Of a DNA stretch of 64,000 nt, positions 1 through 64,000 are shown piece after piece. The position numbers and the translations under genes were made by a program. Every line of letters begins with the position of its first letter. The stretch's first letter is position 1. The notes beneath the pieces were generated by a model. It worked only from the letters and a program-made list of their open reading frames with translations. It was not told the DNA's origin and did no database searches. The stretch comes from a bacterium. Lineage in GTDB: Bacteria > SZUA-79 > Acidulodesulfobacterales > Acidulodesulfobacteraceae. Where the stretch lies: assembly GCA_021845685.1 (NCBI GenBank), contig JAJZVN010000009.1, positions 1 through 64,000 of the forward strand, read 5' to 3'.

Positions 1-112
1 TTGAACTGCCATAATTCGAAGTGTTTTATAAGTATATTATACGGGTAAGATTATGTCAAGCTTTTTTTAGCAATTATTTATTTATTTATTTCATTAAATT
101 AATAGGAATTTA

Positions 113-269
113 TTAACCTAACTTCACAATAATTATCGGCAGCATATTGATATTAATATATTTATGGGGACAATAAAAATGTCTATGGGGACTACAAAAT
201 AAAAAATACAATGCAATAATATCAATAAGTTATAATTTTATAATAATAAAAACGATGAAGTTGGATTAA
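113..269. repeat. MITE-like element, copy 1 (TTAA-ended inverted repeats)
   Basis: A 157-bp element bounded by TTAACCTAACTTCA at 113-126 and TGAAGTTGGATTAA at 256-269, an imperfect 14-bp inverted repeat. Near-identical sequence occurs at 49533-49690 (same orientation) and 37217-37372 (inverted). It contains no ORF of useful length. The right end supplies the TAA stop codon of the tyrosyl-tRNA synthetase gene (266-268, minus strand). It is probably a non-autonomous mobile element; no matching transposase is in the window. Confidence 0.75.
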
Positions 270-1696
270 CAATTTATTTTAATTTTATATATTTTTTTCT
301 TTCCTATTTTTATAACAAATTCATCTATAAATTCAGGGAGTTGTAAAACATCTGAATTTATTTTAATTTCATTTTCTTCAAATAATTTTTCTTTTGAATT
401 ATTTTTTTCATTATTTATTTCTAACTTTTTAAAATTTTTCACATTTAAGATTACATCTTTTTTTATATCAGGAATTTTCCCATCTGACCTGCTGCCGACT
501 CTTACCTTAACCGCACCTTGTTTTATAAGTCTTTTTGCATCGCTGTTTGATGACACTGCGTTTATATTATTCAATAGTGATATTATATTGATATATAAAT
601 TATTATCATTGCTTAAAATTTTTTCCTCAAAATTTACATTGTCGTTTGTTTTTATTATGCATTCTTTAATATCAATACTTATTGTTTCAATGTCTTCGGG
701 ATTTATTCTTTTTTGATGAGCTTCTTCAAAGTATATTAAAGCCTTATGCGCCGATTCTGTTCCATGAAATCTTTCTATAATTTCTTCAGCCAATTGTTTT
801 TTTGCAATAAGCGGATTTAAACCTTCTCTGATATTTTCCTTTAATTTATTAAAATCGTTAATGGTTATAGAGCTTAATAATTCATAATATTTCAGCATCA
901 TTTCGTCCGATATTGACATTATTTTTCCGAACATATCATTGGGATTGTCAAATATACCTACTGTATTTCCTAATGATTTGCTCATTTTATTGATTCCGTC
1001 AAGTCCTTCCAATAAAGGCATAGTCATAATCGTCTGAGGACTCAGCTTAAAACTTTTCATAAGTTCTCTGCCTACAACCAAATTAAATTTTTGATCGTTG
1101 CCTCCTAATTCTAAGTCAGCCTTTATAAAAATAGAATCATATCCCTGCAGCAGCGGATATATAAATTCATGTACTGCTATCGGTTTGTTGGCAGCAAACC
1201 TTTTCTCAAAATCATCTTTTTCAAGCATTCTTGCAACAGTATAATTTGAGGAAATTTTGATAAATTCATCAAGTCTTATATTTGATAACCACCAGCTATT
1301 AAATAATATTTTAGTTTTATCTTTCTTTAATATTTTAAAAGCCTGTTCTTTATATGTTTTAGAATTTTCGAGGACAGTTTCTTTAGAAAGCGGCTTTCTT
1401 GTTTCTGATTTTCCTGTTGGATCTCCTATCATTGCAGTAAAATCGCCGATAATAAAAAAAACTTCATGTCCATATTCTTGAAATACTCTTAATTTATTTA
1501 ATAAAACAGTATGTCCAAGGTGAATATCGGGTGAAGTAGGGTCAAAGCCGGCTTTAATCTTTAATGGAATACTGTTAAGTATAGAAAATTTTAATTTTTC
1601 ATACAGTTCATCTTCCTTAATAAGGTCAATTGAACCACGTTTTATGGCTTCAATCTGTTCGTTTATTAATAAATCAATATTTTTGGATTTATTCAT
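266..1696 (-). CDS. tyrS: Tyrosyl-tRNA synthetase
   Basis: Cytoplasmic class I aminoacyl-tRNA synthetase that charges tRNA-Tyr using ATP. The HIGH-like motif HLGH is at residues 59-62 and the KMSKS loop (KMSKSLGNT) near residue 237. An S4 RNA-binding domain follows from about residue 370 (SDAKRLIKQGAVKV). The protein is 476 residues, longer than the usual 400-430, because about 48 Lys/Asn/Glu-rich residues trail the S4 fold. ATG start at 1696. It is the last gene of the run rny-ymdB-tyrS, 209 bp after ymdB. The stop codon lies inside the terminal inverted repeat of a MITE-like element, so the natural C-terminus may have been altered by that insertion. The enzyme identity is secure. Confidence 0.97.
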   Translation of the reverse strand: MNKSKNIDLLINEQIEAIKRGSIDLIKEDELYEKLKFSILNSIPLKIKAGFDPTSPDIHLGHTVLLNKLRVFQEYGHEVFFIIGDFTAMIGDPTGKSETRKPLSKETVLENSKTYKEQAFKILKKDKTKILFNSWWLSNIRLDEFIKISSNYTVARMLEKDDFEKRFAANKPIAVHEFIYPLLQGYDSIFIKADLELGGNDQKFNLVVGRELMKSFKLSPQTIMTMPLLEGLDGINKMSKSLGNTVGIFDNPNDMFGKIMSISDEMMLKYYELLSSITINDFNKLKENIREGLNPLIAKKQLAEEIIERFHGTESAHKALIYFEEAHQKRINPEDIETISIDIKECIIKTNDNVNFEEKILSNDNNLYINIISLLNNINAVSSNSDAKRLIKQGAVKVRVGSRSDGKIPDIKKDVILNVKNFKKLEINNEKNNSKEKLFEENEIKINSDVLQLPEFIDEFVIKIGKKKIYKIKINC

Positions 1697-1905
1697 CTAA
1701 ATATGTTTATAATGTTTTTTAAATTTTTTTAATATTTTTTTAATATTTATTTCTTTATTTAATTATTTATTTATTGCTTTATTTAATTATTTATTTCTTT
1801 AATTAATATTTATTTAGAATATTTTATATAACCTTACTAAAAAAATAAATAAAAATAAAAAAATTATGACGTTATTATATTATTTTATTATTTAAATTTA
1901 TTTTT

Positions 1906-2697
1906 TTATACATCAATGTTTATCTTTTTAATAGATATACTTAATTTTGTATCTGCATCTACGGTTATAAAAACTCCGTTAAGCATCATATTATTTTCTT
2001 CAGGAGTAAACTTTGCCGGCATATTTGTCAAATATTTATTAACTGCTATCTCTTTTTGAGTTCCCAGTACTGAATACCTTGAACCCACCATTCCTGCGTC
2101 GCTGATATATGCCGTTCCTTTAGGCAATATTATACTATCGTTGGTTTGAACATGCGTATGTGTACCTATTAATGCAGAAATTTCTCCGTCAAGATAAAAA
2201 CCAAGCGCTTCTTTTTCGGATGTTGCTTCAGCATGAAAATCTACAATTATAACATCTACATCATCTTTAATTTTTTCAATTATACTTTTTGAAACTGTAA
2301 AAGGCGAATCGCTTAATTCTTTCATAAAAACTCTGCCTTCAAGATTTATCACGGCTATTTTTTTTTCGCTTTTAGACTTATATATCCCATAACCAAAGCC
2401 GGGAACTCCTGCAGGGTAATTAGCGGGTCTCAACAGTCTCTTTTCTCCCGATAAATAGCCTATTATCTGTTTTTGATCCCAAATATGATTTCCTGACGTG
2501 ATAACATCAATGCCTATATCAAATAAAAATTTTGCTATTGTTGGATTTATGCCCATACCATGCGCCGCATTTTCACCGTTGGCAATAATAAAGTCGGGGC
2601 TATATTCTTTAATTAAACCTGACAGAGAATTATGGACTGCTATTCTTCCCGGTTTTCCTATAATATCGCCTATAAACAAAATTTTTTCAATATTCAT
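1906..2697 (-). CDS. ymdB: YmdB/TIGR00282-family metallophosphoesterase
   Basis: Calcineurin-like phosphoesterase of the YmdB family; Bacillus YmdB hydrolyses 2',3'-cyclic AMP. The metal-binding motifs appear in order: GDIIGKPGR (residues 10-18), NGENAAHG (about 40), GNHIWD (about 69), DFHAEATSEK (about 153) and GTHTHVQTND (about 180). The length of 263 residues is normal for the family. It starts 13 bp after the RNase Y stop codon, so the two are almost certainly co-transcribed; this rny-ymdB pairing is widespread in bacteria. ATG start. The family call is firm, but the physiological substrate here is inferred. Confidence 0.93.
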   Translation of the reverse strand: MNIEKILFIGDIIGKPGRIAVHNSLSGLIKEYSPDFIIANGENAAHGMGINPTIAKFLFDIGIDVITSGNHIWDQKQIIGYLSGEKRLLRPANYPAGVPGFGYGIYKSKSEKKIAVINLEGRVFMKELSDSPFTVSKSIIEKIKDDVDVIIVDFHAEATSEKEALGFYLDGEISALIGTHTHVQTNDSIILPKGTAYISDAGMVGSRYSVLGTQKEIAVNKYLTNMPAKFTPEENNMMLNGVFITVDADTKLSISIKKINIDV

Positions 2698-2710
2698 ATA
2701 TTAATTTTTA

Positions 2711-4264
2711 TTATCGAGCAAATTCAGTTGCCCTTGTTTCTCTGATAACAGATACTTTTATCTGTCCCGGATATTGTAAGTTAGATTCAATTTTTTTAGC
2801 GATATCTTTAGCTAGCATAACAGAATCGTCATCCGAAACATTTTGGCTCTGCACAATCACTCTAACTTCTCTTCCTGCTTGTATAACATAGCTTTTTGCC
2901 ACACCTGCAAAAGAATTTGAGATAGCTTCTAAATTTTCAAGTCTTTTAACATATGTTTCAAACATTTCTTTTCTAACTCCCGGTCTTGCAGCGCTTAATG
3001 CATCGGCGGCAGAAACCAAAATTGCAAGAACGCTATTTGGTTCTTCATCGTAGTGATGAGCTGCTATTGCATGAACAACCTTCGGAGACTCTCCGTATTT
3101 TTTTGCTATTTCAGCCCCTATTATAGCATGAGAACCTTCAACTTCGTGGTCAACCGCTTTTCCGATGTCATGTAAGAGCCCTGCTCTTTTTGCCTGTTTA
3201 ACATTTATGCCTAATTCAGAGGCCATAATTCCGCATAAAAATGCTACCTCAATAGAATGACTATAGACATTTTGAGAGTAGCTTGTTCTATATTTCAACC
3301 TTCCAAGCAATTTTAATATTTCAGGATGGATACCATGTACTCCTACGTCAAATGTAGCTTGTTCTCCAGCCTCTTTCATAGCCATATTAAGTTCTTCTTC
3401 AACTTTTGCGACAACTTCTTCAATTCTCGCAGGATGTATTCTGCCGTCAGCTATTAATTTTTCAAGGGACAGCCTTGCAATTTCTCTTTTCACGGGATTA
3501 AATGAAGAAAGAACAACAGCTTCAGGAGTCTCGTCAATTATAAAATCAACTCCCGTTGCAGCCTCTAACGCTCTAATGTTTCGCCCTTCTCTGCCTATAA
3601 TTCTTCCTTTTATATCGTCGCTCGGCAGCGGAACCGAAGATATGGTTTTTTCCGCAACGTAGTCGCCTGCATATCTTTGAATGGCTGTAGCAATAATCTC
3701 TTTAGCTTTTTTGTCGCCTATTTCTCGAGTTTCGTCTTCTATTTTTCTTACAGATTTAGCTGCTTCATGTTTTGCTTCATCTATAATTGAATTAATTAGT
3801 TCATCTTTGGCTTCGATAGCAGTAAAACCAGATATTCTTTCAAGTTCAGAAGTCTTTTCTTTAAAAATTAATTCAATTTTTTTTTCTTTTTCGGAAATAG
3901 ATTTTTCTGTTTGTATTAATATTTTTTCTCTTCTTAAAATATCAATCTCTTTTTTCTCAATAATATCTACTCTCTTATCTAAGTTGTCTTCTTTTGCCGT
4001 AACTCTTTTTTCAAGTCTTATTAATTCTTGATTTTTTTGTTTTATATCTTCATCTGCAGTTTCTTTTAATTTTATGATTTCGGCTTTAGTATTTAATAAA
4101 GCATCCTTTTTTATTTCATCTGCCTTTTTTTCGGCATCTATAATAATATCTTTTGCTTTAAGCTGACCTTTTTTTAATGAAATATTTTCAATTAATTTAT
4201 TTACAAAAAATCCGCCTGCAAAAAAAATTATGGAACTAACTAAAACTATAATAACTTCAGCCAT
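2711..4264 (-). CDS. rny: Ribonuclease Y
   Basis: Membrane-anchored endoribonuclease that initiates mRNA decay. An N-terminal transmembrane helix (residues about 2-22) is followed by a long Lys/Glu-rich coiled coil (to about 200), a KH RNA-binding domain ([15 protein letters not shown], about 215-230) and an HD domain with [10 protein letters not shown] (about residue 365) that supplies the metal-binding His-Asp pair. Length 517 residues, normal for RNase Y. ATG start at 4264. It lies directly upstream of ymdB and downstream of fau. Very secure. Confidence 0.97.
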
Positions 4265-4341
4265 TATATTATTATCTCCTTATCATTGAAAGTAATAGTC
4301 TATTTTTATTAATTATAATATAAAATAATAATGTATTTATT

Positions 4342-4932
4342 CTAAATATAGTCGGAACAATTAATAATTCCGCTTTCACATATTAAATAGTGCATTTTAA
4401 TGTCATTTTGCATAATTTCAATTTCATTTTTGTTATAAATTTGAAAATTATAGCATATACCTATAAAAATAGAATCAATTTTTGATTTAGCCAAAACTTT
4501 ATCGTAACACCCTTTTCCATAACCTATTCTATTACCTGATATATCAAACGCGACACCCGGAACAAAAAAAGCGTCAATTTCATTAATATCTGTTTCTCGA
4601 CCGCATTTTGAAGATAGTATTCCATAATCATCTTTAACAAGACTATCTGCATCTTTAAATTTATAAAAACAAATATCGGATTTTTTTTTACAATACGGTA
4701 AATAAATTTTTATATTTTCATTTATAATTTTATCTATAACAAGCTCGATCTTAACTTCATTTTTTATGCTCATATAAATGGCAGCGGATTTAATAAACTT
4801 CTGCCTTATAAAACAATATATTTTATTAGAAATAATATCACTAAAATAAATAATTTCTTCGTTAGTTAAACTTAATCTTTCATCTATCATTTTCTGCCTG
4901 ACGGCAATTTTTGAGTACATATAATTACACAA
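4342..4932 (-). CDS. fau: 5-formyltetrahydrofolate cyclo-ligase
   Basis: Converts 5-formyl-THF to 5,10-methenyl-THF using ATP. The C-terminal signature GYGKGCYDK (about residues 136-144) and the preceding PG-rich strand are diagnostic. The range shown uses a TTG start (4932) that has a weak AAGAGA about 7 nt upstream; an ATG at 4920 gives MYSKIAVRQKM and is an equally good start. It sits just downstream of a 6S RNA and zapA, the classical ssrS-ygfA arrangement in which the cyclo-ligase is read from the 6S transcript. The function is secure; the start is not. Confidence 0.92.
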   Translation of the reverse strand: MCNYMYSKIAVRQKMIDERLSLTNEEIIYFSDIISNKIYCFIRQKFIKSAAIYMSIKNEVKIELVIDKIINENIKIYLPYCKKKSDICFYKFKDADSLVKDDYGILSSKCGRETDINEIDAFFVPGVAFDISGNRIGYGKGCYDKVLAKSKIDSIFIGICYNFQIYNKNEIEIMQNDIKMHYLICESGIINCSDYI

Positions 4933-5134
4933 ATTTAAATCTCTTAACTTTATTAGCGTTACTTTTTGATTAACTTAACGTTTTAGTTTATTTATATTTT
5001 TAAGTATATATTTATTACGCAAGCCTAAATAAATAAAACTAAATATTTAAAAAAGTTAGTTAGTTGTATTTTAAATGATGATTTTTACGAGACAAGCAGA
5101 AAAAAAGGAAAATAAATTTAAAAGGATTTAATAA

Positions 5135-5315
5135 GCACCCCGCATGTGCCGAATGGACGATAAAATTGGACCTATTTAAATAAGGTGGTAATCATATAAT
5201 AATCATCGTTAGGAATCAAATATTTAAATTTGTTTCCATTGAGAAAATTAGAGACAATCCCAATCTATCCAACTGTTGGGTCAATTTTAATAATCCAATC
5301 GAACACCGCAGGGTT
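5135..5315 (-). ncRNA. ssrS: 6S RNA (candidate ssrS)
   Basis: On the minus strand a ~180-nt stretch begins CCCTGCGGTGTTCG (from 5313) and ends CGGCACATGCGGGG (to 5138). These ends pair to form the closing stem typical of 6S RNA, with AT-rich strands between them forming the large central bubble that mimics an open promoter. It lies exactly between zapA and fau, the conserved position of ssrS in proteobacteria. 6S RNA binds the housekeeping RNA polymerase holoenzyme in stationary phase. Exact ends are estimated; a covariance search was not possible. Confidence 0.8.
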
Positions 5316-5476
5316 AATTAAATAAAATATGCATTTATAACATTATCAAAATAAATTTAAAACAGCAAAAAGAACCACAAAAGAACAAAAATATTTTAAA
5401 TAACGCTACATATTGTAATCTTAATAAGTTTTTCTTTTCAAAATAATTTTTACTTTACTTTACTTTAAAAAAATTA

Positions 5477-5758
5477 TTAATTATACGAATTGGAAATATA
5501 TTTATATATATTATTGACTTTTTCTAACACTCTCTTGCTTTCATTATTTGTTTCTATTTGCATAGAAAGATAATCATCAGCTATATTGAGGGCAGTTAAA
5601 ACAGCAATATTTAAAGAATCCGCAGACTTAGTCCTTTTAGAGACTTCATCTGCTTTATTATTTATATAAGCAGCCAGCTCTTCCAAATATTTTTTAGTTT
5701 TATCGCTATTTATCAAATATTTTTGATTTAAGATTTTTAATTCGACAATATCGTCCAT
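5477..5758 (-). CDS. zapA: Cell division protein ZapA
   Basis: Small FtsZ-ring stabiliser of 93 residues. The N-terminal beta-strand region (VELKILNQKYLINSD) is followed by a helix with the ZapA-like AAYINNKADEVSKR segment, and then a C-terminal coiled coil that forms the antiparallel tetramer. ATG start at 5758. It is preceded 24 bp upstream by a small coiled-coil ZapB-like gene and followed by the 6S RNA, matching conserved proteobacterial synteny. Good confidence from sequence and context together. Confidence 0.88.
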   Translation of the reverse strand: MDDIVELKILNQKYLINSDKTKKYLEELAAYINNKADEVSKRTKSADSLNIAVLTALNIADDYLSMQIETNNESKRVLEKVNNIYKYISNSYN

Positions 5759-5782
5759 ATTTTATTTATAAAAACTATAAAA

Positions 5783-6040
5783 TTAGCTTAAATTAATATT
5801 TTCCAAATTATTTATAATATCATCAATTTTTTTTACAATCATATCGTTTTCAGTTTCAGTATCTTTTATTTTATTATTTAATATGTCAATTTCCTCATCT
5901 TTAATTTTTGCCTCCGTTAATAATCTGTCGCGTTCATTTTTTATTTTTTCAAATGCATCTTTTAAAAGAACAATTTTCTCTTCAATTAAATTTAAATTTT
6001 TAATATCCATCTTTTGCAATCCCGTAAATAAGTCATTCAT
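5783..6040 (-). CDS. ZapB-like small coiled-coil protein
   Basis: An 85-residue protein that is almost entirely a heptad-patterned coiled coil (LNLIEEKIVLLKDAFEKIKN and following). No catalytic motif is visible. A short coiled-coil gene directly before zapA is common in deltaproteobacteria and is usually named ZapB-like, implying a role in Z-ring organisation. Coiled coils are compositionally similar to one another, so homology cannot be proven by reading. ATG start at 6040; it probably begins the transcription unit with zapA. Confidence 0.7.
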   Translation of the reverse strand: MNDLFTGLQKMDIKNLNLIEEKIVLLKDAFEKIKNERDRLLTEAKIKDEEIDILNNKIKDTETENDMIVKKIDDIINNLENINLS

Positions 6041-6215
6041 ATATAATATTTTAAATTTGTATTATAATTCTATTAAATTTATTCTTTTTTATTTAGTTTA
6101 GTTAAATTCTCGGCAATAAATATTTTACTTTAAATATAAATTAATTTTATTACTTCCATGTATCAATATTATCACACAAAGTTTTAATTTAAAACAAAAT
6201 TATTAAATACAAATT

Positions 6216-6959
6216 TTACAAAGCCGAAGAAGTATATAAATGAGCATAAGGTCTGGCGCTTGATGGAACTATTTTATAAAAAGGACCGTTAATTAAATCT
6301 TCAGCTTGTAAATTAAAATCATTTGCATATTCTATTAGGTATTTTTTTAAAAAAATCATATCTTCGTCATTTGCTTCTAAAAATTCTACTTCTTTTGAAT
6401 ATTTTGAAAAATCTATCTTTTTTTTTAGATAAATAGTGCCTCCGTGCATACCGACTCCAAAATATTCCCCTGCCAATTCTTCAGAATTATTAAGTCCTAA
6501 AAGAACCATTACTCCTCCTGCCATATATTCTCCGAAAAAACTGCCTACTTTTCCGCCTATAATGATAACAGGAATTTGCGTATTATACCCTTTCATATGA
6601 ATACCTATGCGGTATCCTGCATTACCGCGAATATAAATCCTGCCTCCTCTCATGCCGTAACCTACTACATCTCCTGCATCTCCTTTTATAGTTATTTTAC
6701 CAGCATTCATTGTATTACCTACATTATCTTGAACATTATTGTTGACAATAATTGACGGTCCGTCCATAAATACTCCGAGGTCATTCCCTGGAACCCCATT
6801 GACCGTAATAGTAATATCATCTCCTTTAATACCGTCTCCAATATAATATTGCCCGTTTACATTCTCAAGAAAAAAATTTTTTATCCCTGAAGCAATGTTT
6901 TCTCTAATAATTTTATTTAATTCCTTATAATGCATATCTTTTGCATCTATTGTAATCAT
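6216..6959 (-). CDS. gltB3: Glutamate synthase subunit GltB3 (GXGXG domain)
   Basis: Stand-alone C-terminal (GXGXG, right-handed beta-helix) domain of glutamate synthase, 247 residues. It shows the repeated Gly patterns of this fold: GVPGNDLGVFMDG, GDAGDVVGYGMRGG, GNAGYRIGIHMKG and GEYFGVGMHGG. In most bacteria this domain is fused in one large GltB chain; separate chains are the archaeal-type arrangement. It scaffolds the amidotransferase and FMN domains. It lies 195 bp downstream of gltB2 with an AT- and ACA-rich spacer between, so it may be read from the same transcript. ATG start. Confidence 0.92.
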   Translation of the reverse strand: MITIDAKDMHYKELNKIIRENIASGIKNFFLENVNGQYYIGDGIKGDDITITVNGVPGNDLGVFMDGPSIIVNNNVQDNVGNTMNAGKITIKGDAGDVVGYGMRGGRIYIRGNAGYRIGIHMKGYNTQIPVIIIGGKVGSFFGEYMAGGVMVLLGLNNSEELAGEYFGVGMHGGTIYLKKKIDFSKYSKEVEFLEANDEDMIFLKKYLIEYANDFNLQAEDLINGPFYKIVPSSARPYAHLYTSSAL

Positions 6960-7154
6960 AAACCACCCATAATCATCTGATTAATCACCAAATTATTCAA
7001 AAAATATATTAAAAAATTAATAAATTATAAAGCTAACAAAAAATTATATTATAAAAGTAACAATAATAATAACAACAATAATAACAACAACAACAACGTA
7101 ATTTACCGCAGTTTAATTAAACACTAAAAATAATTAAAATAATTAAACTTTCTA

Positions 7155-8675
7155 TTACATACCTGCATGCTTAATACCGAGAACCTTTAATTCGGAATCG
7201 GTAAGTTCAATTCCTCTTAGCCTCTCCTTAGAGCCTCTTAAGCTTTCAATAGAATTTACTCCCATAGCTCCAAGAATATCTTTCATTTCATGGCTCCACG
7301 CATTAATCAAATTATAAAGTTTTTCACCATATTCCTCAGGATCAAGTCTTCTTGTCAACTCAGGTCTTTGGGTCGTAATTCCCCAACTGCAGTTTCCCGT
7401 GTGACATTTTCCGCATATATGACATCCCATAACCACAAGAGCTGCAGTTCCGATAGCCACTGCATCTGCACCTAACGCTATCGCTTTTACCGCATCGGCG
7501 CTTGATCTGATACTTCCTGCCGCTACTAAAGAAGCTTCATTTCTAATTCCTTCTTCTCTTAATCTCTGGTCAACCTGAGCAAGAGCTATTTCAATCGGTA
7601 TGCCGACATTATCTCTAATTATTATAGGTGCTGCTCCAGTTCCGCCTGTAAATCCGTCAATATATACAATATCGGCTCCTGCCCTTACAATTCCGCTAAC
7701 AATAGCAGCAATATTATGAACTGCCGCAACTTTAACCGAAACAGGTTTTTCATAATTAATAGCCTCTTTTATCGCATAAATTAGCTGCCTTAAATCTTCT
7801 ATAGAATAAATATCATGATGCGGAGCAGGAGATATTGCGTCTGTTCCTGCAGGTATCATTCTTGTTCTGGATATATCCGCCCCTATTTTTTCTCCGGGCA
7901 AATGACCTCCTATACCAGGTTTTGCGCCTTGACCTATTTTTATTTCCACTGCAACGCCGCTGTTTAAATAATCTCTATTAACGCCAAACCTGCCGGAAGC
8001 GACCTGAACAATAATGTTTTTACCAAAAGGAACCAGTTCATCATGTAATCCCCCTTCTCCTATATTCATAACTATCCCTAATGCTCTTGCAGCTAAAGCC
8101 ATTGCTTTTTGAGCATTCAAAGATATTGAGCCGTAAGACATCGGAGCAAATATAAAAGGTGTTGCCAGTTCTATTTGAGGCGGCATCGGATTTTTTAAAA
8201 CAGGCTGATCGTCTTCGTTAAAATCTAATTCAAGTTTAGACGGTTTTTTGCCGAGAAAAGTTTTTAATTCCATAGGTTCGCGCAAAGGATCTATTGGAGG
8301 ATTTGTAACCTGACATGCATCTAATAAAATATGATCAAAATATTTTTTGTATTTTAAAGGAGTTCCCATACCTGATATGGCAATACCTCCTGTTTCAGAC
8401 TGTCTCCAAATATTTTTGATGTGGTAGTCTTGCCAATTTCCATTTTCGCGCATAACGGTCGGATTTTTTAATATAGATATAGCTCCTTCAGGACAATAAG
8501 TGTAGCATCTTCCGCATGCAACGCACTTAGAATGGTCTGCTATAATTTTGTCGCCGCCGAAACTATATGTTCCCCAGCCGCAATTCTGAATACATCTTTT
8601 GCATCTTACGCATTTTGCATGGTCTATAACAGCTAAATATTCAGATTGTATATTTGTAAATGATGATTTTGTCAT
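7155..8675 (-). CDS. gltB2: Glutamate synthase subunit GltB2 (ferredoxin plus FMN domain)
   Basis: Catalytic synthase subunit: condenses ammonia (tunnelled from GltB1) with 2-oxoglutarate and reduces the product to glutamate. Two [4Fe-4S] ferredoxin motifs lie at the N-terminus (CVRCKRCIQNC about 22-32; CVACGRCYTYCP about 52). The FMN-binding TIM barrel follows (GEGGLHDELVP, GHLPGEKIG, GGTGAAP), and a cysteine cluster CHICGKCHTGNC near residue 425 binds an Fe-S centre. 506 residues, the size of archaeal-type GltB2. ATG start; its first codon overlaps the gltB1 stop (ATGA), indicating translational coupling. Electrons probably come through the ferredoxin domain rather than a fused NADPH subunit. 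Confidence 0.95.
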   Translation of the reverse strand: MTKSSFTNIQSEYLAVIDHAKCVRCKRCIQNCGWGTYSFGGDKIIADHSKCVACGRCYTYCPEGAISILKNPTVMRENGNWQDYHIKNIWRQSETGGIAISGMGTPLKYKKYFDHILLDACQVTNPPIDPLREPMELKTFLGKKPSKLELDFNEDDQPVLKNPMPPQIELATPFIFAPMSYGSISLNAQKAMALAARALGIVMNIGEGGLHDELVPFGKNIIVQVASGRFGVNRDYLNSGVAVEIKIGQGAKPGIGGHLPGEKIGADISRTRMIPAGTDAISPAPHHDIYSIEDLRQLIYAIKEAINYEKPVSVKVAAVHNIAAIVSGIVRAGADIVYIDGFTGGTGAAPIIIRDNVGIPIEIALAQVDQRLREEGIRNEASLVAAGSIRSSADAVKAIALGADAVAIGTAALVVMGCHICGKCHTGNCSWGITTQRPELTRRLDPEEYGEKLYNLINAWSHEMKDILGAMGVNSIESLRGSKERLRGIELTDSELKVLGIKHAGM

Positions 8676-9811
8676 GAAATGATTAACCTTTGTTTTTGAG
8701 ATATATTTTCAGTATTTATAGTTTTTATTATAATAGGTTCACCTGCTTTAGGAGACCAGACAATATCAGGGGAAGAACAAATTTCACGAATAGATGACTC
8801 TTCGGAAGCTATATATGTAAAATCTCCTTTAGTTCCTGCAACAAGAGGTCTAAGTTTTATTCTATCGTTTAATGCAATCATTCCATCAGGATAGCCGAAT
8901 ATAATTGCAAAAGGGCCGTTAAGAAGCGCGCTGCCGTATATTTGCCTTAATGCAGTATAAAGTTCCTTTTGTTTAGGCTCCATTTTTTCAATAGTTTGAT
9001 AAAAAGGAGCAGCTAAAACATTCATTGCTAATTCTACCGGAAGTCCATGTTTTCTGATAAGCAAATCTAAAATATATGCTATAACTTCCGTATCGGTTTT
9101 TAAAGCCAGATTATATTTAAACATCTCAAGATATCTTTTGTTAATTCCGTACGAAGATATTTCGCCGTTATGAACGATTGACCAATCAAGCAAGGTAAAC
9201 GGATGAGCTCCGCCCCACCATCCAGGAGTATTAGTAGGAAATCTGTTATGAGCCGTCCACATATATCCTTCAACATTATCAAGCATATAAAAATCGGCAA
9301 TATCTTCCGGATAACCAACTCCCTTAAAGGCACCCATATTTTTTCCGCTTGAAAATACATACGCTCCGTCATATTCCGAGTTAATCAGCATAACACTGCT
9401 AACAACAAAATCGTCATCCCCGAGATCATGTAACAATCTGTCTTCGCGATCACTTTTAGGTTTCAAAAAATATCTGTGAAGAATAGGATGATCGTTAATC
9501 TTAGACGTCTTAAAAACAGGTATAGATTCTTGCTTTTCAATTATAAAATTATTTTTAAAATATTCTTCGGTGTCATGTTTAGCGGCAAGGTCGTCATACA
9601 TAACATGGAAAGCGTAAAGATCGGCATATTCGGGATAGCAGCCGTAAACGGCAAATCCGCCGCCGAGACCGTTCCCTCTGTCATGTTCAAGAGCTATGGC
9701 TTTTTTAATATCTTCGCCGTTAGTTCTTATTTTTCTTATATTTATAATACCGCATAATCCGCATCCTGCAATATCATGCTCTATTGAAAAATTATTTTTT
9801 AATCTAAGCAA
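8672..9811 (-). CDS. gltB1: Glutamate synthase subunit GltB1 (class II glutamine amidotransferase)
   Basis: Hydrolyses glutamine to glutamate plus ammonia for GltB2. The Ntn-hydrolase nucleophile is probably Cys20 in GCGLCGI, which would require removal of a 19-residue propeptide. HNRFPTNTPGWWGGAHPF (about residue 200) and HNGEISSYG are typical amidotransferase substrate motifs. 379 residues. The start is TTG at 9811, chosen because GAGGAT lies 6 nt upstream and no in-frame ATG precedes the catalytic region. It overlaps gltB2 by 4 bp. The promoter region carries seven 8-bp tandem repeats. Confidence 0.93.
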   Translation of the reverse strand: MLRLKNNFSIEHDIAGCGLCGIINIRKIRTNGEDIKKAIALEHDRGNGLGGGFAVYGCYPEYADLYAFHVMYDDLAAKHDTEEYFKNNFIIEKQESIPVFKTSKINDHPILHRYFLKPKSDREDRLLHDLGDDDFVVSSVMLINSEYDGAYVFSSGKNMGAFKGVGYPEDIADFYMLDNVEGYMWTAHNRFPTNTPGWWGGAHPFTLLDWSIVHNGEISSYGINKRYLEMFKYNLALKTDTEVIAYILDLLIRKHGLPVELAMNVLAAPFYQTIEKMEPKQKELYTALRQIYGSALLNGPFAIIFGYPDGMIALNDRIKLRPLVAGTKGDFTYIASEESSIREICSSPDIVWSPKAGEPIIIKTINTENISQKQRLIIS

Positions 9812-9870
9812 TTTTTTATCCTCAAAACAATTATAAATAATTATTTTAATAAATTATATAAATAAAATAA

Positions 9871-9930
9871 ATAAATCTATAAATCTATAAATCTATAAAT
9901 CTATAAATCTATAAATCTATAAATCTATAA
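9871..9930. repeat. Tandem repeat (ATAAATCT) x 7.5
   Basis: Seven perfect copies plus a half copy of the 8-bp unit ATAAATCT lie between the HdrB-HdrC gene and gltB1, about 60-120 bp upstream of the gltB1 start. Short perfect repeats like this change length by slippage and could alter promoter or leader spacing for the glutamate synthase operon. Confidence 0.9.
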
Positions 9931-10004
9931 TTAAATTTAAACATATACATATGTTAGCATATATATATGTTTTATACAATGTTTATAATATCATATATAA
10001 TGTT

Positions 10005-11330
10005 TTACAAAATATTTTCATCTAAAATTTGTTTAAAATCAGACGCAATATTTTTTTTAACAGGCGGAAGTCCCAATTTTTTCCTTGCTCCTTCCTGAGG
10101 GTCTCCTAATCTTAATGTTTTAAAAAATAATTCTTCCGCTTTTTTTACTTTTTGCGGACTTACATGATTTTTTATAGCAATATTTTTTAAAGTTGTCAAT
10201 ACCGTTTCCCAGCTATAATTCTGAGGGCAAAGTTCGGAACAGGTATGGCATTCCAAACATTCCCATACAATTTTAGAAGACATAGCGCGTTCAACATCGT
10301 TATCTAATATCATTTTAATTATTAAAGGAGGGTTATATGACGCAAAATTCAGCGACATAGGACAATCATTCCTGCAAGCTTGACAATCATAGCATCTAAT
10401 TAGAGATTCTTTATCAAACATTAGCGAATAATCTTTAAATATCTTTGATAAATTAAATTTATCAATAAACTTTTTTGCCTTTACTTTATGCATTTCAATC
10501 AGTTCTTCGGTTTCTTCTATACCGAAAGCAAGACACATAAGTTCTTCTAATGTAATAACGGGTATATCGTATTTTGAACCTTCTTTTATAAGCATAAATT
10601 GATTGGTGTCAAATTGTGTAAAACATGACGGGCATACAGTCGTGAGCGCATCAACCGAGGCTTCTTTAATAGCATCCATTTTAATTCTCGTCATAACTAA
10701 CGCTTTGTCATGTTCGTCTACCCTATCTAAAGACTGACCGCAGCACATCATTTTATTATTGTAATTTACGACGGTTGCCCCCAGTGCTTTTAAAATATTG
10801 TCATATTTTACAGGATCAAAAGGGCTGTCGAAATTTATAGCATGGGAAGGTCTAACAAGATGGCATCCATAATGGATTGCAATTTTTATGCCCCGTAAAG
10901 GGTATTTTACGCTGGCTCTTATCTTATTGACGCCGACTTCATCATGAAGATATTCTATTAAATGCGAAACCGATGAGCTTCCTGAAAAATTTAATCCTAT
11001 TTTGTCAAGTGTTTTATTTATATTTTTTTGGTAATCAGGATTAGATATAACTTTAGCTCTTGCCTGTTTAAGATTAGAATAGCAGCCAGTGCAAACCGAC
11101 ATAATATTGACATTTTCATTTTCTGCAAGAGCGATATTTCTAATAGCCGTCAAATCAAATAAAGTTTCATCTATATTTTTAACCAAAGATTTTTCAGGAC
11201 AGCATGTGAAAGAATCTATATCCTTATATTTAATTTCTAATTTATCTAAGACTAAACGCGTAGCTTTTTCCATAAAAGGAAATTTTGCCTGAATTGTACA
11301 TCCCCAAAAAAAAGCGTTTTCTTTGCTCAT
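10005..11330 (-). CDS. HdrB-HdrC fusion iron-sulfur protein
   Basis: 441-residue putative electron-transfer protein. The N-terminal half has two CCG-type motifs of heterodisulfide reductase subunit B. The first is C11-x31-C43C44-x35-C80xxC83; the second uses HYGC (about 155), CCG (about 197) and CPSC (about 235). These bind noncubane [4Fe-4S] centres in HdrB. The C-terminal half resembles HdrC, with two ferredoxin-like clusters, CYDCQACRNDCP and CLECHTCSELCP. In HdrD the fusion order is HdrC then HdrB; here it is reversed. It is not a complete methanogen HDR. It lies 193 bp upstream of gltB1 on the same strand, so it may feed electrons to glutamate synthase or to an unrelated disulfide or quinone partner. 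Confidence 0.85.
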   Translation of the reverse strand: MSKENAFFWGCTIQAKFPFMEKATRLVLDKLEIKYKDIDSFTCCPEKSLVKNIDETLFDLTAIRNIALAENENVNIMSVCTGCYSNLKQARAKVISNPDYQKNINKTLDKIGLNFSGSSSVSHLIEYLHDEVGVNKIRASVKYPLRGIKIAIHYGCHLVRPSHAINFDSPFDPVKYDNILKALGATVVNYNNKMMCCGQSLDRVDEHDKALVMTRIKMDAIKEASVDALTTVCPSCFTQFDTNQFMLIKEGSKYDIPVITLEELMCLAFGIEETEELIEMHKVKAKKFIDKFNLSKIFKDYSLMFDKESLIRCYDCQACRNDCPMSLNFASYNPPLIIKMILDNDVERAMSSKIVWECLECHTCSELCPQNYSWETVLTTLKNIAIKNHVSPQKVKKAEELFFKTLRLGDPQEGARKKLGLPPVKKNIASDFKQILDENIL

Positions 11331-11424
11331 AATTTTATTTATTTATTTTTATTTTATTGCATTAAAATTATAATCGCTATTTATTATATTATAATATATT
11401 TTAATATATTTTAATATTTAAAAA

Positions 11425-11982
11425 TTAATTTAAAATAATTTCAGAAACGCCGATAAAATATTTATAAGAAGAATAAATAGATAATAATATACTAAATAAA
11501 ATCACCCAGTACCCTACTACGCCAAAATTTATATAAAAATGGGTATAATATATAAGCAGAAATAAAATTCCAAACATTTGAAAAGATGTTTTCCATTTGC
11601 CTATTTTGCCTGCAGGAATAACTAATCCTTTTTCGCCGGCAATTGCCCTTAAACCTGTAATAAATATTTCACGGATTATTATTATTACAACCATCCATGC
11701 AGGAATTCTATTTAAAGGTATGAGCATAATAAGAATAGTAACGACTAATATCTTATCTGCGATAGGATCAAGAAAAGTTCCCAGAGTGGTAACAATATTC
11801 CTTTTTCTTGCTATATATCCATCTATAAAATCTGTTCCCATAGCCAAAACAAAAAACAAAGCGGCATATAATTCGTATATTTCTTTTTTGAAAAATAATA
11901 ATGCAAAAATAACGGGAACAATTAATATCCGGCATATAGTTAAAATGTTAGGCAAATTATAAATATTATTATTATTATTCAT
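11425..11982 (-). CDS. pgsA: CDP-diacylglycerol-glycerol-3-phosphate 3-phosphatidyltransferase
   Basis: Membrane enzyme for the committed step of phosphatidylglycerol synthesis. It contains a perfect CDP-alcohol phosphotransferase signature, D-G-x2-A-R-x8-G-x3-D-x3-D, beginning DGYIAR (about residue 50) and ending DPIAD. About five or six hydrophobic helices are visible in 185 residues, a normal length. ATG start at 11982. It stands 94 bp upstream of the HdrB-HdrC gene. Closely related CDP-alcohol transferases differ in acceptor; PgsA is the best match on length and the NLPNILTICRI N-terminus. Confidence 0.92.
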   Translation of the reverse strand: MNNNNNIYNLPNILTICRILIVPVIFALLFFKKEIYELYAALFFVLAMGTDFIDGYIARKRNIVTTLGTFLDPIADKILVVTILIMLIPLNRIPAWMVVIIIIREIFITGLRAIAGEKGLVIPAGKIGKWKTSFQMFGILFLLIYYTHFYINFGVVGYWVILFSILLSIYSSYKYFIGVSEIILN

Positions 11983-12079
11983 TTATTTATTTTAGTTTGT
12001 TTAAGATTAATTATGCAATTATGCAATTAAGTTAAAAAAGTTAAAACAATTATATAAATTGCAATTTAAATTTAATTCT

Positions 12080-12222
12080 TTAATACTGTATTAGAAAATA
12101 ATTATTTCCATAACATCCATCCCTTTTGCCGGAGGGGATAAATCATAATAATGGCCATCTGTGCCCCAGCCCTCTCACATCAAAGAGAAGGGGCGTCTAT
12201 ATATTTTCTAACGCAGGATTAA
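12080..12222. repeat. Short element with inverted ends (GTTAGAAAAT type)
   Basis: A 143-bp unit bounded by TTAATACTGTATTAGAAAAT and the complement of TTAATCCTGCGTTAGAAAAT. Inside are two GC-richer hairpins: ATCCC...GGGAT near 12119, and GCCCC...GGGGC at about 12161-12195. Related ends occur at 14170-14364, 34714-34879 and 38644. It lies downstream of the transglycosylase gene. Confidence 0.6.
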
Positions 12223-12233
12223 TGTTGTTATAT

Positions 12234-12869
12234 TTATTTTTTTATGTATTTTTTGTAGTAGCCTGAAACCTCTTTGACATAATTCTGCGTCTGAGCATAA
12301 GGAGGTATTCCTCCGTATTGCTTAACCGCATTTTTCCCTGCGTTATATGCAGCAAGAGCAAGAGATACATTGTCGTTATATTTGATAAGAAGACTTTTTA
12401 AGTATTTTGTTCCTGCATAAATATTCTGTGCAGGATTAAAAGGATTGGAAACATTTAATATTCTTTGAGTTGCAGGCATGAGCTGCATAAGTCCTTCAGC
12501 ACCTTTATCAGATACGGCTGTTTTTCTGTACCCAGATTCTGCTTTAATTACCGCTTCTATAAGACCCTGATTAATATTATATCTTTTTGCTGCTTTTTGA
12601 ATCAATTTTCTATATTTTAATATTTTATAAGTATTTTTATGATGTTTATTAACAGTAATCATAAAAACTTTATATTTGTTTGAAACAGGAACATTAGAAA
12701 AGTAAACAATTCCGTTTTTTCCATGCCTCATATAAATATCGGCACTTGCATTATTTATATGAACAAACAATATTAAAATTAAAAAAAATAAAATAGATAT
12801 ATGAACCTTACTATTTATTTTTTTTATAACTTGCGGCATATTAAATAATTCATTGTAAATAATTTTCAT
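12234..12869 (-). CDS. Lytic transglycosylase, SLT domain
   Basis: Periplasmic muramidase-like enzyme that cleaves peptidoglycan with 1,6-anhydro ring formation. The SLT domain shows the catalytic Glu in AESGYRKTAVS, the GLMQLMPAT motif, NIYAGTKYLKSLL and ALAAYNAGKNAVKQYGGIPP. A DUF4124-like segment (IYMRHGKNGIVYFSNVP) precedes it. The start is uncertain: a TTG at 12881, the ATG at 12869 used here, or an ATG at 12839, which gives the neatest signal peptide (MPQVIKKINSKVH then a hydrophobic core ending NNASA). None has a clear Shine-Dalgarno. Confidence 0.88.
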   Translation of the reverse strand: MKIIYNELFNMPQVIKKINSKVHISILFFLILILFVHINNASADIYMRHGKNGIVYFSNVPVSNKYKVFMITVNKHHKNTYKILKYRKLIQKAAKRYNINQGLIEAVIKAESGYRKTAVSDKGAEGLMQLMPATQRILNVSNPFNPAQNIYAGTKYLKSLLIKYNDNVSLALAAYNAGKNAVKQYGGIPPYAQTQNYVKEVSGYYKKYIKK

Positions 12870-12943
12870 AAATTTATACAAAATTTATATATAGCTTTTA
12901 TTTTTTATATTTTTATTTCAACCTTTATAAATAATAATATTCC

Positions 12944-13120
12944 AAAATTGCCGATATAAATTTCTACTCTATGTTATTATATATAGATTACCGCCTTCGC
13001 CTGAATGACACATCGTATAAAGTCTTTATTATATCTTTCAGGTGAATATAGATAAATATATAAACCTGATATTTATATAACAAGACACTTTTAATAATTA
13101 ATAATTTCTATCGGCAAATT
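12944..13120. repeat. Short element with inverted ends (ATTGCCGATAGAAATT type)
   Basis: A 177-bp unit with AAAATTGCCGATATAAATT at the left and AATTTCTATCGGCAAATT at the right, inverted to each other with about two differences. Related left ends occur at 39453 and 49367 and a right end at 32769. Its interior includes a CGCCTGAATGAC motif and its complement-like CAGGTG. Confidence 0.6.
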
Positions 13121-13161
13121 AAATAATATGTATAATATAATATATATTATATTATATTATA

Positions 13162-13902
13162 TTATATGCTCTCTTTTAAAATAGCGTTCATTGCCGCCGC
13201 CGCTACCGCACTGCCTCCTAAATTGCCTGTATTGCCTATGGATGAAAAAAAACCATCTTTCATAAGATTTCTTTTTGAATCATCTGCGCCGACAAATCCG
13301 ACGGGCATGCCTATTATAAGATTCGGCTTATAATTAAGCGATTTAAATAATATTTTGCATGTATTCATTGTTTCTATTAACGCCGTCGGAGCATTTCCGA
13401 TGATTATAAACTCCGGCAAATTTTCAATAATGGCAATTCTTATAGAATAAGCCGACCTTGTAATTCCGTCAGTACCTATTTTATTATTTGTATTATTGAA
13501 TTCTGATTTTAAATTATAATTTGATATTAAACCGTAAAACTTTTCACTTAATTCTTCGCTGCTTAATCCTATATGGCAGCGAACGTCAACAATAACTTTT
13601 TCATTGACGGTGCTGCTTATTCCTGCCTCAGTCATTCTGCTGTCGCAAACTATTTTTATAGGTTTATTTAATTTAGATTTTTGTTTTATAAAATTGATAG
13701 AATTTATAATAGAATTTTCCGTAAAAAACATAGTCTTTGAATAAGCCATATCACTTGAAGCATGAATAACTCTTTTAATTACTATTTTTTCTAATTCTGT
13801 ATATTTACTGTTAAAAATATCATCCTCTGCAAGTAATGAGTTTATTATTGAAATGCTTTCATTGTAAATATCTATTCCTGAATTATCATTTACTATATTC
13901 AT
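13162..13902 (-). CDS. cbiC: Precorrin-8X methylmutase (CbiC/CobH)
   Basis: Moves the C-11 methyl group to C-12 to give hydrogenobyrinic or cobyrinic acid in cobalamin synthesis. Landmarks are VIHASSDMAYSK (His47 is the expected catalytic proton donor), VCDSRMTEAGIS, GNAPTALIE and the GMPVGFVGADDSK segment, followed by the C-terminal GNLGGSAVAAAAMNA. Length 246, slightly longer than the usual ~210. ATG start at 13902. No other corrin-ring gene is in the window, so it is separated from its pathway, although a cobalamin-dependent MetH is present. Either CbiC or CobH naming is possible. Confidence 0.93.
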   Translation of the reverse strand: MNIVNDNSGIDIYNESISIINSLLAEDDIFNSKYTELEKIVIKRVIHASSDMAYSKTMFFTENSIINSINFIKQKSKLNKPIKIVCDSRMTEAGISSTVNEKVIVDVRCHIGLSSEELSEKFYGLISNYNLKSEFNNTNNKIGTDGITRSAYSIRIAIIENLPEFIIIGNAPTALIETMNTCKILFKSLNYKPNLIIGMPVGFVGADDSKRNLMKDGFFSSIGNTGNLGGSAVAAAAMNAILKESI

Positions 13903-14169
13903 ATATAATATTTTAAAATATTTATTTAGTTCATTTATTATTATTTATTATAAAAATTTATGCGCTTGTTTTCAATAATAATATAATATAAGTTGTTTTA
14001 TTATGCAATTAAATTATATAATATTAAAATAAACTAAACAAATAAAATAACATAATATAATATAAATTTTATTATCTATTATTTATTTATATAATATATA
14101 ATAACTTACACAATACATACATACATACATAATGAGAATAAACTAAACAAATAATAAATATATAATAAT
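13903..14169. other. AT-rich spacer, nothing recognised
   Basis: Non-coding AT-rich sequence between cbiC and a repeat element. It has a short ACAT repeat near 14115 and several AATAAA-like runs. I see no RNA gene, terminator or ORF I can support. Confidence 0.5.
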
Positions 14170-14364
14170 TTAAATCACCGTTAGAAATTATTAAAACTGA
14201 TTCAATATATGATAAATACTGGATTCCCGCTTTTCGCGGGAATGACATCAAATAGGTTAAAATTTAAACCTTAGCGAAGTCATTCCTGCATTGGCAGGTA
14301 CGGTTTAAAGCCGCCGGTATTTAGGCGGCTCATCCAGAAAAAGAAATTTCTAACAGTGATTTAA
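14170..14364. repeat. Short element with inverted ends enclosing paired palindromes
   Basis: A 195-bp unit with TTAAATCACCGTTAGAAATT at the left and the complement of TTAAATCACTGTTAGAAATT at the right. Inside are GGATTCCCGC...GCGGGAATGAC (14221-14246), a facing GTCATTCCTGC...GCAGG palindrome (about 14279-14300) and a GCCGCC...GGCGGC hairpin near 14318. The facing-palindrome layout is REPIN-like. It lies just upstream of rlmN. Confidence 0.65.
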
Positions 14365-14416
14365 GGTAATATAAATAATCCCGATATTTTAAATTAAATA
14401 ATTATTGCTATATTTT

Positions 14417-15493
14417 ATGGACAGCCAAAATTCTATATTTAATCTTTCATTAAAAGAATTGGAAATTTTTTGCATAAATAATTCTGCAAAAAAATTTAAT
14501 GCTTTTCAGATAATGAAATGGATATATAATGCTAAAATATATGATTTTAATAGTATGACAAATATTTCAAAACCGCTAAGGGAATGCTTAGATTTAAATT
14601 TTAATTTTAGAATGCCTGAAATTACAAACAGCAGCAAAGAAATCGGTGACGAAGGCAATTATTCAATAAAATATCTTATTAAACTTAACGACGGTTCTGC
14701 AATAGAATCTGTATTTATTGATTACGGCAAAAGAAAAACATTATGCGTTTCGTCTCAAGCAGGGTGTAAAATGCTATGCAATTTTTGCACTACCGGTAAC
14801 TTTGGTTTTCAAAGAAATTTAACTTCCGGAGAAATTATATCTCAATTACTATTAATAGAAAATAAATTAAAAATTAAAATCACTAATATAGTATTTATGG
14901 GAATGGGCGAACCATTAGATAATTTATCCGAAGTAAAAAAAGCGCTTGAAATTATTTCCGACGCTAACTTTATAGGAATAGCCCGCAGGAAAATTACTAT
15001 TTCCACATGCGGTATAATAGATAAATTAAATGAAATTAAAGATTTGAAATATAAAATTGCTATCTCTCTAAATGCTTCAAATAATTATTTAAGAAATCAA
15101 ATTATGCCTATCAATAAAAAATATCCCGTAGAAGATATTATAAAATTTATAAACTGCGGAAAATATTTCGGGCATAATAAAATAACTTTAGAATATGTTT
15201 TAATAAAGGATTTTAATGACTCAATCAATAATGCAAAAGAGTTAATAAAATTATTTTCTCCGCAAAATGTAAAATTTAATCTGATACCGTTTAACAAATT
15301 TGATATTGAAAATATGGGAGAAACTGTAAATATAAACCAAAAACAGCTTGAAAACAATTATGAAAGGACAAACGAAACTGATTACAATAATTTTCAGGAT
15401 AAATTAATGAAAGCCGGGTTTGTAGTTATAATACGACACTCTAAGGCTCAAAGCATTTACGGCGGATGCGGGCAGTTAAAAGGATCTGCATAA
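14417..15493 (+). CDS. rlmN: 23S rRNA (adenine-2503-C2)-methyltransferase
   Basis: Radical SAM enzyme methylating A2503 of 23S rRNA, and A37 of some tRNAs in E. coli. The cluster motif CKMLCNFC (Cys near residues 116, 120, 123) follows SSQAG; GMGEPLDN and ISTCG are further RlmN signatures. The C-terminal Cys needed for methyl transfer is in YGGCGQL. The ORF opens with a TTG at 14405, but the ATG at 14417 (MDSQNSIF) is preferred; neither has a good Shine-Dalgarno. It starts a plus-strand run with the ASKHA gene 25 bp later. Confidence 0.96.
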   Translation: MDSQNSIFNLSLKELEIFCINNSAKKFNAFQIMKWIYNAKIYDFNSMTNISKPLRECLDLNFNFRMPEITNSSKEIGDEGNYSIKYLIKLNDGSAIESVFIDYGKRKTLCVSSQAGCKMLCNFCTTGNFGFQRNLTSGEIISQLLLIENKLKIKITNIVFMGMGEPLDNLSEVKKALEIISDANFIGIARRKITISTCGIIDKLNEIKDLKYKIAISLNASNNYLRNQIMPINKKYPVEDIIKFINCGKYFGHNKITLEYVLIKDFNDSINNAKELIKLFSPQNVKFNLIPFNKFDIENMGETVNINQKQLENNYERTNETDYNNFQDKLMKAGFVVIIRHSKAQSIYGGCGQLKGSA

Positions 15494-15518
15494 ATAAGTA
15501 TTATTTTATATAATATAT

Positions 15519-16883
15519 ATGTCGTTAAAAAAATATTCAATTGCAATTGATTTAGGAACTACAACAGTTGCTGCCGCTTTAATAGACAAAAAAGATAATA
15601 AAGTAATTTTGGAGAAAAGTTCCTTAAACTTGCAATATCCAGAATTTGGATTAGATTCGGTAAAAAGAATACAAAACGGTCTTAACATAGAATCTGTCAA
15701 AAAATTACAGGGGAAAGCATTATTGACAATTGCAAATCTTTTAAATTATTTTATAAAAGAGAGGTGCATTGAATTGACCGATATAAATGAAATAGCTCTT
15801 GCCGGAAATACGGCAATGGAATTATCTTTTTGCGGCTACCCTTTAGCCGATCTTTCAAAGCCTCCTTACAAACCTGCTTTTAACATAGTATTTCCGGAAA
15901 AAATAAATGAATTAAAATTAGATAGCGGCAGCGGCGTCTATGACGTAAATTTAATAGACGTAAATTTAATCGCCTCGGGTTCAATTTCTCCTGATAATTG
16001 CAATCGCTGCAAAAACATCGGCACATTAAACAGCGATTTATTTATATTCCCTATCTTAGACGGGTTTGTCGGGGGCGATACCGTATCATCAATTTATTAT
16101 TTAGATATGCTAAACAAAGATAATCCTGTTTTTATAGCCGATTTTGGTACGAATGTAGAGATAGCGATAGGAAACAAAAATAAAATTTTTACTACATCTG
16201 CCCCTGCCGGACCTGCCTTTGAAGGCGGAAATATAAAGCACGGAATGTTAGCGCAAGGTTCTGCCATATCTTCTATAAAACTTAAAAACGGAATATTTGA
16301 TTTTAAAACAATCAGCGGATCAAAAATTCCCGAGGGAATTTGCGGAAGCGGTATAATTGATTTAATGGCATCTTTGCTTCATGAAAAAATAATAGATAAA
16401 AACGGGAGAATAATGCCTATCGAACTTATTGACTCAGAAAGCTATTCTATAGTCAACAAGGGATTTAATAATGAAGAAAACGAAGTTATCATTTACAGAG
16501 ACAATAAGACGGATATAAGATTTTATCAAGACGATGTAAGACAATTTCAATTTGCAAAATCTGCCGTAAAATCTGCGGCTGAAATATTGATAAATAAATA
16601 CAAAATAAATATTAACGATAATTTTGATGTTTATATATCCGGTTCTTTCGGCAATTATATAAAAAATGAAAATATAGATATTATTGATATTTTTCCTTTT
16701 AAGAATAAAAAAATAAATTATATTTATGATAGTTCCCTTGAAGGATGTAAAAAATATTTAATTTCAGAATATTGCGCAAGAAAAAAAGATATATCAAAAA
16801 TTATAAGCATTTCAAAAAATTTTCCTCTGTCGGGAAGTAAACTTTTTGAAAGATTATTTATTAAAAATTTATCATGGCAATAA
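15519..16883 (+). CDS. ASKHA/DUF4445 protein, RACo-like corrinoid activator without the ferredoxin domain
   Basis: 454 residues matching the C-terminal ASKHA part of reductive activators of corrinoid proteins (RACo/RamA). The phosphate-1 motif IDLGTTTVAAALID is near residue 10, with ALAGNTAMELSFCG, FIADFGTNVEIAIG, APAGPAFEGGNI and ICGSGIIDL following. Family members usually begin with a [2Fe-2S] ferredoxin domain, which is absent here, so an external reductant would be needed. A possible client is the MetH in this window, which lacks its own reactivation domain; that link is inference. ATG start; overlaps the next gene by 10 bp. Confidence 0.82.
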   Translation: MSLKKYSIAIDLGTTTVAAALIDKKDNKVILEKSSLNLQYPEFGLDSVKRIQNGLNIESVKKLQGKALLTIANLLNYFIKERCIELTDINEIALAGNTAMELSFCGYPLADLSKPPYKPAFNIVFPEKINELKLDSGSGVYDVNLIDVNLIASGSISPDNCNRCKNIGTLNSDLFIFPILDGFVGGDTVSSIYYLDMLNKDNPVFIADFGTNVEIAIGNKNKIFTTSAPAGPAFEGGNIKHGMLAQGSAISSIKLKNGIFDFKTISGSKIPEGICGSGIIDLMASLLHEKIIDKNGRIMPIELIDSESYSIVNKGFNNEENEVIIYRDNKTDIRFYQDDVRQFQFAKSAVKSAAEILINKYKININDNFDVYISGSFGNYIKNENIDIIDIFPFKNKKINYIYDSSLEGCKKYLISEYCARKKDISKIISISKNFPLSGSKLFERLFIKNLSWQ

Positions 16884-17791
16884 ATATGGATACAAGAATA
16901 TTTATAAATGAAAAATTGCAAAAAGATTATTTACTCGGGGTTGATTTTGCCAAAGTATTTTCATCATTTAGCAAACCCGTTATAATTAAAGATATGAGAA
17001 GTGATATAATTTATATAAATGAGCAGGCTAAGAATCTTAAACTGTCTACCAATGATGATATTTGCATGTCTTTTGATGAAGATCTGCCTGATGAAATAAA
17101 GGAAATTAATAAAAACGGTTTAATATCAATAAACAAAGTTATTAATACTGCATCTCCTTATAATGCTTCTAAAAAAAAATATTTTCAAATTGAAACTATC
17201 ACGCTTTTTAATAATTTTGGATTATTTTACGGTACTTTATTTATATTTTTTGATAAAACTGAATTTGCAGAAAATATCATTAAATTTTCTTCCTGCAATA
17301 GCTATAAAATATATGATGAATCGACAGGTTTTTTATTAAAGAATCAATTTGACGAAATTGCAGGAAAAGAGGCGGAAAGATGTAAAAGATATGGCTCTAC
17401 TTTTTCCGTAGTATATTTTAGTTTTGAAAATTTAGCTTTAATAGGACAGTCCTATGGGCAGGAAAAATTAAATAAACTTATTAAATATTATGGAATGTTT
17501 TTAAATCAAAAATTTAGAAAAACGGATTATTTGTTCAGGTTTAATTTTAATGATTTTTTTGGAATATTGACCCATACGCCCTTAGATGTTGCCGTAATTA
17601 AATTTGAGAAAATAAAGATGTCAATTTCGGAGGCTGTAAAATTTAACGGCAATGGATCGCTGCAGCCTACATTATACTACGGAATTTCGGAATTTGATAT
17701 TAAAAGGCATTTTAAGAATTGGGGTTTACTTATAGATGAAGCAAGATTAGAATTTGAAAAAAACAAAACTTTTTATTTTAGAAAATTTTAA
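16874..17791 (+). CDS. PAS plus degenerate GGDEF-domain protein
   Basis: 305 residues. The N-terminal half looks PAS-like (VFSSFSKPVIIKDMRSDIIYINEQAK). The second half has GGDEF-domain architecture: DESTGFLLKNQFDEIAGKEAERCKRYGSTFSVV and a DYLFRFNFNDFFGIL strand. At the position of the GGDEF signature it reads FNFNDF, so diguanylate cyclase activity is unlikely; it may act as a GTP or c-di-GMP sensor or by protein contact. It overlaps the ASKHA gene by 10 bp, implying translational coupling. ATG at 16874; a second ATG at 16886 is possible. Confidence 0.75.
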   Translation: MAINMDTRIFINEKLQKDYLLGVDFAKVFSSFSKPVIIKDMRSDIIYINEQAKNLKLSTNDDICMSFDEDLPDEIKEINKNGLISINKVINTASPYNASKKKYFQIETITLFNNFGLFYGTLFIFFDKTEFAENIIKFSSCNSYKIYDESTGFLLKNQFDEIAGKEAERCKRYGSTFSVVYFSFENLALIGQSYGQEKLNKLIKYYGMFLNQKFRKTDYLFRFNFNDFFGILTHTPLDVAVIKFEKIKMSISEAVKFNGNGSLQPTLYYGISEFDIKRHFKNWGLLIDEARLEFEKNKTFYFRKF

Positions 17792-17798
17792 AAGTTTT

Positions 17799-17991
17799 AT
17801 ATAAACAATTAATTATCGGCAAATCCTGTTATGCAACATTTATTTAATTAATAATTATTTTGCTATTTAATTATTTAATTAAATTAATTATTTTTTTTAT
17901 AAACAATTATCGGCAAATCCTGTTCTGCAACATTTATTTAATTAATAATTATTTTGCTATTTAATTATTTAATTAAATTAATTATTTTTTT
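17799..17991. repeat. 94-bp tandem duplication covering the selD 3' end
   Basis: Two copies (17799-17897 and 17898-17991) that differ by one substitution (TTATGC versus TTCTGC) and a 4-bp indel. The second copy contains the last nine codons of selD including the stop; the first is a downstream echo. Each contains ATCGGCAAATCCTG, resembling the ends of the ATTGCCGATAG repeat family. Confidence 0.85.
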
Positions 17992-19026
17992 CGCTTTATT
18001 TTCTGTTTTATCCAATATTTTTCCAATTTTGTAGAGAGGTTCTCCTGCATTTTTAAATAAATTTTCAATATCGGATGTTTTATCTTCAGGAATACAAATC
18101 AAAAGTCCTCCTGATGTTTCAGCTCCAAAAGCGGCCCATACAAGACTTTCGTCAATATTTTCTGTAATATTGGCATATTGAGAAAAAAACTTTCTGTTTC
18201 GTTTTGTACCTGAAGGATTAATTCCTTTCTGTATTAATTCCAAGCTTCCGCCAATCAAAGGAATATTTTCAAGATTTAATTCGCAAGAAGTTTTACTCGC
18301 TAACATCATTTCGGATACATGCCCCGCAAGTCCGAAGCCTGTGATATCCGTCATAGCATTTACTGTTTTTAAAGAAACGGCTAATTCTGATGTTGTTTTA
18401 TTTAATTTTGCCATAGAATTTATAGCTTCGTCTAAAACAGACTGCCGTAAAAAGTCTGCAGATAAAGCGCTTATAATAAATCCTGTTCCTAATTTTTTTG
18501 TCAAATATAAAATATCGCCGGGCATAGCTCCTTTGTTAGAATATATCTCATTTATTTTGCATATTCCAGTGACGCTTAAACCGTATTTCAGCTCTTTATC
18601 GTCAACTGAATGTCCTCCGAGCAGCGCAGCGCCCGATTCGTTTATTTTATTTAATCCTCCGAGCAATATTTCTTTTAAAACATCTTTTTCAACATCGGCG
18701 ATAGGAAAGCACGCAATATTTAAAACAGTTATAGGCTGTCCGCCCATAGCATAAATATCCGACAATGCATTAGCTGCCGCTATTTGCCCGAAAACATAAG
18801 GATCATCTACTACAGGCGTAAAAAAATCTATCGTCTGAATAAGACATTTATCGTCCGATATTTTGTATATACCCGCATCGTCTTTATAATCAAAACCTAC
18901 TAAAACATTATCGTTAGGCAGAACAGGCAAATCATCAATTATTGAAGAAAGGTCCTCCGGACCCAGCTTGCATCCTCAGCCGTGAGCAGATGTCATGGAA
19001 GTTAATTTATATTTTTTATTTGTCAT
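17965..19026 (-). CDS. selD: Selenide, water dikinase; selenoprotein with in-frame UGA (Sec17)
   Basis: Makes selenophosphate from selenide and ATP for selenocysteine synthesis. Conventional translation gives only residues from MPVLPND onward (from 18930), which lacks the catalytic head. Extending upstream through an in-frame TGA (18976-18978) to the ATG at 19026 adds MTNKKYKLTSMTSAHG-Sec-GCKLGPED, 353 residues in total. Sec17 and Lys20 fall exactly where E. coli SelD has its essential Cys17 and Lys20. Later motifs include the DFFTPVVDDPYVFG loop, GGHSVDDKELKYGLSVTG and NAMTDITGFGLAGH. SelA lies 4 kb away on the same strand. The 3' end overlaps a tandem duplication. Confidence 0.95.
18949..18978 (-). 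promoter_or_regulatory. Bacterial SECIS hairpin of selD
   Basis: Seventeen nucleotides after the UGA codon the minus strand folds as GGTCC-GGA-GGACC, with an outer AAG/CTT extension. Spacing and guanines in the loop fit bacterial SECIS elements that recruit SelB. It lies inside the coding sequence, as expected for bacteria. Confidence 0.7.
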
Positions 19027-19140
19027 AAAATTTAATTAATAAAAAACACGGTTTATATATAGTATGATATATATATATGGTTTATTTATATATAGTATGG
19101 TTTATATATATTATAGTTTATTATTATGGGATTCTGCTGC

Positions 19141-19284
19141 CTGCTATTAAATATTCCAGATAATTTAATAATAATTTGATTTAAATTTACGGCATTTTAC
19201 TTCCTGCTATTAAATATTCCAGATAATTTAATAATAATTTGATTTAAATTTACGGCATTTTACTTCCTGCTATTAAATATTCCA
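19141..19284. repeat. 63-bp tandem duplication of the mlaD 3' end
   Basis: Period 63: copies begin at 19141, 19204 and (partial) 19267. The last partial copy is the real C-terminal coding end of mlaD (LIAGSKMP); the other two are non-coding echoes downstream of the stop codon. The first two copies appear identical over their shared length, suggesting a recent event. Confidence 0.88.
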
Positions 19285-20830
19285 AATCTTTATCGGTAAA
19301 TTTTATGCCGCCGCCTACAAACAGCGACCTGTTGTTATTTTTGCTAAAAATATCATCAAATCCGGTATCTACGAAAAGATGTTTGAAAAATGTATAGCTA
19401 ATACCGGCATCAACGTAAGCTTCCGCAGAGCCGTTGTTTGAATTAAATCCGAATGCCCTTGCATATAATTTCAAATTTTTATTGGTTTCCGGAATATAGT
19501 AATTAATGCCGACTCCTCCGGTTGAATACATAAGACCCGCCAAAAAAGTCCAATTATAAAAATTTTTGGCAATTTCTGCATTAAATTTAATATTATTAGA
19601 ATTAGAATATTGTGTCGTATTTGTTGTAATACTTGAAGGATAAAATTCACCGGAAGGAGGATTATTTGTAGTATAAGTTGTAGTTTGGGTTTCTCCGAAT
19701 GAATTTCCATAATTAACAGGCGCAGAATCAACTCCCAGAACATAATAATGTCCGGGGGAAGGCTGGAGTCTGATGTTAACTTCAGTTACCGATCCGTTTG
19801 ATTTAACTAGATATTGGGAATTCATATTCATTTTTATTTTAAATCTGTTAAAACCCCCAACTAAATTATTAATACCTTTAAGCGAACCGTTAAGATTATC
19901 GTATACGGAATTTCTATTTACAAGTTTACCTACAGTGCCTTTGCCTTCATTTATTTTTGACGATATTCCGTATATTTGATTTAAAGATAATTGCAGCTGT
20001 TTAGAGTCTTTCCTAATATGAGCAAGGCTTCTGTTAATATTAGATTTGTTTTTAGTTAAAATATCGCTTAAATTTGCCGATACTGTTTTAATATTATTAG
20101 TAATAGAAGGAAGCTCCTGCCTCAAATTGTCGGATATTGCTCTAAAATTATGAATTGTTCTTGTTAAAGCTCTATCGTTTTTAAGGGTTAATCCATTTAT
20201 ATTGCGCGAAAAACCTGCAAAATTAGTCATCATTACATTAAAATTCTTTTGATTTAAATATACTAATTTGTCTAAATTATCGGAAAGCTCCGCTACATTA
20301 GATAATATAGCTTTTATTTTATGCTCTCCTGTTTTGTTGCCAATTGAATTTTTTAGCGAACTCGTGATATGCTCAAGGTTATCGGCAGTCTTGGCAAATT
20401 TTAGAATCAAATTAGCCATATTTTCCGGTGATTTATAGCTTTTTATTATTTCATTTTCAGGCACAGGCTTTGACGTTAAAGATTGAATAGCATTGGCAGG
20501 AGTGATGGATATATAGCTTTCTCCAAGAAGACTCATAGATCTTATTGATGCAATATAATCGGGGTAAATTTTATATTTAGAATTTATTTCCATATAAACA
20601 CGGGCTTTACCGTGTTCAAGATTTATTCTTTTGACCGTTCCAACTTTAATTCCCGCCATTTCAACATTTGTTCCCGTACCTATGCCGTTTGCAGATGTAA
20701 AATAAGCGGAAATAGTATAGGTAGAGGGTTTAAAAATATATATTTTACCAACTTTCATAGAAAAATAAACAAGTATAAATAAAACTACGACGGTAAAAAT
20801 TCCTACTTTTGTTTCTTTATTTAATTTCAT
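19250..20830 (-). CDS. mlaD: MlaD/MCE-family lipid transport protein
   Basis: Substrate-binding component of an ABC lipid transporter at the cell envelope. One N-terminal transmembrane helix (about 10-30) anchors it to the inner membrane. The MCE domain follows (about 38-115: ISAYFTSANGIGTGTNVEMAG, LLGESYISITP). A long helical region (about 150-310) would form a channel or needle, and the C-terminal 200 residues are beta-rich with alternating Tyr/Asn strands. At 526 residues it is much longer than E. coli MlaD (183) and nearer to long MCE proteins that span the periplasm. ATG at 20830. Follows mlaF by 326 bp of duplicated sequence. Both ends of the gene have been copied locally. Confidence 0.9.
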   Translation of the reverse strand: MKLNKETKVGIFTVVVLFILVYFSMKVGKIYIFKPSTYTISAYFTSANGIGTGTNVEMAGIKVGTVKRINLEHGKARVYMEINSKYKIYPDYIASIRSMSLLGESYISITPANAIQSLTSKPVPENEIIKSYKSPENMANLILKFAKTADNLEHITSSLKNSIGNKTGEHKIKAILSNVAELSDNLDKLVYLNQKNFNVMMTNFAGFSRNINGLTLKNDRALTRTIHNFRAISDNLRQELPSITNNIKTVSANLSDILTKNKSNINRSLAHIRKDSKQLQLSLNQIYGISSKINEGKGTVGKLVNRNSVYDNLNGSLKGINNLVGGFNRFKIKMNMNSQYLVKSNGSVTEVNIRLQPSPGHYYVLGVDSAPVNYGNSFGETQTTTYTTNNPPSGEFYPSSITTNTTQYSNSNNIKFNAEIAKNFYNWTFLAGLMYSTGGVGINYYIPETNKNLKLYARAFGFNSNNGSAEAYVDAGISYTFFKHLFVDTGFDDIFSKNNNRSLFVGGGIKFTDKDLEYLIAGSKMP

Positions 20831-21041
20831 AATATATTTAATAATGCAATACAGGTTAATTTATTTATTTACGTTTATTTGATTATTGATTATTAAATAA
20901 TGAACAATTAAATGCTAAACGGTAAAAATTCCTACTTTTGTTTCTTTATTTAATTTCATAATATATTTAATAATGCAATACAAGTTAATTTATTTATTTA
21001 CGTTTATTTGATTATTAAATAATGAACAATTAAACGCTAAT
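20791..21041. repeat. 129-bp tandem duplication of the mlaD 5' end
   Basis: Copy A (20791-20919) contains the real mlaD start and first 13 codons; copy B (20920-21041) repeats it upstream with one base change, a short deletion and a C/T difference. Copy B retains an ATG at 20959 and reads MKLNKETKVGIFTV then TAG (20915-20917), a 14-codon decoy ORF just before mlaD. The spacer 20831-21156 otherwise contains only AT-rich sequence. Confidence 0.88.
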
Positions 21042-21156
21042 ATAATAAATAAGATGATGCTATTAAACAAATATAAATATAATAAAATTAAGAATAATCA
21101 ATAAATTTTTATATTATAGCTCCCAAAATTGCATTACGCAAATTAAGATAATATTA

Positions 21157-21900
21157 CTATATTACTATGGGTCCAACCATACTTCCCGTCACAAATTGTT
21201 TCACGACAGGATTGTCGGATTTTTTAAATTTTTCGGCATTCCCTGTTTCAATTATAGCACCTTTATATAACATTGCAATAATATCTGCTGTTTTATACGC
21301 TCCTTCAATACTATGGCTTATAATAATACCTGTATATTTGAGATGCTTCTGCGTTGAAATTATAAGATTATTTATTACATCCGACATAATAGGATCTAGT
21401 CCTGTCGTCGGTTCGTCAAAAAGAACTATTTCAGGCTCCAATATCATAGCTCTTGCTACTGCCACCCTTTTTCTCATGCCTCCGGACAACTCCGAGGGCA
21501 TTTTTGATTCTATTCCGCTCAAGCCCACATCGTTTAATCCCGACATAACTTTTTTTATAATATCTCCTTCGGATAATTTTAAATGCTGTCTTAAAGGAAA
21601 TGCAATATTTTCAAAGATATTAATTGAATCAAATAATGCGCCATCCTGAAAAACCATCCCAAATTTTTTTCTTAATTCATTTAACTCTTTTTTATTTATG
21701 GTATTTAAATCAATATCGTTAAATAAAACTCTTCCTGAATCTGGTTTTATAAGCCCCACTATATGCTTAAGCATAACGCTTTTACCTTCTCCGCTTCTGC
21801 CTATCACAACGGTAATTTTCTTATCTTCAAAACTTATATTAAGATTATCTAAAACTTTTACACCTTTAAAAGATTTATCTATATTCTCAAGAATTATCAT
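21157..21900 (-). CDS. mlaF: ABC transporter ATP-binding protein MlaF
   Basis: ATPase of the MCE/Mla lipid transporter. Walker A GRSGEGKS (about 34-41), Q-loop [11 protein letters not shown], signature LSGGMRKR, Walker [15 protein letters not shown] and the switch His in IIISHS are all present. MRKR after the signature is typical of the MlaF branch. 247 residues. ATG start, 14 bp after the mlaE stop; the operon order is mlaE-mlaF-mlaD. Confidence 0.94.
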
Positions 21901-21914
21901 TTAAATAAAATCCG

Positions 21915-22694
21915 TTAAAATAAAATTGAAGTAAGAATATAGTCTGCGAAAAGAATGTAAATTGAGCTTAATACAACAGCCTGCGTTGTAACGCGGCCCA
22001 CGCCTTTAGATCCCCCTGATGCCTCATACCCTTTATATGTACTTATCGTTGCAAGTATAATTCCAAAAACTACAGCTTTTATTAAGCCGTTATAAATATC
22101 GCTAAGTTTCATATATTTATAAATCATATCCACAAATACTGTTCCGTTTAATCCAAGGAAAAATTTATAAACAACATAGCCGCCTAATATCCCTATTAAA
22201 GAAGATATGATAGATAATATAGGGAGCATTATCATTGAAGCGATAATACGCGGCATAGAAAGAAAATAATAAGGATCTACGGACATTACTTCAAGCGCAT
22301 CAATCTGTTCTGAAATTTTCATAGTACCAATTTCTGAAGCCATAGAAGAACCGCATCTGGCAGTAATCATTAAAGCGGTTAAAACGGGTCCTAATTCTCT
22401 CGTCATAGAAAGAGCGACTGTAGGACCAATCATATATGTAACACCTACTATTTTAGCAGCATAATAAGATTGAAGCGATAAGACCATGCCGACAAAAAGC
22501 CCGGTTAATCCGATAATAAAAAATGAATCTACGCCTATAAAAACCATCTGATCAAAAAGATTGTCCATATTTATCGAATATCGGAATAACGATAAGATAC
22601 AATTCCATATATAAATAGTCAAAGAACCTAACTCATTTATTAAATATAAAATATAAAATCCTATTTTTTCAAAATAATCTAATATAAAATTCAT
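21915..22694 (-). CDS. mlaE: MlaE-type ABC transporter permease
   Basis: Inner-membrane permease of the lipid transporter, 259 residues with about five transmembrane helices. Family motifs are visible: GLFVGMVLSLQSYYAAK, RELGPVLTALMITARCGSSMASEIGTMKISEQIDALEVM (the conserved EQIDAL coupling helix) and GYEASGGSKGVGRVTTQAVV. ATG start at 22694, 20 bp after the HNH gene. Together with MlaF and MlaD it forms the core MCE transporter, implying an outer membrane. Confidence 0.94.
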   Translation of the reverse strand: MNFILDYFEKIGFYILYLINELGSLTIYIWNCILSLFRYSINMDNLFDQMVFIGVDSFFIIGLTGLFVGMVLSLQSYYAAKIVGVTYMIGPTVALSMTRELGPVLTALMITARCGSSMASEIGTMKISEQIDALEVMSVDPYYFLSMPRIIASMIMLPILSIISSLIGILGGYVVYKFFLGLNGTVFVDMIYKYMKLSDIYNGLIKAVVFGIILATISTYKGYEASGGSKGVGRVTTQAVVLSSIYILFADYILTSILF

Positions 22695-22714
22695 TATTTA
22701 TATCCCCGATAATT

Positions 22715-23317
22715 TTATTCTTCAAGTTCAATATGCCAGTAAGTATTATCCACAAGATTAAGAAACGGCATCCATTCTTTATACAATATATTTGTTAAAG
22801 ATATATGGTAATACGGAGACCATTCAGGTTTTTTAGGCTTCCGCATTAATTTCATTCCAGCTTCCTCAGGCGTTCTGCCGCCTTTAACTCTATTGCATTT
22901 AATGCAGCTGCAAACGATATTTTCCCATGAAGATATCCCCCCGTATGCTCTAGGAATCACATGGTCTAAGTTTAAATTATTTTTTTTAAATTCTTTTCCG
23001 CAATATTGGCATTTATTTTTATCCCTAAGAAATATATTAGCTCTTGAAAATTTAATATATCTTTTTGGAACTTTATCGTAATTAATAAGCAAAATTACTC
23101 TTGGAACTCTAATAAATTTATTTACAAGACCGACAGATTGAGTTTTGTTCAAAACAGAAATATCTTTCCATGAATCAAAAGCAAATGTGCGGTAATTTTC
23201 ATCAACGGCTTTAGCAACTCCTTGATACAAAAGTATAAGCGCTCTCTTAAGAGAAGTGATATGCACGGGTAAAAATGATTTATTTAACACCAATACATTA
23301 GAAGATAGCATATGCAT
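22715..23317 (-). CDS. HNH endonuclease family protein
   Basis: 200-residue protein with a conserved N-terminal region (VLVLNKSFLPVHITSLKRALILLYQG) and a C-terminal HNH fold. The zinc pair CQYCGKEF is followed by the active-site LDHVIPRAYGGISSWENIVCSC and a second zinc pair CIKC. This family is widespread and chromosomal, usually not linked to restriction systems, and its role is not established. It sits between selA (35 bp) and mlaE (20 bp) on one probable transcript. ATG at 23317; another at 23311. Confidence 0.88.
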   Translation of the reverse strand: MHMLSSNVLVLNKSFLPVHITSLKRALILLYQGVAKAVDENYRTFAFDSWKDISVLNKTQSVGLVNKFIRVPRVILLINYDKVPKRYIKFSRANIFLRDKNKCQYCGKEFKKNNLNLDHVIPRAYGGISSWENIVCSCIKCNRVKGGRTPEEAGMKLMRKPKKPEWSPYYHISLTNILYKEWMPFLNLVDNTYWHIELEE

Positions 23318-23352
23318 ATCCTTATAATAATATAATAATATAATCGGTTTTA

Positions 23353-24819
23353 CTAGTTAGTTTCTTTAACAGCTGCTTCAATAACTATTTGGGAAACTTT
23401 TTTAAAATTATTAATTATATCATCTATATCAATATCTAAAACCGTCCTTAAATCAATTAAAAATTTATCTTCTTTAATTTTTCCAACGATAGGAATTTGT
23501 AAACTCCTAAAAATTTCGCTTAATTTTTCTGTTTCAAAAATTTTATTAGTAATGCTTAAACAGTATGTTTTAAGCTTATAATCAGGCATTGCTCCGCCCC
23601 CTACGATACTAAAATCTTCTACAATATTAATATTAAAATTATACATAGTTTTACAAATATGTTCAAGTTTTTTAATTTTATTTAAAAGTTTAAAGCCTCT
23701 TTTTTTTATTTCTGAAATATTTTGGGAAAGCAAATGAATAGTAGGTATATTTTTAATAGCATTATCTATATCTAAATATTCAAATAAAACTGCTTCAAGC
23801 GCCGCCAAAGTCATCTTGTCAATTCTGAAAGCTCTGTTCAGCGGGTTTTTTGCAATCAAATCAACATATTTTTTTTTACCTGCTATAATACCTGCTTGCG
23901 GTCCGCCAAGAAGCTTGTCTCCGCTGAACGTCACTATGTCAATTCCTGTATTGACAACCTCCTGAGCCGTAGGTTCTTTTGGAAGACCAAATTTTTCCAA
24001 TTTGATAAAACTTCCCGAACCGAGATCTTCCATTACGGGAATATTATATTTTACCCCAATTTCTACAAGTTCTTTGGAATTTACTTCATGAACAAATCCC
24101 GTCATTTTAAAATTACTATGGTGAACTTTAAGTAATAATGCTGTATTTTCATTTATTTCGGATTCATAATCATTAATTTTAGTTTTATTGGTAGTGCCGA
24201 CTTCAATAAGCTGCGCTCCGGACGCTTTCATTATATCGGGAATTCTAAACGACCCTCCTATTTCAACAAGTTCTCCTCTTGAAACTATAACTTCTTTTTT
24301 AATTCCCGAGGCAAAAGTGTTTAGCGCCATAAAAACAGCGGCGGCGTTATTATTAACCACAAGAGCGGCTTCGCAATTTAAAATTTTATTAAGTAATATT
24401 TCAATATGCGAATATCTTTTTCCTCTTTTTCCTTCTTCAAGATTAAATTCAAGATTTGAATATGAAGAAGCTATTTTGGAAACATTTTCAACTGCGGCTT
24501 TCGGCAAAATAGATCTTCCGAGATTAGTATGAATGACGACCCCCGTTCCGTTAATAACTCTTTTAAGACTAAATGAAAAATTGCCAAAATATTCTTGCAG
24601 CAAGAGTAAAAAATGTTTTATTTCAAAAATATTATCCTCAGGTATTTTGTTGTTTTGCAAATTTATTTTTATTTTTTCTTTTTCTTCGGATAATATTTCA
24701 TCTAATTTATTTTTTACGACATTGTATGAATATTTGCCGATTAATTTTATAACATCGCTATCCTGCAAAATTAATTGAATTTTGGGAAATTTTCTTAAAT
24801 ATTCATTTAAATTATACAT
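23353..24819 (-). CDS. selA: L-seryl-tRNA(Sec) selenium transferase
   Basis: PLP enzyme converting Ser-tRNA(Sec) to Sec-tRNA(Sec) with selenophosphate. The PLP lysine is in TFSGDKLLGGPQAG (about residue 302). NGTGVVIHTNLGRS and NLEFNLEEGKRGKR are the N-terminal SelA signatures. 488 residues, a little longer than E. coli SelA (463). ATG start at 24819. With the Sec-containing selD 4 kb away it shows the organism decodes UGA as selenocysteine; selB and selC must lie outside the window. Confidence 0.96.
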   Translation of the reverse strand: MYNLNEYLRKFPKIQLILQDSDVIKLIGKYSYNVVKNKLDEILSEEKEKIKINLQNNKIPEDNIFEIKHFLLLLQEYFGNFSFSLKRVINGTGVVIHTNLGRSILPKAAVENVSKIASSYSNLEFNLEEGKRGKRYSHIEILLNKILNCEAALVVNNNAAAVFMALNTFASGIKKEVIVSRGELVEIGGSFRIPDIMKASGAQLIEVGTTNKTKINDYESEINENTALLLKVHHSNFKMTGFVHEVNSKELVEIGVKYNIPVMEDLGSGSFIKLEKFGLPKEPTAQEVVNTGIDIVTFSGDKLLGGPQAGIIAGKKKYVDLIAKNPLNRAFRIDKMTLAALEAVLFEYLDIDNAIKNIPTIHLLSQNISEIKKRGFKLLNKIKKLEHICKTMYNFNINIVEDFSIVGGGAMPDYKLKTYCLSITNKIFETEKLSEIFRSLQIPIVGKIKEDKFLIDLRTVLDIDIDDIINNFKKVSQIVIEAAVKETN

Positions 24820-24837
24820 AATTTATTTTAGTTATTT

Positions 24838-25000
24838 TAATTTAATTACTTTATTTAGTTACTTTATATATTAGTTACTTTATTTATATTAGTTACTTTA
24901 TATTAGTTACTTTAGTTACTTTAATAATCACTTTAATAATCACTTTAATAATCACTTTAATTAATTAAAAGCATTTTAAATTTGTTTAATTTATTTTTTA
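24838..25000. repeat. AT-rich short tandem repeats upstream of selA
   Basis: Degenerate repeats of TTAGTTACTTTATA followed by three copies of AATCACTTT (about 24923-24958). No gene or clear promoter is visible; probably slippage-generated spacer. Confidence 0.7.
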
Positions 25001-25059
25001 TATTTATTTATTTAACTTATTTATTATTTATCAATTAATTATATAATTTAATTATATAA

Positions 25060-25815
25060 TTATATTTTTTGAAATGATTTAAAAGAATTTCCGGCATAAA
25101 ACGATAAAATATTTTCTAAAAAATTAAGGCAGTCATTTAAAACTAATTCTTTAACGCTTAATTTGGAAATAATCGAAGTATTGGAATTTACCATAAGATT
25201 AATTATCTTAATAGCATTAACCGATAAATTTATTGTTTTTACGGTTTTAGCACAGTTATTGCAAACTGCTCCGCCCTTAGCTATACTAAAAGCAAAATAA
25301 TTATCTATATTTTTTTGCGAACATAATGTACAAGTCGTAAAATTAGGAAATATACCGAGATATTTCAAAAAATTAGAAATAAAATAAAGTTCATGTTTAA
25401 GAATAATATCTTCGCCGCAATTATTTCCAACGGCATTATCTAAGCTCAAATAAGTGTTTCTCAATAAATTAAAAATCATTACGTTTTTGTCTTTTTCAGG
25501 AACCAACGCTTTTGTAATTTCCAGCATCTTTGAGATAGATATATAAGCATCAATATTTTTTCTGATATTTTTATATTCCTCGATAGAATCTACTTCGTAA
25601 AGTATTGCCAAAGACATCCCTGCTTTCTCGTAAAATTTGATATTGGTCAGCATAGCGGGTTCAAGTTTTCCAAGAAATCTTTTTCTGCTTTTTCTTGCAT
25701 TATTGGCAAAGCATGCAATTTTTCCATAATCCTCGGTAACGTAAACAATCAATAAATCGGCTTCGTTCATTTTTTTTATAGAAACAATAAAAGATTTTGA
25801 CGATAATACGTTCAT
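25060..25815 (-). CDS. recO: DNA repair protein RecO
   Basis: Mediator that loads RecA onto SSB-coated DNA with RecR. The N-terminal OB fold carries the RecO pattern ADLLIVYVTEDYGKIACFANNARKSRKRFLG. A C-terminal zinc site is formed by CTLC (about 160) and CNNC (about 185). 251 residues, normal length. ATG start at 25815. Monocistronic in appearance, with AT-rich spacers either side. Confidence 0.93.
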   Translation of the reverse strand: MNVLSSKSFIVSIKKMNEADLLIVYVTEDYGKIACFANNARKSRKRFLGKLEPAMLTNIKFYEKAGMSLAILYEVDSIEEYKNIRKNIDAYISISKMLEITKALVPEKDKNVMIFNLLRNTYLSLDNAVGNNCGEDIILKHELYFISNFLKYLGIFPNFTTCTLCSQKNIDNYFAFSIAKGGAVCNNCAKTVKTINLSVNAIKIINLMVNSNTSIISKLSVKELVLNDCLNFLENILSFYAGNSFKSFQKI

Positions 25816-25951
25816 TTTAGATTGCCGTCCGGTTTATAACTTGTCAAATAATTAATTTATTTAAACGACTTTATTGTTTATTTGTTTATTTGTTAATTAA
25901 TATTATTTAATGCTTTATTAATTTATCTAATTTTTTTTATTTTAATTTAAT

Positions 25952-26314
25952 TTATATGCCTGATAAAAAAACAACGCATATTCCAGTAATAATAACAAAA
26001 ACGCCGAGCCATCTTTTAATCCCGACCTTTTCTCTTAAAAAAAATTTTGAAAACAAAAGCACCAGCACATAGCCGCTTGATAATAGCGGATAAGCAATCG
26101 ACAACGGAAGTTTAGACAAAGCTATAAGATAAAATAAAGTAGCAAAGAACAGAAGAATAAGAGCGGTAAAAATAAAAGGGTTAAAGAATATAAGGATAGA
26201 TTTAAAACTTACTTTTAAATGTTCATTTTTGACTTTTCCAGACCCTATTTTTTGCAAAAGCTGACCAAACGATGAAAAAACAACGGCAAAAATCATATAG
26301 TAATATGGATTCAT
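25952..26314 (-). CDS. Small EamA/SMR-type membrane protein
   Basis: 120 residues with four predicted transmembrane helices. LPLSIAYPLLSSGYVLVLLFSKFFLREKV matches the second half of the drug/metabolite transporter fold, as in SMR proteins and the ArnE/ArnF undecaprenyl-aminoarabinose flippase subunits; the start KIGSGK is also typical. The substrate cannot be assigned. It lies 58 bp downstream of murT on the same strand, so a role in handling a lipid-linked precursor is possible but speculative. Confidence 0.78.
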   Translation of the reverse strand: MNPYYYMIFAVVFSSFGQLLQKIGSGKVKNEHLKVSFKSILIFFNPFIFTALILLFFATLFYLIALSKLPLSIAYPLLSSGYVLVLLFSKFFLREKVGIKRWLGVFVIITGICVVFLSGI

Positions 26315-26372
26315 AATATTTTACATATAAATATATAAATTAAAAATTAAAAGTTTACAAATAATGTTTTTA

Positions 26373-27995
26373 TTATACAATAATATTTTCTAAATTGGAA
26401 AGTTCCGTATAAGTAGAAAATATATAAACTCTGCTTAATTTTTTATCATCGGTTACATTGTTATTGTTTGCATTATTATCGCTTATATTTATAATCTCAT
26501 AAAATGCTTTCCCCGCATTATAATTTACTTTTATTTTTTCGGCATTTATTCCTGCCGTTTTAAGTCTTATAGCCATATCATAAGGTCTAAGACCTGCAAT
26601 TATAATATTATTAAATTTATCAACATATTTTTCAAAATTAACGTCCCATATCCACGAAACATCTCTGCCGTCGGCATCTCTATCGGAAAAAACAAATAAA
26701 GCATTTATATAATCATTTTTTTCAAATATTTTTTCCAATACATTGTTAAATCCTGAAGGATTTTTCACTAAATCTACGTAACATTCCACTCCTTTAAAGG
26801 TTTTCTTAAAAGATCTGCCGAATTTTGTAAAATAGTTTTCAAAGGATATTTTAATTATTTCATCATTTAAACCGTAATATTTTAAAGCTAAGAAAGCAGC
26901 CATATAATTCAATATATTGTAATATCCCTGAATTGACGGTTTGAAGCTGAAATTTTTGTTGATATTATTATTAATAATATGATTACTTGTGTTTGTATTA
27001 TGTATATCGCAATTATTTTTACAATTAACATCGTTAGCACCAATACTATAATTGCTATAATAACTTTTATTAATATTATTTTGCTTATCGGAAATATTAT
27101 TACTTGTTATTTTAGAAACAAATTCTTCAGTATTATTAAAGCTAAAATTTAAATAATCGTCTTCAAGTATTTCCGCCTCTATATCTGATATATTGCTTTT
27201 ATATCCGCAAGAATTGCAATAATAATTTATTATAGCATATTTATCGTTAAATTTTGCGGATAATATACTTCCGCATTGCGGACAAGAGACTGCATCGGTA
27301 AAAGCGATATTGCCGCTATTTTTTTTCACAGATACATCAAATACTTCTGCATTATCATTATTATCCAACTTATCAGATAATTTTTTTATAGATTTAAAAT
27401 TAAAATAAAGTTTTTTATTTTTAGTATTAAATCCCACAAAAGAAGCAAGTGGTTCGTTTGAAGGCAAAATTAATACAGGATAAGTTTTTAAAGATTTTAT
27501 AGAATTTTTAATATTTAGCATTGTAGTGTTGACTTCCCCATATCTGTCTAACTGGTCTCTGTAAAAATTGGTAATTACAATAACATCAGGATTTATTTTT
27601 GAAATAACGTAAGGAAAAACTTTCTCATCTGTTTCTATTACGATAACATCAGCATTAAATTTACCGTTAAATGAATAATATCCAAGAATAGACCCGAAAA
27701 TGCCGTTTATCATATTTGCTCCATTCACATTTGAGCACACTCTATTGTCCGCATTATTGAAACAGGAGGCTATTAAATTAGTAGTAGTGGTTTTTCCGTT
27801 AGTTCCGGTAATAATTATCACAGGAATATTCATCGCATTTATATCTTTTGCAAAATTATCAACTAAATTCTTGTCAAATTTTCTCAACAAATAAAGCGGA
27901 AGAACATCGCCGTTCCTTCTTAATATTACAACTAAAATTAGCTTAAAAAACTTATACAGAATAATCGCTATTTTTTTTTTAATATTTAAATACAT
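26373..27995 (-). CDS. murT: Lipid II isoglutaminyl synthase, Mur ligase subunit MurT
   Basis: With GatD, MurT amidates the alpha-carboxyl of D-Glu in lipid II. It is a Mur-ligase-type ATPase: Walker A ITGTNGKTTTTN (about 61-72), FYRDQLDRYGE and SNEPLASFVG. The MurT-specific zinc ribbon is CPQCG...CNSCG (about 237 and 259). The C-terminal DUF1727 domain follows, with LVKNPSGFN and the D-rich FSDRDADGRDVSWIWDVNFE that should hold the catalytic Asp. About 60 Asn/Ser/Ile-rich residues (about 285-350) look like a low-complexity insert relative to Gram-positive MurT (~440 residues). The gatD partner is at 33.5 kb on the opposite strand rather than adjacent. ATG start. Confidence 0.9.
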   Translation of the reverse strand: MYLNIKKKIAIILYKFFKLILVVILRRNGDVLPLYLLRKFDKNLVDNFAKDINAMNIPVIIITGTNGKTTTTNLIASCFNNADNRVCSNVNGANMINGIFGSILGYYSFNGKFNADVIVIETDEKVFPYVISKINPDVIVITNFYRDQLDRYGEVNTTMLNIKNSIKSLKTYPVLILPSNEPLASFVGFNTKNKKLYFNFKSIKKLSDKLDNNDNAEVFDVSVKKNSGNIAFTDAVSCPQCGSILSAKFNDKYAIINYYCNSCGYKSNISDIEAEILEDDYLNFSFNNTEEFVSKITSNNISDKQNNINKSYYSNYSIGANDVNCKNNCDIHNTNTSNHIINNNINKNFSFKPSIQGYYNILNYMAAFLALKYYGLNDEIIKISFENYFTKFGRSFKKTFKGVECYVDLVKNPSGFNNVLEKIFEKNDYINALFVFSDRDADGRDVSWIWDVNFEKYVDKFNNIIIAGLRPYDMAIRLKTAGINAEKIKVNYNAGKAFYEIINISDNNANNNNVTDDKKLSRVYIFSTYTELSNLENIIV

Positions 27996-28149
27996 AATAA
28001 TTTCAACAAGTTATAAATTACTCTAATATTTTAACAACTTAGCTACTGATTAAAAATTGTGCAATATGATTAAGTTTTCTATTTTTCTAACTATTCAGGT
28101 TTTAACAATCAAGTTTTCTTTAAAAAATTTTACAGACCTTGTGAAATTG

Positions 28150-30612
28150 TCAATTTTTATTTATAGATTGTTTAATTTTTTCAACAGCTTCCATTGCATT
28201 TTTTGCATAAATATCTGCGTTTATAGACTTTGCATAATCTTCGTTTACGACAGCTCCTCCGACCATTGAAAAAACATTTATATCGTTTTTTTTCAATTCT
28301 TTAATAACATTTTCCATTTCACCTACGGTTGTAGTCATAAGAGCGGACAATCCTACGAAATTAACTTTATTTTTTATTGCTTCTGCAACAATTTTTTCGG
28401 TCTTAACGTTTCTGCCGAGATCTATAACTTCAAAACCGTTATTTTCTAAAAGAGTTGCAACAATATTTTTGCCTATGTCATGGACATCTCCTTCAACAGT
28501 TGCCATTAAAATTTTTACTGTATTAGAATTTGTATTTTTAGGCAAATCTTTCTTAATCCTCGCAAAAGCTATTTTCATAACTTCTGCGCTTTCCATAACC
28601 TGCGGCAAAAAATATATATTTTTATCAAAAAGCTTCCCTACTTCTTCCAGCGCAGGTATTAAATATTTATTGCCTATTTCTAAAGGGGCGGCGCCTTCGG
28701 ATAATAAGTTTTCCACAAAAGAAACGACGCCTTCTTTTTCTCCATTTAAAACGGCATTATATAATTTTTCGCCGGTACTTAAAATATTGCTTTTTGCACC
28801 GGAATTTTTAGAATTTTCTGTTAAATTTGAATCTTTTTCATTATTATAGCTGTTTGCTTTTTCCGAGAAATGGTTTATGTATGTCTTTGCAAGATAATCT
28901 TTAGCTATTAAAACTTTTGCAGCATAAAAACTGCCTGTTAAAAGTTCGTCTTCAGGGTTTACTATTGCGGCGCTCAACCCTGCGGAAAAACACATTGTTA
29001 AAAAGGCTGCATTAATATATGTTCTTTTTGGCAAACCGAACGAAATATTACTTACTCCCAGAACCGTCGGAAGATTTAAAATAGTTTTATTTTTTTTAAT
29101 CGCGTCTAATGTTGTTAAAGCCTTGTCTTGTCCTGCGCTTATAGGAAGAGTTAAAAAATCTATCATAATGTCGTAAGATTTTATGCCAAAATCCGTAAGT
29201 TTGTTGTAAACCGTATAGGCAGTTTTTATTCTCTCATCCGATGTTTCAGGAATACCCTCGTCGTCTAACGCAAGAACTATTACGGCAGCGCCGTATTTTT
29301 TAATTAGCGGCATTAATTTATTTATTTTTTTTTCTTCGCCGCTTATAGAATTAACTAATGCTTTGCCTGGATACAGCATGAGAGCTTCTTCAACAGCATC
29401 TGGATTAGAAGAATCAATAACAAGAGGAGTCTGCACGACATTAGAAGCTGCCAGAATTGCTTTTTTCATAAGTTCAATTTCATCTGTTCCCGGAACCCCG
29501 ACATTGATATCAAGCATTGATGCGCCGTCATCGGTTTGCATTTTGGCAGTTTTTCTAATATAATTTGTTTTACCGTTTTTTAATTCTTCAATAAATTCTT
29601 TTTTCCCCGTCGGATTTATTCTCTCTCCTATCATTACAGGCGGATGATGCGCGCCGATTGAAATAAATTCAGTCCTTGAGGTTAAAAAAAGTCCTGCCTC
29701 TCTTTTTATACCTTTTTCAGGCAGTTCGCTATCATTGATTATTTTTAATTTTTTAGACATTCCTTTAATAAATTTATCGTCGCTGCCGCAGCATGCAGAT
29801 ACAATCCTCACTCCTATTAATGCAAGTTCCTCTATTAATTTAGAAAAATCATCCGGCTTGCCCGGAAATATAGTTTTTCCATTGACTAAAGACGGTATGC
29901 CTGCATTTGGCTTAGAAATAAGAGGAGTATCGGTAACAGATGCCATTTTTTTTAAAATTTCATAAATATCTTCAGGACCGACTGAACAATTTGCTCCGAT
30001 AACATCAGCGCCAAGACTGTCTGCGGTAATAGCAAAAACTTCAGGAGTAGTGCCTAAAATTGTTCTATAAGTATTGTCAAATGTCATCATTGCTATTATA
30101 GGTTTGTCGCTTAATTCTTTAACCGCAATTATCGCTGCTCTGACTTCCTGGAGGTCTATCATCGTTTCAAGCTGAAATAAATCAACATCGGCATCAAGTC
30201 CCGCTTTTATCTGTTCTTTATACAATTCAACACTTTCTTTAAAAGTTAATTCTCCCACAGGGTAAATAAATTTTCCTGTCGGCGCCAAAGACATAGCGAT
30301 AAGACAATTGCCGTTAGATGCTTTTTTTGCAGCTTTTACCGCATTATAATTAATTTCATATAATTTATTTTCAAGACCGTATTCTGCGAGTTTTATTTTA
30401 TTTGCTCCAAAAGTATTGGCAACTAATATTTCGCTTCCTGCTTCGGCATAGCTTTTATGAATGGCTATAATATGATTAATTTTTTCTGAAATATTAAAAC
30501 TTTCAGGCAATAAACCTTTAGGAAGAAGTCCTTGAATCTGCAAAATAGTTCCCATAGCTCCATCCGATAATATCAATCTTTTTTTTAATTCGTTCCTGAA
30601 ATTTTTTATCAT
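28150..30612 (-). CDS. metH: Cobalamin-dependent methionine synthase, short form lacking the reactivation domain
   Basis: Transfers methyl from 5-methyl-THF via cobalamin to homocysteine. 820 residues in order: the Hcy-binding barrel with zinc Cys in GANCSVG (about 203) and SACCGS (about 269); the pterin-binding barrel (MIGERINPTGKK, DINVGVPGTDE); the cobalamin cap (about 620-690); and the B12 Rossmann domain with GDVHDIGKN supplying the axial His. The C-terminal AdoMet-activation domain of E. coli MetH (1227 residues) is absent, so reactivation must be done by another protein; the ASKHA protein at 15.5 kb is a candidate. ATG start at 30612. Confidence 0.94.
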   Translation of the reverse strand: MIKNFRNELKKRLILSDGAMGTILQIQGLLPKGLLPESFNISEKINHIIAIHKSYAEAGSEILVANTFGANKIKLAEYGLENKLYEINYNAVKAAKKASNGNCLIAMSLAPTGKFIYPVGELTFKESVELYKEQIKAGLDADVDLFQLETMIDLQEVRAAIIAVKELSDKPIIAMMTFDNTYRTILGTTPEVFAITADSLGADVIGANCSVGPEDIYEILKKMASVTDTPLISKPNAGIPSLVNGKTIFPGKPDDFSKLIEELALIGVRIVSACCGSDDKFIKGMSKKLKIINDSELPEKGIKREAGLFLTSRTEFISIGAHHPPVMIGERINPTGKKEFIEELKNGKTNYIRKTAKMQTDDGASMLDINVGVPGTDEIELMKKAILAASNVVQTPLVIDSSNPDAVEEALMLYPGKALVNSISGEEKKINKLMPLIKKYGAAVIVLALDDEGIPETSDERIKTAYTVYNKLTDFGIKSYDIMIDFLTLPISAGQDKALTTLDAIKKNKTILNLPTVLGVSNISFGLPKRTYINAAFLTMCFSAGLSAAIVNPEDELLTGSFYAAKVLIAKDYLAKTYINHFSEKANSYNNEKDSNLTENSKNSGAKSNILSTGEKLYNAVLNGEKEGVVSFVENLLSEGAAPLEIGNKYLIPALEEVGKLFDKNIYFLPQVMESAEVMKIAFARIKKDLPKNTNSNTVKILMATVEGDVHDIGKNIVATLLENNGFEVIDLGRNVKTEKIVAEAIKNKVNFVGLSALMTTTVGEMENVIKELKKNDINVFSMVGGAVVNEDYAKSINADIYAKNAMEAVEKIKQSINKN

Positions 30613-30691
30613 AATTTTTGAAACCTGTTTTATATTTTTATATTTTATGCCGTTAATTTATATATAATAGCTAAATAAAATTAAAGAAAAA

Positions 30692-31576
30692 TTAAAGAAA
30701 ATCAATAATAACTTCAATATCTTCCGTTATATTTTTACCGAGAAAATTGCTTCCGAGCAGTTTAAACTTTTCAGGATCATCGCTAACGTAATATTTTTCA
30801 AAAGGCTTGTCTAATATAGTATTCAACATATTATTATTAATTAGAAAATTCCTTACTTCAATAGAAACTTCTTTTCCTGAATCAATAATTTCCGTATTTT
30901 TATCTATAATTTTTGAAATAATAGTTTTTAACATAGGATAATGAGTGCATCCAAGAACAATAGATGACGGATTGCTTTCAATAATAGGCTGCAAATAATA
31001 TTTTATTATCTCGCGGGTAATATTAGAATCAATCCAGCCTTCTTCCACAAGTGGAACCAATAGGGGGCAAGCTCTCTCTATTATTGTAATATTAGCACCT
31101 TTATCGTAATTATTTAACCTGTTTATTGCATTTGAATAAGCTTTGCTTCCTATTGTTGCCTTAGTTCCTATGACAGCGATAGTATTAACTTCCACATCTG
31201 AATTATAATTATTGTTTTTATAATTATCAATTTTTTCAATTGATTTTATTGATTTTTTATAGGCACGACGGGCACCCGGTTCTATAACTCCGAAAATAGG
31301 TATGCTAAATTCTTTTTTTAATTCATCAAGCGCCAAACTTGATACTGTGTTGCACGCTGCGACAATAAGTTTTACATTCTGTTTTAATAAAAATTTTGTA
31401 ATTTCTTTCGAATATTTTATAATTGTTTCTTTTGATTTGTTTCCGTAAGGAACTCTTGCCGTATCGCCAAAATATATGAGATTTTCATATTTAAGTAATC
31501 GCCTGATTTCTTTAAACACGGTCAGACCGCCTAATCCTGAATCAAAAATACCTATAGGCTGCCGATTAGTTGACAT
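30692..31576 (-). CDS. murI: Glutamate racemase
   Basis: Interconverts L- and D-glutamate for peptidoglycan. The two catalytic cysteines are in AACNTVSS (about residue 74) and LGCTHYPML (about 205). The substrate loop GIFDSGLGGLTV opens the protein, and YFGDTARVPYGNKS is a further signature. 294 residues; an Asn/Lys-rich insert near residue 120 adds about 20 residues to the norm. ATG start. It supplies D-Glu that MurT/GatD would later amidate. Divergent from queF across a structured 568-bp spacer. Confidence 0.95.
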   Translation of the reverse strand: MSTNRQPIGIFDSGLGGLTVFKEIRRLLKYENLIYFGDTARVPYGNKSKETIIKYSKEITKFLLKQNVKLIVAACNTVSSLALDELKKEFSIPIFGVIEPGARRAYKKSIKSIEKIDNYKNNNYNSDVEVNTIAVIGTKATIGSKAYSNAINRLNNYDKGANITIIERACPLLVPLVEEGWIDSNITREIIKYYLQPIIESNPSSIVLGCTHYPMLKTIISKIIDKNTEIIDSGKEVSIEVRNFLINNNMLNTILDKPFEKYYVSDDPEKFKLLGSNFLGKNITEDIEVIIDFL

Positions 31577-31766
31577 AATTATTATATATTTTAATTTTAA
31601 TATTTAATATTAATTAATATTTATTAAGGTTGAGTTTAAGGACAAGTTTAAGATAATATTAAATTTTAATAAAACAAATTTAGATGTAAAATGTTTTGCG
31701 ATTGCTGTTTTATATTTTCGTTTTAGATTGCTGTTTTAAATTATATTTTACAATATATTTTTAAAT
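31577..31766. other. Left part of the murI-queF spacer
   Basis: AT-rich sequence containing two direct copies of GATTGCTGTTTTA (around 31699 and 31727). It would hold the murI promoter region on the minus strand, but I cannot pick a convincing promoter. Confidence 0.4.
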
Positions 31767-31860
31767 AAAAAGGTATCAGATTTATTTTTCGCAAAAAAAA
31801 ATAATTATTATTTATAAAGTATCCGTCAATGATCACGAAAAACTAATCGGATACCTTTTT
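31767..31860. promoter_or_regulatory. Long inverted repeat with alternative pairings between murI and queF
   Basis: AAAAAGGTATC (31767-31777) pairs with GATACCTTTTT (31850-31860), and inside this GATT/AATC and TTTTTCG/CGAAAAA pair as well, making a ~94-nt extended hairpin flanked by T-runs on both strands. A second helix is possible and mutually exclusive: GTATCC (31819-31824) with GGATAC (31849-31854). This resembles a terminator/antiterminator switch, or the 3' end of a small RNA. No known riboswitch class was recognised. Confidence 0.55.
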
Positions 31861-32144
31861 AATATAATTTATTAATTTAAAAACAAAATTTTTTATGCTA
31901 TATTATATAAAATTATATTCGAAAACAGGATAATCTATTTTTCTATATAATATATTTGCATATAATATAAATATATTAAATTAAAAATTATATATTATCA
32001 AATAAAAAAGAAAGGAAGACTGATAAAAATGCGAATATCGGTTATTAAATTTTTTTAAAACTTATATAAATAACATATTATTATATAAAATAACATATTA
32101 TAATGTTAAAATAGCTTGATTTTAGGGAGGATGTTAATATATAT
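31861..32144. other. queF leader region
   Basis: AT-rich 284 bp. It contains a possible 9-codon leader ORF (ATG at 32029, reading MRISVIKFF, preceded by AAGGAAG) and the queF Shine-Dalgarno GGGAGG about 14 nt before its ATG, a longer than usual spacing. I see no preQ1 aptamer. Confidence 0.4.
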
Positions 32145-32588
32145 ATGGCGAATTTATACGAACAATACAACCACTATGATGATAATAAATATAAAGAAAA
32201 AAGATTCGACATTAAAACCGAAGACAGTGTGGATGTGAAAGTTTTAGAAACAATTCCTTTCTGCTATTCTTTAAGCCAAACTAAAGTTTCTATAACAACA
32301 AAAGAATTTACTTCCGTTTGTCCTTGGAGCGGGCTTCCCGATACCGCAGAGCTTAATATAACATATACGCCTAATAATCATCTTGTTGAAATGAAATCCT
32401 TAAAATATTACCTGCTATCTTTCAGAAATATAGGAATACTTCAAGAACATGCCGTAAACAGAATATTAAATGATTTAACGAAATTATTAGAACCCAAAAA
32501 TATGGAAGTTGAAGCAAAATTTGAATCTAGAGGCGGACTTGATACGGTAGTAAAGGTTGAATATAATGCCGTAAATGTTGAAAAATAA
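32145..32588 (+). CDS. queF: NADPH-dependent 7-cyano-7-deazaguanine reductase (type I QueF)
   Basis: Reduces preQ0 to preQ1 in queuosine synthesis. The nucleophilic Cys59 in TSVCPWSGLPD and Asp66 keep the spacing of Bacillus QueF Cys55/Asp62. The NADPH motif MKSLKYYLLSFRN is a variant of the family's ESKSLK segment. 147 residues, typical of unimodular QueF. CPWSG replaces the commoner CPFTG. ATG at 32145. No other queuosine genes are nearby, and no preQ1 riboswitch was seen. Confidence 0.95.
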   Translation: MANLYEQYNHYDDNKYKEKRFDIKTEDSVDVKVLETIPFCYSLSQTKVSITTKEFTSVCPWSGLPDTAELNITYTPNNHLVEMKSLKYYLLSFRNIGILQEHAVNRILNDLTKLLEPKNMEVEAKFESRGGLDTVVKVEYNAVNVEK

Positions 32589-32624
32589 ATTATAAAAATA
32601 AAAAATTAAATATTTATACGACAT

Positions 32625-32787
32625 GCGTTTCTATCTTCGGAACTTTCCCGACTGCGCGGGAATGACTTTGAGGGATTTTATTTGAGGGATTTTAAAAGTT
32701 CACCTGTTAGGTGTCATTCTTGCGAAAGCAATAATCCAGCGTTATTAATGCATTGCGGTATATTTAATAATTTCTATCGGCAATTTT
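32625..32787. repeat. Composite palindromic repeat with ATCGGCAATTT end
   Basis: Begins TTTCTATCTTCGGAACTTTC, matching 49449 onward. It contains CCCGACTGCGCGGG followed by AATGAC (32646-32666) and a facing GTCATTCTTGC palindrome (about 32712), and ends AATTTCTATCGGCAATTTT (32769-32787), the same end as the element at 12944-13120. It abuts the 3' end of the VOC gene. Confidence 0.6.
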
Positions 32788-32792
32788 TGGAT

Positions 32793-33191
32793 TTACAAAT
32801 ATTGTATCAATTCTATCGTAATATTATTAGGGTCTTCAAGAAAGGCAAGCTTCATGGTTTTATCAAGCGAATAAAAAGGGTCTCTTGTAAATACCGCGCC
32901 TTTTTCTTTCATAGTAATAAAATCTTTGTCAATATTATCGGTCATAAAAGCAAAATGAGCAAAACTGCATTCTTTGCCATTTTCATTTGTAGATATAAAA
33001 TCTAAACTTTCTTTTTCTTCATAAATAAGTTCTAACTCAAAGTTTGATTCATCATCTTTTAAAAAAACTAACATTACTTTATGAACTTCGATATATCTTT
33101 TTTCTTTAATCTTTAGATTTAATATATTAGTATAAAAAGTTAATGATTGATCCAAATCTTTAGTTTTTACGGCAGCATGTATTAATTTCAT
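32793..33191 (-). CDS. VOC/glyoxalase-family protein
   Basis: 132-residue vicinal-oxygen-chelate protein. MKLIHAAVKTKDLDQSLTFYTNIL gives the first metal His, FELELIY a strand Glu, HFAFMTDNIDKDF the second His, and EDPNNITIELIQYL the last Glu. The His/Glu set is consistent with lactoylglutathione lyase (GloA), which clears methylglyoxal. Metal and substrate cannot be fixed by reading, so a generic VOC dioxygenase or isomerase remains possible. ATG start at 33191. Confidence 0.85.
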   Translation of the reverse strand: MKLIHAAVKTKDLDQSLTFYTNILNLKIKEKRYIEVHKVMLVFLKDDESNFELELIYEEKESLDFISTNENGKECSFAHFAFMTDNIDKDFITMKEKGAVFTRDPFYSLDKTMKLAFLEDPNNITIELIQYL

Positions 33192-33224
33192 GATATTATT
33201 TTTTACATTAAATTTATTAAAAAA

Positions 33225-33418
33225 TTAGACTATAATAATTATTAGACTATAATAAATTAGACTATAATAATTATTTAAAACTATATTTGCTATATTTGGT
33301 AAATTTATTGAAAACTTGCCATATTTTATTAAACTATAATAAATATATTAAATTTATATTAAACTATAATAAATATATTAAATTTATATTAAACTATAAT
33401 AAATATATTAAATTAAAA
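33225..33418. repeat. Tandem repeats upstream of the VOC gene
   Basis: A 30-bp unit (AAACTATAATAAATATATTA then AATTTATATT) occurs at 33331-33360, 33361-33390 and 33391-33414. Shorter TTAGACTATAATAA repeats lie at 33225-33270. Units are contiguous with no unique spacers, so this is not a CRISPR array. The 33192-33514 spacer holds nothing else I can name. Confidence 0.85.
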
Positions 33419-33514
33419 GCTGACGACAATAAAATAAATATAAGATAATTAAATTATGAATATTTTATTATAAATATTTTATCATAATAATATAATTATT
33501 AAAATAAAATAAAA

Positions 33515-34288
33515 ATGAATTATAACTTAAATATAAATGCTATTGATCTTTATCCTGAAATTATGAATATTTACGGAGACAGAGGAAATATACTCTATTT
33601 TAAATACAGAGCTTCATTATACGGAATAACAGTAAATATCGGGTCATGCTCTATAGGCGAGAAATTTGATACGGATAAGACCGATATTATGTTTATAGGC
33701 GGCGGACAGGATTCCGAACAGGCTTTAATTTATAAAGATTTTATAACTAACAAAAAAAATGCGCTTAAAGACGCTAAAGATGCGGGTAAAATAATGCTTT
33801 CAATCTGCGGAGGCTATCAGCTTTTACTGAATTATTATAAAACTTTAGACAATAAAATAATCGAAGGCATTTCTATTTTTGACGGATATACGGCGGCGGA
33901 ACCTGAAAAACCAAGATTAACCGGCAATATCGCTTCCGCTTTCAAAGATACGATAATTGTAGGGTTTGAAAATCATGGCGGGAGAACATATTTATCAGAA
34001 TCTCAACAAAATTTTGGAAAAGTCTTGTTTGGATTTGGCAATAACGGAGTAGATAAAACCGAAGGAGCAATTTCAAATAATTTCTATGGTACATATATGC
34101 ATGGAAGTATTTTACCTAAAAATTTTCAATTCTGCGATATTCTTATAGACACAGCTGTTAAAAATAAATACAAAATTACTCTTAACGAAATAATTACAAA
34201 AAACAATATCAATATTGATAATAATTTTGAAATAAATGCAAGAAAAGGTATAAGAGATTTAAAAAAAATAATTAATAAAACAATATGA
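33515..34288 (+). CDS. gatD: Lipid II isoglutaminyl synthase, glutamine amidotransferase subunit GatD
   Basis: CobB/CobQ-like class I amidotransferase that supplies ammonia to MurT. The N-terminal DLYPEIMNIYGDRGNILYFK is diagnostic of the GatD group. FIGGGQDSEQ, the nucleophile Cys98 in SICGGYQLL, VGFENHGGRTYL and the catalytic His in YGTYMHGSILP (about 196) follow. 257 residues, normal. ATG start at 33515. Unlike Gram-positive operons it is not next to murT, which is 5.5 kb away and inverted. A cobyric acid synthase role is less likely because the synthetase half of CobB/CobQ is absent. Confidence 0.9.
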   Translation: MNYNLNINAIDLYPEIMNIYGDRGNILYFKYRASLYGITVNIGSCSIGEKFDTDKTDIMFIGGGQDSEQALIYKDFITNKKNALKDAKDAGKIMLSICGGYQLLLNYYKTLDNKIIEGISIFDGYTAAEPEKPRLTGNIASAFKDTIIVGFENHGGRTYLSESQQNFGKVLFGFGNNGVDKTEGAISNNFYGTYMHGSILPKNFQFCDILIDTAVKNKYKITLNEIITKNNINIDNNFEINARKGIRDLKKIINKTI

Positions 34289-34380
34289 AATAAACCAAAA
34301 CAAGCAATATATTCAACTTAGATTATAGAATATTGTTAATCAACAATTAATTAAATCAAAAAAATATGACAAAATAAATT

Positions 34381-34432
34381 AAACGCCTTTTCTTTTTATA
34401 ATTTTATATTATTTAAAGAATAAGGCGCTTAA
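34381..34432. terminator. Bidirectional terminator between gatD and the small peptide gene
   Basis: CGCCTTTTCTTT (from 34384) pairs with AAAGAATAAGGCG (34415-34427), with A/T tracts on both sides: AAGCGCC...GGCGTTTAATTT on the minus strand and GGCGCTTAATTTTT on the plus strand. It suits both convergent genes. Confidence 0.7.
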
Positions 34433-34437
34433 TTTTT

Positions 34438-34454
34438 ATGTGCCAACTGCACAT
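34438..34454 (-). promoter_or_regulatory. Candidate bacterial SECIS hairpin of the small peptide gene
   Basis: Perfect 6-bp stem ATGTGC/GCACAT with loop AGTTG on the minus strand. The loop begins 22 nt after the UGA at 34471-34473, inside the 16-37 nt window known for bacterial SECIS elements, and contains GU as in known examples. The selD hairpin in this window has a comparable spacing of 17 nt. Confidence 0.5.
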
Positions 34455-34455
34455 T

Positions 34456-34578
34456 TCACTTGCAAGATTTTCAAGAATAACATGAATCTTTAATCCCATA
34501 ATTTTCCATTAGATTCAAGTAAAATTCTTCAGCATCTAAATTTTCCAACATAGGTTTTTCGTAACTGATCTTCTTCAT
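34456..34578 (-). CDS. Candidate selenocysteine-containing small peptide (35 aa to UGA, 40 aa if UGA is Sec)
   Basis: The ATG at 34578 has a near-perfect Shine-Dalgarno (AAAGGAGGTGA, 34585-34595) at good spacing, so translation is likely. Conventional reading gives 35 residues starting MKKISYEKPMLENLD and ending KDSCYS at TGA (34471-34473). If that UGA is read as Sec, translation continues KSCK to a second TGA (34456-34458), giving the tail C33-Y-S-U36-K-S-C39-K: overlapping CxxU and UxxC motifs. A hairpin follows at SECIS spacing. YEKPML recalls the YxxPxL leader motif of peptides bound by PqqD-like RRE proteins, suggesting a RiPP precursor. Codons (AAG, ATC, TTG) are less A/T-biased than neighbours. 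No modifying enzyme is adjacent. The ORF is likely real; the Sec reading is a hypothesis. Confidence 0.55.
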
Positions 34579-34584
34579 GTTTTT

Positions 34585-34595
34585 TCACCTCCTTT
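34585..34595 (-). promoter_or_regulatory. Strong ribosome-binding site of the small peptide gene
   Basis: AAAGGAGGTGA on the minus strand, six to eight nucleotides before the ATG at 34578. It is among the best Shine-Dalgarno matches in the window, and it supports the tiny ORF as a translated gene. Confidence 0.8.
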
Positions 34596-34713
34596 GGTTA
34601 AAGTATCATTCAGCTTATAAAATGAAAATGCCGCTGAATATATAATTATAATAAAATAATTATTCATAACTAAAGTTTATCATATAAAAAAAATATTTCA
34701 ACAAGTCAATAAA

Positions 34714-34879
34714 ACTTTAATCCTTCCATAGAAATTTATTTTATGGATTCCTGCTTACGCAGGAATGACTTAGCGAGGATTTAAACATTCACCCTTTGGG
34801 TGTCATTCCCGCGCAAGCGGGAATCCAGTATTGCTTAGTATTAAACTATCTAAAACATTTTCTATCGCAGGATTAAAGT
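34714..34879. repeat. REPIN-like element with inverted ends
   Basis: A 166-bp unit bounded by ACTTTAATCCT...CATAGAAAT and ATTTTCTATCGCAGGATTAAAGT (11 perfect terminal bases). Inside, GGATTCCTGC...GCAGGAATGAC (34745-34769) faces GTCATTCCCGC...GCGGGAATCC (34801-34826), so the whole folds as one large palindrome. This is the clearest member of the family. Confidence 0.75.
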
Positions 34880-34891
34880 AAAAGAATGCAA

Positions 34892-34921
34892 AATCAATAA
34901 AAAAATATTGATTTTTTTTTA
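34892..34921 (+). terminator. Orphan intrinsic terminator-like hairpin
   Basis: AATCAATA-AAAAA-TATTGATT followed by a run of nine T on the plus strand. No plus-strand gene lies immediately upstream, since gatD has its own terminator at 34381. It may end an unrecognised transcript or be chance in AT-rich DNA. Confidence 0.4.
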
Positions 34922-35284
34922 AATAATGATATATATATAAATTGCAAGATAAAATAATTATTATACATACTTTTATTTATGTTTTTATTTAAGCAGTTTA
35001 TTTAATTTTTTATAATTTAATAGTTTATATTTAATTAATTAATGACGGAGGTGTAGCCTATTCAATATTTATATTTATATTTTGTATTATAATTTATTAT
35101 TATAAATAGTGCGCAAAGGTACATAAAAATATAATTTTATAATAATTATTTATTTATTAAATTTATTTATATATTAAATAATATATAAATTTAAATTAAA
35201 TATATTTGCCATACTATTAATATAATGTATAATTAATAGTATATTGTATATTAAAACAATTTAAGAAAATTTAAATTTTATGTT
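34922..35284. other. AT-rich spacer upstream of the Pal-like gene
   Basis: No ORF, RNA gene or palindrome I can support. A GACGGAGGTG sequence at 35044 looks like a Shine-Dalgarno, but no start codon follows at usable distance. Confidence 0.4.
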
Positions 35285-35312
35285 TTGTTAAATTTATAAT
35301 TATAATTATAAT
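35285..35312 (+). promoter_or_regulatory. Candidate sigma70-type promoter of the Pal-like gene
   Basis: TTGTTA (35285-35290), a 16-bp spacer and TATAAT (35307-35312), about 100 bp before the start codon. The surrounding DNA is AT-rich, so chance matches are common. Confidence 0.4.
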
Positions 35313-35411
35313 GAAAATATGTTTTGTTATTTATATTAATAAAAATCAATCAACACAATTTTTAAAATTTTTAAACTAATTTATTAATTTTATTTTTAAG
35401 GAGAGAGTAAA

Positions 35412-35972
35412 ATGAACAAAAAAACAAAGATCGGCTTATCTATTCTTGGATTAGTTGTTGGAGTATCCGCAGTTCTTTCCGGCTGCGCTCCAAAAGTAAC
35501 AAAAGTATCTTCAAGCGCTTTGCCGCCTGCAAAAAAACCTGCAGTTGCGGTTCAACAGCCAACACAACCTGTAATCACTAAAAAAGTAAATCCTTATTTA
35601 AGAAAGTATCCTTGGCTTGCAACTTACAATATTCAATCAAACAACAACAATATACATTTTGCATTTAACAAATCTATTCTTACTCCGCTTGATAAAATGA
35701 TTTTAAGAAAAGATGCAATATATTTAAAGTATCATAGAAATACGGCTGTACAAATTCAGGGTAATTGCGATAGAAGAGGTTCGGAAAGCTACAACTTAGC
35801 GCTCGGATGGAGAAGAGCAAATGCCGCAAAAGCATATTTACAAGACCTTGGCATAAATTCAGGAAGACTTAAAACAATAAGCTTTGGCAAAGAAAAACCG
35901 TTATGCAATGCTCATACAAGGGTTTGTTATGCTATAAACAGAAGAGATCATTTTGTACCTGCTTCAAGATAA
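35412..35972 (+). CDS. pal: Peptidoglycan-associated (Pal/OmpA-type) lipoprotein
   Basis: 186-residue outer-membrane lipoprotein. A Lys-rich start and hydrophobic stretch end in the lipobox VLSG-C25. A Pro/Ala/Lys linker follows, then an OmpA C-terminal peptidoglycan-binding domain: IHFAFNKSIL, VQIQGNCDRRGSESYNLALGWRRANAAKAYL, and LKTISFGKEKPLC. The domain lies as in Pal, which tethers the outer membrane to peptidoglycan, though no tolB or other tol genes are adjacent. Start ATG with GGAGAGAG upstream, and a strong terminator downstream. Two Cys near the C-terminus (CNAHTRVC) could form a disulfide. Confidence 0.9.
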   Translation: MNKKTKIGLSILGLVVGVSAVLSGCAPKVTKVSSSALPPAKKPAVAVQQPTQPVITKKVNPYLRKYPWLATYNIQSNNNNIHFAFNKSILTPLDKMILRKDAIYLKYHRNTAVQIQGNCDRRGSESYNLALGWRRANAAKAYLQDLGINSGRLKTISFGKEKPLCNAHTRVCYAINRRDHFVPASR

Positions 35973-36037
35973 ATTATTTTAATTTAATATAAATAAATTT
36001 TAAATTTTATTTATATTTATTTTAAGTTTATGATATT

Positions 36038-36106
36038 AATCCCTTTAATGGACTTATTTATGAATTAAATTAATTCAGATAAATTTCATTAAAGGGATTT
36101 TTTTTT
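36038..36106 (+). terminator. Intrinsic terminator after the Pal-like gene
   Basis: AATCCCTTTAATG (36038-36050) pairs perfectly with CATTAAAGGGATT (36087-36099), followed by eight T. The 36-nt loop contains its own GAATTAAATTAATTC palindrome. Confidence 0.85.
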
Positions 36107-36109
36107 ATT

Positions 36110-37123
36110 TTAATGTTTATTAATTTTAGCTTTAATATAAGCCAAATTATATGATGCAAAAACATTTTTTTCTATATTAGTATATTTATTTTCATAATCT
36201 TTTAAAACTTTTTTAAGTATTAAATATCTTGAATGTTTTGATGAACATAAACTTTTATTATTATTTTTATTGTCGTAATTTTTATTTATTTTAATTTCAT
36301 AATTTTCATTAAATTTATTATCGTTATCAGTATTATCGGTTCTGCTGATTAGATGATTTAAACTATTTACGCCGGCGGTATTATTAATAGAATTTTTAGC
36401 GCCTATAATATTAATTTTTTTTAATAATTTTAATGCGGTTTCTGCATATTCTTTATATTCAATAATTTTAAATTCTTCTATAATAAATCCTTGCGAAACT
36501 AATAAATTCTTAATATGATTAGCATCTGGAAATTTGTGAAGCGCTATGCTGTGCATATTATCATTGCTTAAATATTCATCGTAACATAAGTTAAGTTCTT
36601 TTAATGTTCCTTCAGAAAGGAACGAACATATAAATAAATTGTCATTATTTAAGTTTAAACTATTTTTTACCGATTTGACAAACCCTATAGGCTTGTTTAG
36701 CCAATGTAAAACCATATTAGAAAAAACAATATTTATCGTTTTGTTTTTTATCGGTATATCTTCACAATCGGAACAACAAAGATGTGCATTGCTGGTTTCA
36801 TTAGTTTTAAATTTTAATTTCCCCCTTTTTAAAGCTCCTAACGCTAAATCAATACCTATATATAGAAAATTAAAATCGCCTGCATAATTTCTATTTATTT
36901 TGTTTTTAATATATAAGAGTCCATTGCCCGTCCCGCAGCCTGCGTCAAGTATGCTTAATTTTTTTACGTAACCGCTATTTGCATTATCGGCATAATACTT
37001 TAATATAAAATCAAGTATGTCGCTTGTTATTATCTCAAGAGTTATTTTGTGATATGATATAGCGCTATCATATTGATGAGAATTTGAAAAATTTTTTTTT
37101 ATTTTGTTTTTATCTATGTTCAT
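36110..37123 (-). CDS. bioC: Malonyl-ACP O-methyltransferase-like protein
   Basis: SAM-dependent methyltransferase, 337 residues. Motif I is LDAGCGTGNGLLYI (about 60-73). CSDCEDIPIKNKTINIVFSNMVLHWLNKP and FICSFLSEGTLKELNLCY are BioC-like segments, and the N-terminus (FSNSHQYDSAISYHK) matches BioC's FxxAAxxYD start. BioC methylates malonyl-ACP to begin pimelate synthesis for biotin. An Asn-rich stretch (about 255-300) lengthens it beyond the usual 250-280. bioF lies 334 bp upstream on the same strand and bioB 4 kb away, supporting the call. Confidence 0.85.
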   Translation of the reverse strand: MNIDKNKIKKNFSNSHQYDSAISYHKITLEIITSDILDFILKYYADNANSGYVKKLSILDAGCGTGNGLLYIKNKINRNYAGDFNFLYIGIDLALGALKRGKLKFKTNETSNAHLCCSDCEDIPIKNKTINIVFSNMVLHWLNKPIGFVKSVKNSLNLNNDNLFICSFLSEGTLKELNLCYDEYLSNDNMHSIALHKFPDANHIKNLLVSQGFIIEEFKIIEYKEYAETALKLLKKINIIGAKNSINNTAGVNSLNHLISRTDNTDNDNKFNENYEIKINKNYDNKNNNKSLCSSKHSRYLILKKVLKDYENKYTNIEKNVFASYNLAYIKAKINKH

Positions 37124-37216
37124 AAATTAATATTGTAAATACAAAAATAGACTGTAAAATAAAAATCACAAAAAACATTGACTTTTATAATATGTGTCAA
37201 TTTAGCAATTAGTTTT

Positions 37217-37372
37217 TTAACCCAACTTCACCACTTTTATTATTCTAAAATTATAATCCATTAATATTATTACATTTTATTTTTTATTTTGTAGCCCCAT
37301 AAACATTTTTGTTGCCCCCATAAATATACCAATATCAACAGGCTGCCGGTAATTATGGCAAAGTTGGGTTAA
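37217..37372. repeat. MITE-like element, copy 3 (inverted)
   Basis: A 156-bp copy in reverse orientation to those at 113 and 49533, with ends TTAACCCAACTTCA (37217-37230) and AAGTTGGGTTAA (to 37372). It occupies most of the bioC-bioF spacer (37124-37457). The interior keeps the conserved GGGGCTACAAAATAAAAAAT-type core seen in the other copies. Confidence 0.75.
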
Positions 37373-37457
37373 TATATTTATACGTTAAAAACCTTTTTTT
37401 CTCATCAAAATATTTAATAAATAAATAAATAAATAAATAACGCATTAATCAAGATAT

Positions 37458-38609
37458 TTATTTTTTAATATTATTTAAATCGGATAACTTTTTTAAAACT
37501 TTCTTAATCTCTATATTACGTAGACCCGCATTTACGCTAAACCGTAATCTTGCTTGTCCTTTGGCGACTGTCGGGTATTTAACCGATTTAAGAAGTATAC
37601 CTTCATTAATAAATTTTTTTTCTATCGCCGCAGCTTTTTTTTCATCTCCTATTAATACAGGTATAATATGCGTATTTGAATTTAAAATATTTAACCCGTT
37701 ATTTTTTAAAAAGATTCTGATGTTTTGCGACAATGTTTGTAATTTTCTAACTAATTCAGGTTTATTTTCAATAATATTTAAAGCTTCTAATGCAATACCC
37801 GCGGCAACAGGAGATATTGCTGTAGAAAAAATATACGGTCTGCTTTTATTTATGAAATAGTCAATCATTAAACTATCGGATAAAACAAATGCTCCTTCCG
37901 AAGCAAGCGCTTTCCCTAATGTTCCCATTATAATGTCCGGTTTTACGCCATTATGATAATTGCAGCTGCCGCCTCCAAGAGGTCCTATAGTTCCCGTTGC
38001 ATGCGCATCGTCAACAATCGTAATTGCATTATAACATTTAGACACATCTATTATATCGGGTAAATTGGCAATATCGCCGTCCATACTGAATACGCCTTCG
38101 GTTATAACAATTTTTATATCATAAGAGCTATGTTTTTTTAATATATTTTTAAGATGGTTGGGGTCGTTATGCTTAAATCTGCTAAATTTTGTCTTTGAAC
38201 ACAATACTCCGTCAATAATAGATGCATGAGACAATTCGTCAAACGCTATAAATGTTTTACTAAACGATATTTTAGATAATGCCGAAATAATTCCTAAATT
38301 AGCCTGATAACCTGAAGGATAAAGAATACATCTTTCATATCCTCCTTTAAATTTACATAATTTATTTTCCAAATCAATATGAGGCTTGAAATAACCATAC
38401 ATTAAAGGAGATGATGTACTTGACAAAGGATATTTGGAAATTATTTGCTTTGCAGTTCTTTTTATTTTAGAATTATAAGCCAATCCAAGATAATCGTTAG
38501 AGGACAAATTGATAACAGTATCGTCATTTTTATTTTCGTTAAGCCTCCTGTAAAAACCTTTAGTTTTAATATTTTCAATTTCATTTATCAAAAGTTCTCT
38601 GATTAGCAT
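37458..38609 (-). CDS. bioF: 8-amino-7-oxononanoate synthase
   Basis: PLP enzyme condensing pimeloyl thioester with L-alanine in biotin synthesis. LSSNDYLGLAYN opens the fold. FDELSHASIIDG, IVDDAHATGTIGPLGGG and the PLP lysine in MGTLGKALASEGAF (about 235) are diagnostic of the alpha-oxoamine synthases. 383 residues. The closely related KBL and HemA differ in length and motifs; biotin neighbours make BioF the best call. ATG at 38609. Confidence 0.92.
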   Translation of the reverse strand: MLIRELLINEIENIKTKGFYRRLNENKNDDTVINLSSNDYLGLAYNSKIKRTAKQIISKYPLSSTSSPLMYGYFKPHIDLENKLCKFKGGYERCILYPSGYQANLGIISALSKISFSKTFIAFDELSHASIIDGVLCSKTKFSRFKHNDPNHLKNILKKHSSYDIKIVITEGVFSMDGDIANLPDIIDVSKCYNAITIVDDAHATGTIGPLGGGSCNYHNGVKPDIIMGTLGKALASEGAFVLSDSLMIDYFINKSRPYIFSTAISPVAAGIALEALNIIENKPELVRKLQTLSQNIRIFLKNNGLNILNSNTHIIPVLIGDEKKAAAIEKKFINEGILLKSVKYPTVAKGQARLRFSVNAGLRNIEIKKVLKKLSDLNNIKK

Positions 38610-38643
38610 ATATTTAAATATTCATTGTTTTAATATCTATTTC

Positions 38644-38850
38644 TTAATCCTGCGTTAGAAAATGTTTTAGATATTTAAATTATAAATAACACTGGATTCC
38701 CGCTTTCGCGGGAATAATACATGAGAAGGGTAAAGGCTTAAATCCCTGTTAAGTCATTCCTGCACTTATTCAAAAATATACGCTCAATATGTTATATAAC
38801 TAAGGGGTGAAGGTTTAAATCCCCATTAAGTCATTCCTGCGCAGGCAGAA
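38644..38850. repeat. Partial REPIN-like element
   Basis: The left end TTAATCCTGCGTTAGAAAAT (38644-38663) matches the complement of the right end at 12222. It contains GGATTCCCGCTTTCGCGGGAAT (38694-38715) in two arms of one palindrome, plus facing TCATTCCTGC motifs at 38755 and 38830. No matching right end was found, so the element seems truncated or rearranged. Confidence 0.55.
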
Positions 38851-38901
38851 AAGTTCGAAATTATAAGCCTTTGGCAATACAACAATTAAACAAATTTTAT
38901 T

Positions 38902-39387
38902 TTAATTAAATTTAAAAATTGATTCGCTATCGTTTTCATATCTTATCTCGTCTATAGGCTCTTTCTTTTTGTATCCGGCATATAGCACATTGGCGGCATT
39001 AATCACAATTCCTTTTGTCAAACCTATATTTTTATACGCATGAACAACTCCGGGCGGAACTATAAGGGAAGCAGGCTCGTCTTCTCCAAGAAATAGAACT
39101 GTTTTATTCATATATGTTTTTGAAACCTTCCTATTATCCCATAAAATTATTTTAAAGTTAGAAGGTCCGATAAAACAAAAATAATCTGTTTGCGTTTTAT
39201 GTTCGTGAGGACCCCTTTTAACACCGGGATTTGTCAATGAAACATAAGCCATTTTTGGAAATATGCTTTCATCAATTTCATCTGCTCTATAAAGTTCGGC
39301 AAGCCAGCCTCTTTCATCTATATTTTTTTTTATAGGTATTACAGCTGCACCGTCAATTTTTCCTATTTTAAAATTTAAATTTTCCAA
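38902..39387 (-). CDS. RmlC-like dTDP-sugar epimerase/cupin
   Basis: 161-residue cupin resembling dTDP-4-dehydrorhamnose 3,5-epimerase. IDERGWLAELYR matches the family's N-terminal DxRG segment. RGPHEHKTQTDYFCFIG holds the catalytic and core His residues, and VPPGVVHAYKNIG the second cupin motif. It is shorter than typical RmlC (about 180). Start TTG at 39387, favoured by a GGAG 7 nt upstream; the nearby ATG is out of frame. No rhamnose genes are adjacent, so the sugar substrate is open. Confidence 0.82.
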   Translation of the reverse strand: MENLNFKIGKIDGAAVIPIKKNIDERGWLAELYRADEIDESIFPKMAYVSLTNPGVKRGPHEHKTQTDYFCFIGPSNFKIILWDNRKVSKTYMNKTVLFLGEDEPASLIVPPGVVHAYKNIGLTKGIVINAANVLYAGYKKKEPIDEIRYENDSESIFKFN

Positions 39388-39452
39388 TTTTATACTCCAT
39401 TTTCTATAAATAATAAAATTAAATTATAATATAAATAATATAAATTTTCTAC

Positions 39453-39510
39453 CTAAAATTGCCGATAGAAAATTTTACTCTATCTCTGCGATTTTGTGTT
39501 TAAATAAAAC
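39453..39510. repeat. Partial ATTGCCGATAG-type repeat end
   Basis: AAAATTGCCGATAGAAAATT followed by TTACTCTATC, the same left end seen at 12944 and 49367. Only the left end is recognisable, just upstream of cbpA. Confidence 0.5.
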
Positions 39511-39548
39511 ATTGAATAGATTTTAAAATTTTGATATAAATATAATAT

Positions 39549-40454
39549 ATGGAAACAAAAGATTACTATAAAATTTTAGGAGTAGACAAAAAAGCAACGG
39601 CGGATGATATAAAAAAGGCCTACAGAAAGTTAGCCAGAAAATATCATCCCGATGTCAATCCTAACGATAAAACAGCCGAAAACAAATTTAAAGAACTGCA
39701 GGAAGCGTACGATATTCTTAAAGATGAAAAAAAACGAAAAGAATACGACGAGCTTGGGAGCAATTACTTTAATTTTAAAAACGGCGGCGCAGGGGCGGGA
39801 GCTCAGGGACAAAATCAATATTATTACAGCGGCAATATGGGCGGAGGACAATCAGGGTTTAATTTTAATGCCGGCGGAGGAGAGTTTAACTTTGAGGATG
39901 TTTTTTCTGATTTATTTAACAGATCGTCAAAACAAAGAGGTCCTCAAACAGGTCCTGATATTCAGTCTAGACTCAATGTTTCTGTCCAAGAAAGCGTTAA
40001 AGGAATTGAAAAAATAGTCGTTATTAATAACGAAAAAATAAAAGTAAAGATACCTGCAGGTATTGCCGACGGCGGAAAAATCAGAATTCAAGGCAAAGGC
40101 TCTGCAGGAATAAACGGAGGAAAAAACGGTGATTTATATATTAAAATCGGCGTTATGAACGATAATATTTTTGAAAGAAAAGGCAACGATATTTATGTAA
40201 ATAAAAAAATAAAGTTAACGGAAGCTGTCCTTGGGGCAAAAGTAGAAGTTCCGACTATTGATGGAAAGATAATGCTTACTATACCTCCTGGAACACAAAA
40301 CGGCGCTAAATTCAGAATACCAAAAAAAGGTTCTCCCGATATTACTTTAAAAGTTTATGGCGATGAAATAGTAAATATTCAAGTGGAATTGCCGTCTAAT
40401 ATTTCTGATAAGGCCAAAAAATATTTTAATGAATTGGCTAAAGAAGGCTATTGA
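39549..40454 (+). CDS. cbpA: DnaJ-class co-chaperone (CbpA type)
   Basis: 301-residue Hsp40. The J domain carries HPD at residues 33-35, followed by a Gly/Phe/Gln-rich linker (about 70-120) and the two C-terminal beta domains ([54 protein letters not shown]). The four CxxCxGxG zinc repeats of DnaJ are absent, defining it as type II/CbpA. ATG at 39549. A MerR-like CbpM partner lies 150 bp downstream, supporting the CbpA name. Confidence 0.93.
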
Positions 40455-40604
40455 TTTATTAAATAAAAATTAATTAAATTATTTAAAACAATAAGGATAT
40501 CTCTCGTCTTTGCCTTATAGATATAATAGATATATTTTTTTGTATGTTTTGAAAAAGCATGTCTTTTTCACTAAAAAAATGGGAGTATCCTATATATATT
40601 TTTG

Positions 40605-41006
40605 ATGAATAAATCTGATTCTAATATGAAAATACAAAAAATTTCTTCATTAGATAACTGCTCGGATAATATTTATAAATTTACAAGTTTATCTAATATT
40701 TGCACGGCATTTTGTCTTAGCAGAAATACTGTTTATTTTTTTATTGACGAAGGGTTAATCGCCATAAACAAAGAAAATAATTGCTTATTTATGGATTCGA
40801 CAAGCGTTAATAAACTTCAGACTATTTCTCATCTAAAAAATGACCTCTACATCAACAATGAAGGAATATCAGTCATATTAAGCATGAGAGAAAAGGTCAT
40901 AAATTATCAGGATAAGTTTAAAATTATTGCAGATTCGCTAAAAAAATCCAACGATGTTGAAGAAATACTCAATAATTTAAAAAATTGCGGGTTTTTTGAT
41001 TTTTAA
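40605..41006 (+). CDS. cbpM: CbpM-like MerR-type modulator
   Basis: 133 residues. TSLSNICTAFCLSRNTVYFFIDEGLI looks like the MerR-type winged-helix N-terminus. ISHLKNDLYINNEGISVILSMREKV matches the CbpM pattern in which a helix hairpin follows the HTH and blocks the CbpA J domain. The position right after cbpA is the known cbpA-cbpM arrangement. A leading TTG (40602) precedes the ATG at 40605. Divergent in sequence, so a heat-shock regulator of HspR type is an alternative. Confidence 0.72.
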   Translation: MNKSDSNMKIQKISSLDNCSDNIYKFTSLSNICTAFCLSRNTVYFFIDEGLIAINKENNCLFMDSTSVNKLQTISHLKNDLYINNEGISVILSMREKVINYQDKFKIIADSLKKSNDVEEILNNLKNCGFFDF

Positions 41007-41039
41007 TTGTTTTATTTTTTGAATTTATAGGTGAAAATT

Positions 41040-42050
41040 ATGAATTTAGAAGTTGCTAATTTAGAGGTTGCTAATTTAAATTTAATAAATACATTAAAAA
41101 ATTATATTGCCGAAGACAAAGAAATACCGGATGATATTCTTTTATCTATTTACGATTGCGGCAAATCAGAACTGCTGACGGTTTTTTCTATCGCATTAGA
41201 ACTTAAGGAAAAATGGACGGGCAATAAAATTAATTTTTGTTCAATCGTCAGCGCAAAGACAGGTTTATGTTCAGAAGATTGCGCTTTCTGCGGACAATCT
41301 TCAAAAATACCGAAAATTAATAAAAAAATAAATAAACTTCTTCCTATAAACGAATTAGTTAACGCTGCCAGAATTGCGAAAGAAAACGGAGCAAATGAAT
41401 TTTCTATAGTCACGAGCGGGACATCTGTTAGCGATAAAAAAGAACTTTCTATTATAGCCGAAGCGATTAAAACCATTAAAAATGATATAGGAATCACGGC
41501 GTGCGCATCTTTAGGTTTAATGGAAAAAGAAGATTTAGAATATTTAAAATCTTACGGATTGGAAATTTTTCATCATAATATAGAAACGAGCAAAGATTTC
41601 TTCAGCAATATTTGCACAACTCATTCTTATGAAAATAATATTGAAACAATAAATAAAGCAAAACAGGCTAATCTTAAAGTATGCTCCGGGGTTATAATCG
41701 GTATGGGAGAATCTCGTCTTGACAGAATTAAAATGGCAAAGCAGCTAAAAGAACTTGATGTTGACAATATTCCTATTAATTTTTTAAATCCTGTGAAAGG
41801 AACTCCGCTTGAAAACAATGATGAATTAACACCTATGGAATGCCTTAAAACAATCTCTATCTTTCGCTTAATTAACCCATCAAAAAATATACTTGCGCAA
41901 GGAGGCAGAGAATTAAACTTAAGACAATTACAGCCCTTTGCTTTAATGGCAGGAGCTAACGGATTTCTTTTGGGGAATTATTTGGTGACATCGGGAAGAA
42001 ATACAGAATTAGATATTGAACTAATAAACGACCTGGAATTTGAAGCTTGA
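41040..42050 (+). CDS. bioB: Biotin synthase
   Basis: Radical SAM enzyme inserting sulfur into dethiobiotin. The cluster motif CSEDCAFC (Cys77, 81, 84) follows the conserved CSIVSAKTG. YxxNxxT-like FHHNIETSKDFF, CSGVIIGMGES and the Arg in GGRELNLR complete the active site. 336 residues. The ORF could begin at GTG 41031, but AGGTG at 41029-41033 is the ribosome site of the ATG at 41040, which is therefore chosen. The N-terminus contains a perfect LEVAN/LEVAN duplication from a tandem DNA repeat. 33 bp after cbpM. Confidence 0.95.
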   Translation: MNLEVANLEVANLNLINTLKNYIAEDKEIPDDILLSIYDCGKSELLTVFSIALELKEKWTGNKINFCSIVSAKTGLCSEDCAFCGQSSKIPKINKKINKLLPINELVNAARIAKENGANEFSIVTSGTSVSDKKELSIIAEAIKTIKNDIGITACASLGLMEKEDLEYLKSYGLEIFHHNIETSKDFFSNICTTHSYENNIETINKAKQANLKVCSGVIIGMGESRLDRIKMAKQLKELDVDNIPINFLNPVKGTPLENNDELTPMECLKTISIFRLINPSKNILAQGGRELNLRQLQPFALMAGANGFLLGNYLVTSGRNTELDIELINDLEFEA

Positions 42051-42258
42051 TATTAATTAGAATTAAAAAACAAATAACATTTCTGCCCGGCTAATAAATA
42101 ACATGAGATTTGAAGTCTAATATTATCGCTGATATTTTTAATAAAGTTATCTTTAACCGATAAATAACCTATAATTTAATTTAAAGCCTGATTGATGTTA
42201 GAATTTATTTTTAAAATTTATATTTTATTTATATTTTATATTAATTATATTATAATAA

Positions 42259-42711
42259 ATGAATCAAAAAATTATATGTATTGATTACGGACTTAAAAGG
42301 ATCGGCGTTGCTCTGAGCGATGACAGAGGAACAATAGCATTTCCTCATAAATATATAATTAATGAAAACTTTAATGATGCCGCAACTGAATTAAAAAATA
42401 TTATTATTACAGAGAATGCTTCTTTAATTGTTGTCGGAATGCCTATCGGACTTAGCGGAAAACAGTCATCGCTTTCAATAGAAGTGGTAAAATTTATAGA
42501 TGAACTTAAGAAAATAATTGAAGACCTGCCGATTAAAAACCTTCCTATAATTACTTATGACGAAAGATTTTCAACGGCTCAAGCTCAAAGAAGTTTAATA
42601 GAAAGAAACGTGAAAAGAAAAAAAAGGAAACAGACTATAGATTCTATAGCAGCTTCATTTATTCTTCAATCATATTTAGACGGCATAAATAGTACAAATA
42701 ATAATACATAA
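42259..42711 (+). CDS. ruvX: Pre-16S rRNA nuclease / YqgF (RuvX) family
   Basis: 150-residue RNase H-like YqgF protein, implicated in 16S rRNA 5' maturation and once called a Holliday junction resolvase. CIDYGLKRIGVALSD gives the first catalytic Asp, VVGMPIGLSG the middle strand, TYDERFSTAQAQRSL the Glu motif, and the C-terminal IDSIAASFILQSYLD the final Asp. Length typical. ATG at 42259. Followed 24 bp later by mltG, the usual yqgF-mltG neighbour pair. Confidence 0.92.
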   Translation: MNQKIICIDYGLKRIGVALSDDRGTIAFPHKYIINENFNDAATELKNIIITENASLIVVGMPIGLSGKQSSLSIEVVKFIDELKKIIEDLPIKNLPIITYDERFSTAQAQRSLIERNVKRKKRKQTIDSIAASFILQSYLDGINSTNNNT

Positions 42712-42735
42712 AAATATAATTAAATAATTTATTAT

Positions 42736-43839
42736 ATGTGCTATTTTGACTATCAAACTTTCAAGAAAATAAAAAAAATAAAAAAATTTTTTATTTATTT
42801 TATTCCTCTTTTTCTGATTTTATATATTTTATTTTATGCTTTTACTCCGCAGTCATACTTTAAAACCCCCGTCGTTTTATTTCATATAAAAAAAGGTTAT
42901 TCATTAAAAACAATTTCTTTTAAATTATATAAGAAAAATATTGTATCAAATCCATATTTATTTTATTTTATAGGCTTTATAACCGGCTATTCAAGATATA
43001 TTGAATCAGGCACATACTATGTTTCACTGAATGAATCCCCCGCATCCATTTATTATAAATTTGTCAACGGTAAAATTGCGACGACTAAGGTAACTGTGAT
43101 TCCCGGTATGAATATTTTTCAAATTGCAATGATTCTGAATGAAAAGCATGTCGTTAAAGAAATTAATTTCATCAAAGCAAGTTTTAACAAAGATATTTTA
43201 TTAAGTATAGGCGTTGATAAAAAAAGCGCCGAAGGGGTTTTGTATCCTGATACATATATTTTTAAAATAAATTCAACCTCTAAAAGTGTTTTAAAAAAAA
43301 TGTTTAATGAATTTAAATTGAAAACTAAAAATATAAAAATATCTTATAAAGATTTAATTATAGCTTCGCTGATTATTAAAGAAACAAACGGTAAAAAAGA
43401 TATGAAAACAGTGTCTTCGGTATTTCATAACAGATTGGATATAAATATGCCTTTAGAAAGCGATCCGACAAATATATACGCAAAAGATTTAAGTATATTT
43501 AAAAAATGTATTTCTAATGCAAGATATAAAAATAATAAAAAGATTATTAATAATATTAATAATTCTGTTAGAAAAAATATAAAAAATAAAAATTTTTATT
43601 TAAAATTTCCTGTTTCAATGAATCCTTCATATTTAAATATTAAATCTAAATATAATACTTATAAAAATTACGGACTTCCTCCTTCACCTATAGCCAATCC
43701 AAATATTGCGGCAATAATAGCAGCTATTCATCCATTAAAAACAAATTACCTATATTTTATTGCAACAAAAAAGGGTAAAACAATATTCGCAAAATCGCTA
43801 AATACACAAAATAATAATATTAATAAATATCTAAAATAA
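42736..43839 (+). CDS. mltG: Endolytic transglycosylase MltG
   Basis: Inner-membrane protein that cuts nascent glycan strands. An N-terminal transmembrane helix (about 20-38) is followed by a LysM-like segment and the YceG domain: VTVIPGMNIFQIAMIL, GVLYPDTYIF, SVFHNRLDINMPLESDPTNIYA and NYGLPPSPIANPNIAAIIAAIHP. The normally conserved ASIIEKE active-site motif reads ASLIIKE here, and QSDPT reads ESDPT, so key residues may differ. 367 residues, ATG at 42736. Identity is firm; activity deserves a check. Confidence 0.9.
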   Translation: MCYFDYQTFKKIKKIKKFFIYFIPLFLILYILFYAFTPQSYFKTPVVLFHIKKGYSLKTISFKLYKKNIVSNPYLFYFIGFITGYSRYIESGTYYVSLNESPASIYYKFVNGKIATTKVTVIPGMNIFQIAMILNEKHVVKEINFIKASFNKDILLSIGVDKKSAEGVLYPDTYIFKINSTSKSVLKKMFNEFKLKTKNIKISYKDLIIASLIIKETNGKKDMKTVSSVFHNRLDINMPLESDPTNIYAKDLSIFKKCISNARYKNNKKIINNINNSVRKNIKNKNFYLKFPVSMNPSYLNIKSKYNTYKNYGLPPSPIANPNIAAIIAAIHPLKTNYLYFIATKKGKTIFAKSLNTQNNNINKYLK

Positions 43840-43898
43840 ATCTAAAATTTTCAAATTATTTTATATTATCAATTAAACTGAATGTATTTATAATTAAA

Positions 43899-44060
43899 GA
43901 GACCGTTCAAAATTCTGTGTCAATCCTGTATAATTAAATTATAATTAATTAAAAGGAGATTGACGCAATGAAACAGACAGAACAAGAAATCTCAAACTGT
44001 ACACAAAAATTTGATTTTAATAAAGCTGTAAAGCCACTTGCTTCAGCTATGGGGATATAA
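43899..44060 (+). pseudogene. Remnant of an IS256-like insertion sequence (left end plus 30-codon transposase start)
   Basis: GAGACCGTTCAAAATTCTGT (43899-43918) resembles the terminal inverted repeat of IS256-type elements. After a short leader with AAAAGGAGA comes ATG (43968), a 30-codon frame MKQTEQEISNCTQKFDFNKA and stop at 44060. The rest of the transposase and the right end are missing. The 43840-44135 spacer otherwise contains nothing. Family assignment rests on the end sequence and leader layout. Confidence 0.55.
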
Positions 44061-44135
44061 GTCAATAGTTTTTATAAAAGTAATGGTAATAAAAATATTA
44101 AGCATAAAACATTAATTTTAAAAAGAGAATAAAAA

Positions 44136-44957
44136 ATGACCGCAGAGGGAAAAATTATTACTAAGTTATTTAGCTGTTTATTTTCGTTATTGCTGTTTAT
44201 GATTTTTTCTTTTAATTTAATCACTTCAAACGCTAATGCAGTAACTTTAAGAATACTTGCCGCAGACGCCCTTCCAAAACCTATAGTTGAAATAGGCAAT
44301 ATTTTTAAAGAAGAACATCCGGGCGTTATCATATATTATGACTTTCTGGGAGCAGGCGTTTTAAAAGGAGACATAGAAGAAGGCGCTCCTGCGGATATGT
44401 TTTTGTCCGCCAACGGAAAATTTCAAAGGGAATTAGAAAAAAAGGGATTTCTAAATTCATATAAAGTTTTTGCTTACGACTATCTTGCTGCTGCAACGCC
44501 CACAGACAATCCTGCTCATGTTACAGCATCTAATCTGCTCCAGAAATTGATGGATAAAAATGTATCACTGACAACATCCAGTCCACACAGCGACCCTGCT
44601 GGGGACTATACATGGGCGATGTTCAGAAAAATTAATAAAAAATATCCCGGCGCTTTTAGAATAATAACCGGACATGCAGACCATCTATTAGACGCTGCTC
44701 TTGTTATGCCTATTTTAGCTTCTGGAAATACGGATTTAGGAATTTTATATACCTCTCAGCTGCTGGAACTTAAAAAAACCGGCGCTAAAATAAATATCAT
44801 AAAAATTAAACCCAAATACAACACGCGCGCAAAATTTACAGTATCAATACTTAATCAATCAAAACATAAAATATTAGATGAAGATTTTGAAAACCTTTTA
44901 TTTTCGGCTAAAGGAAAAAAAATTCTTAAACACTGGGGCTTTACGCCCGTACAATAA
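44136..44957 (+). CDS. modA: Molybdate/tungstate ABC transporter substrate-binding protein
   Basis: Periplasmic binding protein, 273 residues. A signal peptide has its hydrophobic core around residues 10-28 and a likely SNANA cleavage site. ILAADALPKPIVEIGNIFKEEHP starts the ModA-like fold; FLGAGVLKGDIEEGAPADMFLSA carries the oxyanion Ser/Ala loop, and TSSPHSDPAG the second ligand loop. modB and modC follow, which fixes the transport role. Molybdate, tungstate and sulfate binders look alike, so the ligand is inferred from the ModC partner. Start ATG with AAAGAGA upstream. Confidence 0.85.
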   Translation: MTAEGKIITKLFSCLFSLLLFMIFSFNLITSNANAVTLRILAADALPKPIVEIGNIFKEEHPGVIIYYDFLGAGVLKGDIEEGAPADMFLSANGKFQRELEKKGFLNSYKVFAYDYLAAATPTDNPAHVTASNLLQKLMDKNVSLTTSSPHSDPAGDYTWAMFRKINKKYPGAFRIITGHADHLLDAALVMPILASGNTDLGILYTSQLLELKKTGAKINIIKIKPKYNTRAKFTVSILNQSKHKILDEDFENLLFSAKGKKILKHWGFTPVQ

Positions 44958-45065
44958 GATAACAAAAAAAATATTAGATATTTAAAAATTCATATTATAT
45001 AATAACTATCGCGTTACTGATGAGCAGGCAGTATTTAATCAAAACAAATGCCTACATATAAATAT

Positions 45066-45268
45066 AATGCGGTAGCTATTTTTTTTATTTTATACTGTTT
45101 CTTTTATAACGTTTATTTTTAAAATATAAAATCTTCTTGAAAAAAGATATGAATTTAAATAAAAAATAATGCGGCAGCTATTTTTTTTATTTTATACTAT
45201 TTCTTTTATAACGTTTATTTTTAAAATATAAAATCTTCTTGAAAAAAGATATGAATTTAAATGAAAAA
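45066..45268. repeat. 102-bp tandem duplication between modA and modB
   Basis: Two copies, beginning near 45067 and 45169, differ by a few single bases (GGTAGC/GGCAGC, ACTGTT/ACTATT). Neither carries a long ORF or obvious terminator. It lies in the 342-bp modA-modB spacer (44958-45299), so it could contain a duplicated promoter or RNA element. Confidence 0.88.
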
Positions 45269-45299
45269 TAATTTAGGTGGGTTATATTCAAATTATTAA

Positions 45300-46121
45300 A
45301 TGCAAAATTTCAAAAAATTATTCATAAGAAATAACAAAACATTTGATATAATAGTTTTTTTTATAGGTTTTGCTTTTTTTATAAATTTATCTCTGCTTTT
45401 GGCAGGAATATTTTTTCAAACGTCATTAAAATTGTTTTTATCAGAAATATTAAATATTAATCTCTGGAATGCTATTTTTTTAAGTTTTAAAATATCTTCC
45501 ATCGTAGTTTTAATAAATTTAATTATAGGAATACCGTTAAGCTATATATTGTCTTTTAAAAAAAATAAAATCTCTTTTTTATTAGATTTAATCAGCACTC
45601 TTCCTCTAACAACGTCTCCGCTTGTGATCGGCTTTGCCGTATTAATTACAATGGGACCTCTAAACCCGATAGGAAAATTTTTTATATCTCACGGAATAAA
45701 ATTTGTTTTTACTCCTCAAGGCATAATTCTTGTGCAGCTTATAATTTCATTTCCTTTTTTTGTTAATATTTTAAAGGAATCATTTGATTCAATTAACAGA
45801 AAAATGATCGATTTAAGTAAAACTTTGGGAGCTTCTTCTTTTGAAATATTATATAAAATAATACTCCCTCTTTCACTAAACGGTTTATTGGCAGGAATGG
45901 CAATGAGCTGGTCGCGTTCTATGGGCGAATATGCCGCTACGCAAATGATATCCGGGGTTATTCCAAACTTGACAGAAACAGCGCCTATAGAAGTTTTCGT
46001 CAAAACAAGCTACGGAAATTATCCTGCGGCAATTGCAATTTCAGCTGTATTAATGATTATATCGTTTATATCTCTCGGCATTTTTAAATTCTTTTATTAT
46101 AAAACAAAAAAATCTAAATAA
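45300..46121 (+). CDS. modB: Molybdate ABC transporter permease
   Basis: 273-residue inner-membrane permease with about six helices. The EAA loop coupling to the ATPase is visible as LSKTLGASSFEILYKIILPLSLNGLLAG, and WSRSMGEYAATQMISG and LTETAPIEVFV are ModB/CysT-type features. TLPLTTSPLVIGFAVLI is characteristic of ModB. ATG at 45300. It is 342 bp from modA and 312 bp from modC, unusually loose for such an operon; the gaps are filled by repeats. Confidence 0.9.
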   Translation: MQNFKKLFIRNNKTFDIIVFFIGFAFFINLSLLLAGIFFQTSLKLFLSEILNINLWNAIFLSFKISSIVVLINLIIGIPLSYILSFKKNKISFLLDLISTLPLTTSPLVIGFAVLITMGPLNPIGKFFISHGIKFVFTPQGIILVQLIISFPFFVNILKESFDSINRKMIDLSKTLGASSFEILYKIILPLSLNGLLAGMAMSWSRSMGEYAATQMISGVIPNLTETAPIEVFVKTSYGNYPAAIAISAVLMIISFISLGIFKFFYYKTKKSK

Positions 46122-46433
46122 ACAAATAATATCAATAAAAAATAAATAAAATTTAATATTAGCAATACCGTTAAAATTATAATAAAAAAAATATAAATAT
46201 CAAAACAGAAAATAAACTTAAGCACAATTAATATATAATTTAAAAATTATTAAAATAAAATATAATTAAATATAATTAAATATAATTAAATATAATTAAT
46301 TAATTAATTATTCTTTAGACATTTTAGATTCAACGATATATATTTAAATTTTAACATAACGTTATAAAATAAATTATTATTTAAATATTATAAATATTAT
46401 TTTATATCAATAAAACATAATCTATCTATCTAT
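46122..46433. other. AT-rich modB-modC spacer with a 10-bp tandem repeat
   Basis: Four perfect copies of TATAATTAAA at 46261-46300 followed by TAAT repeats. Near 46336 an imperfect inverted CGATATATA...CATAACG pair (28 bp overall) faintly resembles a ModE box but has the wrong spacing. Nothing else recognised. Confidence 0.5.
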
Positions 46434-47603
46434 ATGATGAATTTCCTAGAAATTAAAAATATTAATAAGTCCTTTAAGAATAAAAAAGTACTTAAAGATA
46501 TAAATTTGACAGTTAAAAAAGGCGAAATATCGTCAATATTCGGCTATTCAGGGGAAGGTAAAAGTACTCTATTATCTATAATTTGCGGTTTAATAAAACA
46601 AGATTCGGGAGATATTATTTTAAAGGGAAACAATATTAATAAAATAGAACCTTATGAACGTTGTATTTCTCTTGTAATGGACGAACCGCTTTTGTTTCCT
46701 AATATGAATATAATGAAAAATATCGCTTTTGGTCTGAGATTACATAAAAACATAGCAAAATTATCTTCGGTAGAATATAGCAAAAAACCAATCAAAAAAA
46801 CCGTCTTAGATATTATGGATATTTTAGGTATTTCAGGGTTAGAAAAAAGATATCCTTATGAAATAAGTATGGGGCAATCGCAAAGAATCAGTTTAGCCCG
46901 TGCTATTGTTACAAACCCGCAAATTATACTGATGGACGAACCGTTTTCTAATTTAGATATAATTTCTAAAACAAAAGTGAGAAGTTTAATTAAAAATATT
47001 CAAAAAGAACTTAAGATAACAATGCTTTTAGTTACCCATGATATTGAAGATGTAATGAACCTTTCAGATACTATGTTTATTTTAAATAACGGAGTTATTC
47101 AGGATTCAGGAAATCCAAAAGATATTTTAAAAAAACCTTCAACAATGGACACCGCTTATTTGCTTGGAACAGAAAATATATTTGAAGGAAAAATTGCCTC
47201 AATAGACAAAGAGAATAATAATATAATAATTTATTTTAAAAATAATAGCTTAAATAATGAATATTATATTGAAAGCTATTACCAGCAAGAATTTGAAGAA
47301 AATGAATATATATATTTTGTAATAAGACCCGAAGATATAATAATTTTAAGAGAAGACAGGACTCCTTCTAAAGCAGTTAAAGAGAACCATTTTAGAGGAA
47401 AAATAACATCTGCGGTTTTTACCTCGCGTATGATGGAATTATTAATAGACACTTCGGAAAATAAGCCGCAAAATATCCAATTTAAAGTTTTATTGCCGTT
47501 CCATGCATATGAAATAATGAATTTATCAGTCGGCAAATCCGTATCCATTTCACTTAAAAAATCTGCAATACATATAATAAAAAAGAAACACATGAGAATA
47601 TGA
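46434..47603 (+). CDS. modC: Molybdate ABC transporter ATP-binding protein
   Basis: 389 residues. Walker A GYSGEGKS (about 37-44), Q-loop-region LVMDEPLLFPNMN, signature ISMGQSQRISLARA (a variant of LSGGQ), Walker B IILMDEPFSNLD and switch LLVTHDIEDV are present. The C-terminal extension carries a TOBE-like beta domain, typical of molybdate and related oxyanion importers. Start ATG at 46434 with a second ATG immediately after. Convergent with xseA, 34 bp apart across an AT-rich hairpin. Confidence 0.9.
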   Translation: MMNFLEIKNINKSFKNKKVLKDINLTVKKGEISSIFGYSGEGKSTLLSIICGLIKQDSGDIILKGNNINKIEPYERCISLVMDEPLLFPNMNIMKNIAFGLRLHKNIAKLSSVEYSKKPIKKTVLDIMDILGISGLEKRYPYEISMGQSQRISLARAIVTNPQIILMDEPFSNLDIISKTKVRSLIKNIQKELKITMLLVTHDIEDVMNLSDTMFILNNGVIQDSGNPKDILKKPSTMDTAYLLGTENIFEGKIASIDKENNNIIIYFKNNSLNNEYYIESYYQQEFEENEYIYFVIRPEDIIILREDRTPSKAVKENHFRGKITSAVFTSRMMELLIDTSENKPQNIQFKVLLPFHAYEIMNLSVGKSVSISLKKSAIHIIKKKHMRI

Positions 47604-47637
47604 ATATAATAAAAAATAATAAATAAAATGATTATTT

Positions 47638-49356
47638 TTATTTTTTATTTTTTATATCTTTACTTAAAACTATTGAATTTATTAAACCATCGCCCACTAT
47701 TATCTTTATTTTATCATTTGCATTGACATCAGAAATTGAAGAAATAATTTTATCCCTTTCATTAAACACTATACTATAACCCCTCTTTAAAACAGAATAC
47801 GGGCTTATTGATTCTAATGTATTATTTAATAATTTTATATTATTTTTGTTAATAAATATTTTATTTTTCATTGCTCCATTTAATAATTTTAAATTATTTT
47901 CCAATATTTGTTTATTTTTTTTTATTTTTGCAATTATTAAACCTGCCATCTGTATATTATCGGAAAATAAATTTTTTTGATTTAATCTAATAACCGATAA
48001 AGGATTGTAAACATTTAATCTATTTGATATATTATTTACATTCTGTTTATTTATTATTAAATGATAATAAATAGCTTTATTTATATTTGAGCCTAAATTA
48101 TCAACAGGAGTCTTGAGAACACCAATTTTACGAATAATAACATCATTTAATATTTTATCGGTTTTTTCAATTAAAATTTTATAATCTTTAATAATATTGC
48201 GTGGATGGCGTAATTTTAACCTATTTTGTATCTCTTTGAATCTTATTAAATATTTATCTTTTAGAATAAGAGAAGGATGCCTGAGTTCAAGCCTTTTGTT
48301 CAGCGAATTTACTATATTTTTAAAATTATTAATATTTGTATTTGCTGCGTGAAAAATATCATTCGTAATATCGTCAATTAATATAAATTTTTCTTCTATT
48401 ATTTTTTTAGGATTTTTATTATACTGTCTACTCTGTAAATATTCTATAGCTTTATTTTTATTTTTAATTATATTTAAAACTGCTACTTTTAATCTGCCGT
48501 TAAAATTTTTTATTGCATAAATTATATCTGATTTAACTGGCACTGATATTTCTGCTGCATTAGAAGGAGTAGAAGCTCTCATGTCTGCAACAAAATCGGC
48601 AATAGTAAAATCTGTTTCATGACCCACAGCGCTAATAACCGGAATTTCTGAATTATAAATAGCATACGCGGTTTTTTCTTCGTTAAATGACCATAAATCT
48701 TCTAATGAACCGCCGCCCCTGCCTACAATAAGCACATCAATTTTACAATATTCCTTACTGTATTCATTAAGCAATTTTATAGCATTAGCTATCTCGGCAG
48801 AACTGTTAATTCCCTGAACGGATGCGTTTGCAAATATTAGATGAATATTATTAAATCTTTTTCTTATAATTTTTACAATATCATGTAATACGGCGCCGTT
48901 TTTAGAAGTAACTATTCCTACAATGTGCGGAAGAAATGGGATATTTCTCTTATGGTTTTTATCAAAAAGTCCTGCATTTTGCAATTTTTCTTTCAACTGT
49001 TCATAGGCTAACGCAAGCCGACCGTATCCTTCAGGTTCTATTTCAGATATAATTAAGCTGTAAGTTCCCTTAGGCTCATATAGATTAATTCTTCCGAACG
49101 CAATAACCGACATTCCTTCCTTAATTTCAAATTTTAATCTTTGTATATCATATTTGAAAATTATAGACGATATTTTAGCTTTGCTATCTTTTAAATCAAA
49201 ATAATAGCCTGAAGCATAGCCGCTTTTAAACCCGGATATTTCACCTTTAACCCATAAAGAGTAAAATTTAGTTTCAACTGTTTCTTTAATTAAAAGTGTT
49301 AATTCAGCTACAGAATATATTATTTTATCGCTATTAAAATAGTTTTCCATCATCAT
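47638..49356 (-). CDS. xseA: Exodeoxyribonuclease VII large subunit
   Basis: Degrades single-stranded DNA with XseB. An N-terminal OB fold (FYSLWVKGEISGFK, YFDLKDSKAKISSIIF) is followed by the catalytic domain with PHIVGIVTSKNGAVLHDI, VLIVGRGGGSLEDLWSFNEE and AVGHETDFTIADFVADMRASTPSNAAEI. A long Asn/Lys-rich coiled coil then extends it to 572 residues, well above the usual 400-460. It ends in SPYSVLKRGYSIVF, the conserved XseA C-terminal strand. No xseB is adjacent. ATG at 49356, part of three consecutive Met codons. Confidence 0.94.
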   Translation of the reverse strand: MMMENYFNSDKIIYSVAELTLLIKETVETKFYSLWVKGEISGFKSGYASGYYFDLKDSKAKISSIIFKYDIQRLKFEIKEGMSVIAFGRINLYEPKGTYSLIISEIEPEGYGRLALAYEQLKEKLQNAGLFDKNHKRNIPFLPHIVGIVTSKNGAVLHDIVKIIRKRFNNIHLIFANASVQGINSSAEIANAIKLLNEYSKEYCKIDVLIVGRGGGSLEDLWSFNEEKTAYAIYNSEIPVISAVGHETDFTIADFVADMRASTPSNAAEISVPVKSDIIYAIKNFNGRLKVAVLNIIKNKNKAIEYLQSRQYNKNPKKIIEEKFILIDDITNDIFHAANTNINNFKNIVNSLNKRLELRHPSLILKDKYLIRFKEIQNRLKLRHPRNIIKDYKILIEKTDKILNDVIIRKIGVLKTPVDNLGSNINKAIYYHLIINKQNVNNISNRLNVYNPLSVIRLNQKNLFSDNIQMAGLIIAKIKKNKQILENNLKLLNGAMKNKIFINKNNIKLLNNTLESISPYSVLKRGYSIVFNERDKIISSISDVNANDKIKIIVGDGLINSIVLSKDIKNKK

Positions 49357-49366
49357 ATTATTATAC

Positions 49367-49532
49367 CTAAAATTGCCGATAAAAATTTTAACTCTGGATG
49401 ACCGCTTCGCTCTCGGCTTATAGTCTAGTTAACAGAAACGGTGTGCATTTCTATCTTCGGAACTTTCCCGCTTGCGCGGGAAAGACTTTGCTAAGATTTA
49501 TCCTTTCGCCTTTATAATATAAATTCAATCTG
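49367..49532. repeat. Composite palindromic repeat next to MITE copy 2
   Basis: Left end AAATTGCCGATAAAAATTTT, then TCTATCTTCGGAACTTTCCC, CCCGCTTGCGCGGG (49468-49481) and AAAGAC, as at 32625. It is followed directly by the MITE-like element, so two repeat families abut in this spacer. Confidence 0.55.
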
Positions 49533-49690
49533 CTAACCCAACTTCACCATAATTAACAGCAGCATATTGATATTGCTATATTTATGGAGGGCAATAAAAA
49601 TGTCTATGGGGACTACAAAATAAAAAATAAAATGCAATGATATCAATAAGTTATAATTTGATAATAATAAAAACGATGAAGTTGAGTTAA
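49533..49690. repeat. MITE-like element, copy 2
   Basis: A 158-bp copy, same orientation as copy 1: left end CTAACCCAACTTCA, right end TGAAGTTGAGTTAA (49677-49690). The right end supplies the TAA stop (49687-49689) of the MFS transporter gene on the minus strand, exactly as copy 1 does for tyrS. Confidence 0.8.
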
Positions 49691-51225
49691 GAAGTTTTAT
49701 TTTTAATAAATATAGCTATCAATGCCCCGCCTAATGTAACATATCCTAAAATTGCGAACGCATCACCATAAGAAGCAATGGAAGCAAGCATTTGAATTAA
49801 ATAATCAAAAAAGGCTAATTTATTTGACGGAAATGCTGTTCCAAATCTTAAATAAGACGGAGCTCTATTTATAATATCGCTTTGTAAAAAATTAATCATA
49901 TTATGATAAATTGAAGAATTATAATTAACATCCCTTGCATATTGATTTAAGTGATAAACCTGTCTTACTACTAATTCATTCCCAATAAAAGCAATACCGA
50001 AAGAAGCTCCTATTTGCAATGTTGCAGGGATAAGACTTGAAGCTTCAGGAATAAGTTCTTTTTTAACGGAATTTAATGCAGCGCTCATAACGGGCGCGTT
50101 GAGCAGACCTATCCCTATGCCTCTAATGACCTGATTAATAATTATATCATACATACTTGTGTCCAGCGACAAATTATTAAATAAAAACATGGAGTAAGCC
50201 ACAATTAATAATCCAATTACCAATGGATATCTTGGACCTATTCTGTCTGTTATTCTTCCTGAAAAAAAAGAAACAAAAGCAACTGAAATTGCGGTAGGAG
50301 CCATTAATATTCCCGCACGCATCGCATTATAGCCAAGTATATTTTCAAGAAAAAGCGGGAGAAGAAACATCGCTCCAAAAACACCAACGGCTCTAACCAT
50401 ATTTACTAAAGTAGATATAACAAAATTATAATTTGAAAAAATTTCTAAATTTATCAATGGGGTTGTTACAAAAATTTCATTTATGAGAAAACCGACAAAA
50501 GCAATTCCGCTTATGAGCTCAGATTGTATAATTGCAGGAGAATGCCATCCAAATGTCTGCCCTTCGTTTAAAGCGTAAAGCAATAATCCTAAACATATAG
50601 AAATAAAAGCAAAACCGACATAATCAAATTTTTTATTATATGTTATTACAGGTTTATCATATGCTAAAATAATAGCTGCGCCCAATAATGCAATAATACC
50701 TATGGGAACATTAACGTAAAAAATCCATCTCCAATTTACATAATCTACAATATAACCTCCAAGAGCAGGACCTACTGCAGGCGCTACCATTGCGCCTATT
50801 GACCATATACCCATTGCCTCCCCTCTTTCCGAAGGCGGAAAAACTTCGGCTAAAAGATTTAACCCGGTAGGGGTAAGTCCTGCGCCGCCAATTGCCTGAA
50901 TTATACGAAAAATAATCAAATCTGTAAATGAAGGAGAAATCCCGCATAACGCTGAACCTATCGTAAAAATCAATATTGAAAACATAAAAGGGTATTTTAT
51001 TCCATATTTTCTTCTAATAAAACTCATAGGCAAAATAATTATGGAATAGGTTATAGTATAGGCAATCATAACCCACTCAACATCGGTTATATCAACGCCG
51101 AAATGAGACATAATTTTAGGCATCCCGACTGTAACAATGTTCACGTCAAGAATAGCCATAAACGAGGACACTACAACTAAGGCGAGAATTATCCATTTAT
51201 AATTTTTATGAGATGCGTCAACCAT
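49687..51225 (-). CDS. DHA2-family MFS drug transporter (EmrB type)
   Basis: 512 residues with about 14 hydrophobic helices, the DHA2 layout of EmrB/QacA proton-driven exporters. MAILDVNIVTVGMPKIMSHFG is the typical helix-1 motif (with Asp), LGGYIVDYVNWRWIFYVNVPIG the WRWIFxxNxP signature, and GRITDRIGPRYP a motif A-like loop. ATG start at 51225. It is the last gene after the TetR-adaptor-RND set, 151 bp after the RND pump, so it may share their regulation. The C-terminus ends within a MITE-like repeat. Substrate unknown. Confidence 0.92.
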   Translation of the reverse strand: MVDASHKNYKWIILALVVVSSFMAILDVNIVTVGMPKIMSHFGVDITDVEWVMIAYTITYSIIILPMSFIRRKYGIKYPFMFSILIFTIGSALCGISPSFTDLIIFRIIQAIGGAGLTPTGLNLLAEVFPPSERGEAMGIWSIGAMVAPAVGPALGGYIVDYVNWRWIFYVNVPIGIIALLGAAIILAYDKPVITYNKKFDYVGFAFISICLGLLLYALNEGQTFGWHSPAIIQSELISGIAFVGFLINEIFVTTPLINLEIFSNYNFVISTLVNMVRAVGVFGAMFLLPLFLENILGYNAMRAGILMAPTAISVAFVSFFSGRITDRIGPRYPLVIGLLIVAYSMFLFNNLSLDTSMYDIIINQVIRGIGIGLLNAPVMSAALNSVKKELIPEASSLIPATLQIGASFGIAFIGNELVVRQVYHLNQYARDVNYNSSIYHNMINFLQSDIINRAPSYLRFGTAFPSNKLAFFDYLIQMLASIASYGDAFAILGYVTLGGALIAIFIKNKTS

Positions 51226-51376
51226 TTTAATTTAAATTACAAAATCATTTACTGTCGTTATATAAAAATATAAAAATTTTCATAAAATTATAAACTTATT
51301 ATTTTTTTACAAATTACAAACTACTCTTAAATAAATAAAAGAATGGGGGTTAAAATTTTAATATTTTTTTGAAAGT

Positions 51377-54300
51377 TTATTTATTTCGTCTCACCTTTTT
51401 CTTTAAATCATCAACAAGCGAATAAACAACGGGGACGACAATCAATGTCAAAAACATAGAAGTAAGAAGCCCGCCTATTACATCTATGCCCATCGGCGCT
51501 CTTGAAGAAGCGCCTACTCCTGTGCCGAGAGCTATAGGGAGCATGCCGAAAACCATAGCCATTGTAGTCATTAGAATAGGACGCAGCCTGACGCTGCCTG
51601 CTTCAATTATCGCATCATTTCTCTTATAATTACGTTCTTTAATTAAAATAATTGTATAATCCACTAATAATATAGCATTTTTTACAACAAGACCAAGCAG
51701 CAGAATTATCCCGATAAGAGCAATAACGCTTAAATTTCTGTGAGCAAGATATAATGCTCCTATTGCTCCGATTAACGCAAGCGGAACGGAAAGCATAATT
51801 ACTAACGGGTCAACAAAACTATCAAATAAAGACGCTAATATCATATAAACAATTATTAATGCAAGAAGTAAAGCTCCTCCCATTGAAGCAAATGACTGTT
51901 GTTGTTTTGAAGCCATGCCTGAAAATTCATAAGTATATAAAGATTTTTTCGGAAGTATCTGTTTCATATATTCAGCTGCTTTTTTAATTCCAAATCCTAA
52001 AGGAACATGATTAGCCATATCGGCATAAACAGTAACTGAATTTTCTAAATCTCTCCTGTTGATTACCTGCGGACCTATCGTCTTTTTTATGGTTATAAGG
52101 TCTCTTAACGGTATAAGTTTGCCTTTATTATTTGAAACATATAGATTTTTAATGTCGCCAGGTTTATTCCTTTCATTCCTGAATAATCTTATCTGTTGAT
52201 TGTATATGTGATTTTCGTAAACAAAATTATAATTCTTAAAAATATTAATATCTCCGCCTATTAGAGCGTCAATTGTTTCACCTATAGATTCTACGCTGAC
52301 TCCAAGAGACCCTGCGATATTCCTTCTAATATGGATTAAAAGTTCAGGCTGATGAAATTGCATATTTGATGTTATATCCACAAGTCCCTGAGTTTTTCTT
52401 AATTTATTTATCAATTCATTAGAATAAGCAGTAATTTTATGCAAATTTGGTCCCATAACTATAACCTGAAGAGGCGCCACATTTTGGGAAGCCCCGCCGA
52501 CATTCGGCATATCCATAACCTGAGTAATAACACCAGGTACAATTGCTAATTTTTTTCTTAATATTCCCATAACCTGCTGCTGATTTAAATTTCTATTGCT
52601 TTTAATCGCAACAAAGAACATACCTTTATATCTTGAACCGTTTGCGCCAAACCCTGTTGCCATAAAAATACTTTTCAGAAAAGGCGTCTTTTGAACTATT
52701 TTATATAATTTTGTAGAATATTTTTTCATAACTCTGACGCTCGTTCCTTCGGGTGCCTGAAAATACACAAGAAAATTACCTGAATTTGACGGAGGCATCA
52801 TTTCTTTGCCGATAAATTTAGTCATATACAAAGAACCGATAAATATAAGTAATGCTGTTAATATAACAAGCAATCTATGTTTTAAACTCCACGCAATCAT
52901 ACCTTTGTAAATATGCGTAATTTTTATCATCATATTTTCAAGAATTGTAAATAGCATGCCATGGTCTTTTTTATGGACAATAAACCTTGACGCAAGCATA
53001 GGAGTGAGCGTAAAAGATACGAACAATGAAACTAATACGGCAAAAGCAACAGTTAAACCAAATTCATAAAAAAACTTTCCTATCATGCCCGGCATAAAAG
53101 CGACTGGAACAAATACCGCAACAATAGAAAAAGTTGTAGCCATAATAGCTATGCCTATTTCACTCATTGAGTTAAAAGAAGCGCTGACTCTTTCTTCTCC
53201 GTTTTCAACATGCCTGAATATATTTTCAATGACAACGATAGCATCGTCTATTAATAGTCCTACGGAAAGAGACAGTCCAAGCATAGTCATATTGTTCAAT
53301 GCGAAACCCATTAAATGCATAAATCCGAATGTAGAAATTATGGCAGCGGGTAATGATATTGCGGCAATTAGAGTAGTTCTTATATCTTTTAAGAAAAAAA
53401 ATACTATTAAAACCGTAAGAAGAGCGCCCCATATAATATCAAATTCAACCCCCGATATTGATCTTTCAATATACGTCGCGCTGTTATATGCGACAGACGC
53501 ATGCACTCCCGGAGGAAACGAATATTTTATTTCATTTAAATAATTGATAGATTCACTTGCAACTTTTACTGCATTTGCATGCGTTTTAATAGTAATACCA
53601 AGACCTACGGCAGGTTTTCCGTCGAAAGTAGTTATAGAAACAGCAGGAGCCTCATAATTTTTTGCAAGACCTATTTGAGAAAACTTGACGGGAACACCGT
53701 TAATATTATTTATAATCATATTATTAAAGGCTTTTGAGCTGTGCAGTCTTCCTTTTAAATATGTAAAATATGTTTTTGTATTAGTTTTTAAATTGCCGGT
53801 AGGCATTGCTACGCTTTGAGATTCTATTGCATTAATTATCTGATTTACACCAAGGTTATGACTTATTAATTTATTATTGTTTATATTAAATACCATTCTC
53901 CTGTTTCTTGCTCCGCTAACTATAACCTGTCCAACGCCGGATAATCTTTCAAATTTGCGCTGCAGCACTTTCTCGGCATAAAAAGTTAAAAATCTTTTAG
54001 AACGGTTTCCGCTCAAAGTAATCCATAAAATAGGCGAAGAATTTACATTTAATTTTTTTATTACGGGAGTATTTATGTTTTTTGGTAATGTGTCTAAAAT
54101 TGCATCTACATCGGCGGTTACTACTTCATATCTATGGTCTATATTTTTGTTTAAATGAAATTCAACAATTACGGATGACTGTCCTACGCTGCTTGTAGAC
54201 ATAATATGTTTTATTCCGGAAACAGAATTTACCGCATCTTCAATTTTTTTTGTAACATCAAGCTCCATTTCTTTAGGGCTTGCTCCAGGCAAGGTGGTTG

Positions 54301-54442
54301 TGACGGTAACAATCGGAAATTGAATATTAGGATAAAGATCTACCGCGAGGGTAAAGTATCCAAAAATACCCAGAACAACAAAGATACTTACCATCATTAC
54401 GGCAAACACAGGTCTTTTAATAGATATATCAGATATTTTCAT
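51377..54442 (-). CDS. RND efflux transporter, AcrB/HAE1 type
   Basis: 1021-residue inner-membrane proton antiporter of a tripartite efflux pump. Twelve helices with two large periplasmic loops are evident. ISIKRPVFAVMMVSIFVVLGIFGYFTL opens the fold; the proton-relay Asp pair is in GLLIDDAIVVIENIFRH in helix 4; LPGASPKEME marks the first porter domain. The C-terminal GLVVKNAILLVDY and RLRPILMTTMAMVFGMLPIAL are HAE1 signatures. ATG at 54442, 145 bp after the adaptor gene. No TolC gene is adjacent. Confidence 0.96.
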   Translation of the reverse strand: MKISDISIKRPVFAVMMVSIFVVLGIFGYFTLAVDLYPNIQFPIVTVTTTLPGASPKEMELDVTKKIEDAVNSVSGIKHIMSTSSVGQSSVIVEFHLNKNIDHRYEVVTADVDAILDTLPKNINTPVIKKLNVNSSPILWITLSGNRSKRFLTFYAEKVLQRKFERLSGVGQVIVSGARNRRMVFNINNNKLISHNLGVNQIINAIESQSVAMPTGNLKTNTKTYFTYLKGRLHSSKAFNNMIINNINGVPVKFSQIGLAKNYEAPAVSITTFDGKPAVGLGITIKTHANAVKVASESINYLNEIKYSFPPGVHASVAYNSATYIERSISGVEFDIIWGALLTVLIVFFFLKDIRTTLIAAISLPAAIISTFGFMHLMGFALNNMTMLGLSLSVGLLIDDAIVVIENIFRHVENGEERVSASFNSMSEIGIAIMATTFSIVAVFVPVAFMPGMIGKFFYEFGLTVAFAVLVSLFVSFTLTPMLASRFIVHKKDHGMLFTILENMMIKITHIYKGMIAWSLKHRLLVILTALLIFIGSLYMTKFIGKEMMPPSNSGNFLVYFQAPEGTSVRVMKKYSTKLYKIVQKTPFLKSIFMATGFGANGSRYKGMFFVAIKSNRNLNQQQVMGILRKKLAIVPGVITQVMDMPNVGGASQNVAPLQVIVMGPNLHKITAYSNELINKLRKTQGLVDITSNMQFHQPELLIHIRRNIAGSLGVSVESIGETIDALIGGDINIFKNYNFVYENHIYNQQIRLFRNERNKPGDIKNLYVSNNKGKLIPLRDLITIKKTIGPQVINRRDLENSVTVYADMANHVPLGFGIKKAAEYMKQILPKKSLYTYEFSGMASKQQQSFASMGGALLLALIIVYMILASLFDSFVDPLVIMLSVPLALIGAIGALYLAHRNLSVIALIGIILLLGLVVKNAILLVDYTIILIKERNYKRNDAIIEAGSVRLRPILMTTMAMVFGMLPIALGTGVGASSRAPMGIDVIGGLLTSMFLTLIVVPVVYSLVDDLKKKVRRNK

Positions 54443-54587
54443 AGCAATTTATTTTGCTTTAGTAAAATTTATTTTTAATTTATTAAATTAGTCTATTTCT
54501 AAATTATTTTTAGCAATTTAGCTAAAATTTAGCTAATTAGTTGATATTAAATAAATTACTTACGCATGTATTATATATTTAGTTAAG

Positions 54588-55802
54588 TTATTTGGCGACG
54601 GAGACTTTCTGTCCGTTTCGCACAAGATTTGATCCTTTCACTATTACATAATCATTTTTAGTTATACCTTTAACAATTTGTATATACCCGTTTTTAGTTG
54701 TCCCTGTTTTTACCTTTTTTATATAAGCTTTATTATTTTTGTCAATAAAAATAAAATTTCCTGTTAAACCTGTTCTTAAAGATGCTTCAGGAACAAATAA
54801 TCCATTGTTTATTTTTTTTACTTTAATATCAACATTAGCAAATAACTGAGGCCTAAGTATTGATTTATCATTTTTAAATATAGCTTTTACTCTGACCATT
54901 CTGGTTTGAGCATTAAGCTGCGGACTTATAAAATATATTTTGCCGCTAAATATTTTATGAGGAAAACCTTTTACTTTTGCCAGTACGGTCTGCCCCTTTT
55001 TAATTTGAGAAATTTGGCTTTGCGAAATATGAAATTCCATTTCAAGCGGCTTAAGGGAAACAATTTCATAGGCAACTTTATTTATGGGAACATAATCTCC
55101 CAGATTAATATTTCTTTTATAAACAATGCCGTTAATCAAAGATTTTATCAAAGTGTCTCTATAATTTTTAGCATCAATGCCGAGAACAGATTTATCGGAA
55201 TTTAATGCCGATAGCGCCATTTTATAGTTAGAAACTGCAGTATCATACTCTAAAGGAGTTAAAAGCTTTTGTTTATACAACATTTTATCTCTTTTTAATG
55301 TTGATAGCGCAAGGGCAAGATCGGCTTTATCTTTATTGACTACACCATGCTGAGCCTTTAAAGCATAATAAGCTTTTGTTCTGTCAATAACTGCCAGCAC
55401 TTCCCCTGCATGAACCATATTGCCGTCATGAGCGTAAATTTTTACTACCTGTCCTGCAGTTCTTGAGGAAACATTTGCAGTTGTATACGGTATAAAATAT
55501 CCGGGCGAAGAAATATATATATTTGCATTCATAACTTTAACTTTTTTTACTGTTACAAGAAGATTATGTTTTACCGTTATTTTTTTACTTGAGCAGGCGC
55601 TTAAAGTAAAAACGGATATAAGAATAAACATTAAAAGTAAAATAGAGGTCAAATGCCTGAATTTTTGATTCGGCATTTTACGCTTAGTATTAAAAGTTAT
55701 ATTAAGATTTAAATTAGAATTAGAATTTGAATTTGAATTAAATGTTTTTTTATTTTTATTATTACTTTTACTTGCTATAAATTTTACAATTTTATTTATC
55801 AT
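54588..55802 (-). CDS. RND efflux periplasmic adaptor (membrane fusion) lipoprotein
   Basis: 404 residues. It has a lipobox FTLSAC near residue 70, the lipoyl/hairpin halves (AGQVVKIYAHDGNMVHAGEVLAVID; hairpin about 130-215) and the beta-barrel domain (GKIYFISPQLNAQTRMVRVKAIF). The first 42 residues are a Lys/Asn/Ser-rich stretch with an SN repeat and look unusual in front of a signal sequence. ATG 55802 has AAGGA at good spacing. A shorter start at 55676 (MPNQKFRHLTS) would give a normal lipoprotein signal but lacks a Shine-Dalgarno. 16 bp after tetR. Confidence 0.92.
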   Translation of the reverse strand: MINKIVKFIASKSNNKNKKTFNSNSNSNSNLNLNITFNTKRKMPNQKFRHLTSILLLMFILISVFTLSACSSKKITVKHNLLVTVKKVKVMNANIYISSPGYFIPYTTANVSSRTAGQVVKIYAHDGNMVHAGEVLAVIDRTKAYYALKAQHGVVNKDKADLALALSTLKRDKMLYKQKLLTPLEYDTAVSNYKMALSALNSDKSVLGIDAKNYRDTLIKSLINGIVYKRNINLGDYVPINKVAYEIVSLKPLEMEFHISQSQISQIKKGQTVLAKVKGFPHKIFSGKIYFISPQLNAQTRMVRVKAIFKNDKSILRPQLFANVDIKVKKINNGLFVPEASLRTGLTGNFIFIDKNNKAYIKKVKTGTTKNGYIQIVKGITKNDYVIVKGSNLVRNGQKVSVAK

Positions 55803-55818
55803 TTTTATGATCCTTTAA

Positions 55819-56433
55819 TTAATTTTTAATTCCGTCAATAAAAATATCATATATTTCAATTGCTTCCGATTTAATTAAATTTTCGTCAAATTCAACCGCA
55901 TTGGTTTTAAAATTATAAATGGCATTAGTTTTAATAAGCGAGATAAGATAAAAACCTGATTTTAAAGGATTAAGCCAATTTTTAAAAATCCCTTCCTCTA
56001 TACCCTTTTTAATTATTTCAGAAATGAATTCGGCGTATTTTTTTCTTCTTAAATTATAAGATTCCTGCGAAGTTTTTTTTAAAAACACGACATTCATTTC
56101 ATCTAAAAAAACAGTCTTAAAAAAATATTTATTTTCGTTTATATATAAAAGATTTTCATATATTAAAGTTTTAAGTTTTTCTTCAGGCGTTTTTTTATTG
56201 TTTACTTTATATGTCATCCTTTTAAACATAACTTGAAAACCGCTTTTCAGAACATTTTCCAGCACATCATTTTTGTTTTTAAAATACAAATAAACCGTTC
56301 CTTTTGCAACGCCGGCATCATGAGCCAGTTTATCCATAGTAAAATTAGAAAACCCTTCTTGTTCTATGAGTTTCCTTGCCGATTTTAAAATGGAATCAGA
56401 TTTATTTATTTTTATAGATTCTTCTTCAGTCAT
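55819..56433 (-). CDS. TetR/AcrR-family transcriptional regulator
   Basis: 204 residues. The N-terminal HTH has the family pattern ILKSARKLIEQEGFSNFTMDKLAHDAGVAKGTVYLYFKNKNDVLENVL, and the helical C-terminal ligand-binding domain shows no recognisable effector motif. It heads the regulator-adaptor-RND-MFS run, so it probably represses its own efflux operon. A 16-bp palindrome ATGACTTTATAGTCAT sits exactly between the -35 and -10 boxes of two tandem promoters upstream, a likely operator. ATG start at 56433. Confidence 0.93.
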   Translation of the reverse strand: MTEEESIKINKSDSILKSARKLIEQEGFSNFTMDKLAHDAGVAKGTVYLYFKNKNDVLENVLKSGFQVMFKRMTYKVNNKKTPEEKLKTLIYENLLYINENKYFFKTVFLDEMNVVFLKKTSQESYNLRRKKYAEFISEIIKKGIEEGIFKNWLNPLKSGFYLISLIKTNAIYNFKTNAVEFDENLIKSEAIEIYDIFIDGIKN

Positions 56434-56502
56434 ATTTTTTAATTAAATTAATTAAATTTATTATTTTTTATATATAGCAATTATTTAATTTCACCATTAT
56501 TT

Positions 56503-56531
56503 ATTATAATGACTTTATAGTCATAAATCAA
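56503..56531 (-). promoter_or_regulatory. Promoter P2 of the efflux operon with internal operator
   Basis: On the minus strand, TTGATT (56531-56526), a 17-bp spacer and TATAAT (56508-56503), ending about 70 bp before the tetR start. The spacer contains the palindrome ATGACT-N4-AGTCAT (56509-56524). A repressor bound there would block RNA polymerase. Confidence 0.75.
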
Positions 56532-56628
56532 CCAAATACTTTAATTATTTTTTATATATAGCAATTATTTAATTTCACCATTGTTTATTGTTTATTGTTT
56601 ATTGTTTATTGTTTATTGTTTATTGTTT

Positions 56629-56657
56629 ATTATAATGACTTTATAGTCATAAATCAA
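56629..56657 (-). promoter_or_regulatory. Promoter P1 of the efflux operon with internal operator
   Basis: Second copy: TTGATT (56657-56652), 17-bp spacer containing ATGACTTTATAGTCAT (56635-56650), and TATAAT (56634-56629). Identical boxes and operator to P2, 126 bp upstream. Confidence 0.75.
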
Positions 56658-56708
56658 CCAAATACTTCAATTTTTCCTCTCAGCATAAATATTATCTAAG
56701 ATTTAAAT

Positions 56709-57275
56709 TTAATTTTGGCAATACTGCATTAGCGGCTGTTTAATTTTTTTAATCAAAAATGATAAAGCAAGGAGCATAATAAAAAAATATATTATGCTAA
56801 AAATTAAATGAACGGCAGGATTAAATTGAATATTTGAAATAAATACAATAAGATTTAATAATATTAATATCGGAAACGACCATAGTAAAATCCATCCTTC
56901 GTAAAAATGAAAACAATGCGCTTCTTTGCCGTATAATCCGCCTAAACCTGCTAATACTAATCCTATTGAAATTATAATTGAAATATCTTTAAATAAAGCA
57001 TTAAAATTAAAAAAATAAAAAGAAACTGCACTAAGAAGTATTCCTGCTATAATACAGGAAAGTATAAAAATCTTAACTTCTTTCTTCCAAACAAGAAGAA
57101 ATATTCCTGAAAGAAGTGTTCCTGCTTCAAATATTGCAAGTCCAAGCAATATATAATTTAAACTATTAAAAATATATGAAAAAACAAATATCAAAATTCC
57201 TATAAATCCGATAACATAACCAATCCTGTATGTTATGTCGTAAGATTTAGGATAATAAACATCGTCTTGACTCAT
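56709..57275 (-). CDS. Integral membrane protein, DUF2301-like
   Basis: 188 residues with six or so hydrophobic helices and a short polar N-terminus (MSQDDVYYPKSYDITYR). The GLGGLYGKEAHCFHFYEGWIL stretch recalls the conserved region of the uncharacterised DUF2301 membrane family, but I cannot confirm it. Cys and His in KEAHCFHF might bind metal or heme. No function is assigned. ATG at 57275. It stands alone between the efflux operon promoters and the M16 peptidase. Confidence 0.65.
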   Translation of the reverse strand: MSQDDVYYPKSYDITYRIGYVIGFIGILIFVFSYIFNSLNYILLGLAIFEAGTLLSGIFLLVWKKEVKIFILSCIIAGILLSAVSFYFFNFNALFKDISIIISIGLVLAGLGGLYGKEAHCFHFYEGWILLWSFPILILLNLIVFISNIQFNPAVHLIFSIIYFFIMLLALSFLIKKIKQPLMQYCQN

Positions 57276-57478
57276 TGTAATATAATATAAGATATAAAAA
57301 TCTTTAATTTATTAGTTTTATGTAATATTCCCGCCTAAAATTTTTAGCTTCAGCTAAATTTGGGTTAAATAATCGTTTTAATTTTAAAATTTTTAAATAA
57401 AATTACGCATTTTATTTGTAATATATTGTAATACGAGGCTAATTTAAACAGGCTCATTATTTTTATACAAATAATTAA

Positions 57479-58777
57479 TCATTGTATGTCTTTGCCAAGA
57501 ATAGTTATTAAAGCATTTTTTTTGCCGGAAAATATTTTTTTAACTAAACTAAATATTAAATCTCCATTCACGGCTTCTATTTTTTTTAATACCTGATTTT
57601 TTGAAATATATTTTTTATAATAAATTTCATTCAATGCATTTCTAGTCATTAAATTGTTTGACGACTCTAGTCCAAGCAGGAAACTATCCGAAACATGTTT
57701 TTTGGCATTTAATATGTCATCCTCGCTAATTTTATTTTCGCCTAATTCATTGACAATATCTAAAATAACATTTTTTGCAGTATTAAATTTATCATTTGCA
57801 ACTCCGGCATATATTGATAAATAGCCGTCCGCCTTATGAAAAACACTATTGGAATAAATAGAATATGCCAGTCCCTTTTTTTCCCTTACTTCTTGAAATA
57901 AGCGGGAACTGACAGACCCTCCGAGAACGGTATTTAAAATCTCCATAATATAATATTCTTTATCTGTTTTCTTGATCCCGTCAAATCCAATCACAAAATG
58001 AATTTGTTCTAATTCTTTGCAGTGGAAAAATTCGCCGTAATTTTTTGATATTTTTTTATTTACGTCGGTTAAATTATCTAAATTGCCGAAAATTACACTA
58101 TTATTTACACTGCTATTATTTGGTTCGGCGTTATTGTTTTCTTTATAAAATTTTTTTATAAATTTATCTATTGATTCAACAACTTTATTATGGTCTATAT
58201 TTCCTGCCACCGATACTATAATATTTTTAGGAATATAATATTCGTTAAAATATTTAATAATTTTATCCCTGTCAAAACCCCGGATTGTTTCGGCAGTTCC
58301 AAGTATAGGGCTTCCATATAAAGAATTGCCGTAAAAATCTTTATAAAAAAGGTCATGAACATAATCATAAGGGTCATCCTGCGCACCCATAATTTCTTGA
58401 AGCACGACTGACTTTTCTTTTTCTATTTCACTTGCCGAAAATAATGAATTAAACATTATATCCGTAAGCAAATCAATAGCTCTTTCATAATTTTTTGCTA
58501 AAACTTTTGTATAAAAACAAGTCAATTCGTTTCCGGTAAAAGCATTTAATGCGCCGCCCATAATATCAATTTCTTTATCAATATCTAAATATGAGCGTTT
58601 TTTAGTCCCTTTAAAAAGCATATGCTCTATAAAATGCGATATGCCGTTGATATCCGAAGGTTCGTTTGCACTGCCTGTTTTTACCCAGAAACCTATTGCA
58701 ATAGAATCAAAATATGATTTTCTTTCGGTTATAACAGTTGCACCTGAATCTAATATGTCTTTATAAACCTGTCTCAT
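57479..58777 (-). CDS. M16-family zinc metallopeptidase
   Basis: 432 residues, cytoplasmic-looking. The inverted zinc motif HFIEHMLFKG supplies His-x-x-Glu-His near residue 50, with a downstream Glu in the EKSVVLQEI helix. TERKSYFDSIAIGFWVKTGSANEP opens the fold, and the second half has LFQEVREKKGLAYSIYS, the non-catalytic R/Y substrate loop. It resembles YmxG/PepR-type processing peptidases, commonly located just after pnp in many bacteria. ATG at 58777. Separated from pnp by a terminator, so likely transcribed on its own. Confidence 0.93.
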   Translation of the reverse strand: MRQVYKDILDSGATVITERKSYFDSIAIGFWVKTGSANEPSDINGISHFIEHMLFKGTKKRSYLDIDKEIDIMGGALNAFTGNELTCFYTKVLAKNYERAIDLLTDIMFNSLFSASEIEKEKSVVLQEIMGAQDDPYDYVHDLFYKDFYGNSLYGSPILGTAETIRGFDRDKIIKYFNEYYIPKNIIVSVAGNIDHNKVVESIDKFIKKFYKENNNAEPNNSSVNNSVIFGNLDNLTDVNKKISKNYGEFFHCKELEQIHFVIGFDGIKKTDKEYYIMEILNTVLGGSVSSRLFQEVREKKGLAYSIYSNSVFHKADGYLSIYAGVANDKFNTAKNVILDIVNELGENKISEDDILNAKKHVSDSFLLGLESSNNLMTRNALNEIYYKKYISKNQVLKKIEAVNGDLIFSLVKKIFSGKKNALITILGKDIQ

Positions 58778-58873
58778 AAATTTTTAATTGTTTATTTAAT
58801 AGTACGAATAGTATAATAGTTTTAAGTATTAATTAATATATATATTAATATAATATAAACTTTTTATATAATC

Positions 58874-58979
58874 ATTCAAAATAAAAACAATAATTGAGTT
58901 CTTAAAATTTATTATTTTTATTTTACCTATATATTAAATATTAATTCAAAATAAAAAAATGATTAAGTTCTTAAATTAC
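58874..58979. repeat. 70-bp imperfect direct repeat between the M16 gene and pnp
   Basis: ATTCAAAATAAAAA...GAGTTCTTAAA starts at 58874 and recurs at 58944 as ATTCAAAATAAAAA...AAGTTCTTAAA. The second copy carries the left arm of the pnp terminator. Confidence 0.6.
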
Positions 58980-59004
58980 CGTAATAAAAATTTAAGAACT
59001 TAAT
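58950..59004 (-). terminator. Intrinsic terminator after pnp
   Basis: On the minus strand ATTAAGTTCTTAAATT (59004-58989) pairs perfectly with AATTTAAGAACTTAAT (58977-58962), followed by CATTTTTTTATTTT. A 16-bp stem with a T-rich tail directly downstream of pnp. Confidence 0.85.
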
Positions 59005-59035
59005 TTATTATAAAACAATTGCAGCTCAGCTTTTC

Positions 59036-61117
59036 TTATAAAGCGGCTTTTCGAGATAGTTTAATTTTACCTGCTTTGTCAATATCTATAACCTTAACCT
59101 TTACTTCATCGCCTTCTTTTAGAATATCTAAAACATTTTCAACTCTCTTTTCATCAAGCTGAGATATATGAACTAAACCGTCCGTTCCCGGAAATATTTC
59201 TACAAAGGCTCCGAATTCCATTATTTTTCTGACTTTGCCGTAATAAATTTTTCCTATTTCAGCTTCCTGAGTAATGTCGTTTATTATTGCAACGGCAATA
59301 TCCAAAGAATTTTTATCGGACGAATATATATTAATTTTTCCTGTATCGTCAATATCTATCTTAGCTCCGCTTTTTTCAATTATTCCTTTAATAACTTTAC
59401 CGCCCTGCCCAATAATTTCTCTAACTTTGTCGGGTTTAACTTTCATTGTTATAATTTGAGGAGCGTTAGGAGCAAGTTCTTTTTTTGGTTCACTAATGGT
59501 TTTAAGCATAATATCAAGAATAACAATACGCCCTTCCTTAGCTTGAGCTAAAGCCTTACGCAATATATCGTCAGTTACGCCTGCAATCTTAATATCCATT
59601 TGAAGAGCGGTAACACCGTTTCTTGTACCTGCAACTTTAAAATCCATATCCCCAAGATGGTCTTCGTCCCCCAGGATATCGGTTAAAATTGCAACCTTTT
59701 CATTTTCTTTGATAAGCCCCATTGCAATACCTGCTATAGGCGATTTAATAGGCACTCCTGCATCCATTAGCGATAAAATCGCTCCGCAAATTGTTGCTTG
59801 CGACGATGAACCGTTTGATTCAAGGATTTCGGAAACGACTCTTATCGTATAAGGAAATTCGTCTTTAGAAGGAATAACATATCTTAAAGCTTTTTCGCCA
59901 AGCGAACCGTGTCCTATTTCGCGCCTTCCGGGACCTCTTAACGGAGCAACTTCTCCAACCGAAAACGGAGGAAAATTATAATGGATCATAAATCTTTTAA
60001 ATGATTCTTTTTCCGGCGCATCTATGATTTGTTCGTCAAATTTAGTACCCAATGTTGTCACAACTAAAGCTTGAGTCTCTCCTCGAGTAAAAACCGCAGA
60101 ACCGTGAGCCATTGGAATTTCGCCGATAGAACAGGTTATCGGCCTAATATCTTTTAAGCCTCTGCCGTCTATTCTCTTGCCTTCATCTAATATCAAATTT
60201 CTTAATATTTCTTTTTGTATGTCTTCAAATACGCTATAAATTAAATTTTCATTATCAGGATAAATTTCGCTGAATAAAGTATTAGTCTTTTCTCTAAGTA
60301 ATGAGATTGCTTCATTTCTTTCCTGCTTAGAAGTAATTAACACACATTTTTTTAACTCGCTATATGCATTTTCTTTAATTCTTTCTACAAGCTCTTCAGG
60401 CATAGCAGGCAGAATAATTTCCATTTTTTTTGTATCTAACTTTTCTAAAATAGAATTTTGAAATGATACTAATTCTATTATTTTACTATGCCCGAAATTT
60501 ATTGCGGAAAGAATATCTTCTTCGTCTAATTCGTCAAAACTTCCTTCTACCATTGTTATTGCATCTATAGAACCTGCTATTACGAGATGAGTATCGCTTT
60601 TTTCAATTTCCTGATATGTCGGATTAATAATAAATTCTCCGTTTATTCTTCCTACTCTAACCCCTGCGGTAGGACCGTTAAAAGGGATTTCCGAGGACAT
60701 AAGCGAAAATGAAACACCGAGCATAGCCGCCATATCAGGGTCATTTTCCTCATCCATTGATATAACGGTTGCAATGACCTGCGTGTCAAAAAAATAATTT
60801 TCCGGAAAAAGAGGCCTTATCGGACGATCTAAAAATCTTGAAGTAAGAACTTCTTTTTCGGTAGCTCTTCCTTCTCTTTTAAAAAAACCTCCCGGTATTT
60901 TGCCTGCTGAATAAAATTTTTCAACATAATTTACCGTTAAAGGCAGAAAATCCGTTCCTTCTTTAATATTTTTATTTACACAGGTAGTAACAAGCACTTT
61001 AGTTTTGCCGATAGTAACTAACGCGCTGCCGCTTGCCTGCTTAGCTAATCTGCCTGTTTCAATAGTAATTTTTTTGCCGTCTAAATCTAAACTTTCAACA
61101 ATATAGTTATTTGCCAT
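59036..61117 (-). CDS. pnp: Polyribonucleotide nucleotidyltransferase (PNPase)
   Basis: Phosphorolytic 3'-5' exoribonuclease of the degradosome. Two RNase PH-like cores are present (first about 1-215; second about 310-540 with FTRGETQALVVTTLGTKFDEQ, RREIGHGSLGEKAL and ILESNGSSSQATICGAILSLMD). The KH domain (IREIIGQGGKVIKGI, about 560) and S1 domain (GKVRKIMEFGAFVEIFPGTDGLVHISQL, about 625) follow. 693 residues, normal. ATG at 61117 with CGGAG upstream. It follows rpsO by 71 bp, the conserved rpsO-pnp pair. Confidence 0.98.
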   Translation of the reverse strand: MANNYIVESLDLDGKKITIETGRLAKQASGSALVTIGKTKVLVTTCVNKNIKEGTDFLPLTVNYVEKFYSAGKIPGGFFKREGRATEKEVLTSRFLDRPIRPLFPENYFFDTQVIATVISMDEENDPDMAAMLGVSFSLMSSEIPFNGPTAGVRVGRINGEFIINPTYQEIEKSDTHLVIAGSIDAITMVEGSFDELDEEDILSAINFGHSKIIELVSFQNSILEKLDTKKMEIILPAMPEELVERIKENAYSELKKCVLITSKQERNEAISLLREKTNTLFSEIYPDNENLIYSVFEDIQKEILRNLILDEGKRIDGRGLKDIRPITCSIGEIPMAHGSAVFTRGETQALVVTTLGTKFDEQIIDAPEKESFKRFMIHYNFPPFSVGEVAPLRGPGRREIGHGSLGEKALRYVIPSKDEFPYTIRVVSEILESNGSSSQATICGAILSLMDAGVPIKSPIAGIAMGLIKENEKVAILTDILGDEDHLGDMDFKVAGTRNGVTALQMDIKIAGVTDDILRKALAQAKEGRIVILDIMLKTISEPKKELAPNAPQIITMKVKPDKVREIIGQGGKVIKGIIEKSGAKIDIDDTGKINIYSSDKNSLDIAVAIINDITQEAEIGKIYYGKVRKIMEFGAFVEIFPGTDGLVHISQLDEKRVENVLDILKEGDEVKVKVIDIDKAGKIKLSRKAAL

Positions 61118-61188
61118 TGTATTTAATCTCCGTAGCTTTTATTGCCTGATATAAAACTAAATGGCAATATAGTTAAATTAATTTAAAA

Positions 61189-61458
61189 TCATTTTCTAAG
61201 ATCAAGAGATTCTATCAATGATTTATATCTTTCTTCATTTTTGCCTTTAATATAATCAAGAAGATGTCTCCTCTTTGAAACCATTTTTAAAAGTCCTCTT
61301 CTTGAATGATGATCTTTAGCGAACTTTTTAAAATGTTCAGATAATAAATTGATGCGGTAAGTTAATAATGCAACCTGCACTTCAACTGAACCTGAATCAG
61401 AATCGTGCTTTTTAAATTTCCCGATTATTGATTGTTTTTCTTCCTTTGAAATAGCCAT
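61189..61458 (-). CDS. rpsO: 30S ribosomal protein S15
   Basis: 89 residues, the standard length. The S15 signature runs from [40 protein letters not shown], which contacts 16S rRNA three-way junction h20-h22. ATG at 61458 with GGAGGAAT upstream. A short 5' leader before it might carry S15 autoregulation, but I see no clear structure; the 61459-61656 spacer is made of CTTTATAAGT-type repeats. Confidence 0.98.
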
Positions 61459-61519
61459 CTAATAAATTCCTCCAAAAAAATAGTTTAAAATATTATATGT
61501 TAATTTTTATCTTTATTAT

Positions 61520-61640
61520 CTTTATTATTATCTTTATAAGATAAGTTAAATCTTTATAAGTAAAATCTTTATACTTTATAAGTCAAATTTTTATACTATA
61601 TAAGTAAAATCTTTATAAGTCAAATCCGCCAAGTCAAATC
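61520..61640. repeat. Degenerate CTTTATAAGT repeats between truB and rpsO
   Basis: Several copies of AAATCTTTATAAGT or close variants follow each other (61547-61625). No terminator stands out; the truB-rpsO read-through seems possible. Confidence 0.65.
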
Positions 61641-61656
61641 TGTGAAATAAAATTTA

Positions 61657-62391
61657 CTAAGTTAAATTTACATTAATCAAATTGCTTATAATAAAATCTT
61701 TTCCTTTTTCAATATCTTTAAAAGGTATAGCGTTAGAAATATCGTATCCGCCTGCATTTGTTCTTCTGAGAGAAATAAGACTCATAGGCAAATTAAATTT
61801 ATCTAAAATATCTTGTGCAAAAGCTCTAATGTAAGTGCCTTTGGAAACCTTGCACATAAAATTAATAAAAAACCCTTCTATAGATTTAATCTCAAATTCA
61901 TAAATATGAACTGCCGAAGTCTTATTAATAATTTCATCCGGCAATTCATTGTTTCCATTATTTTCATTTTTTCTGGCATATTTATAAAAAGCTATGCCTT
62001 TATATTTTTTAGCGCTATATAAAGGAGCTTTTTGAATAATATCTCCTTTTAAATCTTGCAGATATTTTGATATTTTAGCAACATCATCATCGGTAATTTC
62101 TTTTTCTATGACTATTTTGCCCGAAGCATCAAGCGTATCGGTAAATTCGCCGCATTTGAACGTTCCTTCGTATGACTTAGGCATATTAAGAAACTTATCC
62201 TGCAATTTTGTTGCATTATTGATTAAAACAGGCAAAACTCCAGTTGCAAACGGGTCAATGGTACCTGCATGTCCAACTTTTTTACAATTTAATGTTTTTT
62301 TTATAAAACTGTCAACGCCGAAAGAAGAAATATCTGCCGGCTTGTCTATTATCAAAAGTCCTGATTTAAAGAACTTCTCTGCAGTATTCAT
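61657..62391 (-). CDS. truB: tRNA pseudouridine(55) synthase
   Basis: Makes psi55 in the T-loop of tRNAs. The catalytic Asp46 is in VGHAGTIDPFATGVLPV. IIDKPADISS opens the protein, and KSYEGTFKCGEFTDTLDASG and SKGTYIRAFAQDI are conserved. 244 residues, slightly short because the C-terminal PUA domain is reduced or absent. ATG at 62391. It overlaps the nrnA coding end by 26 bp, supporting coupled translation. Confidence 0.95.
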   Translation of the reverse strand: MNTAEKFFKSGLLIIDKPADISSFGVDSFIKKTLNCKKVGHAGTIDPFATGVLPVLINNATKLQDKFLNMPKSYEGTFKCGEFTDTLDASGKIVIEKEITDDDVAKISKYLQDLKGDIIQKAPLYSAKKYKGIAFYKYARKNENNGNNELPDEIINKTSAVHIYEFEIKSIEGFFINFMCKVSKGTYIRAFAQDILDKFNLPMSLISLRRTNAGGYDISNAIPFKDIEKGKDFIISNLINVNLT

Positions 62392-63448
62392 ATATATCCA
62401 TTTTAATATTATTTAGATCACCGCTTACTTTACATCCTGCCGCAAATTTATGACCTCCTCCGCCATACTTTTCTGCAACTTTAGCAACATTGGCATAGCT
62501 TTTGGCTCTAAAACTTAGCCTATATTCATTAAATGAAGCTTCTTTAAAAAAAATAGCAATTTCAACACCGTTAATTGATCTCGGATAATTAACGAAATTT
62601 TCAAAAAGAGCCATACCTTTTTGCTGATTTTCATTATTTTCAAATACTTCATTTAACATTTGTTTTGAACCGATCATCGATGCAATTTTTCCGTCTTGAA
62701 CTAATTCAAGCGTCGCTAAACTTTTTGCTAAAAGTCTATATTGCTCTTGAGGTTTTGTTTCGTATATTTCTTCGGCAATTTTAGCGGGATTTATATCATA
62801 TTGATTTAACACAGAAGCAATATAGAAAGCATTTTTAGTAGCCGATGCATATCTGAAAGAGCCCGTATCTGTTAATATTGAAGCATAAAGGCATATTGCT
62901 ATATCTTTATTTATTTTAGATAGAACTTTTTGTCTTTCTTCGGTTTTGCAAGGTAATTCATCGCCGATTTTATATTCTATTTTATTTTCTTTTGCGCCGT
63001 AGGCTGCAAAAAGATAAAATAATACTTCTCCTGTCGAACTTGCATCCGGAATAACAAGATTAGCGTGTCCAAAATTATTATTGGTAAAATGATGGTCAAT
63101 ATTAATTATTCTATTAATCGTCAATAAATTTTCATATCCGTCGCCGACTCTTTGAAGTTCACCGCAATCCACTACAATAAGTAAGTCTATAGGTTCAGCA
63201 GGAAATTTCTGGGAAAATTCTTTTGACCACGGCAAAAATCTTAAATTTAGCGGTATAGGGTCTTTATCATAAAGATATATTTCTTTATCAAGCGATTTTA
63301 AAAACATTCCCAAAGACATAGCCGAACTTATCGCATCGCCTTCAGGATTTTCATGGGTTGCAATGAGTATTTTTTTAGATGTCTCTATTAAATGAAATAT
63401 TTCATCAACATTAGCAGAAAAACTATTAATATTGTTCAAATTATACAT
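62366..63448 (-). CDS. nrnA: DHH-family bifunctional oligoribonuclease/pAp phosphatase (NrnA-like)
   Basis: 360 residues. The DHH motifs are visible: ATHENPEGDAISSAM (metal His/Asp), VVDCGE, IDHHFTNNNFG (the DHH site proper) and the DHHA1 domain end GGGGHKFAAGC. NrnA-type enzymes degrade 2-5-nt RNAs and pAp. It follows rbfA by 62 bp and overlaps truB, matching the conserved infB-rbfA-nrnA-truB order. ATG at 63448. A RecJ-like or c-di-AMP phosphodiesterase role is less likely at this length and position. Confidence 0.92.
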   Translation of the reverse strand: MYNLNNINSFSANVDEIFHLIETSKKILIATHENPEGDAISSAMSLGMFLKSLDKEIYLYDKDPIPLNLRFLPWSKEFSQKFPAEPIDLLIVVDCGELQRVGDGYENLLTINRIINIDHHFTNNNFGHANLVIPDASSTGEVLFYLFAAYGAKENKIEYKIGDELPCKTEERQKVLSKINKDIAICLYASILTDTGSFRYASATKNAFYIASVLNQYDINPAKIAEEIYETKPQEQYRLLAKSLATLELVQDGKIASMIGSKQMLNEVFENNENQQKGMALFENFVNYPRSINGVEIAIFFKEASFNEYRLSFRAKSYANVAKVAEKYGGGGHKFAAGCKVSGDLNNIKMDIYEYCREVL

Positions 63449-63510
63449 TTATAATTTTTTATCCTTTTATTTTAATTATTATATAAAACATATACTATAA
63501 ATTATTGCCG

Positions 63511-63927
63511 TTATTGCCGTTGATTGTTATCGTTTATTATTTTATTATTATCGTTTATTATTTTTAGAATTTTTGACGATTGTTCAATTCCGGGATCATA
63601 TTCAAAACTTAAATCAGGTATTAATCTGAGTAAAACTTTAGAAAAAACTTCTTTCTTTATAAAATGTTTTGAACTTTTAAATCCGTTCATTACTTTTTTA
63701 ACTTCTTTTTCTATATATTCAGAGTATGTATTGTCTTGAGTATCGTAAAGACTTCCGTTTTTTATGGCAATGACACTGAAAAAAATTTTGCAATATCTTA
63801 GATCTTTTGAGATTTCCGCCCTAATAATAGTAACATTCTTAAGCCTGTCGTCATTAATCTTAAATTCTAATACTAATGAAACCTCACGGGCAATCAGTTC
63901 TGCAACTCTTTTATTCCTTTCTATCAT
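63511..63927 (-). CDS. rbfA: Ribosome-binding factor A
   Basis: 138-residue KH-fold protein needed for 16S rRNA maturation and cold adaptation. IERNKRVAELIAREVSLVLEF is the N-terminal RbfA signature; VTIIRAEISKDLRYCKIFFSV gives the central strand, and FSKVLLRLIPDLSFEYDPGIEQS the C-terminal helix. An Asn/Lys repeat (NDNNKIINDNNQ) ends it. Its ATG overlaps the infB stop by 3 bp (TTATGATAG), so translation is coupled. Confidence 0.95.
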   Translation of the reverse strand: MIERNKRVAELIAREVSLVLEFKINDDRLKNVTIIRAEISKDLRYCKIFFSVIAIKNGSLYDTQDNTYSEYIEKEVKKVMNGFKSSKHFIKKEVFSKVLLRLIPDLSFEYDPGIEQSSKILKIINDNNKIINDNNQRQ

Positions 63928-64000
63928 AATGTTTGTTTTATATATTCAATTTCATAAATTTCTATTACATCGTTGATTTTAATATCATTAAAATTTTCAA
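63924..64000 (-). CDS. infB: Translation initiation factor IF-2, C-terminal fragment
   Basis: Only the last 24 codons lie in the window. They read EN-FNDIKINDVIEIYEIEYIKQTL then TGA, the characteristic IF-2 C-terminal ending (FNDIK.GDVIE.YE....TL). The gene continues beyond 64000. The stop codon overlaps the rbfA start, the standard infB-rbfA junction. Confidence 0.9.
   Translation of the reverse strand, partial: ENFNDIKINDVIEIYEIEYIKQTL

Follow-up and report, generated by a model that had tools for sequence, protein, structure and literature searches.

The closest described counterparts of the system reported here are the selenobacteriocins, in which the precursor SbtA (TIGR04081) and its partner SbtM (TIGR04082) yield RiPPs of the thio(seleno)oxazole type (Lewis et al. 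2021, cited in PMC13188914 and PMC11002830). According to PMC11002830, four hydrogens were lost from both Cys- and Sec-containing substrates on treatment with SbtM, with a thiooxazole being formed in the case of Cys. A 2026 review lists selenobacteriocin with the motif SGUG and two Sec residues and catalogs it as the only Sec-containing RiPP kind (PMC13188914), and a search of this review for CxxUxxC gave no entry. The locus described here lies in the window, which is the whole 64,000-nucleotide stretch of DNA that was analyzed. Like SbtA-SbtM, the window system combines a short precursor carrying a TGA-encoded Sec, a SECIS element directly downstream, and a SPASM radical SAM maturase. The original prediction held that no described family has this layout, which stands for the peptide itself, as it does not match SbtA, but not for the logic of the system, which SbtA/SbtM shares. 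The locus very probably encodes a selenocysteine-containing RiPP precursor that would be matured by an RRE protein and a radical SAM/SPASM enzyme, and we infer for it the modification, chemistry, and role set out below.

The gene is located on the minus strand, where the Shine-Dalgarno sequence AAAGGAGGTG (34595-34586), whose GGAGGTG is the same in most homologues, is followed by a 7-nt gap, an ATG (34578-34576), 35 sense codons, and a TGA (34473-34471). The next codons, AAA TCT TGC AAG, encode K-S-C-K and lead to a second TGA (34458-34456). All of these elements had been named in the original prediction, in which the first UGA was also read as selenocysteine. Read in this way, the gene (34459-34578) specifies a presumably translated peptide of 40 residues, MKKISYEKPMLENLDAEEFYLNLMENYGIKDSCYS-U-KSCK, with Sec36 at the first TGA. 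The second TGA is predicted to be the true stop codon and not a further Sec codon, because the loop of the downstream hairpin is only 7 nt away, which is too close for Sec decoding. The peptide has no match among the Pfam and NCBIfam profiles, and scans for promoters and terminators gave no excess over shuffled sequences. Such a gene is invisible to standard annotation, since it is 40 codons long and its TGA is called as a stop.

A translated search over 193 genomes (E below 1e-6), which had been proposed together with the original prediction, found homologues in 27 of 30 genomes from the window's family (Candidatus Acidulodesulfobacterales, an order from acid mines [PMC6776010]), and no convincing homologues were found outside this family in the same search. 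The genomes compared include the congener Candidatus Acididesulfobacter diazotrophicus AP1 (SGBB01), which places the window in a species of Candidatus Acididesulfobacter. At least one copy with TGA at exactly this codon is present in 23 genomes, four genomes have only Cys versions, and both kinds occur together in G010, G011, and G023. All 23 distinct Sec-type sequences carry TGA at the codon, and its substitute in the paralogues is always Cys (TGC or TGT), so the family has Cys homologues at the UGA position, which is a criterion for selenoproteins. Where the original prediction had warned of homologues ending with UAA or UAG at or before the Sec codon and of a downstream Cys that is not conserved, only TGA, TGC, and TGT are found at the codon, and Cys33, Sec/Cys36, and Cys39 are all invariant. 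The codons following TGA in the Sec-type set are AAA or AAG (AGA once), TCN or GAR (GCT once), and TGC or TGT, with mostly synonymous variation, and the final stop codon, which follows the Sec codon by four to five codons, varies freely among TAA, TAG, and TGA. The dN/dS ratio is well below 1: within the genus, comparison with the window copy gives a dN of 0.05 to 0.10 per site and a dS of 0.6 to 0.8 (both uncorrected proportions), and only two changes, both synonymous, separate the copies of the window and the sister species. No relative was found in viral contigs.

The perfect 6-bp hairpin with its loop 22 nt past the first UGA, which had already been noticed in the window, was confirmed at 34454-34438 on the minus strand (AUGUGC[AGUUG]GCACAU). 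Bacterial SECIS elements are said to reside in coding sequence (PMC13188914), and this hairpin lies entirely 3' of the stop codon because the Sec residue is so near the end of the peptide. The bacterial SECIS model comprises a loop of 3 to 9 nt, a stem of 4 to 16 bp, a G in the first two loop positions, a spacing of 16 to 37 nt, and an MFE at or below -7.5 (PMC13188914). The window hairpin fits this model, with 6 bp, the 5-nt loop AGUUG, a spacing of 22 nt, and an MFE of -7.8 for a 54-nt stretch; no match was found in Rfam. The folding energy of the single sequence was rejected as evidence, since a z score of 0.31 is ordinary for such a sequence and chance is not excludable from the window alone, and comparative evidence was therefore needed. 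Sixteen distinct hairpins of Sec-type genes, aligned on the loop, have 98.8% of their cells paired, compared with 87.4% in shuffles, and changes on both sides occur in three of the five pairs (e.g., AU/UA/CG/GC and CG/UA). There are 8 compensatory cells, compared with 1.4 in shuffles, and the covariation score is 0.380, compared with 0.161 in shuffles (0 of 500 shuffles), and slid controls do not exceed 0.127. Throughout the family, the loop reads AG[G/U]U and lies 18 to 25 nt from the UGA. Most Cys paralogues have a disrupted hairpin or an altered loop. In G011, one Cys copy still carries a perfect hairpin, with the very sequence found in a Sec copy of that genome, which fits an apparently recent Sec-to-Cys change. 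The paralogues at L045:8877-10779 and L064:2677-3430, of the Cys and the Sec type, adjoin probably exported proteins, one DsrE-like and one of an unassigned family (c28), and one of the Cys copies there has kept its Sec counterpart's SECIS hairpin.

The genome of the window contains selA, selB, selC, and selD. The original prediction had concluded that this genome decodes UGA as Sec from selA and a UGA-containing selD with a hairpin, and both genes were verified in the window: selA at 23353-24819 on the minus strand (TIGR00474, 580 bits; cutoff, 268) and selD at 17965-18980 on the same strand (TIGR00476, 327 bits). The latter is of the normal Sec type, with the in-frame UGA (at 18978) in the context MTSAHG-U-GCK, read through and followed by a GGUCC[GGA]GGACC hairpin. 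Absence of selB and selC from the genome would have spoken against Sec decoding; selB is present on contig C108, and a tRNA-Sec with the anticodon UCA is present on C191. If the first TGA were an ordinary stop, the product would be a 35-residue leader or regulatory peptide, and the remainder would be a 3' UTR with a regulatory hairpin. The standard code does end the ORF at this TGA, and the energy of the hairpin is unremarkable by itself, but this reading is hardly credible, as TAA and TAG never occur at the codon, the Cys paralogues continue through it, Cys39 is invariant with synonymous variation after the TGA, the compensatory hairpin sits at SECIS spacing, and the Sec machinery is present in the genome. 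A chance hairpin or TGA is excluded because the TGA is kept in 23 genomes, the hairpin has compensatory changes, and dN is far below dS. As judged by this comparison of sequences, the TGA at codon 36 is a sense codon for selenocysteine.

Clustering of the genes neighboring the peptide loci identified two products whose genes consistently precede that of the peptide, a radical SAM/SPASM protein of about 340 residues (PF04055 and PF13186) and a PqqD-family protein of about 90 residues (PF05402). The order rSAM-PqqD-peptide is found in 17 relatives, of which 12 loci were examined and five were placed by coordinates (G004, G020, G026, G027, and G029). The radical SAM proteins are 60 to 90% identical across the family, and their CX3CX2C and SPASM cysteines are invariant. 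The suggestion of an RRE/PqqD-dependent RiPP, made originally from the leader, agrees with this arrangement, and the genome-wide search for such partners proposed along with it located the pair on contig C7 (rSAM, 932-1945, 618 bits; PqqD, 617-871). The linkage of a PqqD/RRE protein and a SPASM radical SAM enzyme to the precursor, which is the criterion for RRE-dependent radical SAM RiPPs, is thus seen in the 17 relatives; the pair is unlinked in the window's genome, where no peptide was found beside it on C7. The Sec peptide and the maturase co-occur (21/2/2/5; Fisher p=0.003, a statistic that ignores phylogeny). The maturase and RRE were not detected in two Sec-type genomes with a perfect Sec peptide, G009 (97% complete, 7 contigs; peptide at C5:33449-33565, L052) and G016 (78%), nor was the pair detected in three Cys-type genomes. 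No protease or exporter consistently clusters with the peptide loci. In three genomes, the surroundings of the system (L056:11579-12984 and L045:13934-16115) include recurring GcvH-like, thioredoxin-like, DsrE-like, and hemerythrin genes, and a link to sulfur relay is possible from these few loci; a role deduced from the DsrE, GcvH-like, and thioredoxin neighbors was rejected because they are too inconstant.

In G001, G003, and G005, the rSAM/PqqD pair occupies the locus of the window, between an OmpA-family gene and the peptide. In the sister genome G002, the stretch immediately before the peptide retains 54 residues of the linked radical SAM protein (59% identity; E=9e-13). A remnant of about ten codons, FYKLNDTLTK (34593-34622, minus strand), which is too short to be telling alone, aligns with this longer remnant and runs into the Shine-Dalgarno sequence in the window. 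These remnants, set against the intact pair in the three other genomes, indicate that the linked pair was deleted from the window locus; another copy of the pair, with about 65% identity, is still present at a different place in the genome. Such a deletion in both the window and its sister genome could mean that the gene is decaying and that the window peptide is a relic of a system whose maturase has moved or been lost. This is very unlikely, as the only two differences of the peptide gene from its sister are synonymous, although the flanks have diverged and suffered deletions, and as a complete maturase pair remains in the genome. The loss of the linked pair, with the peptide intact and the second pair persisting, instead argues for a peptide that is under selection and may be matured in trans. 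Upstream of the peptide, an inverted repeat (ATTCCCGCTTGCGCGGGAAT...ATTCCTGCGTAAGCAGGAAT) at 34745-34827, with similar text near 14.2 kb, is probably a small repeat element and is apparently absent from that spot in G002.

Beyond the family, Lachnoclostridium sp. An131 has the same gene order (L154:3501-4896), with a radical SAM protein that is 43% identical, a PqqD protein, and the all-Cys peptide MMKEYTTPIITEEEEMLFTKEVWEEFSEGNWCFGCTNCNCN, which ends in WCFGCTNCNCN; biochemical work might use this gut bacterium as a cultured host. Another rSAM-PqqD-peptide system, more distantly related, is present in G002 on contig C33 (Candidatus Acididesulfobacter; L114:4988-6419) and in G030, a genome outside the family that is related at the level of domain (L073:3060-4481), with peptides ending in CRQCS-[GS]-CH-[GA]-CR (CRQCSSCHACR and CRQCSGCHGCR). 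The Lachnoclostridium and G030 systems resemble those of the family in having a radical SAM protein (36 to 43% identical), a PqqD protein, and a YxxP-leader peptide ending in CxxCxxC, but their peptides have Cys in place of Sec. These Cys forms lend support to C-x-x-[C/U]-x-x-C as the scaffold of the core, with the kinship of the peptides suggested by position and leader and not by a significant E value.

In the proposed mechanism, SelB and tRNA-Sec would decode the UGA under the control of the hairpin just past the stop codon. The product would consist of a leader (Y-x-x-P-[LMVI]...AEEF) and the short core S-C-Y-S-U-K-S-C-K. The PqqD-type RRE protein would bind the leader and present the core to the radical SAM/SPASM enzyme, which may modify C-x-x-U-x-x-C, most plausibly at Sec, to form a seleno-oxazole or a selenoether/thioether cross-link. 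The pair on contig C7 would act in trans in the window's genome. A genuine Sec peptide could also act in thiol/selenol redox reactions or metal binding without being modified, with the rSAM/RRE link being real for some paralogues only. Its retention without the maturase in G009 and G016 and the likeness of C-x-x-U-x-x-C to redox motifs lend this reading some weight, yet it is unlikely in view of the RiPP-type leader, the constant gene order in 17 genomes, the pair retained in trans after loss of the linked copy, and the Firmicute relative with the same three genes. For the modified product, we lean toward an intracellular redox or metal-binding role over that of a bacteriocin, because the core is strongly conserved and no exporter, immunity gene, or signal peptide was found in the shared part of the clusters; the "peptide redox agent" of the original prediction is a guess. 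Conservation across the whole order suggests a housekeeping molecule and not a weapon. The product may, tentatively, be a lineage-wide selenium-containing, ribosomally synthesized redox cofactor or soft-metal ligand of Candidatus Acidulodesulfobacterales, made in trans in the window's genome by an unlinked RRE/radical SAM pair and with its SECIS element in the 3' UTR.

Among known systems, the PqqD-type RRE-dependent radical SAM RiPPs (PQQ, mycofactocin, GeoRSP, ACGX, and SynChlorMet) share with the window family the PF05402 PqqD protein, the SPASM radical SAM enzyme, and the YxxPxL-like leader. The window family differs in having Sec in the core and in scoring below the curated cutoffs of every named radical SAM and PqqD family. 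Among the NCBIfam families shown, the radical SAM protein is under each cutoff, with the best scores being those for ACGX (150 bits; cutoff, 400) and SbtM (145 bits; cutoff, 350), and assignment to the ACGX system (TIGR04340) was rejected with 150 and 120 bits. Ranthipeptide and sactipeptide enzymes (PapB, StsB, and AlbA) are likewise SPASM radical SAM proteins acting on a Cys-rich peptide, and the radical SAM protein of the window family scores 76 to 88 bits against them (cutoffs, 340 to 850). Membership in SbtA was rejected, as neither the peptide nor the whole genome gives a match to TIGR04081 (cutoff, 30.5 bits), and SGUG is absent. Membership in SbtM (TIGR04082; 516 positions) was also rejected, since the radical SAM proteins reach 107 to 145 bits over model positions 198 to 515 only, compared with 466 to 686 bits for two true SbtM proteins in other genomes; beside true SbtM in G116 and G176, no convincing SbtA was found. 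SbtA has SGUG and two Sec residues, whereas the window peptide has CxxUxxC (CYSUKSC) and one, and the maturase of the window family, at about 340 residues, lacks the N-terminal 198 or so residues of SbtM. In addition, the window family has a separate PqqD protein and a hairpin beyond the stop codon. On these sequence features, namely no TIGR04081 match, CxxUxxC in place of SGUG, a maturase far below the cutoff, the separate RRE, and the hairpin past the stop, the window system is a family distinct from SbtA/SbtM, of a kind that is itself already known, and SbtM-like chemistry may serve, by analogy, as the best available model for it. As a second, independent Sec-RiPP family, in which Sec paralogues are paired with Cys ones, at times within a single genome, it raises the question of what selenium adds to radical SAM peptide chemistry, and it represents a new branch of the barely explored class of selenium-containing RiPPs.
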